In this document: positions 1-64,000 of the stretch, in pieces
Layout: every line of letters starts with the position of its first letter
Numbering within the stretch: the first letter of the stretch is position 1
Source of the DNA: Candidatus Hydrogenedentota bacterium
GTDB lineage: Bacteria > Hydrogenedentota > Hydrogenedentia > Hydrogenedentales > JAGMZX01
Length of the DNA stretch: 64,000 nt
Assembly (NCBI GenBank): GCA_029556545.1
Contig: JAKQEQ010000193.1
Coordinates: 79,262-143,261, forward strand
Direction: 5' to 3'
Notes under the pieces: model-generated
Database searches by the model: none
What the model saw: only the letters and a program-made list of their open reading frames with translations
What the model was told of the DNA's origin: nothing
Translations under genes and position numbers: made by a program

Positions 1-2
1 TA

Positions 3-3000
3 AGTAACGCCCAGTTAGGCCCGGCGGAAAAGCAGGCCAAACTGTTCTATCGATTGATCGCTGGGATGCCGGCGGCGTGGGGCTACGTCGCGGTCGATAA
101 CCCCGTGCCCGATACCTACGTCGTCGGGCGCGTATTCCGGGACGACGGGCGGGTCCTGCCGCCCGAGAACTGCTGGCTTACCCGCCGCACCGTGCGAGTG
201 TCCGGCGGCGGCACGGCCACGCAGAGCCGCCTCCACCTCCTCGATTACGGCGGGCCGGGCGCCTACCTCGTTAACTTCAAGTCGACCGTCGAGGAGGATG
301 AACCGCCCATCGCCGACGCCGGACCGGGCCAGAACGCGTATCTAGGCGACGTGGTGACCCTTGACGGCAGTGGCAGCAGCGACCCGAATGAAGATTTCCT
401 TATTTATGTATGGACGTTCCAGCAACGCCCGGACGGCAGTACAGCCGCCTTCGACGACCATAACGCCGTCACGCCCAACTTCACCGTCGACGCGCGGGGC
501 GACTACGTAATCCACTTGCAGGTGAGCGACGGCCTGCTCGACAGCCCGCTGGCCACCGTCACGGTCCGCGCGCTGAATCGCGCGCCCATCGCCCACGCCG
601 GCCCGGACCAAACGCCCGTCGTCGGCGCGACGGTGCAGCTTGACGGCCGAGGTAGCTACGACGCGGACGGCGATTCCCTCACCTATGCGTGGACCTTCGC
701 CCAACTACCCGCGGAAAGCGCCGCCGCATTCGACAATGCGGCCTCCGCCACGCCCAGCTTCACCGTGGACGCGCCCGGCGTCTATGTCGCGCGCTTGGTG
801 GTCAACGACGGATTCGAGAACAGTGTGGCGGATAGCGTCGTCATCACCACGGGCAACCGCCTGCCCGTCGCCGTGGCCGGTTCGCCGCAGACGGTCGCGG
901 TGGGCTCGACGGTCACGCTCGACGGCAGCGGCAGCTACGACCCCGACGCAGGCGACGAGATCACGTTTCTCTGGTCGTTCGTGTCGCGGCCCTCGGGCAG
1001 CGCGGCGGAACTCAGCGGCGCGACCTCGGTCCACCCCCAATTCACCGTCGACGCGCCGGGCGATTACGTCGTGCAACTGGTGGTTCACGACGGCCAGGAT
1101 GCCAGCCTGCCGGACACCGTCACGATCAGCACACAGAACAGCCCGCCCGTGGCACACGCCGGACCGGACCAGACCGCCGCTGTCGGCGCTACCGTGACCC
1201 TGGACGGCAGCGGCAGTTGCGACGTGGACGGCGCGCCCCCCGGCGGCCTGCGATTCTCCTGGTCCTTCGTGTCGCGCCCGGCGGGCAGCGCGGCGGCGCT
1301 CGCGGGCGCGGCCACGGCCCGGCCCACCTTCGTGGCGGACCTGGCCGGCGATTACGTCGTGCGGCTGGTGGTTAACGACGGTACAGTGGACAGCCAGCCG
1401 GACACCGTGGTCGTCAGCACCTCCAACACGCGCCCCGTGGCGAACGCCGGACCGGACCAGACCGCGCGCGTCGGGGACATGGTCACCCTCGACGGCGGCG
1501 CCAGTTCGGACGCGGACCAGGACCCGTTGACCTTCGCATGGCGCTTCAATTCGCGCCCGAGCGGGAGCGCCGCGGTTCTAAGCGACCCGACGGCGGTCCG
1601 CCCGTCGTTCACGATGGACGTGCCGGGAACCTATGTCGCGCAACTGATCGTCAATGACGGCAGGGTGGACAGCCTGCCCGATACCGTGAGCATCAGCACC
1701 CAGAACGGCGCGCCGGTCGCGAACGCCGGGCCCGATCAGCGGGCGCAAGTGGGCCAGACCGTCACGCTTGACGGCAGCGCCAGCAGCGACCCGGACAATG
1801 ACGAACTGACCTTCTCGTGGAGTTTTACGTCCCGCCCCGCAGGCAGCACGGCCACGCTTGCCAATCCGAACGCCGTCGCGCCCTTGTTCATCGTGGATAC
1901 CGCAGGCGACTACATCATCCAGTTGATCGTCAACGACGGTGCGACGAACAGTGTGCCCGATACCGTGACGGTCACGACCCGGAACGGTGCGCCCGTCGCG
2001 AACGCGGGCGCGAACCAGACGGCGCGCGTGGGGGAAACTGTTCTGCTCAACGGCAGCGCCAGTTCCGACCCCGACGATGATCCGCTTACCTATGCCTGGA
2101 GCTTTGTCTCGCGCCCGGCCAACAGCGGCGCCGTCCTGCTGAACGCGAACACTGTCCGGCCCAGTTTCGTGATCGACGAACCCGGAGACTACCTGGTGCG
2201 GCTCGTCGTGAACGACGGCCTCGTGAACAGCGCGCCGGCCACCGTCCAAATCACGACGCTTAACAGTCCGCCCGTCGCGAACGCCGGGCCGAATCAAACC
2301 CGCGGCTTGACCGAGGCCACCGTGCTCGACGGCAGCGGAAGCTACGACGTCGACCGCGATCAACTCACCTATCAGTGGAGTTTCACGTCGCGGCCCGCCG
2401 GCAGCGCCGCCGTCCTCGAGGGCGCGAATACCGTCAACCCGCAATTCGTCGTCGATGTCGCCGGCGAATACGTCGTCCAACTCGTCGTGAACGACGGCCG
2501 CGTGGACAGCGCGCCGGCCACCGTGCGGATTACCACGGAGAACAGCGCCCCCGTCGCCGTCGCGGGACGCGACGCCTCGGCCAAAGTCGGGGATACGGTC
2601 CAACTCGACGGCAGCGGCAGCTACGACGTGGACGGCGACCCGCTCACCTACTCGTGGAGTTTCGCCAGCCGCCCGGAGGGCAGCGCCGCGGCCCTCGTCG
2701 ACGCCAACACCGCGACGCCCCGTTTCCAGGTCGATGTCCAGGGCGACTACGTGCTGCGACTCGTGGTCTCGGACGGCACGCGAAGCAGCGCCCCCGCTCT
2801 GGTTACCGTCAGCACTATCAACAGCGCGCCCGTCGCCAACGCCGGACCGGACCAGACCAAGTTGGTCGGCCAGACCGCGTCCCTGGACGGACGCGGCAGC
2901 TTTGACGCCGACGGCGACCCGCTCACGTATGCGTGGTCCTTCGCGTCGCGTCCCGCCGGCAGCGCGGCCACGCTCACGAACGCGAATCAGGCGATAGCCT

Positions 3001-3968
3001 CGTTCGTCGTCGATGCGCCGGGCTCGTATGTCGCGCAGTTGGTCGTGAATGACGGCTCGGTCAGCAGCGCGCCCGACACGACGGTGGTGACGACGACGAA
3101 CAGCAAGCCCGTGGCGAACGCGGGAGTCGACATCTCGGCGGTCGTCGGGCAAACCGTCCAATTGGACGGCCGCGGCAGTTCGGACGCCGACCGCGATACG
3201 CTCACGTATCGGTGGAGCCTGACTTCGAGACCCACCGGAAGCAGCGCGGTGCTCGTGAATGACACGCAGGCGCGCCCCTACCTGACGCTCGACTTGTTCG
3301 GGCGCTACGTGGCGCAATTGATCGTCAACGACGGCAGGGTGGACAGCACGCCGGACACCGTCTCGGTCATCGCCACGGACATGGAAGGCGGATGCACCAA
3401 CCCGCCGGAACCGCCCGACAGCATCACCGCTAGTGACGGGTTCTTCCCCGACCGCGTCGAGATCTTCTGGTCCGCCGCGCCCGGCGCGACGGAATATCGC
3501 GTGTATCGCAGCCCATCGAACGACCCCGTGACGGCCGCGCCGGTCTCCGGCTGGATGAACGCCCTCGTGTTCTCCGATGCCTCCGCCGCGCCCGCGGACA
3601 GCGGCGGCTGCGGCGGTTGCGGCGGCGCGACCGGGCCCGGGCCGACATATTTCTACTGGGTGCGCGCGCGCAGCGCTGAGAATTGCGCCAGCGGTCTTGC
3701 CGGACCGGTGGTGGGATACACGGCTTCGGCAAAGGGATGGTTCCTGCCCGTGCCGCTGCATCTCCCGACGATCCCGGGACTGACGCGCATGGATGGGGAT
3801 GGCGCGGACGTTCCCGGTGGCACGCTGTATGTCCGCCTGCCTGCCGCGGCGACTGTCGGCGACTCGCTGGTGTTCCTCGCAGCGGGCACGACGCTGCTCC
3901 TCGTCGCCCGGCGGCGACGCCAGACTGCATCCGCGCGACCCGCTCCCGGTCGCAAGACCGGCACATGA
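3..3968 (+). CDS. Multi-PKD-repeat surface protein, 5' end outside window
   Basis: The frame is open to the left edge, so the true start lies upstream. Eleven tandem PKD-like repeats of about 91 residues run from roughly position 295 to 3380. Each has a PVANAGPDQT-type start, an LDGSGS core, a Y/F-x-W-S-F strand, and ends in LVVNDG followed by PDTV. A fibronectin-III-like segment, a short Cys/Gly-rich stretch (GGCGGCGG), and a C-terminal hydrophobic helix followed by RRRR come next. The tail resembles sorting signals of the PEP-CTERM/GlyGly-CTERM kind. By family knowledge PKD repeats form beta-sandwich stalks in secreted adhesins and carbohydrate-binding proteins. Surface display here is inferred. 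Confidence 0.85.
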   Translation, partial: SNAQLGPAEKQAKLFYRLIAGMPAAWGYVAVDNPVPDTYVVGRVFRDDGRVLPPENCWLTRRTVRVSGGGTATQSRLHLLDYGGPGAYLVNFKSTVEEDEPPIADAGPGQNAYLGDVVTLDGSGSSDPNEDFLIYVWTFQQRPDGSTAAFDDHNAVTPNFTVDARGDYVIHLQVSDGLLDSPLATVTVRALNRAPIAHAGPDQTPVVGATVQLDGRGSYDADGDSLTYAWTFAQLPAESAAAFDNAASATPSFTVDAPGVYVARLVVNDGFENSVADSVVITTGNRLPVAVAGSPQTVAVGSTVTLDGSGSYDPDAGDEITFLWSFVSRPSGSAAELSGATSVHPQFTVDAPGDYVVQLVVHDGQDASLPDTVTISTQNSPPVAHAGPDQTAAVGATVTLDGSGSCDVDGAPPGGLRFSWSFVSRPAGSAAALAGAATARPTFVADLAGDYVVRLVVNDGTVDSQPDTVVVSTSNTRPVANAGPDQTARVGDMVTLDGGASSDADQDPLTFAWRFNSRPSGSAAVLSDPTAVRPSFTMDVPGTYVAQLIVNDGRVDSLPDTVSISTQNGAPVANAGPDQRAQVGQTVTLDGSASSDPDNDELTFSWSFTSRPAGSTATLANPNAVAPLFIVDTAGDYIIQLIVNDGATNSVPDTVTVTTRNGAPVANAGANQTARVGETVLLNGSASSDPDDDPLTYAWSFVSRPANSGAVLLNANTVRPSFVIDEPGDYLVRLVVNDGLVNSAPATVQITTLNSPPVANAGPNQTRGLTEATVLDGSGSYDVDRDQLTYQWSFTSRPAGSAAVLEGANTVNPQFVVDVAGEYVVQLVVNDGRVDSAPATVRITTENSAPVAVAGRDASAKVGDTVQLDGSGSYDVDGDPLTYSWSFASRPEGSAAALVDANTATPRFQVDVQGDYVLRLVVSDGTRSSAPALVTVSTINSAPVANAGPDQTKLVGQTASLDGRGSFDADGDPLTYAWSFASRPAGSAATLTNANQAIASFVVDAPGSYVAQLVVNDGSVSSAPDTTVVTTTNSKPVANAGVDISAVVGQTVQLDGRGSSDADRDTLTYRWSLTSRPTGSSAVLVNDTQARPYLTLDLFGRYVAQLIVNDGRVDSTPDTVSVIATDMEGGCTNPPEPPDSITASDGFFPDRVEIFWSAAPGATEYRVYRSPSNDPVTAAPVSGWMNALVFSDASAAPADSGGCGGCGGATGPGPTYFYWVRARSAENCASGLAGPVVGYTASAKGWFLPVPLHLPTIPGLTRMDGDGADVPGGTLYVRLPAAATVGDSLVFLAAGTTLLLVARRRRQTASARPAPGRKTGT

Positions 3969-4000
3969 ACACGGACGCCAGTTACGCTGCTCCAAGTTTC

Positions 4001-4027
4001 CATATCGTCCATACCGTCCATCATCTT
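4001..4027. repeat. Nonamer tandem repeat in leader of enoyl-CoA hydratase gene
   Basis: Units catatcgtc, cataccgtc and a decayed third copy lie between the PKD gene and the SD of the next gene. The same unit recurs at 11717-11743. Confidence 0.6.
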
Positions 4028-4056
4028 CCCCAACGCCACAACCGAGGGAATTCCTC

Positions 4057-4884
4057 ATGGACTACCGCGAAATCCTCTACGAAGTCAGTGATCGCGTCGC
4101 CACCATCACCCTGAATCGCCCCGAAAAACTGAACGCCTGGACCTTCTCGATGGAGCGCGAGTGGCGTCACGCGTTGGCGGACGCCGCGCAACGCGCGGAC
4201 GTGCGCGCCATCATTCTTACCGGCGCGGGCCGCGGCTTCTGCGCCGGCGCGGATTTCGGCCTCCTGAGCAGCCTCCAGGACGGCACTTTCGATTCGAGCG
4301 AGGTCCCGTTCGACAATGAACCGTCCGCCACGGATCAGAAAGTTCGCGACGACTTCCGCAAGCCCTACACGTTCCCGCCCGGGATTCGCAAGCCGATCAT
4401 CGCGGCCATCAACGGCCCGGTCTATGGGCTCGGACTTGTCCACGCGCTGTTCTGTGACGTGCGCTTCGCGAGCGAACAGGCGACGTTCAGCACGGCCTTC
4501 GTGAATCGCGGTCTCATCGCCGAGCACGGCATCGCCTGGATACTGCCGCGACTCGTCGGCCTCGAAAACGCACTCGACCTCCTGCTGTCGGGCCGGAAAG
4601 TGGACGCCGCCGAGGCGCTGCGCATGGGCCTCGTCAGCCGCGTGGTCGCACCGGAGGCGCTGCTGCCGGAAGCACGGAGCTACGCGCGGCAATTGGCCAC
4701 GCTCAGTTCGCCGCGATCGATGGCGGTCATCAAGCGCCAGGTCTGGGACGGCTTGCTCATGGGGCTCGGGCCCGCCACGGACATCGCGATTCAGGAAATG
4801 CTCGAAAGTTTCGGCGCGGACGACTTCCGCGAGGGCGTGCTTTCGTTCCTCGAAAAGCGGACCCCAAACTTCACAGGCGAATAA
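4057..4884 (+). CDS. Enoyl-CoA hydratase/isomerase family protein (275 aa)
   Basis: Crotonase-fold protein. The N-terminal NRPEKLNAW motif, the first oxyanion-hole loop GRGFCAGADFG (about residues 58-68) and the second loop INGPVYGLGL (about 117-126) are all present, and length is normal for the family. The frame is open upstream, but ATG 4057 is preceded by GAGGGA at a proper distance, so that start was chosen. It probably hydrates or isomerises an acyl-CoA in the cytoplasm. The substrate cannot be told from sequence, and no other beta-oxidation gene is adjacent. The usual acidic pair of true hydratases is not obvious, so another crotonase-family reaction is possible. Confidence 0.88.
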   Translation: MDYREILYEVSDRVATITLNRPEKLNAWTFSMEREWRHALADAAQRADVRAIILTGAGRGFCAGADFGLLSSLQDGTFDSSEVPFDNEPSATDQKVRDDFRKPYTFPPGIRKPIIAAINGPVYGLGLVHALFCDVRFASEQATFSTAFVNRGLIAEHGIAWILPRLVGLENALDLLLSGRKVDAAEALRMGLVSRVVAPEALLPEARSYARQLATLSSPRSMAVIKRQVWDGLLMGLGPATDIAIQEMLESFGADDFREGVLSFLEKRTPNFTGE

Positions 4885-4899
4885 GCAACCCTCGCTGCG

Positions 4900-5934
4900 T
4901 TACGCGGACTTCCGCCGCCCCCAGGGCGTGTCTTCGTAGCGCGTAATCTGCACGCCCCGCGCTTCCCGCCAGCGCGTACCGTCCGCCAGCACGGCCTCCC
5001 ACCCGTACCCGCCCGTCTCGCAGTTGACCGTGATGATCTTCGCGCCTTTTGGGACGCGGTTCGCCCCGTAAGCCGCGTGGCCCGTCGCGCGGCCATACAC
5101 CAGGTCGACGCCGTCCAGGCAGCAGGAAAAGTCATTGATGTGGTCGTGGCCGCAGAAGCACGCCCGCACCACCTCCAGGTCCTTCAGCAACCCAAAAGTC
5201 GATCCGTCCTCCTCCTCGAAGGCCACGCTCTCGAAGCGGACCCCCGAAGCGCACCCCCCGTTCCACAGGTCGTCATACTGCTTCAGTGGAATATGGAACA
5301 GCGCGAAAGCATGCGGAGCGACGGGCGCTGCTTCCGTGGCGGCCACCGCGTCCAGCCACGCGTGCTGGTCCTGCCCCAAGCCGAGATCGTTCGAATTCAG
5401 GCACACGAGGTCCCAGACCGGCGCACCGGACCGGTCCGTCACGTGCACCGTATAGTTCCCGCCGCCCGGACCGCCCCGATACAGGGAATGGGGCCCGTTC
5501 GTGAATGCTTCATGCCCCGCTTTGTAGTCGTCCAGCTTATCGTGATTGCCCCACGTGAAGAGCCACGGCACGCCGAGCGCGCTGATCTGCTCGATACCGA
5601 AACGCATGAATTCCTCGCCGCGACCGTAGGGATTGTCCTGCCAGAGATCCCCCGTGACGAGGAGGAGGTCGGGCCGCGCAAGCTCCACCAGCCGAGCCAA
5701 GTCATTGATGGTCTTCTCATCCCGCCCTGGCCGCGGGTGAGGCATGAAGAAATGGATGTCCGTCAACTGCAACATACGGAAATCCGACGGGTTTTCAATT
5801 TCGAGGATGGCCGCCGTCGCCGGGTTGCCGTCCCACCGTTCCATGCCCACGCGCCAAACCCGCTGGGCCTCAGCCGCGTCCCCGAGCGCCAACGCGCCGG
5901 TCGTCACGGCCGCGAGGAATTCTCGACGATTCAT
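4900..5934 (-). CDS. Tat-exported calcineurin-like metallophosphoesterase
   Basis: The protein begins MNRREFLAAVTTGALALG, a twin-arginine signal followed by a hydrophobic stretch, so periplasmic export is likely. Metallophosphatase motifs occur in order: LTDIH, TGDLW, WGNHDK and CGHDH, giving the usual dinuclear metal site. ATG 5934 has GGAG six bases upstream; a TTG twelve bases earlier is less likely. About 344 residues. It resembles purple-acid/PhoD-like secreted phosphodiesterases of the YkuE/ICC type. Substrate unknown. It converges with the enoyl-CoA hydratase gene, leaving only 15 bases between the two stops. Confidence 0.85.
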   Translation of the reverse strand: MNRREFLAAVTTGALALGDAAEAQRVWRVGMERWDGNPATAAILEIENPSDFRMLQLTDIHFFMPHPRPGRDEKTINDLARLVELARPDLLLVTGDLWQDNPYGRGEEFMRFGIEQISALGVPWLFTWGNHDKLDDYKAGHEAFTNGPHSLYRGGPGGGNYTVHVTDRSGAPVWDLVCLNSNDLGLGQDQHAWLDAVAATEAAPVAPHAFALFHIPLKQYDDLWNGGCASGVRFESVAFEEEDGSTFGLLKDLEVVRACFCGHDHINDFSCCLDGVDLVYGRATGHAAYGANRVPKGAKIITVNCETGGYGWEAVLADGTRWREARGVQITRYEDTPWGRRKSA

Positions 5935-6059
5935 CTCCTGCTCCAATTCAGACTGCTAACCGCCTGCATACCGTTCTTTTACCGCAAAACAGTAAGAAAA
6001 TGCAAATTCATTCCCCATTTTCTTGCCATTTGCCCCCCCCGACTCGTACACTGGCGCCC

Positions 6060-6956
6060 ATGTCTTCCCGAGAGAGAATGACGAAACACGGCGTGCCGTT
6101 GACGCCCGTTCCGCGCCGTATCCCCGGCGACGGCGGCGTCGGCATAAACGTCTGGGACTACGGCGGCGACGGCGCGCCGTTGTTGCTGTGTCATTGCACC
6201 GGCGGCCTCGCGCGCGTGTGGGACCCCGTGGTGGCACGGCTCGGCGGGCGGTTTCGCGTGTTCGCGGTGGACTCCCGCGGCCACGGGGACTCGGACCGGC
6301 CCGAGGCGCGCGACGCCTACGAGTGGATACGCTCAGGGCGCGACCTGCTGGCGGCTCTGGACGCTCTGGGCCTCGGACCGGGCACGATTGCCGCGGGCCA
6401 CTCCGCCGGCGGCGCGCACATCGCCTACGCGGAGATGCTGCGTCCCGGGACCTTCGGGCGCGTGCTGCTCATCGAGCCGATCATCGGCCCCCGCGAGGTC
6501 TTCCACGGAAACCCCTTGTTGGCCGAGACCGCGCGGCGGCGCAGGAACGTCTTCGCGAGCCGCGACGAAGCCCGCGCCCGTTTCGCGGCGAAAGCGCCCA
6601 AGAAATCCTGGCATCCCGAGGCCCTCGACGCCTACGTCGCCTACGGCCTCAGAGACCTGCCCGAAGGCGGCGTCGCCCTCAAGCTGCCCGGTTCTATCGA
6701 GGCCTTTGTCTACGAACTCGGCGGCGCCTGCGACGTGTTCGATCGGCTCCACGAACTCCGGTTCCCGGCGCTCCTCGTGGCGGGAACCGCAAGTTACGGT
6801 CCCGCCCTGATCGCGGCCCAGCACGAGCGGCTGCCCCATGCCGAGCAGATGTTGATCGACGGCGCGGGCCACTTCCTGCCCCAGGAAAGACCCGACGACG
6901 TCGCGCGGCTGATACGGGACTGGTTCGCGGGCGCGACGCTGACGAAAAGGACGTAA
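6060..6956 (+). CDS. Alpha/beta hydrolase
   Basis: About 298 residues with a classic alpha/beta-hydrolase layout: HCTGG oxyanion region, DSRGHGDSD loop, nucleophile elbow AGHSAGG, and C-terminal catalytic His in DGAGHFLPQE. No strong ribosome-binding site precedes ATG 6060, and ATG 6078 is an alternative. Substrate unknown; esterase, lactonase or epoxide-hydrolase-type activities are all compatible. The gene diverges from the metallophosphoesterase across about 125 bases. Confidence 0.85.
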   Translation: MSSRERMTKHGVPLTPVPRRIPGDGGVGINVWDYGGDGAPLLLCHCTGGLARVWDPVVARLGGRFRVFAVDSRGHGDSDRPEARDAYEWIRSGRDLLAALDALGLGPGTIAAGHSAGGAHIAYAEMLRPGTFGRVLLIEPIIGPREVFHGNPLLAETARRRRNVFASRDEARARFAAKAPKKSWHPEALDAYVAYGLRDLPEGGVALKLPGSIEAFVYELGGACDVFDRLHELRFPALLVAGTASYGPALIAAQHERLPHAEQMLIDGAGHFLPQERPDDVARLIRDWFAGATLTKRT

Positions 6957-6961
6957 GCGAC

Positions 6962-7118
6962 CTGAAGGACCCAAAGGACAAGCGAACATTCTATGCCGCG
7001 CCGGCGCATGCCGCGCCGCATGGCCCCTAAATGCCCGTTCTTGCTTCGCTTCTCGCCGCGCATCTCGCCCCGCGCGCACGGCATTCTTGTCGCTTTGGTC
7101 CCTTTGGTCCTTTTGGTC
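6962..7118. repeat. Inverted sets of AAGGAC/GGTCCTT nonamers between convergent genes
   Basis: Two units of the form nnnAAGGAC (6962-6979) face three units of the form nnTTTGGTC (7092-7118) in the gap between two convergent genes. The arms are roughly complementary and could pair into a hairpin after either gene. Confidence 0.5.
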
Positions 7119-7140
7119 CCTTCTTCACGCCTTCGCGCGT

Positions 7141-8133
7141 CTACCACCCGTAATGCGCCACCCGCGGCATCGGTGCGCCCTCGCGCTGCAAGTGCCGCAA
7201 CTCCCGGTAGCTGATCAGTTCCACGCCCTGCTCGCGGATATACGCCAGCGTTTCCGGCTGCATGAAAAACTCGGTGTCCGCCGTGCGCCGCGCCCACGAA
7301 CCCGTGGTCGCGCGCATCTCGGGCGTGTCCTGTCCGCAGTGAATGTAAATCTCGCTGACCTTGCCCGCCGGCAACTCGCGAATGCGCTTCTTCCAGAACG
7401 CCTCGGTCGCTTCGAGGCTCGGCGGTTCGTCCAGGTACAACTTGTCCGGGCACAGCACGCCGAACTCGTCGGCCATGTCGCGCAGGTATCCGCCGAGCAG
7501 CTTGGTCATCACGTCGCGGCCCGCCATCCTGCACGGCAACCGAAAATCGCGCGCCACGCGCAGATACGCCTCGTGGAACTTCGGGTTGTATTGCAGCGTG
7601 CCCATGTGCGAGTCGATATGCGTCACGTCGATCCCCGCCGCCAGCGCCTTCTCGACCTGCGCCCGCGCCTCGCGTTCCGCCTCCTCCGGTTTCGCGAACG
7701 AGTAGACCCAGCCCACGTCGGGATGCATATACCCCAGCTTGTCGACCAATCCCGGCGCCGCCTCACTCCCCAGCACCGGCCCCCACTTATACGCGCCCCA
7801 CTCGCTCGTGTGCGTCAGATGCACCCCGATGTTCGCCTGCGGATGTTTCCGCGCGAACGACGCCGCCAGCGGAAGCCACGGACACGGGACCATTACCGTC
7901 GCCGAGGTCACCGCGCCCGCGCGCAGCACGTCGATAGTCCCCTCGGTCGCGGCCTGGTTCATCCCGAAATCGTCGGCGTTGATGATCAGCACCCGCGCGT
8001 CCGGCGGAAACCCGAGCCGCTCGACCAGACTAGGTTGCGGCGTCTCCGCGACAGCCCAAGCCGTCGCCAACGTGACGGCCATCAACACGAGTGAAGATCG
8101 GATCGGCTGAATAATGCGGCGTGAAAGAGCCAT
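7141..8133 (-). CDS. ChbG/YdjC-type carbohydrate deacetylase, secreted
   Basis: A hydrophobic N-terminal segment ending near AVAETP looks like a signal peptide. The metal-binding NADDFGM motif (about residue 51), GVHLTH and HIDSHMGT are diagnostic of the YdjC/ChbG family, whose known member removes an acetyl group from chito-oligosaccharides. About 330 residues, the normal length plus leader. It lies downstream of, and on the same strand as, the DUF6807 and GH4 genes, so a shared role in sugar use is inferred. Confidence 0.85.
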   Translation of the reverse strand: MALSRRIIQPIRSSLVLMAVTLATAWAVAETPQPSLVERLGFPPDARVLIINADDFGMNQAATEGTIDVLRAGAVTSATVMVPCPWLPLAASFARKHPQANIGVHLTHTSEWGAYKWGPVLGSEAAPGLVDKLGYMHPDVGWVYSFAKPEEAEREARAQVEKALAAGIDVTHIDSHMGTLQYNPKFHEAYLRVARDFRLPCRMAGRDVMTKLLGGYLRDMADEFGVLCPDKLYLDEPPSLEATEAFWKKRIRELPAGKVSEIYIHCGQDTPEMRATTGSWARRTADTEFFMQPETLAYIREQGVELISYRELRHLQREGAPMPRVAHYGW

Positions 8134-8226
8134 GCGCTTGCTTCCTCTCTTGCTTTGGTGCCGTGGCTTATGGACTCGATTGCCGCGCGGCGGGTTTCCG
8201 TGCGGGATCAGTCGCCGGTCGCGCCC

Positions 8227-9129
8227 CTACTCCGCGGCGTACGCCTCGAAAAGGTCCGCAAGCCCGGCCTGCTCGATGTCCCCGGCGAAGACCGCGACGC
8301 GATAGTGCAGCGTCAGCGGGTCGCCTTCCGGCAAATCGAGCTTGCCCCCCTCGATCCAGTACATCGGCGTCGGCGAAAAGAAGCCGTAATCGCGCGTGAA
8401 CCACTTGCTCGGGTACCAGCGGTTCCCCGGATGCTGGAAGATGGCCATGCCCTCGGTTACGCCGTCGCGCGTTCCGTAATAGGCGCACCACGGGGACGCC
8501 GCGCCGTAGGTCTCCGCCTCGCCCCGTTTACCTTCGGCGTTGACGAGCACCCCGCCGGACGTGACGCTCAGTTCGGGGACCATGCGCCCCGCGAATAACG
8601 AGTGGTTCGACTGTTGGACTTGCACGGCCGTCAGCGGCGTGAGCGTGATCTCGAAATCGATAAGCCGCAGGTCGTTTCGCGGCGCGCGTATCGTTATGCG
8701 CCGTGTGTCGCGGATCACCGGCGGCTTCTCCGGCTGCCGCCACAGGCACACGTCCGTGAACACGACCGCCTCCCCCGACGCGATTTCGATCTTCGGCCCT
8801 TCCGAGACTATCTGCCCCGTTTCATTCGCTTCCTGCCAGTAATTGCCCCAATACCCCGCGCCGAACACCTTGTCGCAGCCGAAGAACAACGAATGATGGT
8901 GCGGCCACGGCTGCGACGATTCCGTAGTCACCGATTTCTGAGACGCCGGTCCGTTCACGGGAAAGAAATACGGGTATTTCTGATCGTGCGCGAATGTGTA
9001 GCACGTGACGATCTCGCCGCCCGCCCGCACCACCACCTGATCGCCCTTGATGCCCGCCTCGAGCGGTGTCCCGCCCCCGCACACCGCGGCGGCAACCAAG
9101 CCAACTATCCCAACGGCAAAGCATCCCAT
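8227..9129 (-). CDS. DUF6807 (PmoA-type) secreted protein
   Basis: About 300 residues. The sequence has the family's PWPHHHSLFFG motif, WRQPEKP, DFEITLTPL and NHSLFAGR segments; the family has sometimes been named PmoA. Members are common in Planctomycetes and Bacteroidetes near sugar genes, but the activity is not established. The frame continues upstream through a Thr-Arg repeat encoded by the hexamer tract. ATG 9129 is preceded by CGGAGG at correct spacing, so the repeat is taken as leader. The N-terminus is hydrophobic and looks like a signal peptide. Confidence 0.75.
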   Translation of the reverse strand: MGCFAVGIVGLVAAAVCGGGTPLEAGIKGDQVVVRAGGEIVTCYTFAHDQKYPYFFPVNGPASQKSVTTESSQPWPHHHSLFFGCDKVFGAGYWGNYWQEANETGQIVSEGPKIEIASGEAVVFTDVCLWRQPEKPPVIRDTRRITIRAPRNDLRLIDFEITLTPLTAVQVQQSNHSLFAGRMVPELSVTSGGVLVNAEGKRGEAETYGAASPWCAYYGTRDGVTEGMAIFQHPGNRWYPSKWFTRDYGFFSPTPMYWIEGGKLDLPEGDPLTLHYRVAVFAGDIEQAGLADLFEAYAAE

Positions 9130-9145
9130 GACCCAACCTCCGTTC

Positions 9146-9187
9146 GTTCTCGTTCTCGTTCTCGTTCTCGTTCTCGTAATCGTAATC
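9146..9187. repeat. Hexamer tandem repeat in the GH4-DUF6807 gap
   Basis: Five gttctc units followed by two gtaatc units on the plus strand, ending just upstream of the DUF6807 ribosome-binding site and within the 71 bases after the GH4 stop codon. Confidence 0.85.
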
Positions 9188-9200
9188 GATCCCCCCGCCC

Positions 9201-10529
9201 TCAAATCGCGACACTCTTAAACTGCGGCAGATGCGCCCGATTCTTCTTCAGCATCTCCCGCACCATCTTCCTGATCTCCGCCAGCGACAATACCGCCGCC
9301 GTCAGCGGGTCATAGGCGCAGGCGTGGAACACCAGCATCGGGTCCCCCGTCAGCGCCGCCTCGACCGCCATCTCCTCGACCGCGATGCTGACGTTGTTCA
9401 GCGCGGCGCACTGCGGCGGCAGCGGCCCCGCGTACATCGGGTTCAGCCCGCGCTTGTTCGCCAGCACGGGAACCTCGACGCACGCGCCCTCCGGCAGGTT
9501 CGGTACGAGCCCCGTATTCGGCACGTTGCCGTTGAATTCGAAGGTCTCGCCGCCAAGCCGCGCATTGATAATGTACGCCGCGTACTCGTGCCCGCGTTCG
9601 AGCGGCATCGGCGCGCCCTGATCGAACCACTCCCTCACTTCCTTCTTCCACGTCTTCTCGCGCCGCTGATATTCCTTGAGGATATAGGCGTACTCGCCGG
9701 GGTTCCAGCCCGTGCTGTGCGTGCAGTACTTCTCGATGAGGTCCGGACGCTTGCGGAACCACCAGTTGTATTCGCTGTTGTGTCCGCTCGATTCCGTCAC
9801 GTAGTACCCGAGGTGCAGGAACATCTCGTTCCGCACCTGCTCCTCGTTGTAAATCTTCTTGTTGCTCTCGATCGCTTTCCGAATCAGCGGAATCGCGTCC
9901 CAGCCGTCCCAACGATAGTCGATAAACCACGCCTGATGGTTGATCCCCGCGCATACGTAGGTGATGCGGTCCATCGGCGCGCCGATCCAGTGCGCCAGCA
10001 TCCCCGCCGTGCCCTGCACGCTGTGACACAATCCGGTTATCTGGAGCTTCGAGACCCGCTGCATCGCCCGGCACAACATCGCCATCGGGTTCGTGTAGTT
10101 CAGGAATATCGCGTCCGGACAATACCGCTCCATGTCCCGGCAGATGGCCACCATCGTCGGGATCGTGCGCAGCGCGCGAAACACGCCGCTCGGGCCGCGC
10201 GTGTCGCCCACGTTCGTGTCCACGCCGTACTTCTTCGGAATCTCGATATCGTGACGCCACACGCCCACGTCCCCGCACAGGATCGTGCAGCACGCCGCGT
10301 CCGCCCCTTTCAGCGCCGTCTTGCGGTCGAGCGTCGCCGTTACTTTCGCCGGATACTGCCCCCGCTCGATGATCGTCTTCACTGCGCGATACGCGAAATC
10401 GAGCCGCTCCGGGTCGATGTCCATCAACGCGATATGCGCGTCCGCAAGCAGCGGAAACGTCAACAAATCCCGCACCAGCCCGCGCGTGAACCCCAGGCTC
10501 CCCGCTCCGATGAACGCCACCTTGGCCAT
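9201..10529 (-). CDS. Family 4 glycosyl hydrolase (alpha-galactosidase/glucosidase, MelA-like)
   Basis: 442 residues. The N-terminal Rossmann loop GAGSLGF binds [11 protein letters not shown] follows the second strand; [15 protein letters not shown] (metal-binding Cys) and GINHQAWF (metal-binding His) match GH4 enzymes, which use NAD+ and Mn2+ in an oxidation-elimination mechanism. The protein is cytoplasmic. The sequence is closest in pattern to MelA-like alpha-galactosidases, but GH4 specificity is not predictable from motifs. It is the first gene of the run GH4, DUF6807, ChbG on the minus strand. Confidence 0.9.
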
Positions 10530-10921
10530 ACACCGCTCCTTCCTGTATTTCTTGCCCCCTTCGCGCCTCCGAAGCGCGCTGCATTATCCCCGAGGCCGTC
10601 GGCACAGTCAATCTACTGGCGTGGCAGCTACCGATGCGACATGATGGCCGACGCCAGCCCTTACCCCCTCATTTCGCAAGTAGAGAATATTGATATTGTA
10701 GCCTGTATTGTCAATTAAACACCCCTTGTTTCGCGAGCAAGTCGCGTCGCAAACAGTACGTATCGAGACACAACACGGCCAATTCCTGCAACAATTGCGC
10801 GTACTCAGAGGGGGGCGCCTCGTAATTGCCCGACATCCTCTCGGTGCATCACATCGCGGCAAATGAATAACTCCTACGCCGGTGCGTCCAATTAGGCACG
10901 GTAACCTTGGGAGTACACGCC
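10530..10921. other. Intergenic region between divergent genes
   Basis: No gene could be supported. An AT-rich stretch (about 10675-10730) could hold promoters for the divergent GH4 and secreted-protein genes. No clear operator or RNA was seen. Confidence 0.4.
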
Positions 10922-11659
10922 ATGAGTAAGTCTTACGTTCGGTTCGCGGTTGTTACAATCGTTTGTTTGAGCCTCGCCGTCATCACCGTGCCTGCCCAGG
11001 CGGACCCCAGAGGTGCGGCGGCCTTCCGCAGCATGTCCAGGGGCGCGGTCCCCGCGATTCGCGGCGCGTCCGGCTCGGGTCTGCTGCGCACCCCGACGCG
11101 CGCCGCCACCCCCTTCTCGCACTCCGGCGGTTCGAGGATGTTTAGCCCGGGCAGTTCGCGGGGCGGTCGCGGTTTATCATCCCAAGCCGGTAGCTCCGGT
11201 TTGCGTGGCCTGAGCAACCTTCTTGGCGGCGGCTACGGCAACAATCCGTTCGGATATCCCGGTGGCTACAACCCGTGGGAAGCGCAACGCCGGGCCTCGA
11301 AGGATTACGCGGACGCCTACCGGGACGCGGCGATAGCGAACGCGGTGGTGGGGCTGGTGGGCGTGCTGGTTAACGCGCACGTGCAGGAGCGCGCCATGCG
11401 CACCGCCGTTCCCGTGGCTGCGGCGCCCGTCCAGCCAGCGGGCTATTACGCGACCCAGCGCACCGTTGTCCGCGAAGGGTACTATGAAAACCGCCAGGTC
11501 TGGGTCCCGGAACATCCCGACCCGACGACCGGCGCAGTAATCCAAGGCCACCACGAACTGCACCGCGTATGGGTGCCGCCCGTCTATCAGGAGTCCCAGG
11601 TCTTTGTTTCCGCGCAGCCGCAGCCGGTTGCGTACACTGCCGGCGGCATCGGCTACTAG
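10922..11659 (+). CDS. Secreted Gly/Ser/Tyr-rich hypothetical protein
   Basis: 245 residues. A signal peptide (hydrophobic core to about residue 24, PAQA cleavage site) is followed by a low-complexity Gly/Ser/Arg region, a GGGYGNNPFGYPGGYNPW stretch, a short hydrophobic helix (NAVVGLVGVLVNAHV), and a C-terminal half with repeated R/Q-VWVP motifs and Gln/Tyr. I do not recognise the family. The WVPP-x-Y motif resembles periplasmic proteins of the YXWV type found in Gram-negative bacteria. ATG 10922 has GGGAG upstream. Likely periplasmic or outer-membrane associated. Confidence 0.7.
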   Translation: MSKSYVRFAVVTIVCLSLAVITVPAQADPRGAAAFRSMSRGAVPAIRGASGSGLLRTPTRAATPFSHSGGSRMFSPGSSRGGRGLSSQAGSSGLRGLSNLLGGGYGNNPFGYPGGYNPWEAQRRASKDYADAYRDAAIANAVVGLVGVLVNAHVQERAMRTAVPVAAAPVQPAGYYATQRTVVREGYYENRQVWVPEHPDPTTGAVIQGHHELHRVWVPPVYQESQVFVSAQPQPVAYTAGGIGY

Positions 11660-11716
11660 CGACCATCGTGACGACGGCAGCAAGTGTTGAGGCGCGCCGC
11701 GCGCGGAGCAAGGGTC

Positions 11717-11743
11717 CATGCCGTCCATATCGTCTATATCGTC
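11717..11743. repeat. Nonamer tandem repeat in leader of next gene
   Basis: Three units (catgccgtc, catatcgtc, tatatcgtc) lie 28 bases before the AAGGAG of the downstream gene. It is the same unit as at 4001-4027. Confidence 0.7.
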
Positions 11744-11786
11744 CCCTGAGACGCGCCGTCAACGTGGAACAAGGAGAACCCGGAAC

Positions 11787-12386
11787 ATGCCCGCCAGGAG
11801 CATCCTGCCGAAAACCGGCGAACCGAGGCTCTCGACGGAAGAACTTGAACAACTGCTCGAACCGTTCGCCCTGGACCGAACCCGTCACCCCCTCATCGTC
11901 GTCGGTATACGGGGCTACTACCGAGACTTGATGGGCGCGCCCGGGGTGAACGACCGCGGCATCTACGACGATGCCCTGTTCATTCACGCCCCCAGCGTGT
12001 TCGCCGCCTACAACGGCAATACGGACCCCTCGCAGCATCGACCCGGCCACGGCTCGGGCGCGGCTCGGGGCATGGCCTCCCTCAAGCCGGGCGCGTGGTT
12101 CGTGCATCGCTTCGACCTGCACCGCGGCAAATATCTCGCCCTCTGCCAGCGTTCCGGCCCCGTCACGGTTATTCGCGACGGCAACCCGCCCTACGAGGAC
12201 ACCGGCTACTTCGGCATCAACATCCATCGCGGTTCCTACACCAAGACCTCGAGCGAAGGCTGTCAGACCATCCACCCCGACCAGTGGCCCAGCTTCATCG
12301 CCCTCGCCGAAGACCATGCAAGGCGCTGCCACGGCCCCCGCTGGAAGAACACGACGATCCCATACGTCCTTCTGGAAAGACAATAG
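11787..12386 (+). CDS. Conserved hypothetical protein with YkuD-like SxGCQT motif
   Basis: 199 residues. ATG 11787 has AAGGAG at good distance; the longer frame starts inside the nonamer repeat and was rejected. The core reads GYY-x-D-x-MG-x-PGVNDRGIYDD early and GYFGINIHRG then SSEGCQTI in the second half. An invariant His and Cys in that order recall L,D-transpeptidase (YkuD) active sites and a family seen in phage lysis cassettes. There is no signal peptide, which argues against a simple cell-wall transpeptidase. Function not assigned. Confidence 0.65.
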   Translation: MPARSILPKTGEPRLSTEELEQLLEPFALDRTRHPLIVVGIRGYYRDLMGAPGVNDRGIYDDALFIHAPSVFAAYNGNTDPSQHRPGHGSGAARGMASLKPGAWFVHRFDLHRGKYLALCQRSGPVTVIRDGNPPYEDTGYFGINIHRGSYTKTSSEGCQTIHPDQWPSFIALAEDHARRCHGPRWKNTTIPYVLLERQ

Positions 12387-12509
12387 GCCGCAACCGCTTT
12401 CCGCGGCTACAACTCGCTAGGTGGACGATACAGCCTGCAAGGACGTACGGAACGTCCCCCTTGCGTTGGCCGCGGGGACAGCGGCACAAGCGCGCCCCAA
12501 CGCGGCGCG

Positions 12510-12746
12510 CTATTCATGACTGTCAGAGACCGCGTGCAACCGCTCGAGCAACCTCGCGCGCACGCCGAGGATAGTCAGTCCGACGACCTCCCGCCGCGGC
12601 TCGTCGTATCGCAGAATAACGCCTTCGCCGATGTCGATGCCCACCGCCGGAGCCGCTTCGCCAACCGTCAGGTACAGCACATCGGCTTCCTCGTCATATT
12701 CCCAGTCGATACGTTCGGGGTGCTCCAATATCCTCACCGTTTCCAT
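12510..12746 (-). CDS. DUF2283 family small protein
   Basis: 78 residues with the DUF2283 signature: DWEYDEEADVLYL, then a short beta-rich segment with GEGVILRYDE and VVGLTIL. These proteins often sit next to a small nuclease/RelE-like gene and are suspected antitoxins. Its ATG lies inside the last 13 bases of the upstream reading frame, implying translational coupling. Confidence 0.75.
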   Translation of the reverse strand: METVRILEHPERIDWEYDEEADVLYLTVGEAAPAVGIDIGEGVILRYDEPRREVVGLTILGVRARLLERLHAVSDSHE

Positions 12747-13045
12747 AACACCTCTCTTCTGCCCGACGGCCGGTTCGTAAAATAAGCCGTCATAATGAAT
12801 CCATCGTCAACGCTGACTTACCGGTACGCGACAACCAGATACTTGGACGTTAGCGGGGTTTCCGGATAGTGTCGTACCGCAAGTAGCTCGCCGAAATCGC
12901 CATTCTGAATATAATCCGGGGATTCCACCGTTTCCAGTACGCGTTCCCGTTGCGTGGCCATTTCCGGATGCCGATTCCGGATATGGTTCCACCGTTCCAT
13001 AGTGAGCCGGATTGGAGTTCTATTGCGCGAGAATACGACGAGCAT
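12734..13045 (-). pseudogene. Toxin-like protein (RelE/PBECR-type), interrupted by in-frame TAA
   Basis: The frame reads MLVVFSRNRTPIRLTMERWNHI and on through HPEM, SPDYI, GDFGELLAVRHYP and KYLVVAYR, then TAA at 12818-12820. It continues in the same frame with VSVDDGFIMTAYFTNRP up to a TGA at 12734-12736. The post-stop segment looks like the normal C-terminus of this family, so a single-codon change (probably GAA to TAA) has split a protein of about 103 residues. The pre-stop part alone is 75 residues. The restored frame overlaps the DUF2283 start by 13 bases, as in two-gene toxin-antitoxin modules. The toxin role is inferred. Confidence 0.6.
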
Positions 13046-13259
13046 GAGACCTCGGTGCTGACCAACACAGCAGTCCGCTCATGTGCTCGACGATAGACAG
13101 AGCAGCATTGTATCACAAACCGCGAACGGCCGGGCGGTTCACAGCCGCCGTCGCAGCTTGAACTCGGCGTCGCTTCTGTTGCAGCCTTCACCTCGAGGGA
13201 ATCATCACGGATTCCCTGGTGTGCGAACCGCGCTACGGCAAAGGAACCGACGTCCAAGC

Positions 13260-14153
13260 ATGCAAACAGTCCTAGGCGCATTTACGACATTGTTGTTCCT
13301 TCCCTACATGGGCTGGGGCATATACAATCTGCGCCGCCGCTTTCGCTTCCACGACGAGACACATCCCCTCATCGAGACCGCAACGCTGGTCCTGGTGTTC
13401 GCCTATCTGGCGGTGGAAATTCGCGTGCTTGAAACGTGGTTCGAGCGCGCGCCCGGGTACGTCATTTTCGCGGTGCTCGGCCTCGTCGTTTCCGCCGCCG
13501 CGCTCTACGGGCACATGGCCGTGTCGCTCCTGTCCTGGCTGATTGTCGACTTCATGATGCCCGGCCACCAGGGGAATCCCGAGCACCCGCGTATGGGTCC
13601 GGAGGAAGCGCTCGAACGCGAGAAGGATTACGCAGGCGCGCTCGACGGCTATCTCGTGCTGGCCCGCATCTATCCGCGCAATACCGAGATACCGATGCGA
13701 ATCGTGAGTAACCTCCTGCGCCTCGACCGCGCCCGCGAAGCGCCTTCCTGGCTCGAACGGGCGCTGGCGTGTTGCGCAGACGACGATGCCGCCGCGGGCA
13801 TCGTTACGCGACTGTGCGAGGTGTACGAGCACCACCTGGACGACCCCGGGCGAGCCCGCGCCGCGCTCGATGCGTTTCTCGAAGGGAATCCCCGCGTCAA
13901 AGACCGGGACGCCTTACGCGAGCGCCTGGACCGTATCGGCGCTCAGGGCGCCCGCGTCGAGCGCCGCGTGACGCTGATGCCGCTTGCGGAGGCCCCGCTC
14001 GAGGAACCGCCGCCCGAGAAGTCGGTCGAGAAACCGCGCGGGCGCGCCAGACTCGACATCGCCCCCTTGGCGCAATGCCCCCTTGCCCCGGAAGACGACC
14101 AGTCCCAAGATGCGCCCACGGCGGAGAAAGGCCGTCCGGACGTGCCCGACTAG
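13260..14153 (+). CDS. Membrane protein with TPR-like soluble domain
   Basis: 297 residues from ATG 13260 (AAAGGA upstream). Three to four hydrophobic helices occupy residues 1-105 (LGAFTTLLFLPYM, ATLVLVFAYLAV, VIFAVLGLVVSAA, VSLLSWLIVDFMM). A helical-repeat domain with alternating ALEREKDYAGAL and LERALACC segments follows, and the tail is rich in Pro/Glu/Arg. I do not recognise a named family. The helical repeats suggest a cytoplasmic protein-binding platform anchored in the inner membrane. Confidence 0.65.
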   Translation: MQTVLGAFTTLLFLPYMGWGIYNLRRRFRFHDETHPLIETATLVLVFAYLAVEIRVLETWFERAPGYVIFAVLGLVVSAAALYGHMAVSLLSWLIVDFMMPGHQGNPEHPRMGPEEALEREKDYAGALDGYLVLARIYPRNTEIPMRIVSNLLRLDRAREAPSWLERALACCADDDAAAGIVTRLCEVYEHHLDDPGRARAALDAFLEGNPRVKDRDALRERLDRIGAQGARVERRVTLMPLAEAPLEEPPPEKSVEKPRGRARLDIAPLAQCPLAPEDDQSQDAPTAEKGRPDVPD

Positions 14154-14179
14154 CCGTCATGGCCCCTGGAACCGGTTCG

Positions 14180-14605
14180 CTATTCCTCCTCGATCGTATC
14201 GCCAAATCGCGTCGGCAGGATGAGCCGCACGCCCCCGGCCTCGCGCGCGGCATCCATCGCCGTTATGATCGCTTGAAACGGAGCCGCCTCGTCCCCTTGC
14301 AGGATGATCGTCGCGTCCGGCTCCCGCGCGAGTAGTTCTCGCAGCATCGCGCGCAGTGACGCCGTGTCCACCGGCCGTCCTTCCCAGAAAATGGCCCCGG
14401 ACCCGTCGACGACAATCTCGTAGGGCGCGTGTTCCTGCTCGACGCCGGTCACCGCGCGCGGCAAGAGAATATCGAGCCCGATGTGCGACCGGAAAGTGGA
14501 CGACACGGTAAAGAAGATGATCAGAATAAACATGACGTCGATGAGCGGCGTAATGTTGATGCCCGGCCGCCGCCTTACCCGTCGCGACTGGAACGGTCCA
14601 TCCAC
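14180..14605 (-). CDS. exbD: ExbD/TolR biopolymer transport protein
   Basis: 141 residues. An N-terminal basic stretch is followed by INITPLIDVMFILIIFF, the single transmembrane helix with the conserved proton-path Asp, then the periplasmic domain with SLRAMLRELL and ILQGDEAAPF. AAGGAG precedes the ATG. ExbD works with ExbB/TolQ to couple the proton gradient to outer-membrane events, but no ExbB gene is nearby here, so the partner must be encoded elsewhere. Confidence 0.88.
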   Translation of the reverse strand: MDGPFQSRRVRRRPGINITPLIDVMFILIIFFTVSSTFRSHIGLDILLPRAVTGVEQEHAPYEIVVDGSGAIFWEGRPVDTASLRAMLRELLAREPDATIILQGDEAAPFQAIITAMDAAREAGGVRLILPTRFGDTIEEE

Positions 14606-14818
14606 GAGCGCATCTCCTTATCGGAAGACCTGTATGGCCCGGACTCCTAAATCCTTTATCCACAGCATATTAGGTCATTTACCGCTCCTTCGGCAACCTA
14701 TTCCGGGCAGCCGGCGCCATAACGCGAAATTTGCACAAATGCAGGGGTCTAAGGTACACTTGGAACGGGTTCCGATAGCGTGTTTCCTGGATTGTCAGAG
14801 TGTATCCGGGGGTGTAGC

Positions 14819-15739
14819 GTGAAGACATGGCGAGTTTGTGTAGCGGACGACGACGTTGACGCCGCGTCCGTCCTAGTTGAAGGTCTACTGGCCAACAACT
14901 ACGAGGCCCAAGCGGTGTACTCCGGCGAGGCCGCCCTCGAGGCGTGCCGGGCCGGCGAAGTGGACCTTATCCTCCTCGACGTGGCGATGCCCGACGTCGA
15001 CGGCTTCTCTGTTTGTAAGCAACTGAAAGAAGACCCGCGCACGCGCGACATCGCCGTGGTTTTCGTCACGGTGCACGGTTCCGAGGAAAACGTGCGGCGC
15101 GGCTTCGAACTGGGCGCGGCCGACTACGTGACTAAACCGTACAACCTGCCCTTCGTCATGCTCCGCATCGAGTCGGTCATGCGAACGCGACAAGTGAACG
15201 ACGTCTTGCGCAGCAACCCCGAACCGATATTCGATCCGGCCTACACGGATTATCTCACCGGCCTGCGCAACCGCCGGTATCTTCTCGAACGCCTTCAGGA
15301 GGAAGTCGAAAAGGCCCAGCGGTACAATCACCCAGTCTCGTGCGTGGTGGTCGAGGTTGACGAGTTGCACGCGGTCGAAGAAGACCAGGGTACGGCATCC
15401 ATCGACGACATCCTCGCCGAACTGGCCTTGGCCTTGCGCAACGCTTCCCGCAACTACGACGTCCTCGCCCGTTACGACGGCGCGATTTTTGCCGCCGTGT
15501 TGCCCCACTCGCCGCTGAGCGAAGCCTTGTGTTACGCGCGGAAGATTCTGCGCGAGATCGAAGCGGTGACCTTCAACGACCCCTGTTTCCCGACCCAGGC
15601 GGGCGTGAGCATCGGTGTCGTCACCTGCCGCAACAGCAAGGCCGCCGGCGCCGAACAAGTCCTCGGCGAGGCCATGAAAAATCTGCTGCGGGCGAAAAGC
15701 CGCCGGGAACCCATCGTAGCCGTCGACCTCAACGACTGA
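14819..15739 (+). CDS. Response regulator with degenerate GGDEF domain
   Basis: 306 residues from GTG 14819 (GGGGGTG upstream). The receiver domain (residues 1-120) has the acidic pair DDD, phosphoacceptor Asp in LILLDVAMPD, Thr in FVTVHG and Lys in TKPYN. A GGDEF-type domain follows, with YTDYLTGLRNRRYLLERL intact. The active-site loop that should read GGDEF is YDGAI, so diguanylate cyclase activity is probably lost and the domain may act as a c-di-GMP or protein-binding output. Divergent from exbD. Confidence 0.82.
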   Translation: MKTWRVCVADDDVDAASVLVEGLLANNYEAQAVYSGEAALEACRAGEVDLILLDVAMPDVDGFSVCKQLKEDPRTRDIAVVFVTVHGSEENVRRGFELGAADYVTKPYNLPFVMLRIESVMRTRQVNDVLRSNPEPIFDPAYTDYLTGLRNRRYLLERLQEEVEKAQRYNHPVSCVVVEVDELHAVEEDQGTASIDDILAELALALRNASRNYDVLARYDGAIFAAVLPHSPLSEALCYARKILREIEAVTFNDPCFPTQAGVSIGVVTCRNSKAAGAEQVLGEAMKNLLRAKSRREPIVAVDLND

Positions 15740-15752
15740 TCCCCGCCCCCTT

Positions 15753-15798
15753 CTCGTGCTCGTGCTCGTGCTCGTACTCGTACTCGTACTCGTACTCG
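15753..15798. repeat. CTCGTR hexamer tandem repeat
   Basis: Three ctcgtg and four ctcgta units plus a partial copy, filling most of the 75-base gap between two convergent genes. It is the same repeat family (CTCGTN) as at 9146-9187. Confidence 0.85.
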
Positions 15799-15814
15799 CC
15801 GCCTACGTACAATA

Positions 15815-17038
15815 CTATACTCCTGCGGCCCCCCCAACCTCCGCCACGCACCCTTCCCGAGCGCGCAAGAGACGCTCGATGTGATCGCTGCGCTGTTCGA
15901 GCCGGCGACGCCAGGAGTTCTGTTCCGCCACCGTCCGCCGCGCCGCTTGACGTTCCGGATTGTCCTCGGCAAGCGCCCGGTCCGTCATCGTCACGAACTC
16001 GTCATGCGCCTCCGCGAAATAGACGACCTCCTCAAGATGCAGGCACTCGGGTAGACGCGGGCATACCACGGGCTTGCTCCCCGCGAGATACTCCTGAATC
16101 TTCATGGGGTAAATGCCCTTTGTGGCCTCGTTGATGGCATAAGGCACCAGGGCTGCGTCCATGCCCTTCAGGTAGGCGGGCATATCCTCGAGGGGGCGAT
16201 TGCCCATGAGATGCACGTTCGGGAAGCGCTCGAGCGGCGTGAAATCCACGACGCCGCGAACCGGTCCCAGCAGCGCGATCGACCATTGCGGCCGGAGCGC
16301 CGCCATCCGCGCGATCAGCCCCACGTCGAATCGATACCGATCAATCACGCAAATGGCCCCGATGATCGGGTGCGGCAGACGCGCAATGTCCCGCGGGGCG
16401 GCAAGGGCCGGATCGTTGGCCTTCGAGTAATGGGCCACGTCCCCCGCGGGCAGGACCACGTGGGTCTCCGGGCAAAGCCCTTCGCGCCGCGCGCGCATGT
16501 GCTGCGAGAACACGAAGACGATGTCGGCGGAAGCCGCAAGGCGGCGGTCCATCCAGTCCACGAGCCTGCGGCCCGCGCGGTCCTCGAGATAATTGGCCCA
16601 CTCGTCGCAAATGTCATGGACGCTGAGCGCGCGCGGAATGAATGGGGCCGCGCCGCCGTGAATGGGGGAGAAGTTCCAGAGAATCGGGTCCTTGAAACCC
16701 AGGCGGTGCGCCTGTTCCCGAACCATGCGCGCCAGAAAGTAGCCGTTGACGCGAAGCGTGCGCCGGGCCACCGGAAAAGGTACCTGCCCGATGGGCAGGA
16801 AACGATGCGGCGGATGGAAGACAAATAAGTTCGGGGCCCCCTCTTGGAGCGGCTTCCCGCTCCACGCGCCCGCCCCTTGCGAGTCCACCCCTTTCAAAAA
16901 ACGGAGAAACGACCGCGGCATGTCGACATAGAGGACGCGATTCGTCTGGGCAAGCAGTTTAGACAAATGCTGCGGCGTACTCTTGACCGCGTGCCAGTCG
17001 GCGTAAGTGAAAACGATGATGTCGCGACCTTGAAGCAT
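15815..17038 (-). CDS. Glycosyltransferase family 1-like protein
   Basis: About 407 residues if started at ATG 17038 (MLQGRDIIVF); longer starts lack a ribosome-binding site, though this one is weak too. A GT-B layout is visible: N-terminal YADWHAVKSTPQHL, then a central HDICDEWANY stretch, and a C-terminal half with IGAICVIDRYRFD, GNRPLEDMPAYLKGMDAALVPY and KIQEYLAGSKPVV. The ECLHLEEVVYFAE segment fits the nucleotide-sugar site of family 1/4-like enzymes (TuaH-like teichuronic/exopolysaccharide transferases). Cytoplasmic or membrane-peripheral. The product polysaccharide cannot be told. Confidence 0.75.
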   Translation of the reverse strand: MLQGRDIIVFTYADWHAVKSTPQHLSKLLAQTNRVLYVDMPRSFLRFLKGVDSQGAGAWSGKPLQEGAPNLFVFHPPHRFLPIGQVPFPVARRTLRVNGYFLARMVREQAHRLGFKDPILWNFSPIHGGAAPFIPRALSVHDICDEWANYLEDRAGRRLVDWMDRRLAASADIVFVFSQHMRARREGLCPETHVVLPAGDVAHYSKANDPALAAPRDIARLPHPIIGAICVIDRYRFDVGLIARMAALRPQWSIALLGPVRGVVDFTPLERFPNVHLMGNRPLEDMPAYLKGMDAALVPYAINEATKGIYPMKIQEYLAGSKPVVCPRLPECLHLEEVVYFAEAHDEFVTMTDRALAEDNPERQAARRTVAEQNSWRRRLEQRSDHIERLLRAREGCVAEVGGAAGV

Positions 17039-17175
17039 CCCAGAACACTGCTGTTGCACCGATCCCGGCCACGGCGCGTCCCGCAGTTCACATGGGCCGG
17101 GCACGGAGGGCGCGGATTCCCGAATGCGGCGGATTCTACATTAATGCCGTTGCGAGAACACAATCGCCCGCTTCC

Positions 17176-18462
17176 TCACACGTCGAGGCGCGCCAAAGCG
17201 CGTCTGCCGATGTCCGTACGGTAGTGCGCGTCATCGAACGTTATCTTCCGCACGGCGCCATATGCCTTGTCGATGGCGGATCGGATGTCCGGATCGCACG
17301 CCGTCACGTTGAGTACCCGCCCGCCGCTCGTCAGGAGGCGGTCGCCCTCCTGCCGCGTCCCCGCGTGAAACACGATGACGTCCGAGTCCGCCTCCGCGGC
17401 GTCGATACCGGCGATCTCCTTGCCCTTTTCGTAAGGGCCGGGATACCCCCCGCTCGCCATGACGACCGTGACGCAGGCGTTGTCCTCGTAATCGATCTCA
17501 TGCCCTTCCAGCGCGCCGTTACAGCACGCCAGCAGCAGCGGCACGATGTCGCCGCGCATGCGCGGCAGCACCACCTGCGTCTCCGGATCGCCGAAGCGCA
17601 CATTGAACTCGATCACCTTCGGTCCCTGTTCGGTAATCATCAGCCCCGCGTACAGGATGCCCGTGTACGGGGTGTCCTCTCGCGCCATGCCCGCGACCAC
17701 GGGCCGCAGGATGCGCTCCTCGATCTCGCGCATTACCGCCGCCGTGACAACTGGCGCGGGCGAATATGCGCCCATGCCCCCCGTATTCGGCCCTTGGTCG
17801 CCGTCGTTCACCCGCTTGTGATCCTGACTCGACGCCATCGGCATGGTGGTCCTGCCATCGCAGAACGCCAGAATCGACGCCTCCTCGCCGACGAGACACT
17901 CCTCGATGACGATCTTCGCGCCTGCATCACCGAAGACGCGGTCCACCATCATAGCGCGAATGGCCGTAAGCGCCGCATCGACGTCCGCGCAGACGGAAAC
18001 GCCCTTGCCCGCCGCGAGGCCGTCCGCCTTCACCACGATGGGCGCGCCTTTCTCCTGCACGAAGGCCATCGCCGCCTCGGGTTCGACAAACTCGGCGTAG
18101 GCCGCCGTCGGAATATCGTGACGCGCCATAAACGCCTTGGCGAAAGCCTTGCTCCCTTCAAGCCGTGCCGCCGCCGCCGAGGGGCCGAAGACCGTGCGCC
18201 CGCGCTCGCTCAAGTAATCGACCACGCCCGCCGCAAGCGGCGCTTCGGGGCCGACCACGGTGAGGCCGACGTCCCGCGCGGCGATGAATTCCGCCTGGAT
18301 CTCGAAGTCGTCCACGCTCAAAGCGATCGATTCCCCCTTTTCGAGGCGGTCGATGCCGGGGTTGCCCGGGGCGCAGAACACCTTCTCGATGAGCGGACTT
18401 TGAGCGATCTTCCACGCCAGCGCGTGCTCCCGGCCGCCGCCGCCGATAACCAGAGCGTTCAT
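17176..18462 (-). CDS. purD: Phosphoribosylamine-glycine ligase (GAR synthetase)
   Basis: 428 residues, full length. N-terminal GGGGREHALAWKIAQS, GNPGI, VGPEAPLAAG; the ATP-grasp core with VVKADGLAAGKGVSV, SSQDHKRVNDGDQGPNTGGMGAYSP, EFNVRFGDPETQ. It ligates phosphoribosylamine and glycine with ATP in the second step of purine synthesis. AAAGGA precedes the ATG. It lies 49 bases downstream of the PurH-type gene on the same strand, so the two are likely co-transcribed. Confidence 0.97.
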   Translation of the reverse strand: MNALVIGGGGREHALAWKIAQSPLIEKVFCAPGNPGIDRLEKGESIALSVDDFEIQAEFIAARDVGLTVVGPEAPLAAGVVDYLSERGRTVFGPSAAAARLEGSKAFAKAFMARHDIPTAAYAEFVEPEAAMAFVQEKGAPIVVKADGLAAGKGVSVCADVDAALTAIRAMMVDRVFGDAGAKIVIEECLVGEEASILAFCDGRTTMPMASSQDHKRVNDGDQGPNTGGMGAYSPAPVVTAAVMREIEERILRPVVAGMAREDTPYTGILYAGLMITEQGPKVIEFNVRFGDPETQVVLPRMRGDIVPLLLACCNGALEGHEIDYEDNACVTVVMASGGYPGPYEKGKEIAGIDAAEADSDVIVFHAGTRQEGDRLLTSGGRVLNVTACDPDIRSAIDKAYGAVRKITFDDAHYRTDIGRRALARLDV

Positions 18463-18511
18463 GAGCGTATCCTTTCGCGAAGACCGTATCCCTTACCGGC
18501 GTCGCGCGACC

Positions 18512-19117
18512 CTACTCCGCGGGCGGCTCGGTGTGCTTGAAGTTGGCGGCGAGAACGCGGTCGTACTCCGCCGTGCACTCGAAGGCCTCCTGCGCCAGTC
18601 GATACCGCGTGGCGAAGGGCACGGCCCCATCGTGAGCGCGCATCTCGTGCATGATCCGCGGGTAGCGTTCCGGATTCACCACCACCGTCACGTAACGGTA
18701 GTTCTTTGCCGCCGAACGAATCATCGCGGCGCCGCCGATGTCCGTCTGTTCGAAGACCTCGTCCGGCGTCAACCGCGGATGCGCGACCGTCCCCTCAAGC
18801 GGATGCAGATTGGCCACCACCATGTCGATCCAGGCGAAGCCGTGCGCCTGTAACTGCTCGACATGGACCTTATTGTCCCGGACGCCCAGCAACCCGGCGT
18901 GCACCTTGTGATGCAGCGACTTCACCCGGCCGTCCATGAGTTCGGGAACGCCTGTGAATTCGGCGATGCTGATCGCCGGCAGCCCGGCCTCCTGCAGCGC
19001 CTTCAGGGTTCCGGACGTGCTGATCAGTTCGACCTCGAACTCCCGCAGAAGTCGCGCCAGCTCCACGAGCCCTGTCTTGTCATGACAACTAAGAATCGCG
19101 CGTCGTATCCGCTGCAT
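18512..19117 (-). CDS. purH: Stand-alone IMP cyclohydrolase (PurH N-terminal domain only)
   Basis: 201 residues, starting at ATG 19117 with GGAGG eight bases upstream. The MGS-like domain is complete: SCHDKTGLVELARLL, ISTSGTLKAL, FTGVPELMDGRVKSLHHKVHAGLLG, VANLHPLEGTV, TDIGGAAMIRSAAKN. This is the cyclohydrolase half of PurH, closing FAICAR to IMP. The AICAR formyltransferase half (about 320 residues) is absent: the frame ends with a stop and PurD follows. The formyl transfer must therefore be done by a separately encoded protein. Confidence 0.92.
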   Translation of the reverse strand: MQRIRRAILSCHDKTGLVELARLLREFEVELISTSGTLKALQEAGLPAISIAEFTGVPELMDGRVKSLHHKVHAGLLGVRDNKVHVEQLQAHGFAWIDMVVANLHPLEGTVAHPRLTPDEVFEQTDIGGAAMIRSAAKNYRYVTVVVNPERYPRIMHEMRAHDGAVPFATRYRLAQEAFECTAEYDRVLAANFKHTEPPAE

Positions 19118-19198
19118 ACCCCATGCCTCCACTCGAAAAGGGAACGGCATGATACGTGATCCAAGGGTAAATGTCGAGTCTAAGCCCGGCCGCCATTG

Positions 19199-19852
19199 TC
19201 AGCCTGTGGCGGAATAAAGACTCTTGAGTTGCGAAGCCGGCGCCTCCGTGTATTGTGCGCCGTTGAGAAAGAGGTCCACGAGACCCTCGGCCAATTCCGG
19301 CGTGAGCTGGATATCCGGCCGATTGGACTTCGCCATAATATGCATTTCCATAATACCGATGAACACGAGCGCCAAGCTCTGGGCGTCCCCGCCAGACAAC
19401 TCATTGCGGTCCAGACCCTCCCGCATGATTTCCTCGATGAGCTTGAAGCGCTTGCGACCCAGCCGGTTCCGGTCGAGCGGCGGACCCTGGGCGGGCGGCG
19501 AGAAAAACACCTGAAGGATCAGCTGCACGACCTGCAACTGCTCTTCCGCCATCTTGAACGCCGAGACCATGATGGCCTTGAGCCGTTCACGGGTGCCGGG
19601 GACTTGCCGAATGACCTCCCGGACCTGTCCCACGTATTCCGCGAATTTCATCTCGACGAGCCGCCGAAACAGGTCTTCTTTGTTCTCGAAGTAGTAATAG
19701 AGGACCGGCCGAGTCACCCCCGCGCTTTCAATAATCTCGCGGATACTGGTACCGGCATACCCCTTGTCCGAGAAATGCTGCAAGGCGCTCTCGAGCAGCT
19801 TGATTTCGGCGACATTGGGAGCGCCATCGGAATTCGCCACGCCACGGGTCAT
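19199..19852 (-). CDS. TetR/AcrR family transcriptional regulator
   Basis: 217 residues from ATG 19852, with AGGAG upstream. The N-terminal helix-turn-helix reads ALQHFSDKGYAGTSIREIIESAGVTRPVLYYYFENKEDLF, typical of the AcrR type. The C-terminal ligand domain is helical with no recognisable ligand signature. A palindromic site overlaps its promoter, so self-repression is likely. Target genes are not evident; the gene lies just upstream of the purine pair on the same strand but with its own terminator-length gap. Confidence 0.85.
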   Translation of the reverse strand: MTRGVANSDGAPNVAEIKLLESALQHFSDKGYAGTSIREIIESAGVTRPVLYYYFENKEDLFRRLVEMKFAEYVGQVREVIRQVPGTRERLKAIMVSAFKMAEEQLQVVQLILQVFFSPPAQGPPLDRNRLGRKRFKLIEEIMREGLDRNELSGGDAQSLALVFIGIMEMHIMAKSNRPDIQLTPELAEGLVDLFLNGAQYTEAPASQLKSLYSATG

Positions 19853-19864
19853 GCACCGCTCCTG

Positions 19865-19890
19865 ATTATACCTACCGTTCGTTAGGGTAG
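19865..19890 (-). promoter_or_regulatory. Promoter -10 box and putative TetR operator
   Basis: On the minus strand TATAAT (19865-19870) sits 12 bases before the start codon region. Directly upstream lies the imperfect palindrome cctaccgttcgttagggtag (19871-19890), whose centre matches the ACCGnnCGGT style of TetR-family operators. Confidence 0.45.
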
Positions 19891-19980
19891 CGCGCATTCT
19901 AACCCAACCCCCGACATTTTGCAAACGCCACGCCGCGCCAACTCGCTACGCAGAGCCGGACCGCCGCCCGGGAGCCCCGC

Positions 19981-22047
19981 TCAGGACAGGAAATCGAGGC
20001 CGGCCAAGTCGTGCCCCTGCGCCGCCAACATCTCGATGAGTCCGGCAACTTCCTGCGGCATTTTCGCCTTGTTCGCCAGAAACTGCAAGAGGAGGACCGC
20101 GTCGAAGGGCAGGTCCGCCCCTTCCGCCACGCCCATAAGCCGGACGCGCTCCTCTTCGGTAAAATTGGCGAACTCCATGCGGATGTAGGTTGCCGCGGCC
20201 TTCCTAGCTATGATGGCGGCTTCCTCATCGCCGAGCGATCCAAGCAACACCCTGTAATCCTCGGGAATCGGCGCGAGGGCGCGGGCGAGCTTCGCGAAGG
20301 CCGTAAGCCCGGTCGAGGTCCTTTCCCACTGCGCGCGGATGGCCGTTTTCTCGGCGGCCCCCCGCGCGACCGCGCTCCGGAACGCCGCCTCGAACTGCAT
20401 CAATTCCGGGATGTCGCGCCAGAGTTCTCCGTCGTTCTCCGTGACAAGGTAGCGTTCCCCAAACCACATGGTCATAAGCGGCCCGAAATAGGCCATGCGC
20501 GACTCGGGGGTCGCGGCGAAGAACTCGCGCGCCGTCGGCTGCATACCAAGACTGTCGTTGCCGCCAGTCACGATGAACGTGTGGTCCGCGCCCTGCATCA
20601 AGGCCTTGACGCGCAGCAGCAGGGCCGTTTGCGCGGCAGGCGCGGCGGGAATCACCAGCAAGACGGTCCGGTCCACGTACACTTCCTGGAGCAAGATCTC
20701 CTCGGGCACAAGACCCTCAAGCAACGTCGGCGGCGTGGGCAGGATTCGGGCGTTCAAGGCCAACGCGACTTCTGTCTTCGGAAGGCCGCCCTCCAGCGCG
20801 CGCAGCGCTGTTTCCGCGAGTTCGCGTCCCCCCTCTTGCTCGCCTTGAGCGAAGTTCGGCTTGACATCGCCTGCGGCCCCGTTCAGAAACAGGACCGCTG
20901 TATCCTCACCGCCCTGTGTCCGCAACGATTCCGACAGCGCGGCAAGCGTCGCGCGGCCTGCCTGCGGCGCGCCGCCCAGCGATACGGGCGGATAGAGCGC
21001 GTAGTTGACCAACCAGGCTAGAGGGACTCCTGTCTCGGTGTCGATGCGGGCCACGGAGAGCGTCGAGTCAAGGGAAGCGTCCAGACCGAGCCGGCTTACG
21101 TGAAACTGCGACGCCTCCTGCTCACCGAATACGACTTGGGCATTCTGCACTGATGTGTCCGCCCGAATGATCGCGTCGCTGATCGCCTCGACCGCCCGCG
21201 CCGCGCGTTGAGCGTCATAGGCGCCGAAAAGCGCGCGGTCGATGGCGCCCTCGAACACCCCGGCCTCGGCCCCGGTGTATCGACCTGTCGCGCACAAGAC
21301 CAGCCCGTCCGGCGACAGCCGCGCGTCGCCCTCGCGCAGTCTGTCGATCACGCGTTCTCGGAGCGCATGGTCCACCGCCGCCATATCCACAGCCACCAAC
21401 GCCACCGCCGTGTCGCTGGCGCGCAAGACCAGGACCTGAACCTCGGCGTCGCCCCCGGGCGCGTCAAGGGACCCGCGCGCCACGCCCGCAAACAACGGGG
21501 CGGGCGGCGGCAACGATTCCAGCCCTACGCCGGGCGCGATCACAGGCTCCAGCTTCGGCTCAGGTACTGGCTCAGGTACTGGCTCAGGTTCCGGCTCGGG
21601 CTCGGGCTCGGGAACTGGCTCAGGCTCCGGTATCGGCTCGGGCTCGGGCTCGGGAACTGGCTCAGGCTCCGGTATCGGCTCGGGCTCGGGCGCGAGTTCG
21701 GGAACTGGCTCAGGCTCCGGTATCGGCTCGGGCTCGGGTTCGGGAACTGGCTCAGGCTCCGGTATCGGCTCGGGCTCGGGAACTGGCTCAGGTTCCAATA
21801 TCGGCGGCGGCGACGGCGGTGCTTCGGGCAATGGACCGTCCCCGAACACGACGTCATTAGGCCCTAAGCGGTCCTTCGAGATACTGACGGCCTTGCCGTC
21901 CGGGGCGATGAAGTAATAGCGCGTGGGCGATTCCTTGAGTTTGACGTCCGTATAGCGCACCCCGTCCACGATGATCGAGTCCGCATGCGATACAATTGTC
22001 ACAGTGACGCCAATCAGCATACCCAGTAGCAGGCCGCAATTACGCAT
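19981..22047 (-). CDS. Secreted ceramidase-like protein with Pro-Glu linker
   Basis: 688 residues from ATG 22047 (GGAGGAGAAGGG upstream). Order of parts: signal peptide ([19 protein letters not shown]), a small SH3/SHD1-like segment ([35 protein letters not shown]), a [11 protein letters not shown] linker of about 100 residues, then a catalytic-type domain with [11 protein letters not shown] at its start, the [15 protein letters not shown] region, and [14 protein letters not shown]. The latter motifs fit the neutral/alkaline ceramidase N-terminal fold (zinc amidase), but key metal His residues are not clear, so activity is uncertain. Periplasmic or surface location. Confidence 0.6.
21541..21805. 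repeat. In-gene repeats encoding the PE/PV-rich linker
   Basis: Nested 6- and 18-base units of ggctcgggctcgggaactggct type, several near-identical copies in tandem. They are in frame with the ceramidase-like gene and encode [11 protein letters not shown], so copy-number change would alter linker length without frameshift. Confidence 0.85.
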
Positions 22048-22206
22048 AGCCCTTCTCCTCCGCGACGGCGCTCCCCGCCGGAATCCGTAAGACCGGTTGC
22101 CGCGCCCCGACCGCAAGCATAGGACGCCTCGCGCCGGAGATCAATCCGTTCCGCGCCAAGCGCCATGCCGATTGCGGCCGCTCCACGAATCTCGCTCCAC
22201 GTCTCT

Positions 22207-23157
22207 TCACGGCATGAGGCATTTCCGCGCCCAGGCGATCATGGTTTCGATGTTCAAGTACGCCTCGTGCCCGTTGAACGGGAAGTGATCGAGCTGCTTT
22301 TCCGCAGTGCGGATACGATTGTAGGCGCTGTAGATGCTCGAGGGCACGCAAATCATGTCCTGCAATCCCACGCTTATCAACGTGGGGCACTGGATGCGCT
22401 CGGTCATGTTGTTGAGTTCGACGTAGCTCAAGGTGCGGAACGCGGTCTCGATGCGTTCCGGGTAGATTCTGAAGTACTGGATCAGTTCGGTCCAAGGCGC
22501 TTCGTTCGTGATTTCGAGCGTGCGCCGGAAATGGCAGAACCCCGGCACCTCAGCCATGCACATCTTCAGGCGCCGGTCCAGGCATGCCGCCGCCAAGGTC
22601 AGCCCGCCGCCCTGACTGCATCCCGTCGCGCCGATACGGTCAGGCTGCACTTCGTCGCGCGTGCATGCGAAGTCGATGGTGCGTATCGTGTCCACATACG
22701 CGCGAGTGAAATAGTGCCTTTCCGGGTCGAGCAACCCGCTGGTCATCCAGCCGCCAGTGCGGCCCTCCGGGTAGTACGCGGTGTCAGTGCTCTCGCCGGA
22801 CTGGCCGCGCACGTCGATGGCGATGCAGGTGAAGCCTTGCAGCGCCCACAGGAGATAATTCGCCACCTTGACCTTGTTGCCGCTGTAGCCGTGGAAGAAT
22901 AGCAGCGTGGGTCTGGGGCGCCGCTGCCGGGGCGTAATCAGCCACCCGACGATTCGCCCGCCGTCGAAGGCGTCAAAAGAGATCTTCTCGACGTGGACGT
23001 CCGGGACGCTGTATGCGACGGACTCGCCGTCTCCGTTCAAGGGCTGGGCGCTGCTTCGCGCCAGCATGCGTTCCCAGAAGGCATCGAAATCGGCTTCGCG
23101 CGATTGCGGCAGCAGGCAGGTCTTGAGTTGATCGAGGGGCATGTCAAAGAGGAACAT
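22207..23157 (-). CDS. Acetyl xylan esterase / cephalosporin-C deacetylase family (CE7)
   Basis: 316 residues from ATG 23157 (GGGAG nine bases upstream). CE7 motifs occur in order: LLFFHGYSGNK, IDVRGQSGES (RGQ), GCSQGGGLTLAAA (Ser nucleophile), a late D in SVGLQDMICVP, and NGHEAYL (His-Glu). These enzymes deacetylate small acetylated xylo-oligosaccharides in the cytoplasm. No signal peptide. The neighbouring genes do not form an obvious xylan locus. Confidence 0.9.
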   Translation of the reverse strand: MFLFDMPLDQLKTCLLPQSREADFDAFWERMLARSSAQPLNGDGESVAYSVPDVHVEKISFDAFDGGRIVGWLITPRQRRPRPTLLFFHGYSGNKVKVANYLLWALQGFTCIAIDVRGQSGESTDTAYYPEGRTGGWMTSGLLDPERHYFTRAYVDTIRTIDFACTRDEVQPDRIGATGCSQGGGLTLAAACLDRRLKMCMAEVPGFCHFRRTLEITNEAPWTELIQYFRIYPERIETAFRTLSYVELNNMTERIQCPTLISVGLQDMICVPSSIYSAYNRIRTAEKQLDHFPFNGHEAYLNIETMIAWARKCLMP

Positions 23158-23272
23158 GAGCGGCATCTCCCAACGTAGCGCGATCGGGCGCACTTGCCCG
23201 TGATTCAGACAAGTGTACTCAAGGCGCGCCCGTGCGAATCAAGGAAGGCGGTCTTCGAAATCATGCGACCGA

Positions 23273-24010
23273 TCACGAGGCCGTGTCGATGGAACGCAGC
23301 ACCACGCCCCATCGGTTGCGCGCGACGGCCCGGACGACACTCTCTGTCACGTCGATGCGCGCGCAGAACACGATATCCCCTTCCTGGCCCGAGCGGCGCA
23401 ATAAGTCCGCGTGGGCCGCGCCCTCGAACAGCGTCTGAATTCCTTCATCGAGAATTCGTTCCCGCCAGTAGCGGAACAGCGCGCGACCTTCGCCTAGTTC
23501 GGGTTCGCCGCGTTGCATGGCGATGGCCACGGCGGCCGACAAGTCCTCCTGCGCGTTGAACTGGGGGTTGCCCACGCGGCCCGCGGGGATGAGCACGACG
23601 TCGCTCCCGTGGCCCGCGGCGGCGTTGCCCACAGCCGTGGCGTTGATGGTTGTGCCCATGTACAACGCCGGACATCCCCAGCAGGCCAGCAATCGGCCCG
23701 TGCCCGAGGTCGTCGTGAAGATGACGCGCCGGCCTCGGACAATCTCGGAGCGCAATGGGCTGTTGCCGAGGTCGAAACCCTCGGGCGGCACTGTGCGCCG
23801 CTCACCCGCAAGCAGCGCGTCCGGGTAGTCCGCCGCCTTGGCCTGGCGCGCGTCCTCGACTTCGAGCACCGATATGATCTCCGTCGCGCCGTGCTGACCC
23901 ATCATCGTGGCCGTCGCGCTCGCGCGCAATGCGTCCACAATTACGGCGACATGGCCGTGCTGCACCGCGAACTCGCAGCCCTCTTCACCTTCTATGATGT
24001 GCCAGTACAT
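23273..24010 (-). CDS. comB: 2-phosphosulfolactate phosphatase
   Basis: 245 residues. VIVDALRASATATMM at the N-terminus, LLAGERRTVPPEGFDLGNSP in the middle and VVLIPAGRVG followed by NPQFNAQEDLSAA are family signatures of ComB, which hydrolyses phosphosulfolactate in coenzyme M synthesis. Many bacteria that do not make coenzyme M carry homologues, so the physiological substrate may be sulfolactate or another organosulfonate. No Shine-Dalgarno sequence is visible; the ATG follows directly on a CCCTAAA repeat. Confidence 0.85.
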   Translation of the reverse strand: MYWHIIEGEEGCEFAVQHGHVAVIVDALRASATATMMGQHGATEIISVLEVEDARQAKAADYPDALLAGERRTVPPEGFDLGNSPLRSEIVRGRRVIFTTTSGTGRLLACWGCPALYMGTTINATAVGNAAAGHGSDVVLIPAGRVGNPQFNAQEDLSAAVAIAMQRGEPELGEGRALFRYWRERILDEGIQTLFEGAAHADLLRRSGQEGDIVFCARIDVTESVVRAVARNRWGVVLRSIDTAS

Positions 24011-24038
24011 AGGGTCTAGGGTTTAGGGTTTAGGGTTC
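24011..24038. repeat. Heptamer repeat abutting the comB start codon
   Basis: Four agggtyt/agggttc units in tandem; on the coding strand CCCTAAA-type repeats run straight into the comB ATG. A small inverted repeat (ccctc/gaggg) follows at 24045-24059. Confidence 0.85.
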
Positions 24039-24084
24039 AAGGTTCCCTCTTCCCGAGGGAGAGGTGCGGGATGCGGGTTTGGTA

Positions 24085-25089
24085 TCAGGTATCGGGCCAT
24101 CCCATCCGCTCCAGCACGTTGCCCACAATCAACCGCCCGTGCTCGCGACTATTCTCGACGAAGACCACGTTCGACTCGCAGCCCGCGCAGAGCGTTCCGG
24201 CGACATAAAGGCCCGGCACCGTCGATTCGAGACACTCCGTGAGCACCGGCTTGCCCGTCGCCGGGTCCACGACCGCGCCCGCCGCATCGAGGAGGGACGT
24301 GTCGGGCTCGTAGCCGGTCATGGCGAGCACAAAGTCGTTCGCAATGACGATTTCCTTTCCCGAGGCGTCCCGCAGCACCACCTCATCCGGGCGAATCGCG
24401 ACCACCTCGACGCTCCGGTAACAGACAATCGCACCCTCCCGGATACGGTTCTCGATGTCCGGCTCGATCCAGTACTTGGTCTCGAAACGATCCCCACGCA
24501 TCGCCACGGTCACCCGAGCGCCATACCGGTAGAGCTCGAGGGCTACCTCAGCGGCGGAAGAGCCCGCGCCCACAACCAGCATGTCCTGATCGGCGTAGAA
24601 ATGAGGCTCCGTGAAGCAGTGGCTGACCTTCGGGAGGTCCTCGCCGGGCACGCCGAGCGGGCGGGGGGTGTCATAGAATCCCGTCGCCACGACGACTTGC
24701 CGCGCGCGCCAGACACGCCCGCGACCGTACATGTCCTTCGCCTCGACGCGAAACAGGCCGTCCAGCGGGATGATGCGGGTGACCTCGTGGTACGTGACGA
24801 CTTCGAGTCCGAAATACCGCACGAAAGCCTGGCAGTACTTCAGGTATTCCCGCCGCGTGGGATTCTTGTCTTCCGCGAGCAGCGGGAACCCCGCCAGTTC
24901 GAGCTTGTCCGTGGTCGAGAACCAGTGCATGTAGGTCGGATGCTGGAGCAGCGCCGCCGCGACCGGCCCCTTATCGATGGCGATCGCTCGCAATCCGTGC
25001 TGTTTCGCTTCGTGCAGAATGCCGAGCCCCGCCGGACCGGAACCGACCACGCCAATGTCGAGAATCTCCGCTGTTCTGGGATGCCTCAT
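24085..25089 (-). CDS. ypdA: YpdA-like FAD/NAD(P)-dependent disulfide reductase
   Basis: 334 residues from ATG 25089 (GGAGG upstream). FAD-binding GVVGSGPAGLG (about residue 13), TYMHWFSTTDKLELAGFPLL near the flavin, VATGFYDTPRPLGVPGE, NAD(P)-binding VVGAGSSAAEVALEL, and C-terminal CAGCESNVVFVENSREHG. The layout matches YpdA (Bdr), which reduces bacillithiol disulfide, rather than thioredoxin reductase, since the CxxC pair in the usual position is missing. Whether this organism makes bacillithiol is not shown here. Upstream of comB by 74 bases on the same strand. Confidence 0.82.
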   Translation of the reverse strand: MRHPRTAEILDIGVVGSGPAGLGILHEAKQHGLRAIAIDKGPVAAALLQHPTYMHWFSTTDKLELAGFPLLAEDKNPTRREYLKYCQAFVRYFGLEVVTYHEVTRIIPLDGLFRVEAKDMYGRGRVWRARQVVVATGFYDTPRPLGVPGEDLPKVSHCFTEPHFYADQDMLVVGAGSSAAEVALELYRYGARVTVAMRGDRFETKYWIEPDIENRIREGAIVCYRSVEVVAIRPDEVVLRDASGKEIVIANDFVLAMTGYEPDTSLLDAAGAVVDPATGKPVLTECLESTVPGLYVAGTLCAGCESNVVFVENSREHGRLIVGNVLERMGWPDT

Positions 25090-25264
25090 GCGTCCCGCCC
25101 TCCAGTCGGCGGATTCTACCATAAGCCGCTTGCGTGGGCGCACGACGAGTCAATTCCTACTTGCCGGCCGTGCCCATCGAGACGGCCCCCGACAGGCACG
25201 TCCTATTTGTCTGCGGCAGCGCACGCGTCTTCGCGCGCACTGAGATCCTCGTCCTCGACGTGAT

Positions 25265-25582
25265 GTGGACCTGGGCGTCGCCGGCAGGCTCTCGCCAAGC
25301 GCCCCGGTCCATCAAGTGCTTGCCGGGCTTCAGCCTGGTGACTCACTCGAACTCGCGCGGAAGAATGGTCGCTGGATCCTCGAAAAAGGCGGCCAGACTG
25401 TTGGCCGCCTCGCGAGTCGATACACCCTGCCTCAGGGAATGCGCTGTATCGACGCCCGAGTCCATGCCGTGCTTGTACGATTCCGCCAAGACGGGGACCA
25501 AGCGTATGCCGATACCATACGGTGTGATCGTTGGGAAGTCGTTCTCCCGGAACTCGTCTTTGCTCCCAATGACGGCTCCTGA
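25265..25582 (+). pseudogene. Possible helicase C-terminal fragment
   Basis: A 105-residue frame with LQPGDSLELARKNGRWILE, VGRLASRYTLPQGMRC and CDRWEVVLPELVF. The pattern recalls C-terminal tails of bacterial RecQ-like helicases as I remember them. No helicase core lies upstream, and the preceding sequence does not continue the fold in the same frame. It stands beside an integration junction and is probably a leftover. A small independent gene cannot be excluded. Confidence 0.35.
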
Positions 25583-25700
25583 CTCTTCACGGTGGTGTTC
25601 AACGGCCGAGCCCGTTCATGCATCCAATGACCGCATAGTCCCACGAACCCGCCGAATGCGGAAGACGGCCTTCACCGGGTCGATTAACCATTTTGGGCAC

Positions 25701-25732
25701 AAAAAAAGAGGACTTACGTCGCCGTAAGTCCT
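25701..25732 (-). terminator. Rho-independent terminator of tRNA-Met
   Basis: On the minus strand, a perfect 10-base-pair stem (arms 25709-25718 and 25723-25732, four-base loop) is followed by a seven-T run. It lies 11 bases after the tRNA CCA end. Confidence 0.9.
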
Positions 25733-25743
25733 TTGATACCAAT

Positions 25744-25788
<45 letters not shown>

Positions 25789-26370
25789 CACACTCGAGGG
25801 GAGTTGTCTTAACCTATTGGTTCGTCAGAAGTTGCAGCAATAGCAACTATTTAGCTCCACGAGCTCGTGAAGTACATGTTGAACATTTGGAACATGTTTT
25901 TCAAATTCTAGGGTACAGTTTAGGGTACACAACCGCGCTATGCTTGCCATACACCTGGAGGGAAAAGACGTATTGCGCAGCCAACCTCGCTCCGTCGCGT
26001 GATCCTGGGGGTTCTTTATTGTAGCCGTCGTGGTATACCAAGTGTTTTCAGGCCTTCGAGCCGGTTTGGCTCTAAGGAAGGATATGGTATGGATCGCCTC
26101 TCCTTCTCTCTCGTTGCATTGGTTCTGCAGCGGTTTCAGCCTCGACATAACACCCGACTTTGACTCCAGAAAGCGGAGAGTCGAATACTGCGCATACTGC
26201 GTTCGCAAATTGACGCGAGTCTTGCCACACCAACTCCGAATGAGAAAGCGGTATAACTTCGGCTTGGTGTGTTGCTGGGTTGTGATGTGAGCCGTCAAGT
26301 TCGGCACGATACTAAGCCTTCAGTAGACCCAATGGCAGCATTTTCTGAGAGCTTCAACCATCAATGAACT
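25789..26370. other. Non-coding junction zone, possible decayed integrase tail
   Basis: No intact gene. On the minus strand 25909-25930 reads as CTLNCTL in one frame, a tail-like motif also seen near 52800. A palindrome tggtatacca is at 26031-26040. Overlapping frames have no plausible composition. Confidence 0.35.
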
Positions 26371-27501
26371 CTACACAGCTGATGCAGAAAGTTCAATGTT
26401 TTCAGTGCGGATGAATATTTGCGAGGCACAGCCGATCTTCACAGTGGCTTCAGCTTCAGATAACCGGCTGCCCAAGTCCGCGACGACTTCGTTCACGACC
26501 TCGGTCAAATCGACTTGCTCCAACTCCACGGGGTCCCTCCCGACCCGCGAGTACTCGAGCACGCGGTGAACCAGCCTCTGCATTCGGTGGGCACTGTCCA
26601 GCGCATTATCGAGAAAGAACCGCGCAAACTCGTCGAGATGTTCCTGGGACTCTTCGGCGTCCCGTGCGCGAATTTCCTCGATGTAGCCGGTGATGGTCTG
26701 CAGCGGGGCCTGCAGGTCGTGCGAAACAACGCAGGCAAATCGTTCTAGATCCTGGTTACTGCGCTCGAGTTCTTCGGTCCGCGTGCGGACCCGGTCCTCG
26801 AGTATATCGTGCGCTTTCTCCAACGCCTGCTGTGTCCGCTGCCGACGGACCACTTCCCCCCGCAGCCGTTTGTTCACGCGTGAGAGATGGATCCCCAACA
26901 TAATCCCAGCAGATCCGACCAGCACACCGGCGAAAAGCTCCCATAGGATGGACGTGGCACTCCTGAGTCCTGAATGCTGGGTGAGCAACTTGACAGATTG
27001 GTTCGCGGCGAGATGGGTCTCGTTCTTGAGCGCCTGGAGGTCCAGGAGTTTGCCCCTGTATTCGCTGTCCGATTGTGGGATCTGAAGAAAGGCATCTGCT
27101 AGCGCGGCCGAACGGCGAAACAGCGCGCCTTGCCTCGTCAGGCTTTGCCGGATCTCGTCATTTGCGGTTGGCGACAGCCGGGCCAACTCGCCGGTTTCGA
27201 GGTTCACAACCACGTCGCCTCCGTGTGTCAGCGCGCGTAGTGAATGGACGAAGATGCGGCGGGTCGAAGCATAGTCCGCCTCGAATCCCTGGCAAGCCAA
27301 TAGAACTTCCTGAAGATGCCGCTGGTTCAGCATCCGTTGGCGGCCTGCGATATCGAGGGCGATGGCGACGCTTTGCTGTGTGCGAAGAACCAGCATAGTG
27401 TGGGACAGGACGGTGACGATGGCGACAACGGACACGACCAGAAGGATCAGAACGCCCCTGCCGTCCTTGACCAGGCCCCGGTATATTGTCTGAGTTGACA
27501 T
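26371..27501 (-). pseudogene. Sensor histidine kinase lacking its ATPase domain
   Basis: 376 residues. First transmembrane helix near 15-38; periplasmic PilJ/NarX-type sensor with DIAGRQRMLNQRH; second helix about 188-207; coiled coil LEDRVRTRTEELERSNQDLERF; then the HisKA motif VVSHDLQAPLQTI with the phosphoacceptor His. The protein stops at about where the HATPase_c domain should begin, so it cannot autophosphorylate by itself. Truncation next to the integration junction suggests a recombination scar. It could still serve as a sensor partner if another kinase phosphorylates it. Confidence 0.8.
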
Positions 27502-27700
27502 GTTTCGCTCAAGCTACCCGCGCAACAACAAGCGTCTGATAGTGTTCATACGGACGAAGGCCCCAGCCAATGCTTTGAGTTCCGCCAGAAGCTTGGATGC
27601 CCTGCTGTTCTATGTAATCACAGTAAGAATCCCCTTCATTCGCAAGGCTAAATGATAGCGCCGGATCTCAAGATGACTTCTCCGGATGGAAGATTCGAAT

Positions 27701-28126
27701 TCAGACCTCTTCAACTGCAAATACCTGGGACAGGTCCGAAAGTCTGGTGTTGGCCAACCAATCCCTCAGTCTCTTGTCGACGTCCTCGAGCGAACTCCTA
27801 AAGATGCAGAACTTGCCGAGACACACCGGCGTTCCAAAGAGGCAGCGCAGAGGAGTCAGTGGCCCCTCAATCGTCTCGTAGACTTCTTGCAGAAGGACTT
27901 TGTCGCTGGGCCTCGCTAGCACATATCCGCCTTTAGGCCCGACCGTGGAATGGACCATTCCCGCCTTGGTCAGGCGACGGAGTACCTTGGCCAAATGCGC
28001 TTCAGATGCACCAAGGACGCCTGCGATATCTCGAGCCGAAAGCGCTCGACCCGGGCCGGATGCGAGAAGTGCGGTCGCGTGAAAGGCAAGAGACACCGCC
28101 TCGGATACTTTCAGTGGACTGGCCAT
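27701..28126 (-). CDS. Rrf2-family iron-sulfur-type regulator (NsrR/IscR-like)
   Basis: 141 residues. Winged helix with LSARDIAGVLGASEAHLAKVLRRLTKAGMV and GPKGGYVLA. Three cysteines in LRCLFGTPVCLGKFCIF correspond to the cluster-binding region of Rrf2 proteins, so it probably senses NO, O2 or iron-sulfur status. It lies next to nitrite/NO-handling genes and has an inverted repeat just upstream. NsrR-like function is inferred from context. Confidence 0.85.
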   Translation of the reverse strand: MASPLKVSEAVSLAFHATALLASGPGRALSARDIAGVLGASEAHLAKVLRRLTKAGMVHSTVGPKGGYVLARPSDKVLLQEVYETIEGPLTPLRCLFGTPVCLGKFCIFRSSLEDVDKRLRDWLANTRLSDLSQVFAVEEV

Positions 28127-28145
28127 TTTTTGCTACCTTTCATCT

Positions 28146-28169
28146 TGGTATTATGGTATTATGATACCA
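28146..28169. promoter_or_regulatory. Putative Rrf2 operator
   Basis: tggtat (28146-28151) and then tggtat-tatg-atacca (28154-28169), a perfect six-base inverted repeat with a direct half-site eight bases away. It lies 20-43 bases upstream of the Rrf2 start codon and faces the divergent folate gene. Confidence 0.5.
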
Positions 28170-28311
28170 GAATTCAGGCCGCGCTGTCAAGCCACGGACT
28201 GGATTCCACGGCGCTGGCAAACGAGTGATCAGGTACAAGAAGCTCGCTTACTGGAGGGATGCAGGCAAGCGAAGAATGGGTCTACGCAGTTTGAAGGAGG
28301 AATAATCCGAC

Positions 28312-29184
28312 GTGAGCACGCCCATTGACGGACAAACCAAGCGCTTGCGGTCATACCCTCCCATCCCCATCGAATTGACAACAGCGGTGACGCGGAAATA
28401 CACGTTCTACGAAGAAATGCTGTATGGTGTTGCCCTTTGTCTCACACGCAATCGTGACGATGCCGAGCGCCTCACATGTGATGCCCTTACTGCCGCCGTG
28501 AGGTGTGACTGCGCTGAGGGAGAGATTCGCCATCCTAAAATGTCTATTAACCTATGTGCGCCACAGCTTCCTATTGGAAAGGGCCTCTGTGATTTCATGC
28601 TGAGCAAAGCTGACATACGAAAGCGCTTTCTTGACGCTCGACGAGCTCTGACCAAGCAGGAGGTCGCTTCCAGGAGCCTGGTCATCATGGAGCAGCTGGC
28701 GCCCTTGCCCCAGTTCCAGGAAGCGAGGGTAACTCTGTCGTACATACCCTCAAGAGACAACGAGGTGGACATCCTGCCGCTAATTCATTCGAAGCTGGAC
28801 GAAGGCATGACCGTCCTGGTGCCCGTGACAATGTCACGTAGTTGCCTCGTGTGGTCGCGCCTTAAGGCATTTTGCGATCTTGCGCCCGCGCGTTTCGATA
28901 TCGTTGAGCCCCGCCCCGAATGCCACGAGTTCATGACTCCTCCTGAGAATTCTGTTGTGCTAGTGCCGGGCATCGCTTTCAGTTTTCGGGGTGAACGAAT
29001 AGGTTACGGAGGAGGGTATTTCGATCGATTCTTGGCACATTTTCATGGCTGCAAAATCGGTCTAGCCTTCGACCTGCAAATGACCGAATCCATTCCTTCC
29101 GAGGCCCATGACATTCCCATGGATATCATCGTTACGGAAGCTGCCGTTTACTATTCTTTAGGATCCCGTTTCCTCCCAGCATGA
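28312..29184 (+). CDS. 5-formyltetrahydrofolate cyclo-ligase with N-terminal sigma-like extension
   Basis: 290 residues from GTG 28312, which has AAGGAGG at proper distance. Residues 95-290 are a complete cyclo-ligase: SKADIRKRFLDARRALT, SYIPSRDNEVD, VLVPGIAFSFRGERIGYGGGYFDRFL. The enzyme turns 5-formyl-THF into methenyl-THF with ATP. Residues 1-94 contain FYEEMLYGVALCLTRNRDDAERLTCDALTAA, which looks like sigma-70 region 2 of ECF factors but lacks region 4. ATG 28594 inside could give the plain enzyme. It diverges from the Rrf2 gene. Confidence 0.82.
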   Translation: MSTPIDGQTKRLRSYPPIPIELTTAVTRKYTFYEEMLYGVALCLTRNRDDAERLTCDALTAAVRCDCAEGEIRHPKMSINLCAPQLPIGKGLCDFMLSKADIRKRFLDARRALTKQEVASRSLVIMEQLAPLPQFQEARVTLSYIPSRDNEVDILPLIHSKLDEGMTVLVPVTMSRSCLVWSRLKAFCDLAPARFDIVEPRPECHEFMTPPENSVVLVPGIAFSFRGERIGYGGGYFDRFLAHFHGCKIGLAFDLQMTESIPSEAHDIPMDIIVTEAAVYYSLGSRFLPA

Positions 29185-29260
29185 AGATACCTTATAATCC
29201 TCTGCGCCGGTGAGTGCTGGAGGATTCTTCAGAGCGGATCGCCCCAAACCTGAAAGTGCC

Positions 29261-29704
29261 ATGAACAACATTGAGCTTGCTGAGCACATCGAAGCGACGC
29301 ATCACGAATACTTGAAGCGAGAGCTCCCGCTTGCATCGGAACTGGCGAGGAAGGTGGCTGAAGCGCATTCAAGGAGTGATTCCCGCCTTTGTGATCTGGT
29401 GCTTGTATTGCGGCGCTTCGTAGACCGCTTACAGGGACACATGAGAAAGGAGGAGCGTTCGCTTTTCCCTGCGATTCGAAAACTGGACAAAGTGGAGTCA
29501 AAACCGTCATTTTGGTTCGGCACCATTGAGAAGCCCATCTGCTCTGCTGAGGCCGAGCATCGGGACGCGGACAAAGACGAGAGACCTATGGGATGGCTTT
29601 CATCGCTGCAACCTCTCCTTGACGTGCGAAGTCTGCTGCCTCGCCGAGAACGCGTGCCGATTCCTGAGGTGCGTGGAAACCCATCGAGTTCTCTGCAGCT
29701 ATGA
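29261..29704 (+). pseudogene. Truncated RIC/YtfE-ScdA-type iron-centre repair protein
   Basis: From ATG 29261 the protein has ELAEHIEATHHEYLKRELP, then HMRKEERSLFPAIRKL and AEAEHRDADKD, matching the hemerythrin-like C-terminal domain of RIC proteins that repair nitrosatively damaged iron-sulfur clusters. Just after the third helix begins, the similarity ends and the frame continues antisense to the end of nrfA. The later His and Glu ligands (the HxxHE and HxxxE helix) are missing, so a diiron site cannot form. Confidence 0.65.
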
Positions 29705-31013
29705 AGTCGAGGCGCCACTGGGCCTTTCGCTGTAGTTCACGGGCTTCCGCAAGTTGCTCGTCAGTCGCGCCGTTCTGTTGGGCTTGCTGAATAGCGTCAA
29801 GTTGATCCATGAGTGCTTGGGCGGCACGCTGCAGCAGGTCGTGGTTTCGCTCCTGGATGACATCAACCCGTGCCTTGATCTCCTCCTCGGGAAAATGGTG
29901 GCAGGTCTGGCATGCTCGATTGATGTTCAGCAACGGGCTACGCACCCAGTGGTCGGAGATCTTGGTCGCCCCATCCCGCATATAGGGCATGTGGCAGTCT
30001 GCGCATGCAACGCCACTGCGGGCGTGAATGCCTTGGCTCCATAGCTCGAATTCGGGATGCTGGGCCTTGAGGATCTCGGCGCCCGTCTCGGCATGTTTGT
30101 AGTCGAAGAGGCGCGCGCCGTCCGCATATTCCGTGTCGTCCCAAAAGGCTTCAACGTCATCCGCGCGGAGTCCTTTCCCCCACGGGAAAGTCAACGGCAT
30201 CTTACTCGCGCAGTAGTATTCGACGTGACACTGGGCACAGACAAAGGAGCGCATCTCTGTGCGAGAGGCATCCGCGTTTGGCTCGTAGCTCCTTCCGCGG
30301 GCTCCATCCCTCCACCGTTCGATCGACGGCAGATGAGGGACAGGCGCGTCGGATTCTGCAAGACGGCGTATGCCCTGGATGAAGGCCGGCCGCGTGACAC
30401 GAATCTGCATGGTCTTCGGTTCGTGGCAATCGACACACGAGACTGGGTGGCCGTGCCCCATATCATGCAGCATCCTATTCAGGTCTTGATACGAGAGTGT
30501 GTACGTCTTCTCAAAGCCGGCCATGGCATCGCCATCGCCTAAGGCTCGGTACACCGGCATCACGGATGCATGACAGTGGAGACAAGAGCCGGACTGCGGC
30601 TTTGTTAGGCGTTGGGTGGCTTCCTGGTCTTCGAGCATATAGGCATGGCCCCGGCGGTCCCGGTAATCGATTGAGAACGCGTATCCCAAAAACATCCTCT
30701 TCAGCCAGGGATCGCGCTCAATCTTCTCCGTCGGCAGGGCCTCACTACCACCGTGCCCGCCGAATCGGGTTCGCGTGGCAATGGCGGTGCGCTGATAGGA
30801 CTCATACTCCTTCGGCCAGTTAATGCCCCACTTGGCCGGATCTGTGTCGTCTTCGCCCACTTCGACGAGGCGAACATAGGGATTGCGCGCCTCACTCTTC
30901 CGCTCAAAGATGTTCACCAGCAACGCCGTGATGAGTGCAGTCGCTGCCGCGACCACTATCACCGTCACCGCAAACACCCCAATCAGTCGTACGCTCATTG
31001 TTCTATTGCCCAT
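29586..31013 (-). CDS. nrfA: Cytochrome c nitrite reductase, catalytic subunit
   Basis: 475 residues. A signal-anchor helix lies near the start, then five haem-binding CXXCH motifs: CLHCH, CVDCH, CAQCH, CADCH and CQTCH. The first would be CXXCK in most NrfA enzymes; here it is CXXCH, a variant known from some epsilonproteobacterial NrfA. It reduces nitrite to ammonium in the periplasm, taking electrons from NrfH. AGGAG precedes the ATG. Overlaps nrfH by 19 bases. Confidence 0.92.
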
Positions 31014-31582
31014 TTCTTGATTATCTCCTCTCTGACACCACGGTCGCGATCACCCAAGCCAACCGAATCACCGTGGCCGACGGATCGATGGCAGTGTACG
31101 CAGTACACCACGTCGATGGCGAACGTGGCACCGGGAACCAAATCATGCACCATCTGGTCGTGGCACGCCAGGCAGTTCTCCTGCAAGATGCGTTTGTTTT
31201 TCTCAGTAATCATGATGGGCTCATGGAAGTCCTGCAGCGTGAAGCCCTTTGAATGGCGGAAGCCATTGTCCGCTTTCGCTATGTACTTGGGGAGGAGGCT
31301 GTGGGGCAAGTGACAATCGACGCACACCGCTACGTTGTGGTGGCTGGCCTTCTGCCAGGAATCGTACTCAGGGCGCATGATGTGGCAGTTCACGCAAGCC
31401 TTGGGGTCGGGGCTCAGATATGAAAGCCCTTCTGCGTACATGAACGTGAAACCACCCAGGCCAAACGGAATTGCCGCGATAGCGCCAAAGAAGATTGCAG
31501 CCATCAGTCGTCTCTTGGGCAAGCCACAGAGCAGTCCCTCTACTTGAGGCTTGGATGGCTGGTCGTCATTCCTTTTCAACAA
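30995..31582 (-). CDS. nrfH: Cytochrome c nitrite reductase small subunit (quinol oxidase)
   Basis: 195 residues of the NapC/NirT family. One transmembrane helix ([18 protein letters not shown]) and four CXXCH motifs: CVNCH, CVDCH, CLACH, CVHCH. It draws electrons from menaquinol and passes them to NrfA. The start is TTG 31582 with GAGGT upstream. It forms an nrfHA operon with nrfA. Confidence 0.92.
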
Positions 31583-31840
31583 GAGCTACCTCTTCGGTTT
31601 TGTTTTTTGGGAAACCGGATGCGGCTGACGCCAACACCCGTCCCGCGCAGAGACCTGACACTGAATTCTAACGCCTATCGCTCTTCTTCATCAATGAATT
31701 GGGCTTGCCTTGAGCGTGGCCGCCCATTGGCTCGGTGCCTTGTACATGTCTTCACTTGCGCGACCGCTGGGCCGCGCGGGCTTCGGATTCCAATGGCGAC
31801 TTCAGCATTGATGACCTCATCGCGTGGGTTCTCCGTTGAT

Positions 31841-31901
31841 GGAAAACCTCTCGTCGGCCTCCGGTGGCGAACTTGGCACCCGATGAAGCCGACGAGAGGT
31901 T
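31841..31901 (-). terminator. Long-stem terminator after hcp
   Basis: On the minus strand, just after the hcp stop codon, a perfect 14-base inverted repeat (31845-31858 with 31888-31901) encloses a 29-base loop and is followed by TTTTCC. Confidence 0.6.
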
Positions 31902-31909
31902 ACGAGCAA

Positions 31910-33574
31910 CTATGCGAGCATGGCCGCAAGGTCTTCCTCGGGCGTCTTGATCGGCATGAGGTTGAACTGATCGACCAGCACCTTCAGGACGTTGGGGCCG
32001 ACAAATGCCGGGAGCGTCGGTCCCAGCCGCATGTCCTTGATGCCCAGGTGCAGCAATGTGAGCAGGATACAGACGGCCTTCTGTTCGTACCAGCTCAGCA
32101 CCAGGCTCAGCGGCAAGTCATTGACGCCGCAGTCGAAGGCCTTGGCCAGCGCCACGGCTATCTGAATCGCACTGTACGCGTCGTTGCATTGCCCGCAGTC
32201 CAGCAGTCGCGGAATCCCGCCGATATCGCCAAATGGCAGCTTGTTGAAACGGTACTTGCCGCACGCCAGCGTGAGGATAACGCAATCGTCAGGAACCTGC
32301 TGGGCGAGTTCCGTGTAGTAATTCCGTCCGGGCTTGGCTCCGTCGCAACCTCCGATAAGGAAAAAGTGGCGAATCTTGCGATTCTTTACCGCTTCCACGA
32401 CCTTGTCGGCCACGCTCATTACGGTGTTACGAGCGAAACCGATGGTGATAGTCTTGGATTCGGCATCCTTATCGAAGCCGGGCGCCGCCAACGCCGCTTC
32501 GATTACCGGCGTGAAATCCTTGTTGCCTTCGGCGTCGGCGGGGATGTGCGCCACACCGGGCCAGGCGACGAGGCCCGTGGTGAAAATGCGTTCTGCGTAA
32601 CCATCTTCGGGCCTCTGAATGCAGTTGGTCGTCATCAGAATCGCACCGGGGAACGCATCGAATTCATCTCGCTGGTTTTGCCAGGCCCCACCATAGTTGC
32701 CCACCAGGTGCTTGTGTTTCTTAAGCTCGGGGTACGCAAGGCAGGGCAGCATCTCGCCGTGAGTATAGATGTTGATCCCTTTGCCCTCGGTTTGTTCCAG
32801 GAGCATCTTGAGGTCTTTAAGGTCGTGGCCCGAGACGCAAATCGCCTTGCCTGCCAACGGAGTAATGCGGACTTCGGTTGGTTCGGGATGTCCGTATGTG
32901 CCGGTGTTGGCAGCGTCGAGCATCTCCATCGCCTTGAGGTTCACCTCGCCAACGCGTAGCGCCATAGCAACCAAGGCATCGACGTCGCCGGGATTTGCGG
33001 CCAGAAAGGCCATCGCTTCGTGGATGAATGCGTACACGCCGTCGTCTTCCACGCCGAGGATGTGGGCATGGTCAACGTAAGCGGCCATACCTTTCAATCC
33101 ATAGGTGATGAGTTCCTGGAGACCCGCTGCATCCTCGCCCAAACTGTCGATGCGTTTCTGAATGGTGACCTGCTCACCCTGGCGGATCATCTCGTCGATG
33201 TCGGCCGCCGGCTCGATAGCTGCATCCTTTGTCAAAGGCTCCGGTTGTTTTCCGCTCTGTTGACAGGCCGTCTCGTAAGCCTTCTTGACCGCGTTGCGGA
33301 CCGCCGCCCCACGCTGGATGAGCTCCGCCACGCGCTTGGGGTCGAAATCCACATTGGTAACTGTGGCAAACAGGGCCTCGACGACAAACAGATCGGCCTC
33401 GCGATGGGGCACGTCAAGCTGCCGCGTTCGGTGAGCGTACTGGCTGGCGCCCTCGGCAATGTGAATCAGCAGGTCCTGGAGAGCTGCGGTCTCAGGATCC
33501 TTACCGCAGACGCCGCGTAGGGTGCAGCCGGTGCCCATCGCGGTCTGCTCGCATTGGTAACAAAACATGTCCAT
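31910..33574 (-). CDS. hcp: Hybrid cluster protein (hydroxylamine reductase / NO-related)
   Basis: 554 residues, full length. The N-terminal cysteines follow CX2CX8CX5C (CYQCEQTAMGTGCTLRGVC), the class I pattern holding a [4Fe-4S] cluster. C-terminal hybrid-cluster ligands are in GHDLKDL, TTNCIQRP, IGGCDGA and DCGQCNDA with the following Glu/Cys. Hcp reduces hydroxylamine in vitro and acts as a protective NO reductase and S-nitrosylase in vivo. It lies 67 bases downstream of the flavodiiron gene. Confidence 0.96.
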   Translation of the reverse strand: MDMFCYQCEQTAMGTGCTLRGVCGKDPETAALQDLLIHIAEGASQYAHRTRQLDVPHREADLFVVEALFATVTNVDFDPKRVAELIQRGAAVRNAVKKAYETACQQSGKQPEPLTKDAAIEPAADIDEMIRQGEQVTIQKRIDSLGEDAAGLQELITYGLKGMAAYVDHAHILGVEDDGVYAFIHEAMAFLAANPGDVDALVAMALRVGEVNLKAMEMLDAANTGTYGHPEPTEVRITPLAGKAICVSGHDLKDLKMLLEQTEGKGINIYTHGEMLPCLAYPELKKHKHLVGNYGGAWQNQRDEFDAFPGAILMTTNCIQRPEDGYAERIFTTGLVAWPGVAHIPADAEGNKDFTPVIEAALAAPGFDKDAESKTITIGFARNTVMSVADKVVEAVKNRKIRHFFLIGGCDGAKPGRNYYTELAQQVPDDCVILTLACGKYRFNKLPFGDIGGIPRLLDCGQCNDAYSAIQIAVALAKAFDCGVNDLPLSLVLSWYEQKAVCILLTLLHLGIKDMRLGPTLPAFVGPNVLKVLVDQFNLMPIKTPEEDLAAMLA

Positions 33575-33641
33575 ATCTGGCTATTCCTTTCCTTTGATTG
33601 AAATGGTTAGTTCATGTATGCCCACGACACAATTCCCATCT

Positions 33642-34811
33642 TCACAGCGAATCGTGTCTCGTCTTGATCGCCTCAGCAAGTCTATCCAAGGCGCCGTATG
33701 TCTGTTCTCCTGGACGCCCCTTGCACAGGACCGGGTCAAGGACCTCGACGTCGAGATTTGGGATCAACCCAGCTATCTGCTCAACCGCTTTCGTTCCCCA
33801 GCCATACGATCCGATCACCGTAGCATACTTGAGCTTCGGCCGCAGTGCATTCGCCAAATGGGTTGCGAAGAAAACGGTCGGGTGTGGCCCGCCATATACA
33901 GTGGGAGTGCCTATGACAATGGTTGCAGCGTCAACAAGTGCCATGGCCAGTTTCCCGATGTCCGTTACGGCCAGATCGAATTTGTGTACCTCGGTTCCTT
34001 TATCCATCAAAGATTCAAGGAGGTAGTCCACCATCGTTTCTGTGCTTCCGTGCATGGACACGAACGGCGCCACTACGACGTCTTTGACGGCATCGGAAAC
34101 CCAGTCGGAATAGGCGGACTGAATGCACTTCGGATTTGTGTGCACAGGGCCGTGACTAGGTGCGATGAGCTCACAATCAAACGGGGCGATCCGCTCCAGG
34201 TACTTCTTGATGACGGACCGAAACGGCATCATGATCTCGGCGTAATAGCGCTTTGCCGCTTCACACACGTGCGGCTCGTCGCCGACGCATAGGGACGAGG
34301 TAGCGAGGTGCGATCCGAAGAGATCGCACGTGAAAAGCATGCCCACTTCCGGAATATGCGTGACCATAGTCTCCGGCCAGTGCACCCAAGGCATGTGCAG
34401 AAAATGAAGTGTCTTTTCACCCAGGGACAGCGTCTCACCATCTTCAACCGTTGTGATTCGGTTATCGCCTATTTCGAGGTGTTCACTGAGCAAAGGTTTT
34501 GCCTTGGGGCTACACAGCACCTTGGCATCGGGGTATCTCTCCAAGACTGCGGGAATCGATCCTGAGTGGTCCTGTTCAGCGTGATGGGACACAACATAAT
34601 CAACTCTGTCAACGGTCGCGAGATGGGACATCAACACGTCTTTCATCGCCGGGTCCACCGTATCCAGCAACGCCGTCTTTTCCGAGCCTTTGACCAGATA
34701 CGCGTTGTAGGTTGTTCCGTCGGGGAGCGGAATAAGTGAATCGAACAACCGTCGATTCCAGTCTATGGCTCCCATCCAGACAACACCGTCTCGAATCGTC
34801 TTCGGTTTCAT
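33642..34811 (-). CDS. Flavodiiron protein (FprA-type NO/O2 reductase)
   Basis: 389 residues from ATG 34811. A beta-lactamase-like diiron domain with SHHAEQDHSG (HxExDH ligands) and APSHGPVH, then a flavodoxin domain with SMHGSTETMV (FMN phosphate loop) and GTPTVYGGPHPTV plus SYGWGTKAVE. It reduces NO to N2O or O2 to water. The partner reductase or rubredoxin is not in the window. Co-directional with hcp, the usual nitrosative-stress pair. Confidence 0.94.
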   Translation of the reverse strand: MKPKTIRDGVVWMGAIDWNRRLFDSLIPLPDGTTYNAYLVKGSEKTALLDTVDPAMKDVLMSHLATVDRVDYVVSHHAEQDHSGSIPAVLERYPDAKVLCSPKAKPLLSEHLEIGDNRITTVEDGETLSLGEKTLHFLHMPWVHWPETMVTHIPEVGMLFTCDLFGSHLATSSLCVGDEPHVCEAAKRYYAEIMMPFRSVIKKYLERIAPFDCELIAPSHGPVHTNPKCIQSAYSDWVSDAVKDVVVAPFVSMHGSTETMVDYLLESLMDKGTEVHKFDLAVTDIGKLAMALVDAATIVIGTPTVYGGPHPTVFFATHLANALRPKLKYATVIGSYGWGTKAVEQIAGLIPNLDVEVLDPVLCKGRPGEQTYGALDRLAEAIKTRHDSL

Positions 34812-34952
34812 GCGCTCATCCTTTCCGTTTTCTACACTCACCCGTTATGGGTAACATCGCCGTCTTGCAGTAGTGGGGCGCGACAGTTGGCGTCTCCGTG
34901 CCATTTCAAGCCGGCTTGCCTGTCCCTCAGTACCTTGCTACCGCATCTTTAC

Positions 34953-35576
34953 CTACTGCTCAATCAGGAACTCAGCACGCCAAACCAAAGGTGAGCGTTC
35001 GGTAGGGCCCGGGGTGATAGTAAACGTTTCCACGTTCTTGGGATTGATTAACGTGAAGCCGCCCTGTTCCCACTGAACCTCCATGGCCGGTGTATCAAAC
35101 ACCTTGAGTGAGAACCTTCGTCGGTCTTCGCCCGGGCCCAGTGTGCCGCGCACATGAATATGGCGGACATTCCCGCTCTTGAAGCACAGCTCCGCCACGG
35201 CGTCGATTTCCATGCCTGGCTTCTGCTCGGTCTCGTCTTCCTGGCGGCGCGCCGCCAGTTTTTGCCTGAGCCGCGCATAGTCCTCGGAGGAGATTAGTCG
35301 GATTGGCTGAAAGGAGCGCCCCGGCGGTGTTCCGGGCTCAAGAGACTCGAAAGAACGTTCCGACGGCCATTCCGGCAGAATCGTTGTCTCGAACTCAACG
35401 AACTCGATGGCGGTCGGGTTTATGGTCAGGGCGGTTTGGCTGCCTTGGACCTGAAGAACAGCTTGCCGGAAGAACTTCCCAGGACGGATAGCGTTCACGA
35501 TATCCTGAGCCATTCTGTCGTCTTCAACCCTCAGCACGTGCTTCCTACCATTTGTGAGATAGATTTGAATCTCCAT
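34953..35576 (-). CDS. Hypothetical protein, 207 aa
   Basis: Strong AAAGGAG before ATG 35576. The N-terminal half (MEIQIYLTNGRKHVLRVED and later FVEFETTILP) is beta-rich; the middle contains RLRQKLAARRQEDETE, a charged helical stretch; the end has FTLINPKNVETFTITPGP. No signal peptide, no cysteine motif, no recognised family. Position between the flavodiiron and lactate dehydrogenase genes suggests a role in the same response. Confidence 0.6.
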   Translation of the reverse strand: MEIQIYLTNGRKHVLRVEDDRMAQDIVNAIRPGKFFRQAVLQVQGSQTALTINPTAIEFVEFETTILPEWPSERSFESLEPGTPPGRSFQPIRLISSEDYARLRQKLAARRQEDETEQKPGMEIDAVAELCFKSGNVRHIHVRGTLGPGEDRRRFSLKVFDTPAMEVQWEQGGFTLINPKNVETFTITPGPTERSPLVWRAEFLIEQ

Positions 35577-35683
35577 CTTACATCTCCTTTTCCAGGTTCT
35601 GAATCAACGCCCGGCAAATCCCTGCGTGCGGCTTACGCCACACTCACGTTCCAGACCTCCCTTCGCAAACAGCGAAGGATGAC

Positions 35684-36652
35684 CTATTGTGTGACGCGAT
35701 CAAGGTCAGCTATGACGGCTTTCAAGACGGCTGCGGAAGAGGACAGAGCCCGGGCCTCCTCAGGCGACAGGTTGGCCTCCACCACTCGCTCGATGCCCTG
35801 TTCGGAAACGATACAGGGCACGCTCAAACAGACATCCGTCAGGCCATATTCCCCATCCAGCATCGCTGACACCGTGAGTACGCTCTTCTCCCCGCGCAGG
35901 ACGGCGCCTATAATTCTCACCATTGCCAAGCCTATGGCGTAGCAGGTTGCGCCTTTGTAGTCGATGATGTGGTAGGCAGAGTCTCGCACCTGTTGCTCAA
36001 TGGTCTTTCTCTCTGCCATCCAGTCACTGCATTTGCCGCACACCGGACAGTATTCGTCGATCTGCATGCCTGCCACATGAGTCATCGACCATGCGGCGTA
36101 TTCACTATCGCCGTGTTCCCCAAGAATGTACCCATGGACATTATGCGCGTCGATTTCGCAATGCTGACTCAGGAGGCTCCGAAAACGCGCGCTGTCCAGC
36201 ACCGTTCCCGAGCCCAACACCCGGCCGCGCTCCCATCCGGTTTCGCGTGCAGCGACATACGTCAACACATCGACTGGGTTGCTGACGACGATCAGAACGG
36301 CGCGGGAACCCGTCCGCACGATGTCGCCCGTCACTTCCGCAATAATGGAGGCGTTCTTGCGAAGAAGCTGAAGACGCGTTTCCCCTGGATTCTGCTTGGC
36401 ACCCGCTGTCATCACAACTACGTTGGCGTCCGCGTAGTCGCCCGAATCCCCAGCGTGAATGCGAACAGGAGGGAAGAACGCCTGGCCATGAGCCAGGTCG
36501 AGTGCTTGTCCGTGAGCCAAGTCATGGTTCTGGTCTATGATGGCAATCTCGTCAGATAAGCCGCTCTGAGCCAGCGCATAGCAGAAAGTCGCCCCCACAG
36601 CGCCTGCGCCAACAACGGCGACTTTCCGTCCTTTCCTGTCTTCTCCACTCAT
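35684..36652 (-). CDS. ldh: L-lactate dehydrogenase
   Basis: 322 residues from ATG 36652 (GGGAG upstream). NAD-binding VVGAGAVGATFCYAL, AGAKQNPGETRLQLLRKN (Gln in the specificity loop points to lactate rather than malate), VVSNPVDVLTY and active-site His in GEHGDSEYAAWS. Cytoplasmic. Converts pyruvate to lactate to restore NAD+. An internal CPVCGKC segment near residue 198 is unusual for the family, possibly a surface metal site. Confidence 0.9.
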   Translation of the reverse strand: MSGEDRKGRKVAVVGAGAVGATFCYALAQSGLSDEIAIIDQNHDLAHGQALDLAHGQAFFPPVRIHAGDSGDYADANVVVMTAGAKQNPGETRLQLLRKNASIIAEVTGDIVRTGSRAVLIVVSNPVDVLTYVAARETGWERGRVLGSGTVLDSARFRSLLSQHCEIDAHNVHGYILGEHGDSEYAAWSMTHVAGMQIDEYCPVCGKCSDWMAERKTIEQQVRDSAYHIIDYKGATCYAIGLAMVRIIGAVLRGEKSVLTVSAMLDGEYGLTDVCLSVPCIVSEQGIERVVEANLSPEEARALSSSAAVLKAVIADLDRVTQ

Positions 36653-36845
36653 AAGAATCTCCCGCCACGCTCCGCGCCGTGTCACACTGTCCGAACTCTC
36701 TCCTGAATCTTTGCCTTGAGCACCGCGAACGGACCAGCGGTACCCTTGTCTGTGTTGTTGTGCGCTGCAAAGACCACAACTCAACCAAGCCCAACATCGC
36801 CTTAGCATCTGTCACTCGTGCGTCGGTTGCCCTCAATTGTACAAG

Positions 36846-37184
36846 TCATTGCCTGTGCGTAGGCAATGATCTCTTGCACGTTTTGTCCGCCCCCGCCACC
36901 TGCTGCGCGACACAGTAAGCCCACTCGAGTGTTGCCGGCAGCGCGTTACAGGCAGGTTTTCGACGGGGTTCGCTTCCATCGAGCGGCAGCATTTTGAAGG
37001 CCCGCTCCGCAGACTCTGAGATCTCCCGTTCGTCGAAACGGACCTGAGATGTCGCACCACGTGCGGCGGGGAGTCTTTCGAAGCTGGCGTCGACATCGAA
37101 TCGCCCTTGATGGTCCCGAGTCGTTGAGTCCTTCGCTGCTAAGCCGTCTGTTGCTATTGTGACGGGCGTGTCTAGATTCCTCAT
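36846..37184 (-). CDS. Hypothetical protein, doubtful
   Basis: A 112-residue frame, MRNLDTPVTIATDGL onward, downstream of the RND permease in the same direction. AGAGGGAAAAG lies ahead of the ATG. No recognisable domain. Its composition is plausible but not convincing. Confidence 0.3.
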   Translation of the reverse strand: MRNLDTPVTIATDGLAAKDSTTRDHQGRFDVDASFERLPAARGATSQVRFDEREISESAERAFKMLPLDGSEPRRKPACNALPATLEWAYCVAQQVAGADKTCKRSLPTHRQ

Positions 37185-37301
37185 TTGTCTTTTCCCTCTT
37201 GATTTCTACCAGGGGGCCACAAAGCCGCCACAGGGCTCGGAATGCCAACGAGCCGCATGCAGTGAAAGTGTCTATTCATTTTGGCACCACCCATGAACCA
37301 T

Positions 37302-40300
37302 TCACGTTTTCCTCGTGAAAATGACGTAGAGGCACGGCATGAAGAACAGGGCCACCAACATTTCCATGCACAGACCGCCAATAGCGGCCGCCGCCATTGG
37401 TTGAAGCATGTCGCCGCCCTCCTCCAGATTCAGAGCCAGCGGCAAGAAACCAGCCATGGTGGTCACCGTTGTCATGAGACGAGGGCGAAACCGAATCCGA
37501 GCCGAATCGCGAACGGCTTCCATCGGCGTTTTCCCTTCTTTGTCCTGCAGTTCTCCTGCCAATGTAAGTAGGAGCACGCCATCGTTGACCGTTGCGGCGA
37601 TCACGACCAGAATGCCAATGATGACCGTCGCGCCGAAGGGCAATCCGGTCAGATAGAGCAGGAAGACGACTCCGGCAAGACTCAGCGGGACGCTTCCCAG
37701 AATCAGCCCAGGAAGCTTCCAACTGTTGAACTGTACTGCCAAGACGATGAAGGCAAAGAAGAGCGCGAAGGCCAGGACGGCAGATACCGACTTTCTCATG
37801 TCCGCCATCAACTCGGCCTGTCCGCCGAAGGATAGCGCGTAACCGTCCGGGCGGCCGCCCCGCTCCAAGGCTGTGGCCAGTTCGTTTCTGGCTTGGGCGA
37901 CGCTGACCCCGGCGGCATCGGCCTGTACGATGACCTGCTTGACCTGATCTTCCCGAACGATCTCGACCGGTCCAACGGCTTGTTCTACTCGCGCCACATC
38001 CCGAACCCGCAAATACTCCCCATCGAGGCTGGTGAGGGGTAGGTTCTCCACGTCTTGGCGGGAGACCATCTTTGCTTCCGGCACAAGGACGCGGATGTCA
38101 TAGTACTCGCCGCCGTCAAGATAGCGCGTGGGCACGGCCCCGCTGATGAGCGACCGCAGTGCCACGGCGACGTCGGAAACGGATACACCCAGTTCGGCGG
38201 CCTTGACGCGGTCTACACGCACTTGGTACTCGGGTTTGGTCAGATCCATCGACACGTACACATTCGTGAAGTGCGCCAGCTCGTTCATCGTTTTCGTCGT
38301 CCTGCGGGCCAAATCGAAGAGGGTATCCGTCTCCTGGCCTCGAATCATTACTTCGATGTCCGACTGACTCAGGCCGCGGATGCCTCGAATGCGTCTCTGC
38401 ATCACCATGGCTTTGGCGCCGGGGATAGCGAGCTTTCCGACCAGCGGGCGTAGGCGTGTAACGTATTCACCGGTACTCAGATCGCGCCCTGCCCGGGGAA
38501 TGAGCTGAATATCGAGTTCCCCCTCATTGGCGATCTCGTAGGTATACAAGCCGCGGACCAGTCCACCGGCAAGGGCGAAGCGGCTTTCGATCAAGGGGTC
38601 ATCGCCGATCTGTTTCTCGATTCGGCGCAGGACACGATCGGTCTCAGCCACGGAAGTGCCGGCCGGCATTCGCACCTTAACCATGAGACGGCCGTCATCG
38701 AGGGGCGGCAAGAACTCGCCGCCCACCCGGCCCAGGAGTCCCGCCGCCAGCACGAGCAGGGCAAGAAACGCAGGCAGGACAAGCCAGCGGCCACGCAATA
38801 CCCAGCCCAGCAGTCTGTCGTAGCCTTGTGAAAATCGCTCGAAAAACCGTTCAAATCGCGTCATGCGGGTTTGGCTTGATCGCCCGAAGAGCGTGGCCGT
38901 GAGCATGGGCACCACGGAAATGGCCAGCACAAGGCTGATTACGACGATACCGGACATGACCAGGATCAATTCGCGGAACAACAGGCTGGTCAGCCCGGGC
39001 ACCAGTAAAAAGGGCATAAACAGCGCCAGGAACGACAACGTGGCGGCGACAATGGCCGGCCCCACTTCGGCTGTGCCCTCCACAGCGTGGCTCGATGCGG
39101 TGGCCTCGGGTTGCTCGTGGCGGCGGCGGGTGATCCTTTCGAGGACAACGATCGCATTGTCCAGCACTACCCCGAGGGCCACGACCAGCCCGCCGAGGGA
39201 GAAGATGTTGAGCGAGAAGCCCGCCAATTTCATGAGACCGAAGTTGAGCAGAACGGTTAGAGGCAAGGCCACGACCATCACGAGTACCTGGCGAAAGCTG
39301 CCCAGGAACAGGTAGACGACCAAGACCAGCAAAAGCGCGGCTTGCAAGGCCGCGTTTCGCACCCCATTCAGCGCACTTCTCACGTACAGCGCCTGGTCCT
39401 CGATAATGCTCAACCGGATGTCAGCGGGCAGCGCTGCATTCAGTTCGCCGAGCTTGCGGCTGACCGCGTCCCCTACCTGGACCGTGTTGGCATCGGCCTG
39501 TTTGAGGATTGAGAGACTGATGCACGGCTCGCCGTCGAGGCGGGTGACGACACGCACTTCTTCGTGGCCGTCCTCGACCTGGGCAATGTCGTCCAAGCGA
39601 ACGGTTGCCTGGCCTTCCCGGGCGATGACGATCGAACGGATTTGATCTAGGTTCTCATACTCACCGACGGTCCGGGCAATGATTTCCTTCGTCCCGGACG
39701 TAATCCGTCCGCCGAATTGATCGACGTTCTCCTCGGCCAGCCGCTTGAGCACCAAATCCAGCGGGATTCGGTGCTTTTCCAAGGCCTCGGGCACAAGCAG
39801 CACGCGGATTTCGCGTTCGTAGCCGCCGACGATTTCCGTGCCCGCGACGCCCGGCACGGCGATCAACTGATCCTGAAGCGAACGGTCGGCCCAGTCGCGG
39901 AGTTTCGTGAGGTCCCACTGCTGGCTGCTCACGGCCAGTTTCATGACCGGCAGTTGCGAGGGATCGGCCTTGAACACGACAGGTTCTTCGATGTCATTCG
40001 GAAGATGTCGCCTGGCCCGAGCCATTGCAGCCAAAGCGTCTTGGTAGGCTACGTCTACATCCGCGCCGTACTCAAAACTCACCTCGAGCGTATACATCCC
40101 CTCGATCGCCGAAGATTCCAGGGAGTCGAGGCGGTCTACCGTAGCCATCTCGCGCTCAATGATTTCGGCGACGTTCTTATCGATCTCATCCGGCGTGGCA
40201 CCTCGCCACCAGATTGTGACCCTGACCAGCGGATAGGTGACACTGGGCAGGTAATCTACAGGCAACCGCCAAAGACCATAGAATCCCAGCACCACAAGGG

Positions 40301-40358
40301 CCAGCATGATGGCGCTGGTGGCTAGACGGCGATGAACCGCGTATTGCGTCAGTTTCAT
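37302..40358 (-). CDS. RND-family efflux permease (HAE1/AcrB-like)
   Basis: 1018 residues, full length. Twelve hydrophobic helices with large periplasmic loops; N-terminus TSAIMLALVVLGFYGLWRLPVDYLP; LGGLVVALGVVLDNAIVVLE is the conserved TM4 motif with Asp for proton relay; the final helices contain TVIIGILVVIAATVNDGVLLLTLA. The pump expels hydrophobic drugs or envelope components through a TolC partner. Its start overlaps the adaptor gene by four bases. Confidence 0.93.
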   Translation of the reverse strand: MKLTQYAVHRRLATSAIMLALVVLGFYGLWRLPVDYLPSVTYPLVRVTIWWRGATPDEIDKNVAEIIEREMATVDRLDSLESSAIEGMYTLEVSFEYGADVDVAYQDALAAMARARRHLPNDIEEPVVFKADPSQLPVMKLAVSSQQWDLTKLRDWADRSLQDQLIAVPGVAGTEIVGGYEREIRVLLVPEALEKHRIPLDLVLKRLAEENVDQFGGRITSGTKEIIARTVGEYENLDQIRSIVIAREGQATVRLDDIAQVEDGHEEVRVVTRLDGEPCISLSILKQADANTVQVGDAVSRKLGELNAALPADIRLSIIEDQALYVRSALNGVRNAALQAALLLVLVVYLFLGSFRQVLVMVVALPLTVLLNFGLMKLAGFSLNIFSLGGLVVALGVVLDNAIVVLERITRRRHEQPEATASSHAVEGTAEVGPAIVAATLSFLALFMPFLLVPGLTSLLFRELILVMSGIVVISLVLAISVVPMLTATLFGRSSQTRMTRFERFFERFSQGYDRLLGWVLRGRWLVLPAFLALLVLAAGLLGRVGGEFLPPLDDGRLMVKVRMPAGTSVAETDRVLRRIEKQIGDDPLIESRFALAGGLVRGLYTYEIANEGELDIQLIPRAGRDLSTGEYVTRLRPLVGKLAIPGAKAMVMQRRIRGIRGLSQSDIEVMIRGQETDTLFDLARRTTKTMNELAHFTNVYVSMDLTKPEYQVRVDRVKAAELGVSVSDVAVALRSLISGAVPTRYLDGGEYYDIRVLVPEAKMVSRQDVENLPLTSLDGEYLRVRDVARVEQAVGPVEIVREDQVKQVIVQADAAGVSVAQARNELATALERGGRPDGYALSFGGQAELMADMRKSVSAVLAFALFFAFIVLAVQFNSWKLPGLILGSVPLSLAGVVFLLYLTGLPFGATVIIGILVVIAATVNDGVLLLTLAGELQDKEGKTPMEAVRDSARIRFRPRLMTTVTTMAGFLPLALNLEEGGDMLQPMAAAAIGGLCMEMLVALFFMPCLYVIFTRKT

Positions 40359-41710
40359 CGGCCGACTTCCTTGGGTCTGTTTGGTCCATCGCCAGAACGC
40401 ACCGCGCCGGTCTTACCCTTAGACTGGCCATCGCCCGGTGCGCCAGGCAGGCGAATGTGCATGCCGTCTTTCAGTTTCTCGTGCCCCGACACGATGAGCT
40501 TGTCACCCGGATTGAGGCCGGAAACTATCTGGACCCGTCCACCTTCTTCGATGCCGGTCTGGACCTTGCGCTGGGAGGCCTTGCCGTCCATGGCGACAAA
40601 GACGACCGACGCGCCGGTGGGAGTGACAACGACGGCGTGAACCGGGACGACGATAGCATCGCGAACCGATTCGAGGATCAGCTGAACGCGGCCGAACATG
40701 CCGGGAACAAGCTCGACATCATCCGTGATCGTCAGTTCAATGGTCCGGGTCCTCATGCGTGAGTTCAATTCGGGGAAGACGCGCGCAACCTCCGCCGGCA
40801 GGCTCTTGCCGGGCAACGCGTCGAGCCAGACTTGAGCCTTCATGCCCTGGTGCGTTTCGGCGGCGTTGGCTTCCGGCACGGCGCAACGAACGACCAGGGA
40901 GGAGAGGTCCGCCATCTCGAGCAAGGGCGCCTTCATGGCCGCCATATCGCCCTGGCGGACGAAGACCTTGGTAATGGTTCCGGCGAAGGGGGCGACGATG
41001 GCGCATTCATTCAAACGGGCCTGGGCCAGCTCCAGTTTGGCCTGTGCTTCTTGGACCACCGCATCCTGAACGGCGACGGCCGTGCGCGTGAACCCGGCCT
41101 CAAGCATTTCGAGTTGGCGGTGTGCGGCATTCAGCCTCGCTTCCGCCGCCACCTGTTTGACGCGGCCTTTGTCGAGCTCCTCTCCCGGCAACGCCCCGGT
41201 TTCCACCAATTGGGCAACGCGTTCAAGGTCGCTCTCTTCGAACTTGGCGCTTTCCGCGGCTTCGAGGACGCCTTCGCGTGCCTTGCCTATTTCTTCTGGC
41301 CGCGTGCCGGCCTTCAGGTCGTCGAGTTTGGCGCGGGCCACCGTCAGCGCGGCTTCGGCGGCCTTGACCTCGGCCCTGTACATTTCCCGGTCGATCTCGA
41401 TGAGCTTCTGTCCTGCCTCCACCCGGTCGCTCTCGCGCCAGGGGCAGAACCCAATCGGACCTTCGACCATGGAACCAATTTGTACCGTTTCAATGGGTAC
41501 GACCTCGGCGGTAAGGTCAATCGAGCGGACGACCTCGCCTGTTGTAACTGTTTCCACGCTTACGAGCGGCACGTTCTTCTTCGCTTTTTCCTCATTGTCC
41601 GCACGGCCACAACCCGCCAAGACCAAGAAGAGTAAAAGGGGCGCCAGTGCCGCAGCCTGAGCCCAGACTCCCTTCCGTGCATATGATTCAATTGCATCGA
41701 ATGCGCTCAT
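40355..41710 (-). CDS. RND periplasmic adaptor (MFP) lipoprotein
   Basis: 451 residues. Lipobox LVLAGCG after an N-terminal hydrophobic helix. Order: barrel-sandwich part (DLTAEVVPIETVQIG), long alpha-hairpin rich in Ala/Glu/Arg (about residues 110-230), second sandwich half (APFAGTITKVFVRQGD), beta-barrel (FPELNSRMRTRTIELTI), membrane-proximal end. It bridges the RND permease and the outer-membrane channel. Overlaps the TolC-like gene upstream by four bases. Confidence 0.92.
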   Translation of the reverse strand: MSAFDAIESYARKGVWAQAAALAPLLLFLVLAGCGRADNEEKAKKNVPLVSVETVTTGEVVRSIDLTAEVVPIETVQIGSMVEGPIGFCPWRESDRVEAGQKLIEIDREMYRAEVKAAEAALTVARAKLDDLKAGTRPEEIGKAREGVLEAAESAKFEESDLERVAQLVETGALPGEELDKGRVKQVAAEARLNAAHRQLEMLEAGFTRTAVAVQDAVVQEAQAKLELAQARLNECAIVAPFAGTITKVFVRQGDMAAMKAPLLEMADLSSLVVRCAVPEANAAETHQGMKAQVWLDALPGKSLPAEVARVFPELNSRMRTRTIELTITDDVELVPGMFGRVQLILESVRDAIVVPVHAVVVTPTGASVVFVAMDGKASQRKVQTGIEEGGRVQIVSGLNPGDKLIVSGHEKLKDGMHIRLPGAPGDGQSKGKTGAVRSGDGPNRPKEVGR

Positions 41711-43374
41711 GGCCTGTTATCTCCCGTCGCCAGGTGAACCTGCGCCGTGGCGATATTGAAGTCTGCGAGCGCGCGATAGTAACTCGTCTGGACGCCAAGA
41801 AGGGCAGCCTGCGCGTCCAAGACGTCCACGATGGCGCCCTTGCCGTAGTCGTATTTAGCGCGTTCGATCCGCAGGCTTTCTTCCGCTTCCGCAATGCTCT
41901 TCTGGGTCACGCTCACGCGTTCGCTGGCGGAGCTTAGGTTAAGGATAGCCGTCTCGACCTCGATCTGTATCTGCAACTCAAGTTTCCTAAGGCGCTGCTG
42001 AGCTGCATGCAGCAGGGCGCGCTCCTTCGCAATCTGCGCGCGAATGCGGCCCCCTTCAAAGATCGGAATGTCCACCGTGATGCCGATTCTCCCCACATCT
42101 TCGAAATCGTCTGCGGGTTCTACCCCGACCTGCGAAATGCGAGTTGAAATAGTGCCCGTGCTGCTGCTGGTTGTCGTGATGGACGCTCCGCCCGGCAAGG
42201 GTGTGGTGGTGGACTGCGAAGTGGTTGTTTGGTCGCCGGATGTCAAGGTAGAAGAGCTTGAAGGCTGAGTGGCCGGTTCCCCTGATCCGCCTATTCCCCA
42301 CCGTCCTCCGTAGGACGCCTCCAGTGACACTTCCGGCTCCCGTTCCCCCCGTGCCACGTCCACACGTTTCGCTTGCGCTTCAAGGGCCGCCAACGCCGCT
42401 GCGTAGTCGCTGCGCTGTTGAAAGGCGCGCTTCAACTTGTCATCCAGCGTTGGCGCTAGCTCGAGAAAGGTCAACGTATCGCTTAGGGCCCAGTCGGAAG
42501 CATGGCCCGCATCGAGGCCAAGCAGGTTAGCCAGGAGTCGATGTGCTATTTCGAGAACATTTTTCTCCTGCAGCAATTGCTGTTCGACGTCCGCCAAACG
42601 GACTTCCGTGCGCAGCGCATCCACGCGCGCCGCCTTCTGCGCCTCGATAAGCTGTTCCACCCGATCGAGGTGCTCGGCAAGTGTCTTGCGGGAGAACTCC
42701 AGCGACTGGATTACATGTTTCTGCGCCAAGATGCCGTAGTACGTGCTCGCCACGTTGAAAACAAGCTCTTCCCGCGTGCGCGCGAGGGTATGGTCAGCGG
42801 CTTTGGCAAGCAATTCCGCCGCGCGAAACTCATTGACAATGCGCCCGCCGGCGTAAAGGGGCATCCGGACAATGACATCCGCCGAAAGAATGTCATCGGT
42901 GTAGTATGTCGCCCCTCCCGGCGACAAGGGCGCGGTCAAGCGCTGGGCATCTTGGTAGTGGAAATAGCTTCCCGTGACGTGAATGCTTGGCCACCGCCGG
43001 GCGCCTTTGATACGCGTCTCGGCTCGCGCCGCCTCCACGTCTGAAGCGGCCGCCAGGAGTTCGGGATTATTCTTCAGCGCAAGGGTGGTGCATTCTTCGA
43101 GAGTCAGCACCTTTGGCGCGGACGCGGGCAGCGCGGAAGGCGCTTCGGGGGTGGGCTCAGGGCCGGTGACCGGCTGCACATTTTCAGGTCGCATCACCGG
43201 CAGGTCCCTGTAGGGGTCCGTCGGAGCGACCGTCACACACCCGCTCAGCGTGAAGACGATGGCGGTCGCAACTCCGCGAAAGATAGCCTCCCTGAAACCA
43301 TGCTCCTGCACGCCAGGTCCAGCTCGACTACCGTCGCAAGTTGCTCGCCTGCTCTCAACATGGTCTGATTTCAT
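41707..43374 (-). CDS. TolC-family outer-membrane lipoprotein (RND operon)
   Basis: 555 residues. Signal with lipobox LSGC, then two outer-membrane-factor repeats (LTLEECTTLALKNNPELLAAASD; LRIERAKYDYGKGAIVDVLDAQAALLG). A Ser/Thr-rich low-complexity insertion (SSSSTLTSGDQTTTSQSTTT, about residues 366-400) is not typical. It supplies the exit duct for the RND pump. First gene of a three-gene operon. Confidence 0.9.
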   Translation of the reverse strand: MKSDHVESRRATCDGSRAGPGVQEHGFREAIFRGVATAIVFTLSGCVTVAPTDPYRDLPVMRPENVQPVTGPEPTPEAPSALPASAPKVLTLEECTTLALKNNPELLAAASDVEAARAETRIKGARRWPSIHVTGSYFHYQDAQRLTAPLSPGGATYYTDDILSADVIVRMPLYAGGRIVNEFRAAELLAKAADHTLARTREELVFNVASTYYGILAQKHVIQSLEFSRKTLAEHLDRVEQLIEAQKAARVDALRTEVRLADVEQQLLQEKNVLEIAHRLLANLLGLDAGHASDWALSDTLTFLELAPTLDDKLKRAFQQRSDYAAALAALEAQAKRVDVARGEREPEVSLEASYGGRWGIGGSGEPATQPSSSSTLTSGDQTTTSQSTTTPLPGGASITTTSSSTGTISTRISQVGVEPADDFEDVGRIGITVDIPIFEGGRIRAQIAKERALLHAAQQRLRKLELQIQIEVETAILNLSSASERVSVTQKSIAEAEESLRIERAKYDYGKGAIVDVLDAQAALLGVQTSYYRALADFNIATAQVHLATGDNRP

Positions 43375-43532
43375 TCGGTGCTCTCATTCTGCCGACGGTG
43401 CTCACGGTGACGCGTCTGAGTTGATTGTTGGCTTGAATTGGGTCCGTGCGCCTTCGCAGATTCATCTGGAACCATATCCAACGAGTTTGGCTTCATTGCC
43501 ATGCTCCTTTCTATCAAGTCCTATGCTGGCGG

Positions 43533-45011
43533 TCAAGAACCGGTGACAGGGCTTTGCCCCCGCACACGGTCCAACCATGCCTCGGCAATGAGGAGGTTCC
43601 ACGTGGCCTCGACCCGATTGGTCTCGGCGCGCGCGAGGGCGGTCTGTGCGTCGAGCAAATCGTTGATTGTCGCCGCCCCAACCTCATAGCGTGTGCGCGC
43701 CACGCGCATGCTTTCCAGTGCGCTCGCCACCTGAGTTTCAGTGGTCTGTACCGATTCCCATGTCTCAAGGACGGTGGAGTGGGCTGCCCAAGCCTCCTGT
43801 TGCACCTGAAGGATTAGTTGCCGAACCTCGGCTTCCTGACGAGACAGCTCAGCCTTGGCTCTGTTTACCTCATGCTTGCGGGAGAAGCCAGAGAAAAGCG
43901 TCCAGTTGAGGTTCAGCGCGATGGACCATTCCTCGTCCTCGGGCGGAAAATCGCTGTCGCGGTAGTCGTAGCCTGCTTCCGCATAGAGGCGTGGCCGGTA
44001 GGCGCTCTTCGCGGCAGCAACGCCTGCTTCATCCGCGGATATCTGCTGCAACGCGGCATTGATTTCAGGGCGGGCGTGTAGTGCCTCTTCAATGACCTTC
44101 TCGGGCACAGCCAATGCGGGAGAGGACGCCTGATGAGACCCGGTATCTATCTCGAATCTGGATGCGGCGGGGAGTCCCATGGCGATACTCAATTGTCCTC
44201 GCGTCGTGCGAGTCAGCCCCTCCGCGCGCGTTTGGGCAAGCGAAGCTTCGGCCACTTCGACTTCCGCCCGCAAGACGTCGGCCTTGGGTACCGCACCTGC
44301 TTCTCTAAGGCGTTGAGCAAGATGGAGATGAGCTTCGGCCCTTGAAAGGTTCTCTTCCGCGACAGTGTGCACTCGCATTGAAGCAGCCAAGCGGTAGAAG
44401 CTGCTATGAACTTCGAAGACGAGATCTTGTTGCATACGCTTCGCTTCTTCTTCAGCGGTGCTCTTGAGCGCGATCGCTCTTCTGTGTTCCGCTGCCCGGC
44501 GGCCACCGTCCACTATCGTGTAACGTGCGGCGAACCCGGCGAGCCAGTCGTCCGTGGGGCTGCTGGTGTTCGATGTCATTAGCTGTGTAAGGCCGCCGGG
44601 TAGAGATGAGCGGCGTTGCGACCGACTCCAGCCTGTCACAAAGGCGACTTCCGGGTAATAGGGCGCCTGGACGATGCCAATTGTCTCCTCGGCAATCACC
44701 ACACCCTGACGGGCTGCCAGGTTCACTGGATTTCGGTCCAGAGCGATCTGTAAGCACGCAGCCAGCGTCAGCGCTTCTGTTGAATGCGCATCTGCTGAAG
44801 CGTTGCTTTCCTGAGTTACCAAGCTTGGGCCGGAGGCGCTGGTCGGTGGCTCTTGGCTTGAAGAGCCCCGCTGACTAAGCGCTGGGGGAGTGTAGTTCTC
44901 AATGCTTGGTGCGACGATCTGGTTCGATGTGGCGCACCCGATAAGGGAGGCGCCCAAGAAGAGCAAGACCGGCAACGGCTGAACTCGCGCAGTTGTGTGT
45001 TCATGGAACAT
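43533..45011 (-). CDS. TolC-family outer-membrane lipoprotein (ABC exporter operon)
   Basis: 492 residues. Lipobox LIGC; ALTLAACLQIALDRNPVNLAARQ early and YEVGAATINDLLDAQTALARAE late, the two OEP repeats. It ends the ABC exporter operon, 16 bases after the ABC-2 permease gene. Likely outer-membrane partner of the HlyD-type adaptor upstream. Confidence 0.9.
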   Translation of the reverse strand: MFHEHTTARVQPLPVLLFLGASLIGCATSNQIVAPSIENYTPPALSQRGSSSQEPPTSASGPSLVTQESNASADAHSTEALTLAACLQIALDRNPVNLAARQGVVIAEETIGIVQAPYYPEVAFVTGWSRSQRRSSLPGGLTQLMTSNTSSPTDDWLAGFAARYTIVDGGRRAAEHRRAIALKSTAEEEAKRMQQDLVFEVHSSFYRLAASMRVHTVAEENLSRAEAHLHLAQRLREAGAVPKADVLRAEVEVAEASLAQTRAEGLTRTTRGQLSIAMGLPAASRFEIDTGSHQASSPALAVPEKVIEEALHARPEINAALQQISADEAGVAAAKSAYRPRLYAEAGYDYRDSDFPPEDEEWSIALNLNWTLFSGFSRKHEVNRAKAELSRQEAEVRQLILQVQQEAWAAHSTVLETWESVQTTETQVASALESMRVARTRYEVGAATINDLLDAQTALARAETNRVEATWNLLIAEAWLDRVRGQSPVTGS

Positions 45012-45027
45012 GCTTATCTCCTCGGCA

Positions 45028-46158
45028 TTAGGCTGAAGTTTTCTTGAAACGGCTCATAGCGAACCAGAGCGTGCCAACGCCCATGCAGAGCAACATGAGC
45101 ATCTGAGGCCAAAGCACCGAAGGCCCGACTCCTTTCAGGAAGATTCCTCTGATGATGACGAGGAAGTACCGCAGCGGGTTGCCGTAGGTTAGCCACTGGA
45201 CGGCCACGGGCATATTGGCGATGGGAAACATGAAACCGGACAGCAGGACGGCAGGGAAGTAGAAGAAGAATGTGCTCATCATGGCCTGCTGCTGCGTGCT
45301 ACTCATGGTTGAGATGAGCAAGCCGATGCCCAATGTGGTCATGATGTAAAGGCCCGTCGCAACGAACAGGAGCAGCAGACTGCCGCGGATCGGGACCTGA
45401 AACCAGAATACGGCAACCAGCGTAATCAGCAGAACGTCGGCGAAGCCAATCACGGCAAAGGGGACCGTCTTGCCAAGTATAAACTCGCCCGGCGTGATGG
45501 GCGTCACCATGATTTGCTCCATGGTGCCGACCTCCTTTTCTCGGACCACGGCCATGCTGGTCAGCATGAGCGTGATGAGCATGACGAGGATGGCGATGAC
45601 GCCCGGCACGTAGAAGTTTCGACTCTCGAGGTTTTCGTTGAACCAAGCCCGTGTCTCAACAGTAAGCGGTTCCGCGGAGGATTTGCCTCCGCCTAGACGA
45701 CTCAGGCGGGTCAAGAGGACGTTGTTGCTGTAGCGGCCGACAATCTTGGACGAGTAATCGAGGATTATCCCCGCTGTGTTCGAATCGGTGCCGTCCACGA
45801 AAAGCTGGAGCTGCGTCATGCGCCCGCTGCGAAGATCGGCCTCAAAGCCATGGTTAAACCGGAGAACGGCCTTCACATCGCCACGGTCTATGAGGCTCTG
45901 CGCCTCTGCATCACTTGTCACGTGGCAAGCGAGGTCGAAGTACTCGGTCTCGGTGAACTGTGCCGTCAATTCGCGGCTGGCAATGCTGCTGTCCAAGTCG
46001 TAGACGCCAATGGGGACGTTCTTCACGTCTGTGGTAACGGCATACCCGAACACGAGCACTTGAACGATGGGCATCACGAAGATGACCGCCCTCATCCGCG
46101 GATCTCGAAATACCTGAATGAACTCCTTGATTAGCATGTATTTGATTCGCTCGAACAT
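45028..46158 (-). CDS. ABC-2 type permease (YbhR-like)
   Basis: 376 residues. One N-terminal helix (VIFVMPIVQVLVFGYAVT), a large extracytoplasmic domain, then five helices, with MVTPITPGEFILGKTVPF typical of ABC-2 exporters. Last-but-one in the operon; three bases separate it from the other permease. Confidence 0.92.
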   Translation of the reverse strand: MFERIKYMLIKEFIQVFRDPRMRAVIFVMPIVQVLVFGYAVTTDVKNVPIGVYDLDSSIASRELTAQFTETEYFDLACHVTSDAEAQSLIDRGDVKAVLRFNHGFEADLRSGRMTQLQLFVDGTDSNTAGIILDYSSKIVGRYSNNVLLTRLSRLGGGKSSAEPLTVETRAWFNENLESRNFYVPGVIAILVMLITLMLTSMAVVREKEVGTMEQIMVTPITPGEFILGKTVPFAVIGFADVLLITLVAVFWFQVPIRGSLLLLFVATGLYIMTTLGIGLLISTMSSTQQQAMMSTFFFYFPAVLLSGFMFPIANMPVAVQWLTYGNPLRYFLVIIRGIFLKGVGPSVLWPQMLMLLCMGVGTLWFAMSRFKKTSA

Positions 46159-46161
46159 CGT

Positions 46162-47316
46162 TTAGCCTTTCAAAGAAGTTGCGCTATTCAAGCGTTTCTT
46201 GAATTTCACATTGGCCAGGACGACCATTGCCCCGCCGAAAACGACCAGTAGTGCAGCCTCGACTCCCAGCACCTCCAGTCCCACGCCTTTGAGGTAAATT
46301 CCCTTCAGGAGCGCCACAAAATACCGGGCTGGGATGAGATACGTAACGATCTGGACCGGGCGCGGCATGTTTCCGATGTCGTACATGAAGCCGGATAGAA
46401 GAAACGACGGCAGGAACGTCAGGATCATGGCGAGTTGGCTGGCCAGCAATTGGCTCTTGGCCACGATACTGATCACCATGCCCAGCGCCAGCGCCCCGAC
46501 CAGGAACGCGGCCGAAACGCCGAACAACAGGGGCACGTTCCCGCGCAGCGGCACATCGAAGAGAAACTCGCCCATGAGCACGGCCAGGAGAACGTCGAAC
46601 ATTCCGACAGCGAAGTAGGGCAGAAGCTTCCCCAGAATGAGTTCGGGGCCTTTGACCGGCGTGGAGATGAGTTGCTCCATGGTGCCCTGTTCCCACTCCT
46701 TGGAAACCGTGAGCGAGGTCAAGAGCGCGGCAATGACCATCATGATGACCGCGATAAGGCCGGGAATGATGTAGTTCTTGGACTCGAGGTCCGCGTTGAA
46801 CCAAACTCTCGGACGGAAGTCGATGGGCTCCCCGGGAGCTTTGCCCACGATGCGTTGTGTCTGTTCGATCAGGACGTCTTTCGAGTACCCCATGGAAATC
46901 GCATCGAGATAGCCCATGGCGATCGTGGCGGTGTTGGAATCACTACCGTCTACGATAGCTTGCACCCGCACCGGACTGAGGGACTTGGCGCGTTCCGCGA
47001 AGTCCCGCGGGATGACAAGACCAACGAGCGCCTCGCCGGTATCGATGGCGTGCTCGATGTCGTGATAGTCGGTCGCGAATTGACGCAATTCGAAATACCT
47101 GGACCCAGTGAAGTACGCCAGAAACTCCCGGCTTGCAGGCGTCCCGCTCTGGTCCCAGGCGATGAGCGGCACGTTGTCCACGTCCAGCGTGAGGGCATAC
47201 CCGAACAGAACGAGAAGCAACATGGGTATCGCGACGGCCATGCCCAGACTTCTCGGGTCGCGCAGGATGTGAATGAATTCCTTGCGAGCGATTGCCCAAA
47301 CACGAATGGGTTTCAT
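46162..47316 (-). CDS. ABC-2 type permease (YbhS-like)
   Basis: 384 residues, same architecture as the downstream permease: N-terminal helix GMAVAIPMLLLVLFGYALT, soluble region, QLISTPVKGPELILGKLLPY, then helices. Overlaps the ATPase gene upstream by four bases (translational coupling). Together the two permeases form the membrane half of a Ybh-type exporter. Confidence 0.92.
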   Translation of the reverse strand: MKPIRVWAIARKEFIHILRDPRSLGMAVAIPMLLLVLFGYALTLDVDNVPLIAWDQSGTPASREFLAYFTGSRYFELRQFATDYHDIEHAIDTGEALVGLVIPRDFAERAKSLSPVRVQAIVDGSDSNTATIAMGYLDAISMGYSKDVLIEQTQRIVGKAPGEPIDFRPRVWFNADLESKNYIIPGLIAVIMMVIAALLTSLTVSKEWEQGTMEQLISTPVKGPELILGKLLPYFAVGMFDVLLAVLMGEFLFDVPLRGNVPLLFGVSAAFLVGALALGMVISIVAKSQLLASQLAMILTFLPSFLLSGFMYDIGNMPRPVQIVTYLIPARYFVALLKGIYLKGVGLEVLGVEAALLVVFGGAMVVLANVKFKKRLNSATSLKG

Positions 47317-48284
47317 GCCGCCACCTCTTTCTGCGCGTCCTCGAGTTTGTCTCGGGCCTCGATGAGCGACACGAACACGTCTTCCATGGAGGGCGTGATG
47401 GCTTCCATGCGCGCAATTCCAAGACCTGCCTCGCTGAGTAGGTTGCGGATCTCCCGGGCGCCTTCGTCGGCGCCGGCTACGATGACATGAAGGCCTTTAC
47501 CGAACAGCGCTACCTCTTTGACGCTGTCGAGGCGTTCGATCAGTTCCATGGCGTCACTGGGCCGGTCACAGTGGATTTCCAGAACATCTTCCCGCATCGT
47601 GTCCCGCTTCAGGGATTCGGGCGTACCCATGGCAATGAGTTCCCCGCGGTAGATCAAAGCGATTCGGTCGCAGTATTCGGCCTCATCCATGTAGTGGGTT
47701 GTGACGAAGACCGTGACCCCTTTACCCGAGAGTTCGTAGATGAGATCCCAAAACTGACGCCGGCTGATGGGATCCACGCCCGAGGTCGGCTCATCGAGGA
47801 AGATGACGGGGGGCTCGTGCAGGATGGCGCAGCCCAGGGAAAGGCGCTGCTTCCACCCCCCGGACAAAAGGCCCGCCCGCATGTGGCGGTGTTCAACCAA
47901 TCCGGCCATCTGGAGCGCCCACTCCTTGCGTTCTTGTTTCTTTTCGGCGGGTATCCGGTAGATGCCGCTGTAGAAATCGATATTCTCTTCGACGGTGAGG
48001 TCCTCGTAGAGGGAGAATTTCTGGCTCATGTAGCCGATGTGGTCCTTGATCTTCTCGGCTTGGGTTCGCACGTCAAACCCCGCTACGACCCCCTCCCCTT
48101 CGGTCGGGGCAAGAATTCCGCATAGCATTCGGATCGTGGTGGATTTGCCTGCGCCATTGGGACCCAGAAAACCGAAGATCTCGCCTTTGGCGACCCCGAA
48201 GGTCACGTCCTTTACCGCACGGAAATCGCCAAACCTGCGGCCGAGGCCCCGTACAACAACGGCGTTCTCAGTTTGCGCGGACAT
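47313..48284 (-). CDS. ABC transporter ATPase, second of a split pair
   Basis: 323 residues from ATG 48284 (AAGGAG upstream). Walker A GPNGAGKST, signature LSGGWKQR, Walker B VIFLDEPTSGVDP, His-switch TTHYMDEAE. Overlaps the previous ATPase by 17 bases. In E. coli YbhF the two ATPase domains are one protein; here they are separate. Confidence 0.94.
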   Translation of the reverse strand: MSAQTENAVVVRGLGRRFGDFRAVKDVTFGVAKGEIFGFLGPNGAGKSTTIRMLCGILAPTEGEGVVAGFDVRTQAEKIKDHIGYMSQKFSLYEDLTVEENIDFYSGIYRIPAEKKQERKEWALQMAGLVEHRHMRAGLLSGGWKQRLSLGCAILHEPPVIFLDEPTSGVDPISRRQFWDLIYELSGKGVTVFVTTHYMDEAEYCDRIALIYRGELIAMGTPESLKRDTMREDVLEIHCDRPSDAMELIERLDSVKEVALFGKGLHVIVAGADEGAREIRNLLSEAGLGIARMEAITPSMEDVFVSLIEARDKLEDAQKEVAA

Positions 48285-49218
48285 CTGCGGTCTCCTTTCC
48301 TTCCGAGCGTCCCAGAACCGAGACGAAGACATCCTCAAGGCTGGGCTCAATCTCTCGCACCGACGTCACGGCAATGCCGTCGCGCGCAAGGATGATTTCC
48401 AGTTCGGGTGAAGTCTTCTCAGGCGTGGATGTCACCACGTGCACACGATCACCGAACAGGCCAACGCTGCCGGATGGGAGGTGGGCCTGGAGCGAGCGGG
48501 TCGCCTTTCGCGGCTCCGTGCAGCGCACTTCGAGTATCGAACCGCGCATGAGCCGTTTGACCTCGTCCGGCGTGCCAACGGCCAACAATTGGCCCTTGTG
48601 AATCAATCCAATGCGGTTGCACCGTTCCGCTTCGTCCAGATACGCCGTGGACACGAAGATAGTCACTTTCTGGCGCAACAACTTGTAGAGGATGCGCCAG
48701 AAGTCCCGGCGCGAAACGGGATCCACCCCGTTCGTGGGCTCGTCCAAAAACAGGACCTTGGGTGTATGAATCAGTGCGCACGCGAGCCCAAGCTTCTGCT
48801 TCATCCCGCCGGAGAGCTTGCCGGCCTGGCGCTTCTTGAAAGGTGTAAGGTTGCTGAACCCCAGCAGTTCCTCGACCTTCGCGTCTCGGCCGCGCCGAGG
48901 AACACTGTAGATGTCGGCATAGAAATGGATGTTTTCCAGAACTGTAAGGTCCGGGTAGAGCCCGAATCGCTGGCTCATGTAGCCGATATCCTCTTTAATG
49001 GCCTCAGCTTCGCGGACCGAGTGATGGCCGGCCACCCAGGCCTCACCCGACGTGGGCTCCATGATGGCGGTGAGTAGACGCATCGTCGTGGTCTTGCCGG
49101 CGCCATCAGGACCCACCAGACCGAAGATCTCGCCTTCCGCCACATCCAGGCTAATGGCATCCACAGCCTTCAGTTCCCCGAAGGAGCGCAAGAGGTTTTC
49201 AGTATGAATGGCAGACAT
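48268..49218 (-). CDS. ABC transporter ATPase, first of a split pair
   Basis: 316 residues. Walker A GPDGAGKTT, signature KLSGGMKQKLGLACALIHTP, Walker B VLFLDEPTNGVDP. The switch reads STAYLDEAE: His is replaced by Ala-Tyr, so this site may be the weaker of a heterodimer. Its ATG shares one base with the adaptor stop codon (TGATG). Confidence 0.94.
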   Translation of the reverse strand: MSAIHTENLLRSFGELKAVDAISLDVAEGEIFGLVGPDGAGKTTTMRLLTAIMEPTSGEAWVAGHHSVREAEAIKEDIGYMSQRFGLYPDLTVLENIHFYADIYSVPRRGRDAKVEELLGFSNLTPFKKRQAGKLSGGMKQKLGLACALIHTPKVLFLDEPTNGVDPVSRRDFWRILYKLLRQKVTIFVSTAYLDEAERCNRIGLIHKGQLLAVGTPDEVKRLMRGSILEVRCTEPRKATRSLQAHLPSGSVGLFGDRVHVVTSTPEKTSPELEIILARDGIAVTSVREIEPSLEDVFVSVLGRSEGKETADVRAN

Positions 49219-50381
49219 CAGCGTTCCCCTTGGGTGAGCCGTATCGCGGCGTCCGCCGGCATGCCAGGCTTGAGTTCGAAGTCGGGGTTGGGAATGTCTA
49301 TCTTCACCCGATACACCAACTTGACGCGCTCCTTGTCCGTCTGGACATTCTTGGGCGTGAACTCCGCCTCGGAGGAAATGAAGGACAGTACGCCTTCGTA
49401 GATTTTGTCTGGATAGGTGTCCGTGGTCACCGCGACCGATTGACCCAGCTTGACACGTCCCAGGTCGGTCTCATCGATATAGCCGCGCAGCCAGACATTT
49501 TCGAGATCGCCGATAGTGACGATGGGCGCCCCCGGCGTCACATACTCGCCTGGTTCCACATGGTCGGAAAGCACGATGCCAGCGAGTGGGGCGGCAATTG
49601 CGGCGTACGACAGACGCGTTTCCGCCAGCCGCAAGGCCTCCTCCGCGCGCACTTGTTCCGCACGTGCCTGTTCGATGGTCTCTTTGCGGGGTCCGGCAAG
49701 AACCTGATCGTGCCAGGCTTGGGCCTCGCCCAATGCCGCCCGGGCCTGAGCAATCTGTTCGTGACGTGGACCTTCTTTCACAAGGCGGAGATGTTCCTGC
49801 GCCTCAGCCAGAATTGCCTTGGTTGACCCATACGCAGCCAGGGCATTGTCCCGTTCCCTGGCGGACACGACATCTTGCTCGTAGAGTTGCTGTTGGCGTG
49901 CGTAGTCAACATCCGCGCGAGTTTTCTCGGCCTCGGCCCTCTGTACGGACGCACGCGCAGCCTCGATCTCCTGCGTACGGGAACCGGCCAGAAGCTCGTC
50001 CAGCCGGGCTTGGGCTTGCGCTACGGCGGCGCTGGCCCGAGCGATTTCCTCGGGCCGCGAACCTGCTTCAAGTTCAGCAAGCTTTGCGCCCGCACCGGCT
50101 ACCTCAGCACGCCGCATGGCTACCTCCTGATCGAGGTCCTCGCTGTCCAGGCGGGCGACCGGAGCACCCGCTCGAATAAGTTCACCCTCGGAAACCAGGC
50201 GGGATTCCACCCAACCCGCCACCTTGAAACTTACTTCGACGTCGGTCACCTCGATGTTGCCCGATATGCGGACCGCGCCTTGGGCGTTGTCCGAGCCATT
50301 TCGGCTGAACGCATACATTCCCACGACGCCCACCGCCAATAGCGGGAGCACGAGAAGTCTTTTCTTTCCTAGAGTTTTCAT
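49218..50381 (-). CDS. HlyD-family adaptor (YbhG-like)
   Basis: 387 residues from ATG 50381. One N-terminal anchor helix (LLVLPLLAVGVVGMYAF), ISGNIEVTDVEVSFKVAGWVESRLV, then a very long alpha-hairpin with repeated AGSRPEEIARA/AGSRTQEIEAA units, and a C-terminal barrel with LAGIVLSDHVEPGEYVTPGAP. First gene of the exporter operon, 14 bases after a palindromic operator. Confidence 0.93.
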   Translation of the reverse strand: MKTLGKKRLLVLPLLAVGVVGMYAFSRNGSDNAQGAVRISGNIEVTDVEVSFKVAGWVESRLVSEGELIRAGAPVARLDSEDLDQEVAMRRAEVAGAGAKLAELEAGSRPEEIARASAAVAQAQARLDELLAGSRTQEIEAARASVQRAEAEKTRADVDYARQQQLYEQDVVSARERDNALAAYGSTKAILAEAQEHLRLVKEGPRHEQIAQARAALGEAQAWHDQVLAGPRKETIEQARAEQVRAEEALRLAETRLSYAAIAAPLAGIVLSDHVEPGEYVTPGAPIVTIGDLENVWLRGYIDETDLGRVKLGQSVAVTTDTYPDKIYEGVLSFISSEAEFTPKNVQTDKERVKLVYRVKIDIPNPDFELKPGMPADAAIRLTQGER

Positions 50382-50394
50382 TGGCCTTACCTCT

Positions 50395-50412
50395 TGTGAA
50401 TGTCCATTCACA
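50395..50412. promoter_or_regulatory. Operator 2 of the TetR/CecR-like regulator
   Basis: TGTGAAT-GTCC-ATTCACA, a perfect seven-base inverted repeat upstream of the HlyD-type gene; identical half-sites to 52376-52393. Confidence 0.75.
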
Positions 50413-50454
50413 TGGAGCGCGAAGAAAACGGGGCGTCCGACGCGCCCCGCTTAG

Positions 50455-51000
50455 TTACTCCTTGACGAGTTCGTGAATCCATTGATGGTAGCGCTCGTGC
50501 GTACCCTCGCCCATCTCTTCTCTTTCGACAGCGTCGAAGGCATCCACGAGGGATTGCTGGTCGTCCGGTGTCAGCACCCGGTCGCCCATCGGAAACAGGA
50601 TGCCGTTTTCCTTTTGTATGTGGGCTTCGAGCAGGTCCGCGTAAGCCAGCAAATGTTCCTTGATGGCCTCCGCGGCATCCCCGTCGCCTTGCTCAAGCTG
50701 AGTCAACGCTTCGGCTATCGCCCGAACTTCGGCCCGGCCCAGTTCATGCTCCTGGAGCATGACGCCAATGGGACCATCGTCTCGGGGCAAACCGCGTTCC
50801 TCAAGCCTGGGAAATAGGTGTTTCTCTTCCTTGCCGTGATGGCAACGATCGACGAAGTTCCGGAAGAAGTCGGTGAATTCCCCGATTCGTTGGGCGTTCA
50901 CCTGACCGGTCTTATCGATCGCTTCCGCTTCGCCCCTCGCTGCCTTTATCACAATCAGCACGGCTTCGTGCTCGTGTTCGAGTATGTCTGCTGCTCTCAT
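50455..51000 (-). CDS. Hemerythrin-domain protein
   Basis: 181 residues from ATG 51000 (AAAGGAG). Ligand helices LEHEHEAVL, CHHGKEEKHLFP, LQEHELGR and HIQKENGILFP carry the His/Glu/Asp set for a diiron centre. Cytoplasmic O2/NO binding or iron handling is possible. Third gene of the TetR-DUF6448-hemerythrin operon. Confidence 0.9.
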   Translation of the reverse strand: MRAADILEHEHEAVLIVIKAARGEAEAIDKTGQVNAQRIGEFTDFFRNFVDRCHHGKEEKHLFPRLEERGLPRDDGPIGVMLQEHELGRAEVRAIAEALTQLEQGDGDAAEAIKEHLLAYADLLEAHIQKENGILFPMGDRVLTPDDQQSLVDAFDAVEREEMGEGTHERYHQWIHELVKE

Positions 51001-51047
51001 GACGTTGTCTCCTTTGCGCCGGGATCTCGTGGATCCCAAGACACTGT

Positions 51048-51710
51048 CTAGTGCTGATGAACCTCGGCGGTTTCCGACACAGATGTCTCTGCGTGTTCGT
51101 TTGCTTCAGCCTCGTGCCCATGGGCCGACGTCCCGGACATCACCACATGGAGGCGCTCAACATAGTGGATGTAATCCACGTAGGCCTCGACATACTTCCG
51201 GCCCGCCGCAACGCTGTCATCCTTATGTTTTTTCGCTTCGACCGCGCGTTGAAAACGCTCGTGTATGCTCGATCTAAGCTTGGCCTGCAGGGCCTCAACG
51301 AGGGCCCCGCCCGATTCGGACTCGAGCGCCTTCTCGGCGGCCTCAATTCCGGGCTCGACCGGAGTGTCGGCAGGCTTCAGGCCGGTGTACGGAGCTCCCT
51401 CGCCGGCTCGGTGCACGCGGACAAGGGTTTCGAAGAAATGCATGTCCACGAGTTCTTGCACGTCTTTGCCCTTTTGACGCGCCTGAAGGGTTCTGTCGAA
51501 GAGGGAGCGGATTCCTTCTTCGTCCTGCGGTCTAATCCACTTCAGGACAGGATCCACGTCCTTGGTTTCGATGGCCTTTTGGGCGTCCGTGACTACGGGA
51601 CCAGACAGGGTGTCACAGTGCGCCCACGCCACAGACGGAAGGAGGATGCTCGAGCCCACGAGCATCAGACCCATCGTGGTCAAGCCGGTAATCTTAGTTT
51701 TCATGTTCAT
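51048..51710 (-). CDS. DUF6448 secreted protein
   Basis: 220 residues. Signal peptide ending SVAWA-HCD; the mature part starts HCDTLSGPVV, with DMHFFETLVRVHRAGEGAPYTGL, the strongest family motif. His-rich tail (HGHEAEANEHAETSVSETAEVHQH) could bind metal. Function unknown; its presence under the regulator suggests envelope or metal stress. Confidence 0.8.
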   Translation of the reverse strand: MNMKTKITGLTTMGLMLVGSSILLPSVAWAHCDTLSGPVVTDAQKAIETKDVDPVLKWIRPQDEEGIRSLFDRTLQARQKGKDVQELVDMHFFETLVRVHRAGEGAPYTGLKPADTPVEPGIEAAEKALESESGGALVEALQAKLRSSIHERFQRAVEAKKHKDDSVAAGRKYVEAYVDYIHYVERLHVVMSGTSAHGHEAEANEHAETSVSETAEVHQH

Positions 51711-51711
51711 G

Positions 51712-52362
51712 TCAGTTCTCCTTCACTGCGAGCGCGAACTCCTCGGTCTCGGGCGTTCCGCATTCACCGTTTCTAATTGCCTCGCTGAAGACCCGCCAGG
51801 CTTTTTCAGCCTGCCGGGTAACATCGAAGCCACCATCGCTGACGTGCCAAAGGATCGCTGCCGGCTGAACGAGCCCGAGGAACATCACGGAGAGTTCGTC
51901 CGGGCTCAGGTCCGTACGAACCAAGCCGTCCTGCTGGGCCTCGCCGAAGAATCCCGCCACGTGGCCCAGGTACTTCTGGAGGAGTTCGTAGACCTGCGCC
52001 TTCCGTTGGGAATTCGCGCCATAGACCTCTTCGGAAAACACGACCCTGGGTATCCCCGCATTCTCGCGGATCAGGCGAACGTGCCGCCTCAGCAGCAATT
52101 CGAGCGCCAACAGCGGGTCTTTCGTTTCGTGTCTGACTGCCGCGACGTTGCCAAGCAGACGGGACTCGATGAGCCCCAATAAAGCATCGATGATGCCGTC
52201 CTTGTTATCGAAGTGGCGGTACAGCGCGGAGGGGACCAGGCCGACGCGCCGGGCAACGGCGCCGAGATTCAGCCCCTTCATGCCCTTTCTGGAAACCACG
52301 TCCAACGCCGCCTCCAAAATCTGCTCCTGACGAACCTCTGTGTCCAGCTTTTCTCTGGCCAT
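51712..52362 (-). CDS. TetR-family regulator (CecR/YbiH-like role)
   Basis: 216 residues from ATG 52362 (AAAGGAG). Helix-turn-helix RKGMKGLNLGAVARRVGLVPSALYRHFDNKDGI. C-terminal domain rich in Leu with NAGIPRVVFSEEVYG. In E. coli the TetR protein CecR controls the ybhGFSR exporter; here the same gene set and a shared palindrome at its own promoter and before the exporter argue for equivalent control. The gene ends one base before the DUF6448 ATG. Confidence 0.88.
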   Translation of the reverse strand: MAREKLDTEVRQEQILEAALDVVSRKGMKGLNLGAVARRVGLVPSALYRHFDNKDGIIDALLGLIESRLLGNVAAVRHETKDPLLALELLLRRHVRLIRENAGIPRVVFSEEVYGANSQRKAQVYELLQKYLGHVAGFFGEAQQDGLVRTDLSPDELSVMFLGLVQPAAILWHVSDGGFDVTRQAEKAWRVFSEAIRNGECGTPETEEFALAVKEN

Positions 52363-52375
52363 GTCCACGCTCCTT

Positions 52376-52393
52376 TGTGAATCTCTATTCACA
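52376..52393. promoter_or_regulatory. Operator 1 of the TetR/CecR-like regulator
   Basis: TGTGAAT-CTCT-ATTCACA, a perfect seven-base inverted repeat 13 bases upstream of the regulator ATG, likely autoregulatory. Confidence 0.75.
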
Positions 52394-52881
52394 TTATACC
52401 GTGTGAGGCGCGATTTGTCAAGCTGGAAGTCCTAGGCACTTAAGAAACGCGTAATTGCTCACAATAAAGGACTTATGCCAGTAGGTCTGCGAAGAAGACG
52501 GTACGCAATCTGTTGAATCTCCTTTCTGAAATGGCAATTATGTGAACATGTTTTCTCTTTTCTTGCCGCACGCGTGCGCACGTGATGCCAGGCAGTTTAC
52601 GGATCTTCCACCTTTGGGTTCCTGCAACAACGGTGGAGAGGTGGCCATCGCTCGGCGCGCCGGCACTAAAGAACACAACAGCAGCGACTTAGCCGCCAAG
52701 AGCTGAGATGCCGTTCTGAGAGCGCACGGACGCAAAGGCATCCCCGGCATCAACCCAACCTCCCTGATGACTTGGCGTTAGGCAACGGCGGGTGCCAGGG
52801 TACAGTCCAGGGTACACGTTCTTGCTGCCAGACGGTCGCGCCACCGGCCTGGCGCTCAGAAATGCGGTGTGGCGTAGGTCA
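52394..52881. other. Junction zone with possible decayed integrase tail
   Basis: No intact gene. The minus strand at about 52797-52817 encodes CTLDCTL in one frame followed by a stop, close to the motif at 25909-25930. An 11-base match to the tRNA-Met 3' region (acctttgggtt) is at 52610-52620. Confidence 0.3.
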
Positions 52882-53040
52882 TCATGGTTCCCAATCCTCA
52901 CCATCGTCGTCCCACCCGGAAACGTACTCGTCAAAGCGAGCAAGGACGGCGTTTCGCGCCTCCAAATCAAAATGGTCGGGGTCGAAGCTGCCGCCCAGCC
53001 ATTCGAGGTAGCTCGTATGCTCCTCGTCATCAGGGTCACG
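52882..53040 (-). pseudogene. C-terminal fragment of pRiA4b ORF-3-like protein
   Basis: The frame reads LRDPDDEEHTSYLEWLGGSFDPDHFDLEARNAVLARF to a stop, the characteristic end of plasmid pRiA4b ORF-3 family proteins (IS1096-associated). The N-terminal about three quarters is missing; the fragment begins at the point where the helicase fragment ends. Confidence 0.6.
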
Positions 53041-54538
53041 CAGGGACGGTCCAGGCCCGTATTCGACGAGCATCGGTACCAGCATCAAGTGCAGAGGGTT
53101 CCGGCAATGGATGCTTCTTCTGAATGACCTCATCGGGGAACACGCCACGATCCACCGTCCAAACACTCACCGGTTCAACCGTCAATCGCGTCAACTCGTA
53201 TATGAGGTAGGGATTCCCATGGATGTCGGCGTCCGAGCACTGCACTCCAGACTCTTCGCGCTCTTCCTGGACGTAGATAAGCTTGGCCTGCTCTGGCGTT
53301 ATCTCGAATCGACTGAGGAGATACAGAAGGGCTCTCCGTTCCCGGGGGAGTGCCTTCCACGTATCTCGAAGGGTCTTGCCGAGCAACGCAACGCCCTCAG
53401 GCGACAGATTTGCCTTGGGATCCTTGAATGCCGCATCGACCATCGGCCAGGGGTCCTCGTTTTCGCTCAACTTCGATTCGATCTCCCTGGCAACAAAAGT
53501 TCCGTATTCAACGCCAAAGGCACAAAGGGCAGCCCCCAGACCAGGACAAGGGCCACGCATCTTCCACATTTCGCCCAGGCGGTCGTGAATCCATTTCAGG
53601 TTTCGTTCCCAAGGCCCGCTGAGATACCCCTTGGCCTTCTTGAGAACCGCCGCGCAGGCCAGTAGAGACGCGATCGCGCCATCATGCGTGACATGCTCTG
53701 TGGCGAACGAGAACTCGCCCCACCGATCTTCGGGGGCGAATGCGACAATCTCAGAGGGCTCGAAGTCGGGGTTCTCCGAAGCAAGTTCAAGTGCCGCGTG
53801 GTACGGCAGCAGGAAGCCGTCTTTGAAGTCCGGACGGATACTGTGCTGGACCATGCGTTCCCACAGTATGCACCTCAGATCTCCTTCTCGCCCATATTCA
53901 TACTCCACGGCATGGCCAACGTGCTTCACGCGCCCTACGCCAACCAGGACACGTCTCGAGTCTTCGACGAAGGGAACCTCCTTAGCATAGAAGAAGCAGA
54001 GAGACACTTCGGGTTTCACATGTCCGAAGAAGCAATCAAGCAGTCCCTTCTGGTTCCCGCGCTCTTGAACCCAGGACGTCTTGAACCCAAGCTCAGGTTC
54101 GCGGGCGGGGTCAACGTCAATCTCGTACTCGTTCGCAAAGTCTGCCATCGTTTCACTGAACATCCACCGGAAGGGTACCGCCGGCACTGAATAGGATGGG
54201 TGCCGAAGCGGCGTCGTTGCGAAATGCCCATGGGTCTTTGGCGAACTGAGTTTGTATGGGTGATTGGCATGACGCAAGTATTCGAAGGGGGCCATGAACA
54301 TTGCGCGCTCCGAAACGCAACATGGCCACTTGTCTTCATCGAGTTCTTCTATGGACTGGCCCGCGCACTCTTGCTCTGCACCTTCGTCACGGGTTTCGGC
54401 GATTCGAGGGAGTCTGAGACATGCACCGTTGAACCTTGGAGACGCACAGACCGTTCCGTTCCAGCCCGAGTCATGCCATGGCACGCGGATCGAGAGGTGA
54501 CGTAACGGGAGAGGATGACGGAGTTGGGTGTCAGGCAT
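53036..54538 (-). pseudogene. RecD-like helicase, N-terminal fragment
   Basis: 500 residues from ATG 54538, overlapping the DprA-like stop by eight bases. PLRHLSIRVPWHDSGWNGTVC, then EWERMVQ-like LWERMVQHSIRPDF, and FEITPEQAKLIY belong to the N-terminal half of large bacterial helicases of the RecD/AAA kind found in defence islands. No Walker A is reached: the protein ends at RIRAWTVPA and a stop, where pRiA4b-type sequence begins. The ATPase half has been deleted. Confidence 0.55.
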
Positions 54539-55169
54539 CTCGTCTTTCCCCGCGGTTGATGAACTGCTCAATGTCAAAGAGCTGGGACCCAAGAGCTATC
54601 AGGTGATCGTTGGCGTCAGACGCCAAGGTGTATACCTTCTTGCCCTTGGTGAGGACATCCCGGCAAAGTACCTCGACATCTCCTCCCGGCGAAGCATGGG
54701 GTACCAGCAACTCGTTGGCAATAGCGGCCACGAACTCGTTACGGCGTCGGGCAGTGTCTTTCGTCACACGCCGCACGGTGCGCTCGAAGGGAGAAAGTAA
54801 TAGTATCCTTCCCTTCTGGATAGCCCCTCGCCAGGTCTTGGGAATACGCATGTTCTCAATGCTGCGTGCAGGGCATATCACGACCGGTTGGGAGCCTCGC
54901 AGGAGCAGTTCCAGGCATTCTTTCTCCATTGCCGAGTGGAAACCGCCTACAACAGTGATGCCTCGGTCCCTCAGAACCCGCGCGAGATCATATGTTTGTA
55001 GGACTAAGTCCCCGGGGCAGCGCTGCGAGCACAACAGACCGAGTCTCGGCTGAGCCAGAATGCTTGCATCGCCAAGCGCCTTGACTGTGGAAAAGCCCAA
55101 AGCGGTAGCAGCAGCGACTACCGAACCATCCTCAATGGTTTGGATGTCACTCTGCCGCTCGTTCTTCAT
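54531..55169 (-). CDS. DprA/LOG-like Rossmann protein
   Basis: 212 residues. Core: LGLLCSQRCPGDLVLQTYDLARVLRDRGITVVGGFHSAMEKECLELLLRG and QPVVICPARSIENM, the pattern of SMF/DprA proteins (nucleotide- or DNA-binding Rossmann fold), but lacking DprA's full DNA-uptake architecture. In defence loci such proteins accompany helicases. Overlaps the helicase start; seven bases after the previous gene. Confidence 0.65.
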   Translation of the reverse strand: MKNERQSDIQTIEDGSVVAAATALGFSTVKALGDASILAQPRLGLLCSQRCPGDLVLQTYDLARVLRDRGITVVGGFHSAMEKECLELLLRGSQPVVICPARSIENMRIPKTWRGAIQKGRILLLSPFERTVRRVTKDTARRRNEFVAAIANELLVPHASPGGDVEVLCRDVLTKGKKVYTLASDANDHLIALGSQLFDIEQFINRGERRDA

Positions 55170-55176
55170 CGCCCTT

Positions 55177-55851
55177 TCACTCCGCGTCGCGATCTTGCCG
55201 GAGGTAGATGGTCATCTCGCTCTCGGGTACGTCGAATGTTGTCAGGAGGCGACGGATAACATCGCGGATCATGTTTGCAGAAAGGTTCACTTCAGCGTAG
55301 ATAGTATCGCCAACATGAGCGGGCGAACGGACTTCTTCCGACGTCCGTGTGAAGTAGCGATTTCCGTGGGTCGTGGTGAAATCGGGGTTCTCGGGGAGGG
55401 CGGTGAACCGTGCGGCATCCTGCTCGCGGAGCTGTGCGCAAACCAGTTCATATACTCGCCGCCAGGTGACGATATCTTTGAATGCCCGGCCTTGAAGCAC
55501 AAAGCCAAACGGGCGTTTGTAGCGGAAGTCTTCCGCTAGGGTGTGCGGCTCTTCCTTATCCAGTTCCTTAATGATCCGCTCGTTTGCCTCTGCATCCTCG
55601 GCCTTGGCGTCTTCCACAGCAGAGGCCTCAACGTGGACATCTGTAAACTGCTGAACCAATGTCGACAACTCGGACGCCAACCGGTCAAAGGCCCCCATCT
55701 TCTCGTTGTAGGCAAGTTTGAACTCCACGCCACGCTGGAGCGCATCCGAGTTGTTGTGGTCAATACTCAGCCAGATGTCATCCGAGAGGGCCAGCAGGTT
55801 TTCCCGGACACGCTCGAGGTCCGTCAAGATTTCTCTAATCCGATTGCTCAT
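55177..55851 (-). CDS. Unrecognised coiled-coil protein, 224 aa
   Basis: N-terminal half is helical and charged (REILTDLERVRENLLAL; KAEDAEANERIIKELDKEEP). The C-terminal half reads PFGFVLQGRAFKDIVTWRRVYELVC, DFTTTHGNRYFTR and VNLSANMIRDVIRRLL, then YLRQDRDAE. No family name comes to mind. Likely a cytoplasmic adaptor or DNA-modifying accessory, given its tight position before the DprA-like gene. Confidence 0.6.
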   Translation of the reverse strand: MSNRIREILTDLERVRENLLALSDDIWLSIDHNNSDALQRGVEFKLAYNEKMGAFDRLASELSTLVQQFTDVHVEASAVEDAKAEDAEANERIIKELDKEEPHTLAEDFRYKRPFGFVLQGRAFKDIVTWRRVYELVCAQLREQDAARFTALPENPDFTTTHGNRYFTRTSEEVRSPAHVGDTIYAEVNLSANMIRDVIRRLLTTFDVPESEMTIYLRQDRDAE

Positions 55852-55875
55852 TGTCTCTTCCTCTGTGCCTTCGCG

Positions 55876-56331
55876 CTAAGCCACATATTGGGAACTGGGG
55901 CTCTCTGCTTTTCGTCGGCGTATGCGCTCGAATTCGCCCCTCTGGAGATAATAGAAGCTCTGTGGCGGACGATAAGATGGATTGATGGAAGTTATCTCCA
56001 TTGGCTCATCAAGTTGGAAGAAACTCCCGATCGAAATCCCGGTTCCTTTGTCAGTTCCATCGAAATAGTGGAAGAACTCGGACCGTTCAATCCCAGCAGA
56101 TTCAGCGAAGAGCTTCCAAAGCTTGTCCGGTTTGGCGTTTGTCACGCCCGCAACTTCAAAATACCCTACGATCTGTCCGCAGCCTTGACTTTCGTAGACC
56201 ACCACGTGGGATATGGCCCTTTTCGGAGCTATTCTCCGGAATTCCACTTTTTTCGAACCGTTGAGCATGCGTGAGACATAGGTCTCCTTTATGGCCATAA
56301 CAGCGATCAGTTCAGATTCTTCTTGAGCCAT
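55876..56331 (-). CDS. ASCH-domain protein
   Basis: 151 residues. MAIKETYVSRMLNGSKKVEFRR at the N-terminus and VVVYESQGCGQIVGYFEVAGV match ASCH/PUA-like domains, which bind RNA or modified nucleotides and often pair with toxins. Overlaps the PIN-GNAT gene by 25 bases. Confidence 0.75.
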   Translation of the reverse strand: MAQEESELIAVMAIKETYVSRMLNGSKKVEFRRIAPKRAISHVVVYESQGCGQIVGYFEVAGVTNAKPDKLWKLFAESAGIERSEFFHYFDGTDKGTGISIGSFFQLDEPMEITSINPSYRPPQSFYYLQRGEFERIRRRKAESPSSQYVA

Positions 56332-57818
56332 TCATCGTGCCTTTCGCTTATCGATTGAATACTCTGCGGCGGACCCAGAAGAATGCCCGCGTCCGTCAAC
56401 TCTCCGAGCGCAAGAGGCTCTTGGAGTACCCGTGCCTGTCTGAACAGAATGAGCAGCACATCTCCGTTACGGCAAAGCTGCTCGATCTCCGGATACGAGT
56501 ACACAGTTCGTTTGCCTGCGGCCGCGGCAACCGCGGCCGGATCGTGCGAAACGACCGTTCGTTCAACAACTCCAACAGCCTGAATTGCCTGCATGTCTTG
56601 TGAGCGATAGAAGAACAAGATGTCGCCGCTCTTGATCCTACGTATCCCCGCATTGCAGAGATACGCCTTGCGAATGCCGTTTCCACAAGGTTCCGCACCG
56701 GGGAAAAGGCTCTGCTGTCCCAGGGCACTCGGGAGAAGCCGGTCCGCGAAGCCCGGCTGAATTGGCACAATGTACTTTCCTGTGCCTTCGAAGCGCATTT
56801 CGTGAGGGGCGTATCGAATGTGAAACTCCAGCGGAGATCCGTCGGTTACACCATCTGGGGCCCTCATGGGCTTCTGGAGAATCAACTCGTCAAGTTCGGT
56901 CCGTTTGTCGGAGTCGTAGAACCCGAAATCGTGTAAAAAGGTGACCAGGTATGCGTGACGCGGAAAGACGGTGACGTATAACCAGTCGTAGTCATTAACC
57001 ACCGCGAAATCAAAAATGGTCTGAAGAAGAAGTTCGCCGTACGACCTTCCCTGAAACTGGTCGGCGACCTTGAAGCTGCAGATCTTCAGCACCTTTCCTT
57101 GGAGGTGGGATTCCCCCTTTGCTTCCGGCTTGACGATAGTGACCGCCGCATGTAGATCGCCGTAATCGATGCGCCAAGCGGTGCGATGTTCTTGCCGACA
57201 TCTCTGAAGCCAATTGTCAAAGCCCGGATAGTCCAGTCGGAAGGAATCCCAGACAGGATCATCTGTCGCCAGTTCATGCGCAAGGCAGCTCTTGACGGCC
57301 GGTGGGGGATGCGGGGTTTGATCGAAGAGACGTTGCAGGACGTCAATTGCCTCACCTACCGTGGCGACTCGCTCGCCAAGGCCGATCCTTCGGGCTTTTC
57401 GGTGAATTCCTTGGTCCTCGGTGATGAGATAATGGACCATGTCAGCGCGCAAGGCCTCGAGAAGAGAGTGATCTACCCAGTCGTTGCTCCCTTCCTCGAC
57501 CTTCCCCAACGATTCAGATAGGCGGTCTGAAATCGCGGGTGGGTGAGGTAGCTGAGAATACTTCTTGAGTAGGCGAATGCGAACAGTCTTGCGCTCTGGG
57601 TTTTGGTCGTTATCAAGGTCGTGAAGACAGGCCGGATGCAGAAACAACCGGACTTTGGCGGCGTTGCTCAACCGTAGAAGTTCTGCGGCTCGATCTGTAC
57701 CCGGCTCCATGTCTTTGGGAGATGTCGGCTCCAAGGGGATTACGACATTCGTATCCAGCAGAAAAGAGAAAGTGCCTCTTGATGCGACCACGTGATCAGA
57801 CTCCATACCCGTCGTCAC
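56307..57818 (-). CDS. PIN-GNAT-PUA fusion protein
   Basis: 503 residues with three parts. Residues about 19-160: PIN nuclease-like, LLDTNVVIPLEP, LLEALRADMVHYLITEDQGIH with acidic catalytic residues. About 170-320: GNAT acetyltransferase with FQGRSYGELLLQTIFDFAV (acetyl-CoA loop). About 340-490: PUA/EVE-like domain, IPIQPGFADRLLP and SGDILFFYRSQD. Start ATG overlaps the preceding stop by four bases (ATGA). The combination suggests an RNA-targeting toxin or effector; the adjacent ASCH protein is a candidate partner or antitoxin. Confidence 0.7.
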   Translation of the reverse strand: MTTGMESDHVVASRGTFSFLLDTNVVIPLEPTSPKDMEPGTDRAAELLRLSNAAKVRLFLHPACLHDLDNDQNPERKTVRIRLLKKYSQLPHPPAISDRLSESLGKVEEGSNDWVDHSLLEALRADMVHYLITEDQGIHRKARRIGLGERVATVGEAIDVLQRLFDQTPHPPPAVKSCLAHELATDDPVWDSFRLDYPGFDNWLQRCRQEHRTAWRIDYGDLHAAVTIVKPEAKGESHLQGKVLKICSFKVADQFQGRSYGELLLQTIFDFAVVNDYDWLYVTVFPRHAYLVTFLHDFGFYDSDKRTELDELILQKPMRAPDGVTDGSPLEFHIRYAPHEMRFEGTGKYIVPIQPGFADRLLPSALGQQSLFPGAEPCGNGIRKAYLCNAGIRRIKSGDILFFYRSQDMQAIQAVGVVERTVVSHDPAAVAAAAGKRTVYSYPEIEQLCRNGDVLLILFRQARVLQEPLALGELTDAGILLGPPQSIQSISERHDEWLKKNLN

Positions 57819-58672
57819 GCCGAACCTCGTTTCTGCCAGGTTTCGATATAGAAGAGGGCGATGGTACTTGCTGCGTGAATCGCGAGACGAGCGATCCGCG
57901 AATCAATCGGTACAACCCCTTTCCCCTTCCCATGAGCGCCTTCGTGCGTGCGGAGGGCGCCAATCCCGTTCGTCACCGTGATGAGGCCGCCGAGGATCTG
58001 CTTGACGTCCTGCTCAATGTCCGTTCGCGCAGGGGAAAGGTTCAACTTGGCCGAGAGCGCCTTGACCAGGCCCTGGATATCGTCCTTCCTCGGATAGGGC
58101 TCCCCGATCTCGTCAAGGATGCACTTGCAGACACTCTCGATAAGGGAGCAGGCTTCCTTTGTAGCATTCGAGGGATTGCTTTCGGCCTGAGCCAAAGCTT
58201 CGCGGAAAGAAGTGTCCACCGAATCATAATCTAGAAGCCGAAGCCGCTCGTCCAACTCCTCGGTGACGGGCGCGACACCGGAGCTGGGCAGCAGCTTGTA
58301 CTTGCTGCCGATTCTTCGTAACTCCAGCCCATCAGGGTAGAGGGACCTGTTTAGATGGTCCACTGCCTTCTGGTTCAGTTCGTTATCCTCGCCATACTCG
58401 CGCGGATCGACAACCTGCTCGAGGACTCTCGCTACAGCGGAGGGCTCGAATCGATTTGCCTTGACAAGGGCGTCACGCGTAGCCGAATTCCGTGAGGACA
58501 TCGCAACATTCAACTCGATATTCGCGTTTCCGAGAAACATTTCGAGGTCACGTCCGGTCCGGTACTTCCCTACGGTTTTCCCGTCCTGGTCCTTGCCATC
58601 GACAAGGACGTGGATAAGGGCAGTAACAACCTGGATGGCAAAGGGCCTATTTTGCATCTGCGTCATCGACAT
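57815..58672 (-). CDS. Abortive-infection family protein (Abi_C-like)
   Basis: 285 residues. C-terminal TNGIGALRTHEGAHGKGKG matches the conserved HEPN-like Abi_C end (RTHxGxAHGRG), with RIARLAIHAASTIALFYIETW after it. Middle region with EACSLIESVCKCILDE. In known Abi systems such domains act as phage-triggered RNases. Overlaps the preceding membrane protein gene by 26 bases. Confidence 0.75.
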   Translation of the reverse strand: MSMTQMQNRPFAIQVVTALIHVLVDGKDQDGKTVGKYRTGRDLEMFLGNANIELNVAMSSRNSATRDALVKANRFEPSAVARVLEQVVDPREYGEDNELNQKAVDHLNRSLYPDGLELRRIGSKYKLLPSSGVAPVTEELDERLRLLDYDSVDTSFREALAQAESNPSNATKEACSLIESVCKCILDEIGEPYPRKDDIQGLVKALSAKLNLSPARTDIEQDVKQILGGLITVTNGIGALRTHEGAHGKGKGVVPIDSRIARLAIHAASTIALFYIETWQKRGSA

Positions 58673-59195
58673 CCTCCGCCTTTGCTCGTGAAGTCCGACG
58701 TGACCGACTGTCGGCGTTTTGCACGTGCCTTTCCAGGTCCTCCTCTGCTTGGTCGACAGGCAAGAGTGACAGAATCAGGGTCCATATCTGGGCCGCTACC
58801 ATGAAGACCGACAAAGCCATACCAGCAGCCCGAAGCCATTCCTTCCATTGGACGGCCAAAGGGAGCCCTTTCGCGAGGGGAGCAAGAAGATGCATGAGAA
58901 GCGCCACGACAACAATAACTGTGGCCCACTTCATTGCTGAGAGGAGCTTGCGCACCCGTTCGGTCTGTTCGGACACTTCGCCGGTCTTGCGAAAGATCTG
59001 CGACAGCCCGCGCGGGTAGAGAATCGCTATCCAGGCGCCCATCACACCGAAGACAATGGCCGAGACCTGGAGCAGGACTGAATAGACGTCTTTCTGTGTG
59101 GACCAGGGCACCCTCCGTCCCAGTATGACCGCGGCGACGATAGTCGCCATGGTGAGAAGACAATAGGCATAGAACAGGGGTTTGCGTTTCATCAT
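58647..59195 (-). CDS. Four-helix membrane protein
   Basis: 182 residues. Hydrophobic segments near 8-25, 39-61, 88-107 and 122-145, a charged C-terminal tail rich in Arg/Asp. ATG ATG start overlaps the previous gene's stop. No family recognised. Membrane effector or sensor role is inferred from its position in a defence-like operon. Confidence 0.7.
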   Translation of the reverse strand: MMKRKPLFYAYCLLTMATIVAAVILGRRVPWSTQKDVYSVLLQVSAIVFGVMGAWIAILYPRGLSQIFRKTGEVSEQTERVRKLLSAMKWATVIVVVALLMHLLAPLAKGLPLAVQWKEWLRAAGMALSVFMVAAQIWTLILSLLPVDQAEEDLERHVQNADSRSRRTSRAKAEDVDDADAK

Positions 59196-60253
59196 TCGTC
59201 TCGTTGGTCAGCCGCCATGCGGAGCAGGCTGCTTCGCTGGGCATGAAGAGCCGTCAGCAAGGAGTCTGCCTCGATTACCACACCGTCGCGCAGACGTATG
59301 TTGACTTCCGCTTCACCTTTTGCAGAAGCGCTACTCAGCCAATGGATCTGGTTATCCTTCTCAAACTTGAAGCCGATGTCGTCCCAACGTGTCACGTCCG
59401 TATTGGCGCGTCCTGAAGTGTATTCGTTGATGATCTCATTGAGTTCCGCTTCGCTAGGCGTGTAGTTTATTTCAAAACGGTAACGTGTCTTGTCCAGGGA
59501 CGGGGCGCTGTGCCGTAGCCCGAATCCCTTGAGGAGTTTGGCGACGAGGGAATCATGCTGCACTCGCCCACCTTCGTATTCATCCTTTCGAAGCATCTTG
59601 CGTATTCGTTGCCGGTTGGTCCGAATGTAGTCGAGACGGCCCTGAAGTCTCACAGGAACAGATCGAAATCGAGGTCTCAAATCAGTTCTTGTCTGGCGAT
59701 TATGCTTGTAGCCAAGGACATTGACGTCGGTAGCCTTCTGGACATTCGCGGGCAACACAACCCATTTCGAGAACCTCTCAAGATAGCCCTTCATGTACAG
59801 ATCGAAGCCCGTGTGTCCAGTTAGCCGTTGACCTTCGAGACGAACTGAAGCGATCAGGTTCTGGTTAGGAATCAGCCAGAAATAGGCAGGGTAACCGGCA
59901 ATTGTTCCTTGAGTGACCTCAACTCCCTCGACGCGGGCGCTTCCAGCGGCTTCATCAGCGTGAACACTGGCGACTTGCCCCTCGGTCGTTTCTGTTTCGT
60001 TCCATGTGGTCATGACGTAGTCGTTAGGCGCACCGTCGTGGATAAGGCTATAGCAGAACACAGGGAGGTCTTCGGAATCGGCGTCTGGAGAGAAGGTCTG
60101 CGTCTCGCGTACTGTGATGTCGGGTGTCGAAATCCACTGATGCAGGTCTCGCGACACGGACGGGAAGTCGGCCATAAATGGGGCGTCTTGCCCGCGCTTG
60201 TAGTACCCGCACTCCTCCACTGTGTAGAAGCTCAGTTTCACCTGCCGGGCCAT
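59192..60253 (-). CDS. Unrecognised 353-residue protein of defence-like operon
   Basis: Started at ATG 60253, with GGGAGG upstream. Segments: RQVKLSFYTVEECGYYKRG, TWNETETTEGQVASVH, GTIAGYPAYFWLIPNQNLIASVR, LYMKGYLERFSKWVV, then a basic region (HNRQTRTDLRPRFRSVPVRLQGRL) and RYRFEINYTPSEAELNEI. No nuclease or ATPase motif is obvious. The alternation of beta-rich and helical parts and the start overlap with a membrane protein suggest a sensor-effector pair. Function unknown. Confidence 0.6.
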   Translation of the reverse strand: MARQVKLSFYTVEECGYYKRGQDAPFMADFPSVSRDLHQWISTPDITVRETQTFSPDADSEDLPVFCYSLIHDGAPNDYVMTTWNETETTEGQVASVHADEAAGSARVEGVEVTQGTIAGYPAYFWLIPNQNLIASVRLEGQRLTGHTGFDLYMKGYLERFSKWVVLPANVQKATDVNVLGYKHNRQTRTDLRPRFRSVPVRLQGRLDYIRTNRQRIRKMLRKDEYEGGRVQHDSLVAKLLKGFGLRHSAPSLDKTRYRFEINYTPSEAELNEIINEYTSGRANTDVTRWDDIGFKFEKDNQIHWLSSASAKGEAEVNIRLRDGVVIEADSLLTALHAQRSSLLRMAADQRDE

Positions 60254-60351
60254 TTCGGTCACCCTCCCGCTAATCTAGGCGCCATCAACGCCGTGCCTGC
60301 CAAGGCAGGCCACTTGTCCATGGTTGGTGCTATATGAAGAGGTACGGGCAA

Positions 60352-63300
60352 TCACGCCTCGTCCTCCGCAGTGCCATTCTCGTCAGTCTCAATGTCTCCT
60401 GTATTGCTCATGCCCATCCTGTACTTGATGTCGTAGTTGACGATGAAGTCCAACTCGTCGTCCGTGAAACCGTAGTGCTGCGCCAGCTCCCGGTCAATCT
60501 CGTCAAGCACCTCTTTGCTCTTCCTTGGGATGATGCATTGAACGGTCAACCGATCATGTGCGAACCGCATGTTTCTTGTTTCCGCGCCTATTTGGAGTTC
60601 TTTCATCAGCTTCCTAGCGAGCGTCTTCAAGCGTTCGCCAGCGCCTGACCCCACCATAGTCGGCAAATCCACAGGGAAAGCTTCCACTTCTCGCTTATTG
60701 ACGTGGCGACAGTCCGAGAATACCGTTATGAACCAGTAGAAGAGGCTGGAGTTCAGGCAGCACAGAACCGCGCCGGCATGCGTTTCATCCCGAAAGAAGA
60801 GTTGCTTGAACTCCGATGGCGGGCGGAGATTACCCTCTCCATCCCTCACTTCGGGTTGGAAGTCCAGCACTTGAAGGAAGTAGCCCACCTTCCGCGAGTA
60901 GAAAACCTGCGGACCATGTGGCGTTAAGTGTTGAAACAACCTGGTAGCCTGCTGTTCCAGCTTGCACATAATGGAAAGCTCAGCCTCAGAACAAAGCTTT
61001 GGCAGTGTTCTCGGAACGAGCCCCCGGGTTGCCCTGACGTACGAGGTGCCCGCAAACAATGTCTCGCGTTCCAGCCTCTGCCATTTTCGGTAGTTTGTCG
61101 AGAAGAGCTGCCCATCATCATGGGCCGGCCCAAGCACATGGATCGTGAGCCGAACATGTTCGAGGCCATCAAAGAGCCGAGACGGGCGGTCATCGTAGGA
61201 GCTATAGTGCATGGGACGGTGGGCCAGAAGTTGCTGGAGAGGATAGTACCCGTCGGTGGACACAGAAGAGACGGGAACGATAAACCCCAAACGTCCCTTT
61301 GCTGGGGAGATCTGCAGACTGCGCTCAAGCACTAAGGAGTACAGATTGCCAGTGGTTTCCGTCTCGAAACCGCGGGCACGGTATCCCTTTAAGGCCGAAA
61401 GCTGCACATATGGTGGATTCCCCACGATGCTGCAGAAGCCAACGTCATGCATGATGCCGTGGAACTCAACAAACCAGTGGAAGGGCTTGTAGGCAGTGCA
61501 CCACTTCGTGAGCTGCCCGCTTTTGTTGATACGCACCCCATATTCTTTAGCCAGGTAGTGGTTCAGCTCTTCGCGAAGGCGGTCAAGGCGTCTTCGTACT
61601 TCGGTCTTAGCCTCAGCGAACTCAGCGGCGTCCATGTCGTGTTTGGTCTGCATCTCGTGGAAAACGTGGAAGGCTCGGTCGGCGAGTTCGGCCTCTTCTT
61701 CGATGCGCTTGAGAGTGGCCTCTTCTTCAGGGTAAAGCATTCGATGTTGACCGTCTGATTCGTAAGTCATGACCTCCCGAACAGCATCCAGGGAAGTGAA
61801 TCCCACGAGAGTGTTTCCGGCGCGGATGTTGAAATCGATATCCGGCAGAGGTTCGATCTGGTCTACACGTTCGACCTGGGCGACGAGCTTGAGGAAAAGG
61901 CGGAGCTTACAGATTTCGACGGCTTCGTCCATGAGATCGACGCCGTAGAGGTTGTTCAGGACGATGGTCTTCAGGACGAAATAGCGACGGTTGGGGTGTT
62001 TCCCCATCTCGGCAAGGACCTCCCGAAAGTCGCTCAGTTTTTTCGCACTATGCTTCCGCTCCGAATGCTCCAGATCATCGAGGAAGCCCTGCATGCCATC
62101 GATGCAGGCATTGTATAGGGGTTCGAGGATATTCAACGCGGCGAAAAGGAACGCGCCGGATCCGCAGGTGGGATCGAGAATGGAGATTCCGGTTAGGGCC
62201 TTCCAGAAGGCACGGACGAGTTCCGGCCCCTCGCTGTTGACGATGACATCCTCAGCAAACCGTTCGATATCGAGGTTCAGCGTGATGAAGTCGCCGATGT
62301 CCTGGACCTCGCCATTGGCGAGTGTCGCACGTAGTTCGAGACAGCGAGTGCGGCGCTCCACGTATTCCCGCCAGGTTTCCATGGGCAGGGCCAGATTCTC
62401 CCCATCCGGGCCAGGAACCGTTGCCTGGGTGAGGTTATATCGCGTGTCGAACATGCGCTTTTTCGGATCACACATTCCCTCACGCACGAACTCCGGCAAC
62501 ACGGACTCGGGGATGACTTCACCCTCAGCATCAACAACACCAGATCGAACGGCAGGATAGATGTACCGATCCGGGTCATCGCAAAGCAGACGCCACACAC
62601 CGCCCTTCGCTTTGAATGCCACTGCGCATTCCTTGCGGGCGGCGTCGAAAAGGTAGGGGACGACCGTGTTCCGCGTGATGTACCCGGTGATGTCCTCTTT
62701 CGTGTAGTAGGCGCCCATCTGCTTCTGGTTGATGTACTTCTCGAAGATGTAGCCGAGGACATCCGGGTTGATTTCGTTGTCTGCGCGTAGGGGGCGCTCG
62801 TCCAGGTGCCAGGTGTAGGCGTCGAAGAAGTCGAATATGCCCTCAAAGGCCTCATCCGGGATGTCGATTTCACCGTATTCCCGTTCTAGCTCGTGCACAT
62901 CGAAAAGGCCGCCATTCAGGTAAGGCACTTTGCCTAGCAGTGGATCCAAGTCACGAGCCCGGTCTTTCGCTGGCTTTCCAAGCCCTTCATGGAACAGGCG
63001 CAGCAGGAAGTAGCGGTAGAATGAGAGGAACTTGCCCTTGCCGCGGCGTTCCCGAACCATCTGAAGGCGGTTGCGGAGGTAGTCGGGGTCACCATCCAAG
63101 AAGCCGCGCTTCTGGATGAAGTAGACAAACATCATGCGGTTCAGCATCAAGGACGCGTACCAATCGCGGTCAGTCCGCTCGTCGATGCCCTCGATGAACG
63201 CCAGGAAAGTCTGATGCTCCTTCTTGAACCGGTCGTAGAACTTCTTCGTGACCTTCTCGACATCCAGAGCCGCGCACGCACGGGCTGTCACGTCCGTGAT

Positions 63301-63741
63301 GGTCAGGCGCTCTTCCTCTTCGAGTTCGAACGCCAGGCTCTGCAACTTCTCGACGAGAACCTGGGCCGTCTGGCCGCGGCGGTACACGTGCTCCCGGCAC
63401 GCCGCATGGGCGCCTGCCTCGCGCTTGACCCATTGCCAGGTTTGAGCCGTCTCCTTACCGTCAACGAAGATGATCAGGTGCTCGTGGGCAGACTTGCGCA
63501 CCTGTTGTTCGATCTTGCGGCGGATGGGGTATGGCGGCGTTTCGCCGTTCTTAGCGGGGCTGCAGGTGAATACAACCATGCCGCACTTCTCGGCGGCAGC
63601 CTTCAGAACGTACTCGAATCCGTCAACCTGAACAACGAGAGGCGTTGCGGCGTAGCAGTTCCAGCCGAGTTCCTCGACCAGCAATCCTGGGAAGTCGAAC
63701 TCCTTGAGCCTGCGACGGACTCGTTCAACGTTCACGGGCAT
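60352..63741 (-). CDS. Large Eco57I/DrmMI-type adenine methylase
   Basis: 1129 residues. S-adenosylmethionine motif I DPTCGSGAFLFAAL at about 522-535, catalytic NPPY in VGNPPYVQLSAL at about 772, AYYTKEDITGYITRNTVVPYL before motif I. The long N-terminal part and C-terminal target region match Eco57I-type or DISARM drmMI methylases; no clear nuclease motif was found. N6-adenine modification of host DNA is expected. Begins three bases after the end of a helicase gene. Confidence 0.85.
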   Translation of the reverse strand: MPVNVERVRRRLKEFDFPGLLVEELGWNCYAATPLVVQVDGFEYVLKAAAEKCGMVVFTCSPAKNGETPPYPIRRKIEQQVRKSAHEHLIIFVDGKETAQTWQWVKREAGAHAACREHVYRRGQTAQVLVEKLQSLAFELEEEERLTITDVTARACAALDVEKVTKKFYDRFKKEHQTFLAFIEGIDERTDRDWYASLMLNRMMFVYFIQKRGFLDGDPDYLRNRLQMVRERRGKGKFLSFYRYFLLRLFHEGLGKPAKDRARDLDPLLGKVPYLNGGLFDVHELEREYGEIDIPDEAFEGIFDFFDAYTWHLDERPLRADNEINPDVLGYIFEKYINQKQMGAYYTKEDITGYITRNTVVPYLFDAARKECAVAFKAKGGVWRLLCDDPDRYIYPAVRSGVVDAEGEVIPESVLPEFVREGMCDPKKRMFDTRYNLTQATVPGPDGENLALPMETWREYVERRTRCLELRATLANGEVQDIGDFITLNLDIERFAEDVIVNSEGPELVRAFWKALTGISILDPTCGSGAFLFAALNILEPLYNACIDGMQGFLDDLEHSERKHSAKKLSDFREVLAEMGKHPNRRYFVLKTIVLNNLYGVDLMDEAVEICKLRLFLKLVAQVERVDQIEPLPDIDFNIRAGNTLVGFTSLDAVREVMTYESDGQHRMLYPEEEATLKRIEEEAELADRAFHVFHEMQTKHDMDAAEFAEAKTEVRRRLDRLREELNHYLAKEYGVRINKSGQLTKWCTAYKPFHWFVEFHGIMHDVGFCSIVGNPPYVQLSALKGYRARGFETETTGNLYSLVLERSLQISPAKGRLGFIVPVSSVSTDGYYPLQQLLAHRPMHYSSYDDRPSRLFDGLEHVRLTIHVLGPAHDDGQLFSTNYRKWQRLERETLFAGTSYVRATRGLVPRTLPKLCSEAELSIMCKLEQQATRLFQHLTPHGPQVFYSRKVGYFLQVLDFQPEVRDGEGNLRPPSEFKQLFFRDETHAGAVLCCLNSSLFYWFITVFSDCRHVNKREVEAFPVDLPTMVGSGAGERLKTLARKLMKELQIGAETRNMRFAHDRLTVQCIIPRKSKEVLDEIDRELAQHYGFTDDELDFIVNYDIKYRMGMSNTGDIETDENGTAEDEA

Positions 63742-63744
63742 CGA

Positions 63745-64000
63745 CTAATCCCCCTCCTGCGCTCTGACCAACCCCATCGAGCAGATTATCCGTGGCTCTT
63801 GCACGTGGGCCTCTTCCTCGATAAGGCAAAGACGGCCTTCCTCGCGCAGGGCCAAGACAAGTTCGGCGAGCTTCTGGTCGTCAATCCCGATTCTCAATTG
63901 CCGATTCAGTGTGTCCGTGGCCACCTGGCGTAGTGGATAGCGGTAGATTTCGTCGATGGCCTTCAGAAGCTCTTCGGACTCGAAGAGCGTGTCCTTGACC
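63745..64000 (-). CDS. SNF2-type helicase, C-terminal end only (cut by window)
   Basis: Only the last 84 residues are inside the window: DTLFESEELLKAIDEIYRYPLRQVATDTLNRQLR and EPRIICSMGL then a stop. The sequence resembles the C-terminus of SNF2 helicases that precede Eco57I-type methylases (DrmD in class 1 DISARM is one). Identification depends mainly on the neighbour. Confidence 0.5.
   Translation of the reverse strand, partial: VKDTLFESEELLKAIDEIYRYPLRQVATDTLNRQLRIGIDDQKLAELVLALREEGRLCLIEEEAHVQEPRIICSMGLVRAQEGD

Follow-up and report, generated by a model that had tools for sequence, protein, structure and literature searches.

A Putative Palindromic Operator Shared by a TetR-Family Gene and a Ybh-Type Exporter in the Hydrogenedentota

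Genes and Sites at the Locus

The window analysed here, a stretch of 64,000 nucleotides from a Candidatus Hydrogenedentota bacterium, carries a series of genes, all on the minus strand, that runs from a TetR-family gene to a pair of permease genes (45028-52362). The first of them (51712..52362) encodes a predicted repressor with an N-terminal TetR_N domain (PF00440, E 8e-12, 45 bits against a cut-off of 24) and a C-terminal domain of the TetR_C_4 (YsiA-like) Pfam family. It is followed by a gene for a DUF6448 protein (51048..51710; PF20046, E 1e-60, 204 bits against a cut-off of 27) and by one for a hemerythrin HHE-domain protein (50455..51000; PF01814, E 8e-21), which scores 36 bits with the RIC model TIGR03652, far under its cut-off of 204.7.

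The exporter genes, assigned with Pfam and blastp, encode an HlyD/YbhG-type membrane-fusion protein (49218..50381; 33% identical to YbhG, E 5e-48), two ABC ATPases that resemble the N-terminal (48268..49218) and C-terminal (47313..48287) halves of YbhF (42%, E 5e-74, and 51%, E 3e-85), and two ABC-2 permeases, the YbhS-like permease A (46162..47316) and permease B (45028..46158), which were compared with YbhS and not with YbhR (41%, E 4e-82, and 33%, E 8e-61). By homology, the exporter is of the Ybh type, with a YbhG-like adaptor, two ATPase domains and two ABC-2 permeases. An outer-membrane efflux protein (43533..45011, minus strand; PF02321) begins 16 bases past permease B, and from this spacing we infer that it belongs to the exporter operon. 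Further along the same strand, Pfam identifies a second outer-membrane factor, an adaptor and an RND (AcrB-type) pump (37302..43374), which, being co-directional, are a possible extension of the operon; the co-directional genes that follow the ABC exporter (37302-45011) possibly make it one very large efflux operon.

A sequence-only reading of this DNA had reported that the palindrome TGTGAAT-N4-ATTCACA occurs exactly twice in the region, once before the TetR gene and once before the HlyD-type gene, and both statements hold. An exact pattern search of the 64 kb returned two matches, where none were expected, and 100 dinucleotide shuffles of the window returned none. These copies, to which no strand is assigned, are operator 1 at the TetR promoter (52376-52393; TGTGAATCTCTATTCACA) and operator 2 upstream of HlyD (50395-50412; TGTGAATGTCCATTCACA). 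With up to three mismatches allowed, one extra match appears, at 63879, and since the shuffles average 1.38 matches at that level, window matches of this quality are at chance level. Each operator ends 13 bp upstream of an ATG, that of TetR at 52362 and that of HlyD at 50381. The mechanical list of open reading frames gives upstream GTG starts (52392 for TetR and 50411 for HlyD), with which the operators would fall within the genes, and we use the ATG starts because homology to relatives supports them. A genome-wide search for further sites, which the same reading had proposed as a check, showed the window pair to be the only exact copies in the genome (6,116,581 bases, 195 contigs, 96% complete). 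The size of the regulon in this genome was gauged by a pattern search with up to two mismatches, which added one 1-mismatch copy and two 2-mismatch copies; the former (L003) sits within a long ORF and is therefore treated as chance.

Operator 1 adjoins a consensus sigma-70 promoter, TTGACA-17-TATAAT (52393..52421, minus strand), with 12 of 12 consensus matches. The last T of TATAAT is the first base of the operator, which overlaps the -10/start region, so that a bound repressor would cover the TetR start site. At operator 2, inspection found no recognisable -35 or -10 element. Between the hemerythrin gene and this operator, folding revealed a hairpin followed by a T-rich stretch (50426..50452, minus strand) that looks like a terminator; its fold of -18.5 kcal/mol has a z of -1.8 (10 of 200 shuffles were as stable), the same hairpin in two relatives reaches z values of -3.3 and -2.7, and a consensus terminator scan does not have it among its entries.

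Conservation across the Phylum

The closest named relatives of the window organism also place it in the Hydrogenedentota. In a search of 68 genomes of this phylum, the exact operator was found 15 times, in 14 genomes, and a reversed control pattern was not found at all. Eleven of the exact copies stand before a TetR relative, two before HlyD (G000 and G046), one in G001 and one in G029. The same genomes gave 22 TetR matches in 20 genomes (threshold E 1e-15). All 17 relatives with 36-100% identity and a start region present have the putative operator at their own promoter, within three mismatches and 11-18 bp before the start codon, whereas none of the four TetRs with 23-27% identity does, their best candidates having 4, 6, 6 and 7 mismatches. 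The 22nd match, a truncated gene in G001, lies outside this comparison, and the shuffles used in the upstream test preserve base content only. In most of these promoters, the promoter, operator and start codon keep the same register, and TTGA is kept at the -35 position in 14 of the 16 promoters displayed, with a shift of one base in G014. Most site-bearing TetRs also share the recognition helix xPSA(L/I)YRH(F/Y), and the controls have TQGALFRHF or similar. The presence of the site before 17 of 17 relatives and 0 of 4 distant TetRs is strong evidence that it is the operator of TetR.

Some of the 17 are not working genes, given that L071 (a short copy) and L064 (at a contig end) are fragments and that the G052 gene is frame-shifted. 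This last TetR (L017 4821-5468), which lies beside DUF6448 and hemerythrin genes, has its frame-shift near residue 20, through real loss or assembly error, and the G052 operators have one mismatch each.

Upstream of HlyD, 9 of 13 loci have a site with up to three mismatches, at a distance of 5-17 bp from the predicted start, and G064, G002, G022 and G014 have none; three more loci without HlyD on the stretch are outside this count. At the same threshold, none of 12 loci has a site before the first ATPase gene. There is thus strong evidence that the phylum commonly has putative operators in pairs, with one copy in front of TetR and another in front of HlyD. What the analysis establishes is where the sites lie and that they are linked phylogenetically to TetR and HlyD, and the original observation has been strengthened from two sites in one window to an operator conserved across Hydrogenedentota genomes. 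The earlier proposal that a shared operator links the TetR unit with the exporter gains accordingly: the two most likely answer to one predicted regulator.

Several individual loci are worth recording. In G001, which is of the same genus as the window, a decayed cluster (L015 8170-9425) consists of a truncated TetR, DUF6448, an exact operator and a permease remnant, the only exporter part on that contig. In G046, a second, short TetR (L085 5122-5406; 76% identical over 80 residues), whose operator has two mismatches, lies about 15 kb away from the intact cluster. In G003, the stretch around a TetR with an exact operator (L073 6313-7055) gave no HlyD match. G029, a genome without a TetR relative at E 1e-15, has an exact operator between two minus-strand ORFs (L083 3749-3766), which is probably a chance occurrence.

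DUF6448 and Hemerythrin

The gene content between TetR and the exporter varies. At 10 loci of the phylum (G002, G008, G009, G014, G022, G051, a second G052 locus, G053, G054 and G062), TetR is followed by HlyD and no DUF6448 was found on the stretch. In G000, G046, G052 and G064, DUF6448 comes after TetR, and in G001 it comes after a truncated TetR; hemerythrin is found in the TetR unit only in G000, G046 and G052. The contig with the DUF6448 locus of G052 yielded no HlyD. A site of their own, at up to three mismatches, was found upstream of DUF6448 in 0 of 5 cases and of hemerythrin in 0 of 3, and we therefore take the two genes to be carried along with the TetR unit in a few lineages. The suggestion that they belong to the regulon thus holds in part: by position only, they lie in the TetR-proximal unit of the window lineage and a few relatives, but not at the 10 loci without DUF6448, and they would be in the regulon only if they are co-transcribed with TetR.

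The DUF6448 protein of the window has, judged by eye, a signal-peptide-like start and a mature N-terminus HCDTLSGPVV. An AHCD motif after such a stretch, also by eye, is present in all 21 distinct DUF6448 loci (the window, L012-L016, L019-L027, L087 and L096-L100, with two duplicate contigs removed), giving a mature HCD, with S, D or Q and never C as the sixth residue. Internally, the window protein seems to consist of a helical module duplicated in tandem (hhalign 96%, E 4e-9, 48 columns). The ligands of nickel superoxide dismutase (NiSOD) are His1, Cys2 and Cys6, according to PMC5722923, and the corresponding sequence is A|HCQ(I/V)PCG in six NiSOD genes from the phylum. DUF6448 thus shares with NiSOD an HC mature N-terminus after a signal-peptide-like stretch, but it does not have the second hook cysteine, nor the HCxxPC hook.

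The N-terminus led us to consider DUF6448 as a homologue of NiSOD, an idea supported neither by profile comparison (hhalign probability 0.4%, with small alignments) nor by the Pfam matches of 14 DUF6448 proteins, none of which is a NiSOD family. Sequence searches of the PDB with DUF6448 gave no convincing relative, and two structure models of low to middling confidence (pLDDT 64 and 67) gave no confident fold match, NiSOD being absent among the fold matches listed for them.

A literature search found no paper naming DUF6448. The family appears in 47 plasmid records, part of which were opened, and in one locus on viral contigs when an alignment was used as query (none with a single sequence). 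In a neighbour survey that covered the loci other than L019, L020 and L087, hemerythrin or ric genes were near DUF6448 in the window lineage, on pPRO1, in Tetragenococcus osmophilus and in Sinorhizobium (the pSymA neighbour by eye), and adaptor and ABC exporter genes were near it in the window lineage, in Peptoclostridium and in a Bacteroidia MAG that has a TetR of its own, as well as about 3 kb away in Shewanella. Crp/Fnr genes adjoin some DUF6448 genes. For instance, on the Peptoclostridium plasmid (L099 735-5522), DUF6448 lies beside ATPase and permease genes, with an adaptor just upstream and a Crp/Fnr gene in place of TetR. A signal peptidase I gene follows DUF6448 on two plasmids of Gram-positive bacteria, from Aerococcus (L024 7007-8288) and T. 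halophilus (L098 4908-6484), and apparently also, by eye, on a contig labelled Listeria phage (L096 476-2010). The Salmonella, Marinobacter and Raoultella contexts have no hemerythrin/ric, exporter or signal peptidase neighbours. The recurrent association of DUF6448 with nitric-oxide genes, tripartite exporters and hemerythrin/RIC suggests a module for stress from nitrogen oxides or metals.

Plasmids beyond the Phylum

The best plasmid match of the window TetR is on Do28_1 of Desulfosarcina ovata (44% identity), where a 1-mismatch site precedes the gene and a NapC/NirT cytochrome and then a multihaem cytochrome follow it. The same island has hcp, norR, nitric-oxide reductase and a hemerythrin that is itself the best plasmid match (42%) of the window hemerythrin. 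The second match (34%), on pPRO1 of Pelobacter propionicus, is preceded by a site with one mismatch, and an exact site stands before a set of TolC, adaptor and ABC genes; the cluster adjoins nrfH, nrfA, hcp, ric, flavorubredoxin and DUF6448. A search of all of pPRO1 with the looser pattern TGTGAA-N6-TTCACA gave exact matches at these two sites and no others. This cluster has in common with the window an operator before TetR and exporter and a DUF6448 gene in the island, but its exporter set differs (one ATPase, one permease, TolC first), as does its recognition helix (SEANIYRHF). The remaining plasmid matches among the best 15 of 213 records are at 25-28%, and no operator was found before the gene of a weakly matching TetR on a Shewanella plasmid. 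By these comparisons, the two Thermodesulfobacteriota plasmids carry the same putative regulator-site pairing as the phylum. How their TetRs are related to those of the phylum cannot be read from the tree of 22 TetRs, given that 9 of its 19 inner branches are open and that the plasmid and Bacteroidia TetRs are on long branches.

These plasmid neighbourhoods, together with the hemerythrin, suggest a link to nitrogen oxides. Nevertheless, no operator was found at the nitric-oxide genes of pPRO1, and the best matches of the flanking ORFs on 16 stretches from the Hydrogenedentota included no nitric-oxide gene (a set without the window, L016 and L018, and with a crude choice of ORFs), which argues against a direct nitric-oxide regulon.

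Proposed Mechanism and Alternatives

We consider it highly probable that the adjoining TetR repressor has the two palindromes as its operators, so that it would control a stress unit and the exporter and be released by a ligand; DNA binding, repression, co-transcription and ligand release are what we infer from the sequence. TetR at site 1 would cover the -10/start region of the strong promoter that drives its own gene, and the unit of TetR, DUF6448 and hemerythrin would be off, as in autoregulation. With site 2 occupied, the unit of HlyD, two ATPases, two permeases and perhaps the outer-membrane factor would likewise be off. A small molecule would then free TetR from both sites, so that stress proteins and exporter would be induced together. 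The ligand would most likely be a toxic substance that the cell produces or encounters during nitrogen-oxide or related stress, which is the weakest step of the proposal. Because site 2 has no recognisable -35 or -10, the exporter unit could also be transcribed by read-through past the weak hairpin, with site 2 as a roadblock.

The missing canonical promoter at site 2, and the absence of the site from 4 of 13 loci, would equally suit regulation of the TetR promoter only, with site 2 a relic or weak roadblock and the exporter transcribed independently. We find this improbable, given that G000 and G046 have site 2 without a mismatch, that it recurs 5-17 bp before HlyD in 9 of 13 loci and that it has a perfect counterpart before the pPRO1 exporter. 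That a CRP/FNR-family regulator such as HcpR binds the sites, TetR being incidental, is highly improbable: the HcpR consensus of Desulfovibrio, wTGTGAnnnnnnTCACAw in PMC1274295, is alike, and Crp/Fnr genes occur near some DUF6448 genes, but the spacing here is TGTGA-N8-TCACA against N6 in HcpR, the site precedes 17 of 17 TetR relatives and is absent before the four other TetRs, and its overlap with -10/+1 fits a repressor. It is barely credible that, as the wording of the sequence-only reading would suggest, the system is orthologous to that of CecR from E. coli, with an operator that has drifted. The order of regulator, HlyD, ATPase(s) and permeases is alike and the exporter homology is clear, but the regulator belongs to the TetR_C_4 family, its best blastp E value with CecR is 1.3, and the cecR-ybhG region of E. 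coli has no site at up to three mismatches.

Beyond the TetR repressor and its two putative operators, the role of DUF6448 and the stress inducer are put forward as hypotheses. A wider reading, which we hold as tentative and rather unlikely to be right as a whole, is that DUF6448 is a secreted metal- or NO-binding protein whose His-Cys-Asp, freed by signal peptidase, would be a single-cysteine analogue of the NiSOD hook; that DUF6448, hemerythrin/RIC di-iron proteins and a tripartite exporter form a recurring nitrogen-oxide or metal stress module; and that this setting is tied to the operator-defined TetR family in the Hydrogenedentota and on two Thermodesulfobacteriota plasmids, and to Crp/Fnr elsewhere.

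Literature searches (the half-site with TetR, TetR with nitric oxide, and Hydrogenedentota efflux) gave no title describing such a TetR among the matches listed. A regulator-operator pair is predicted with unusual confidence, from sequence alone, for a phylum represented here by metagenome assemblies only, and the pairing can be tested in named strains, Pelobacter propionicus DSM 2379 and Desulfosarcina ovata. DUF6448, which is also found on enterobacterial plasmids, gains a testable stress setting and a testable metal-binding N-terminus.

Comparison with Known Systems

The solved structures closest to the window TetR include 1vi0 (YsiA), SlmA and a fatty acid metabolism regulator. Bacillus FadR/YsiA and SlmA share the TetR_C_4 domain with it and are among its best solved-structure matches, but it scores far under the NCBIfam cut-offs for both FadR (47 of 200 bits) and SlmA (55 of 120 bits), and, unlike for these proteins, its predicted target is an exporter.

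The closest parallel in organisation is the cecR (ybiH)-ybhGFSR system of E. coli, for which we refer to Yamanaka (2016) as cited in PMC7190983 and PMC6790063. In both systems, a TetR-family gene is accompanied by a YbhG-type adaptor, YbhF-type ATPases and YbhS-type permeases. The window has two ATPase genes where E. coli has a single fused YbhF, and, unlike in E. coli, DUF6448 and hemerythrin genes lie between regulator and exporter. The operator differs as well, the nearest candidate in the cecR-ybhG region having four mismatches. The sequence-only reading had described a conserved CecR-like logic of regulator and exporter, of which the part that stands is the Ybh-type exporter beside a TetR gene, as seen by blastp, and the part that does not is descent from CecR, with which the regulator has no significant match. 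The logic of regulator and exporter is alike, but the missing CecR match, the TetR_C_4 domain and the absence of the operator from the E. coli cecR-ybhG region mean that the regulator differs. By sequence comparison, then, the window regulator is not a relative of CecR beyond the TetR superfamily, and the system is a variant of the TetR-controlled tripartite exporter.
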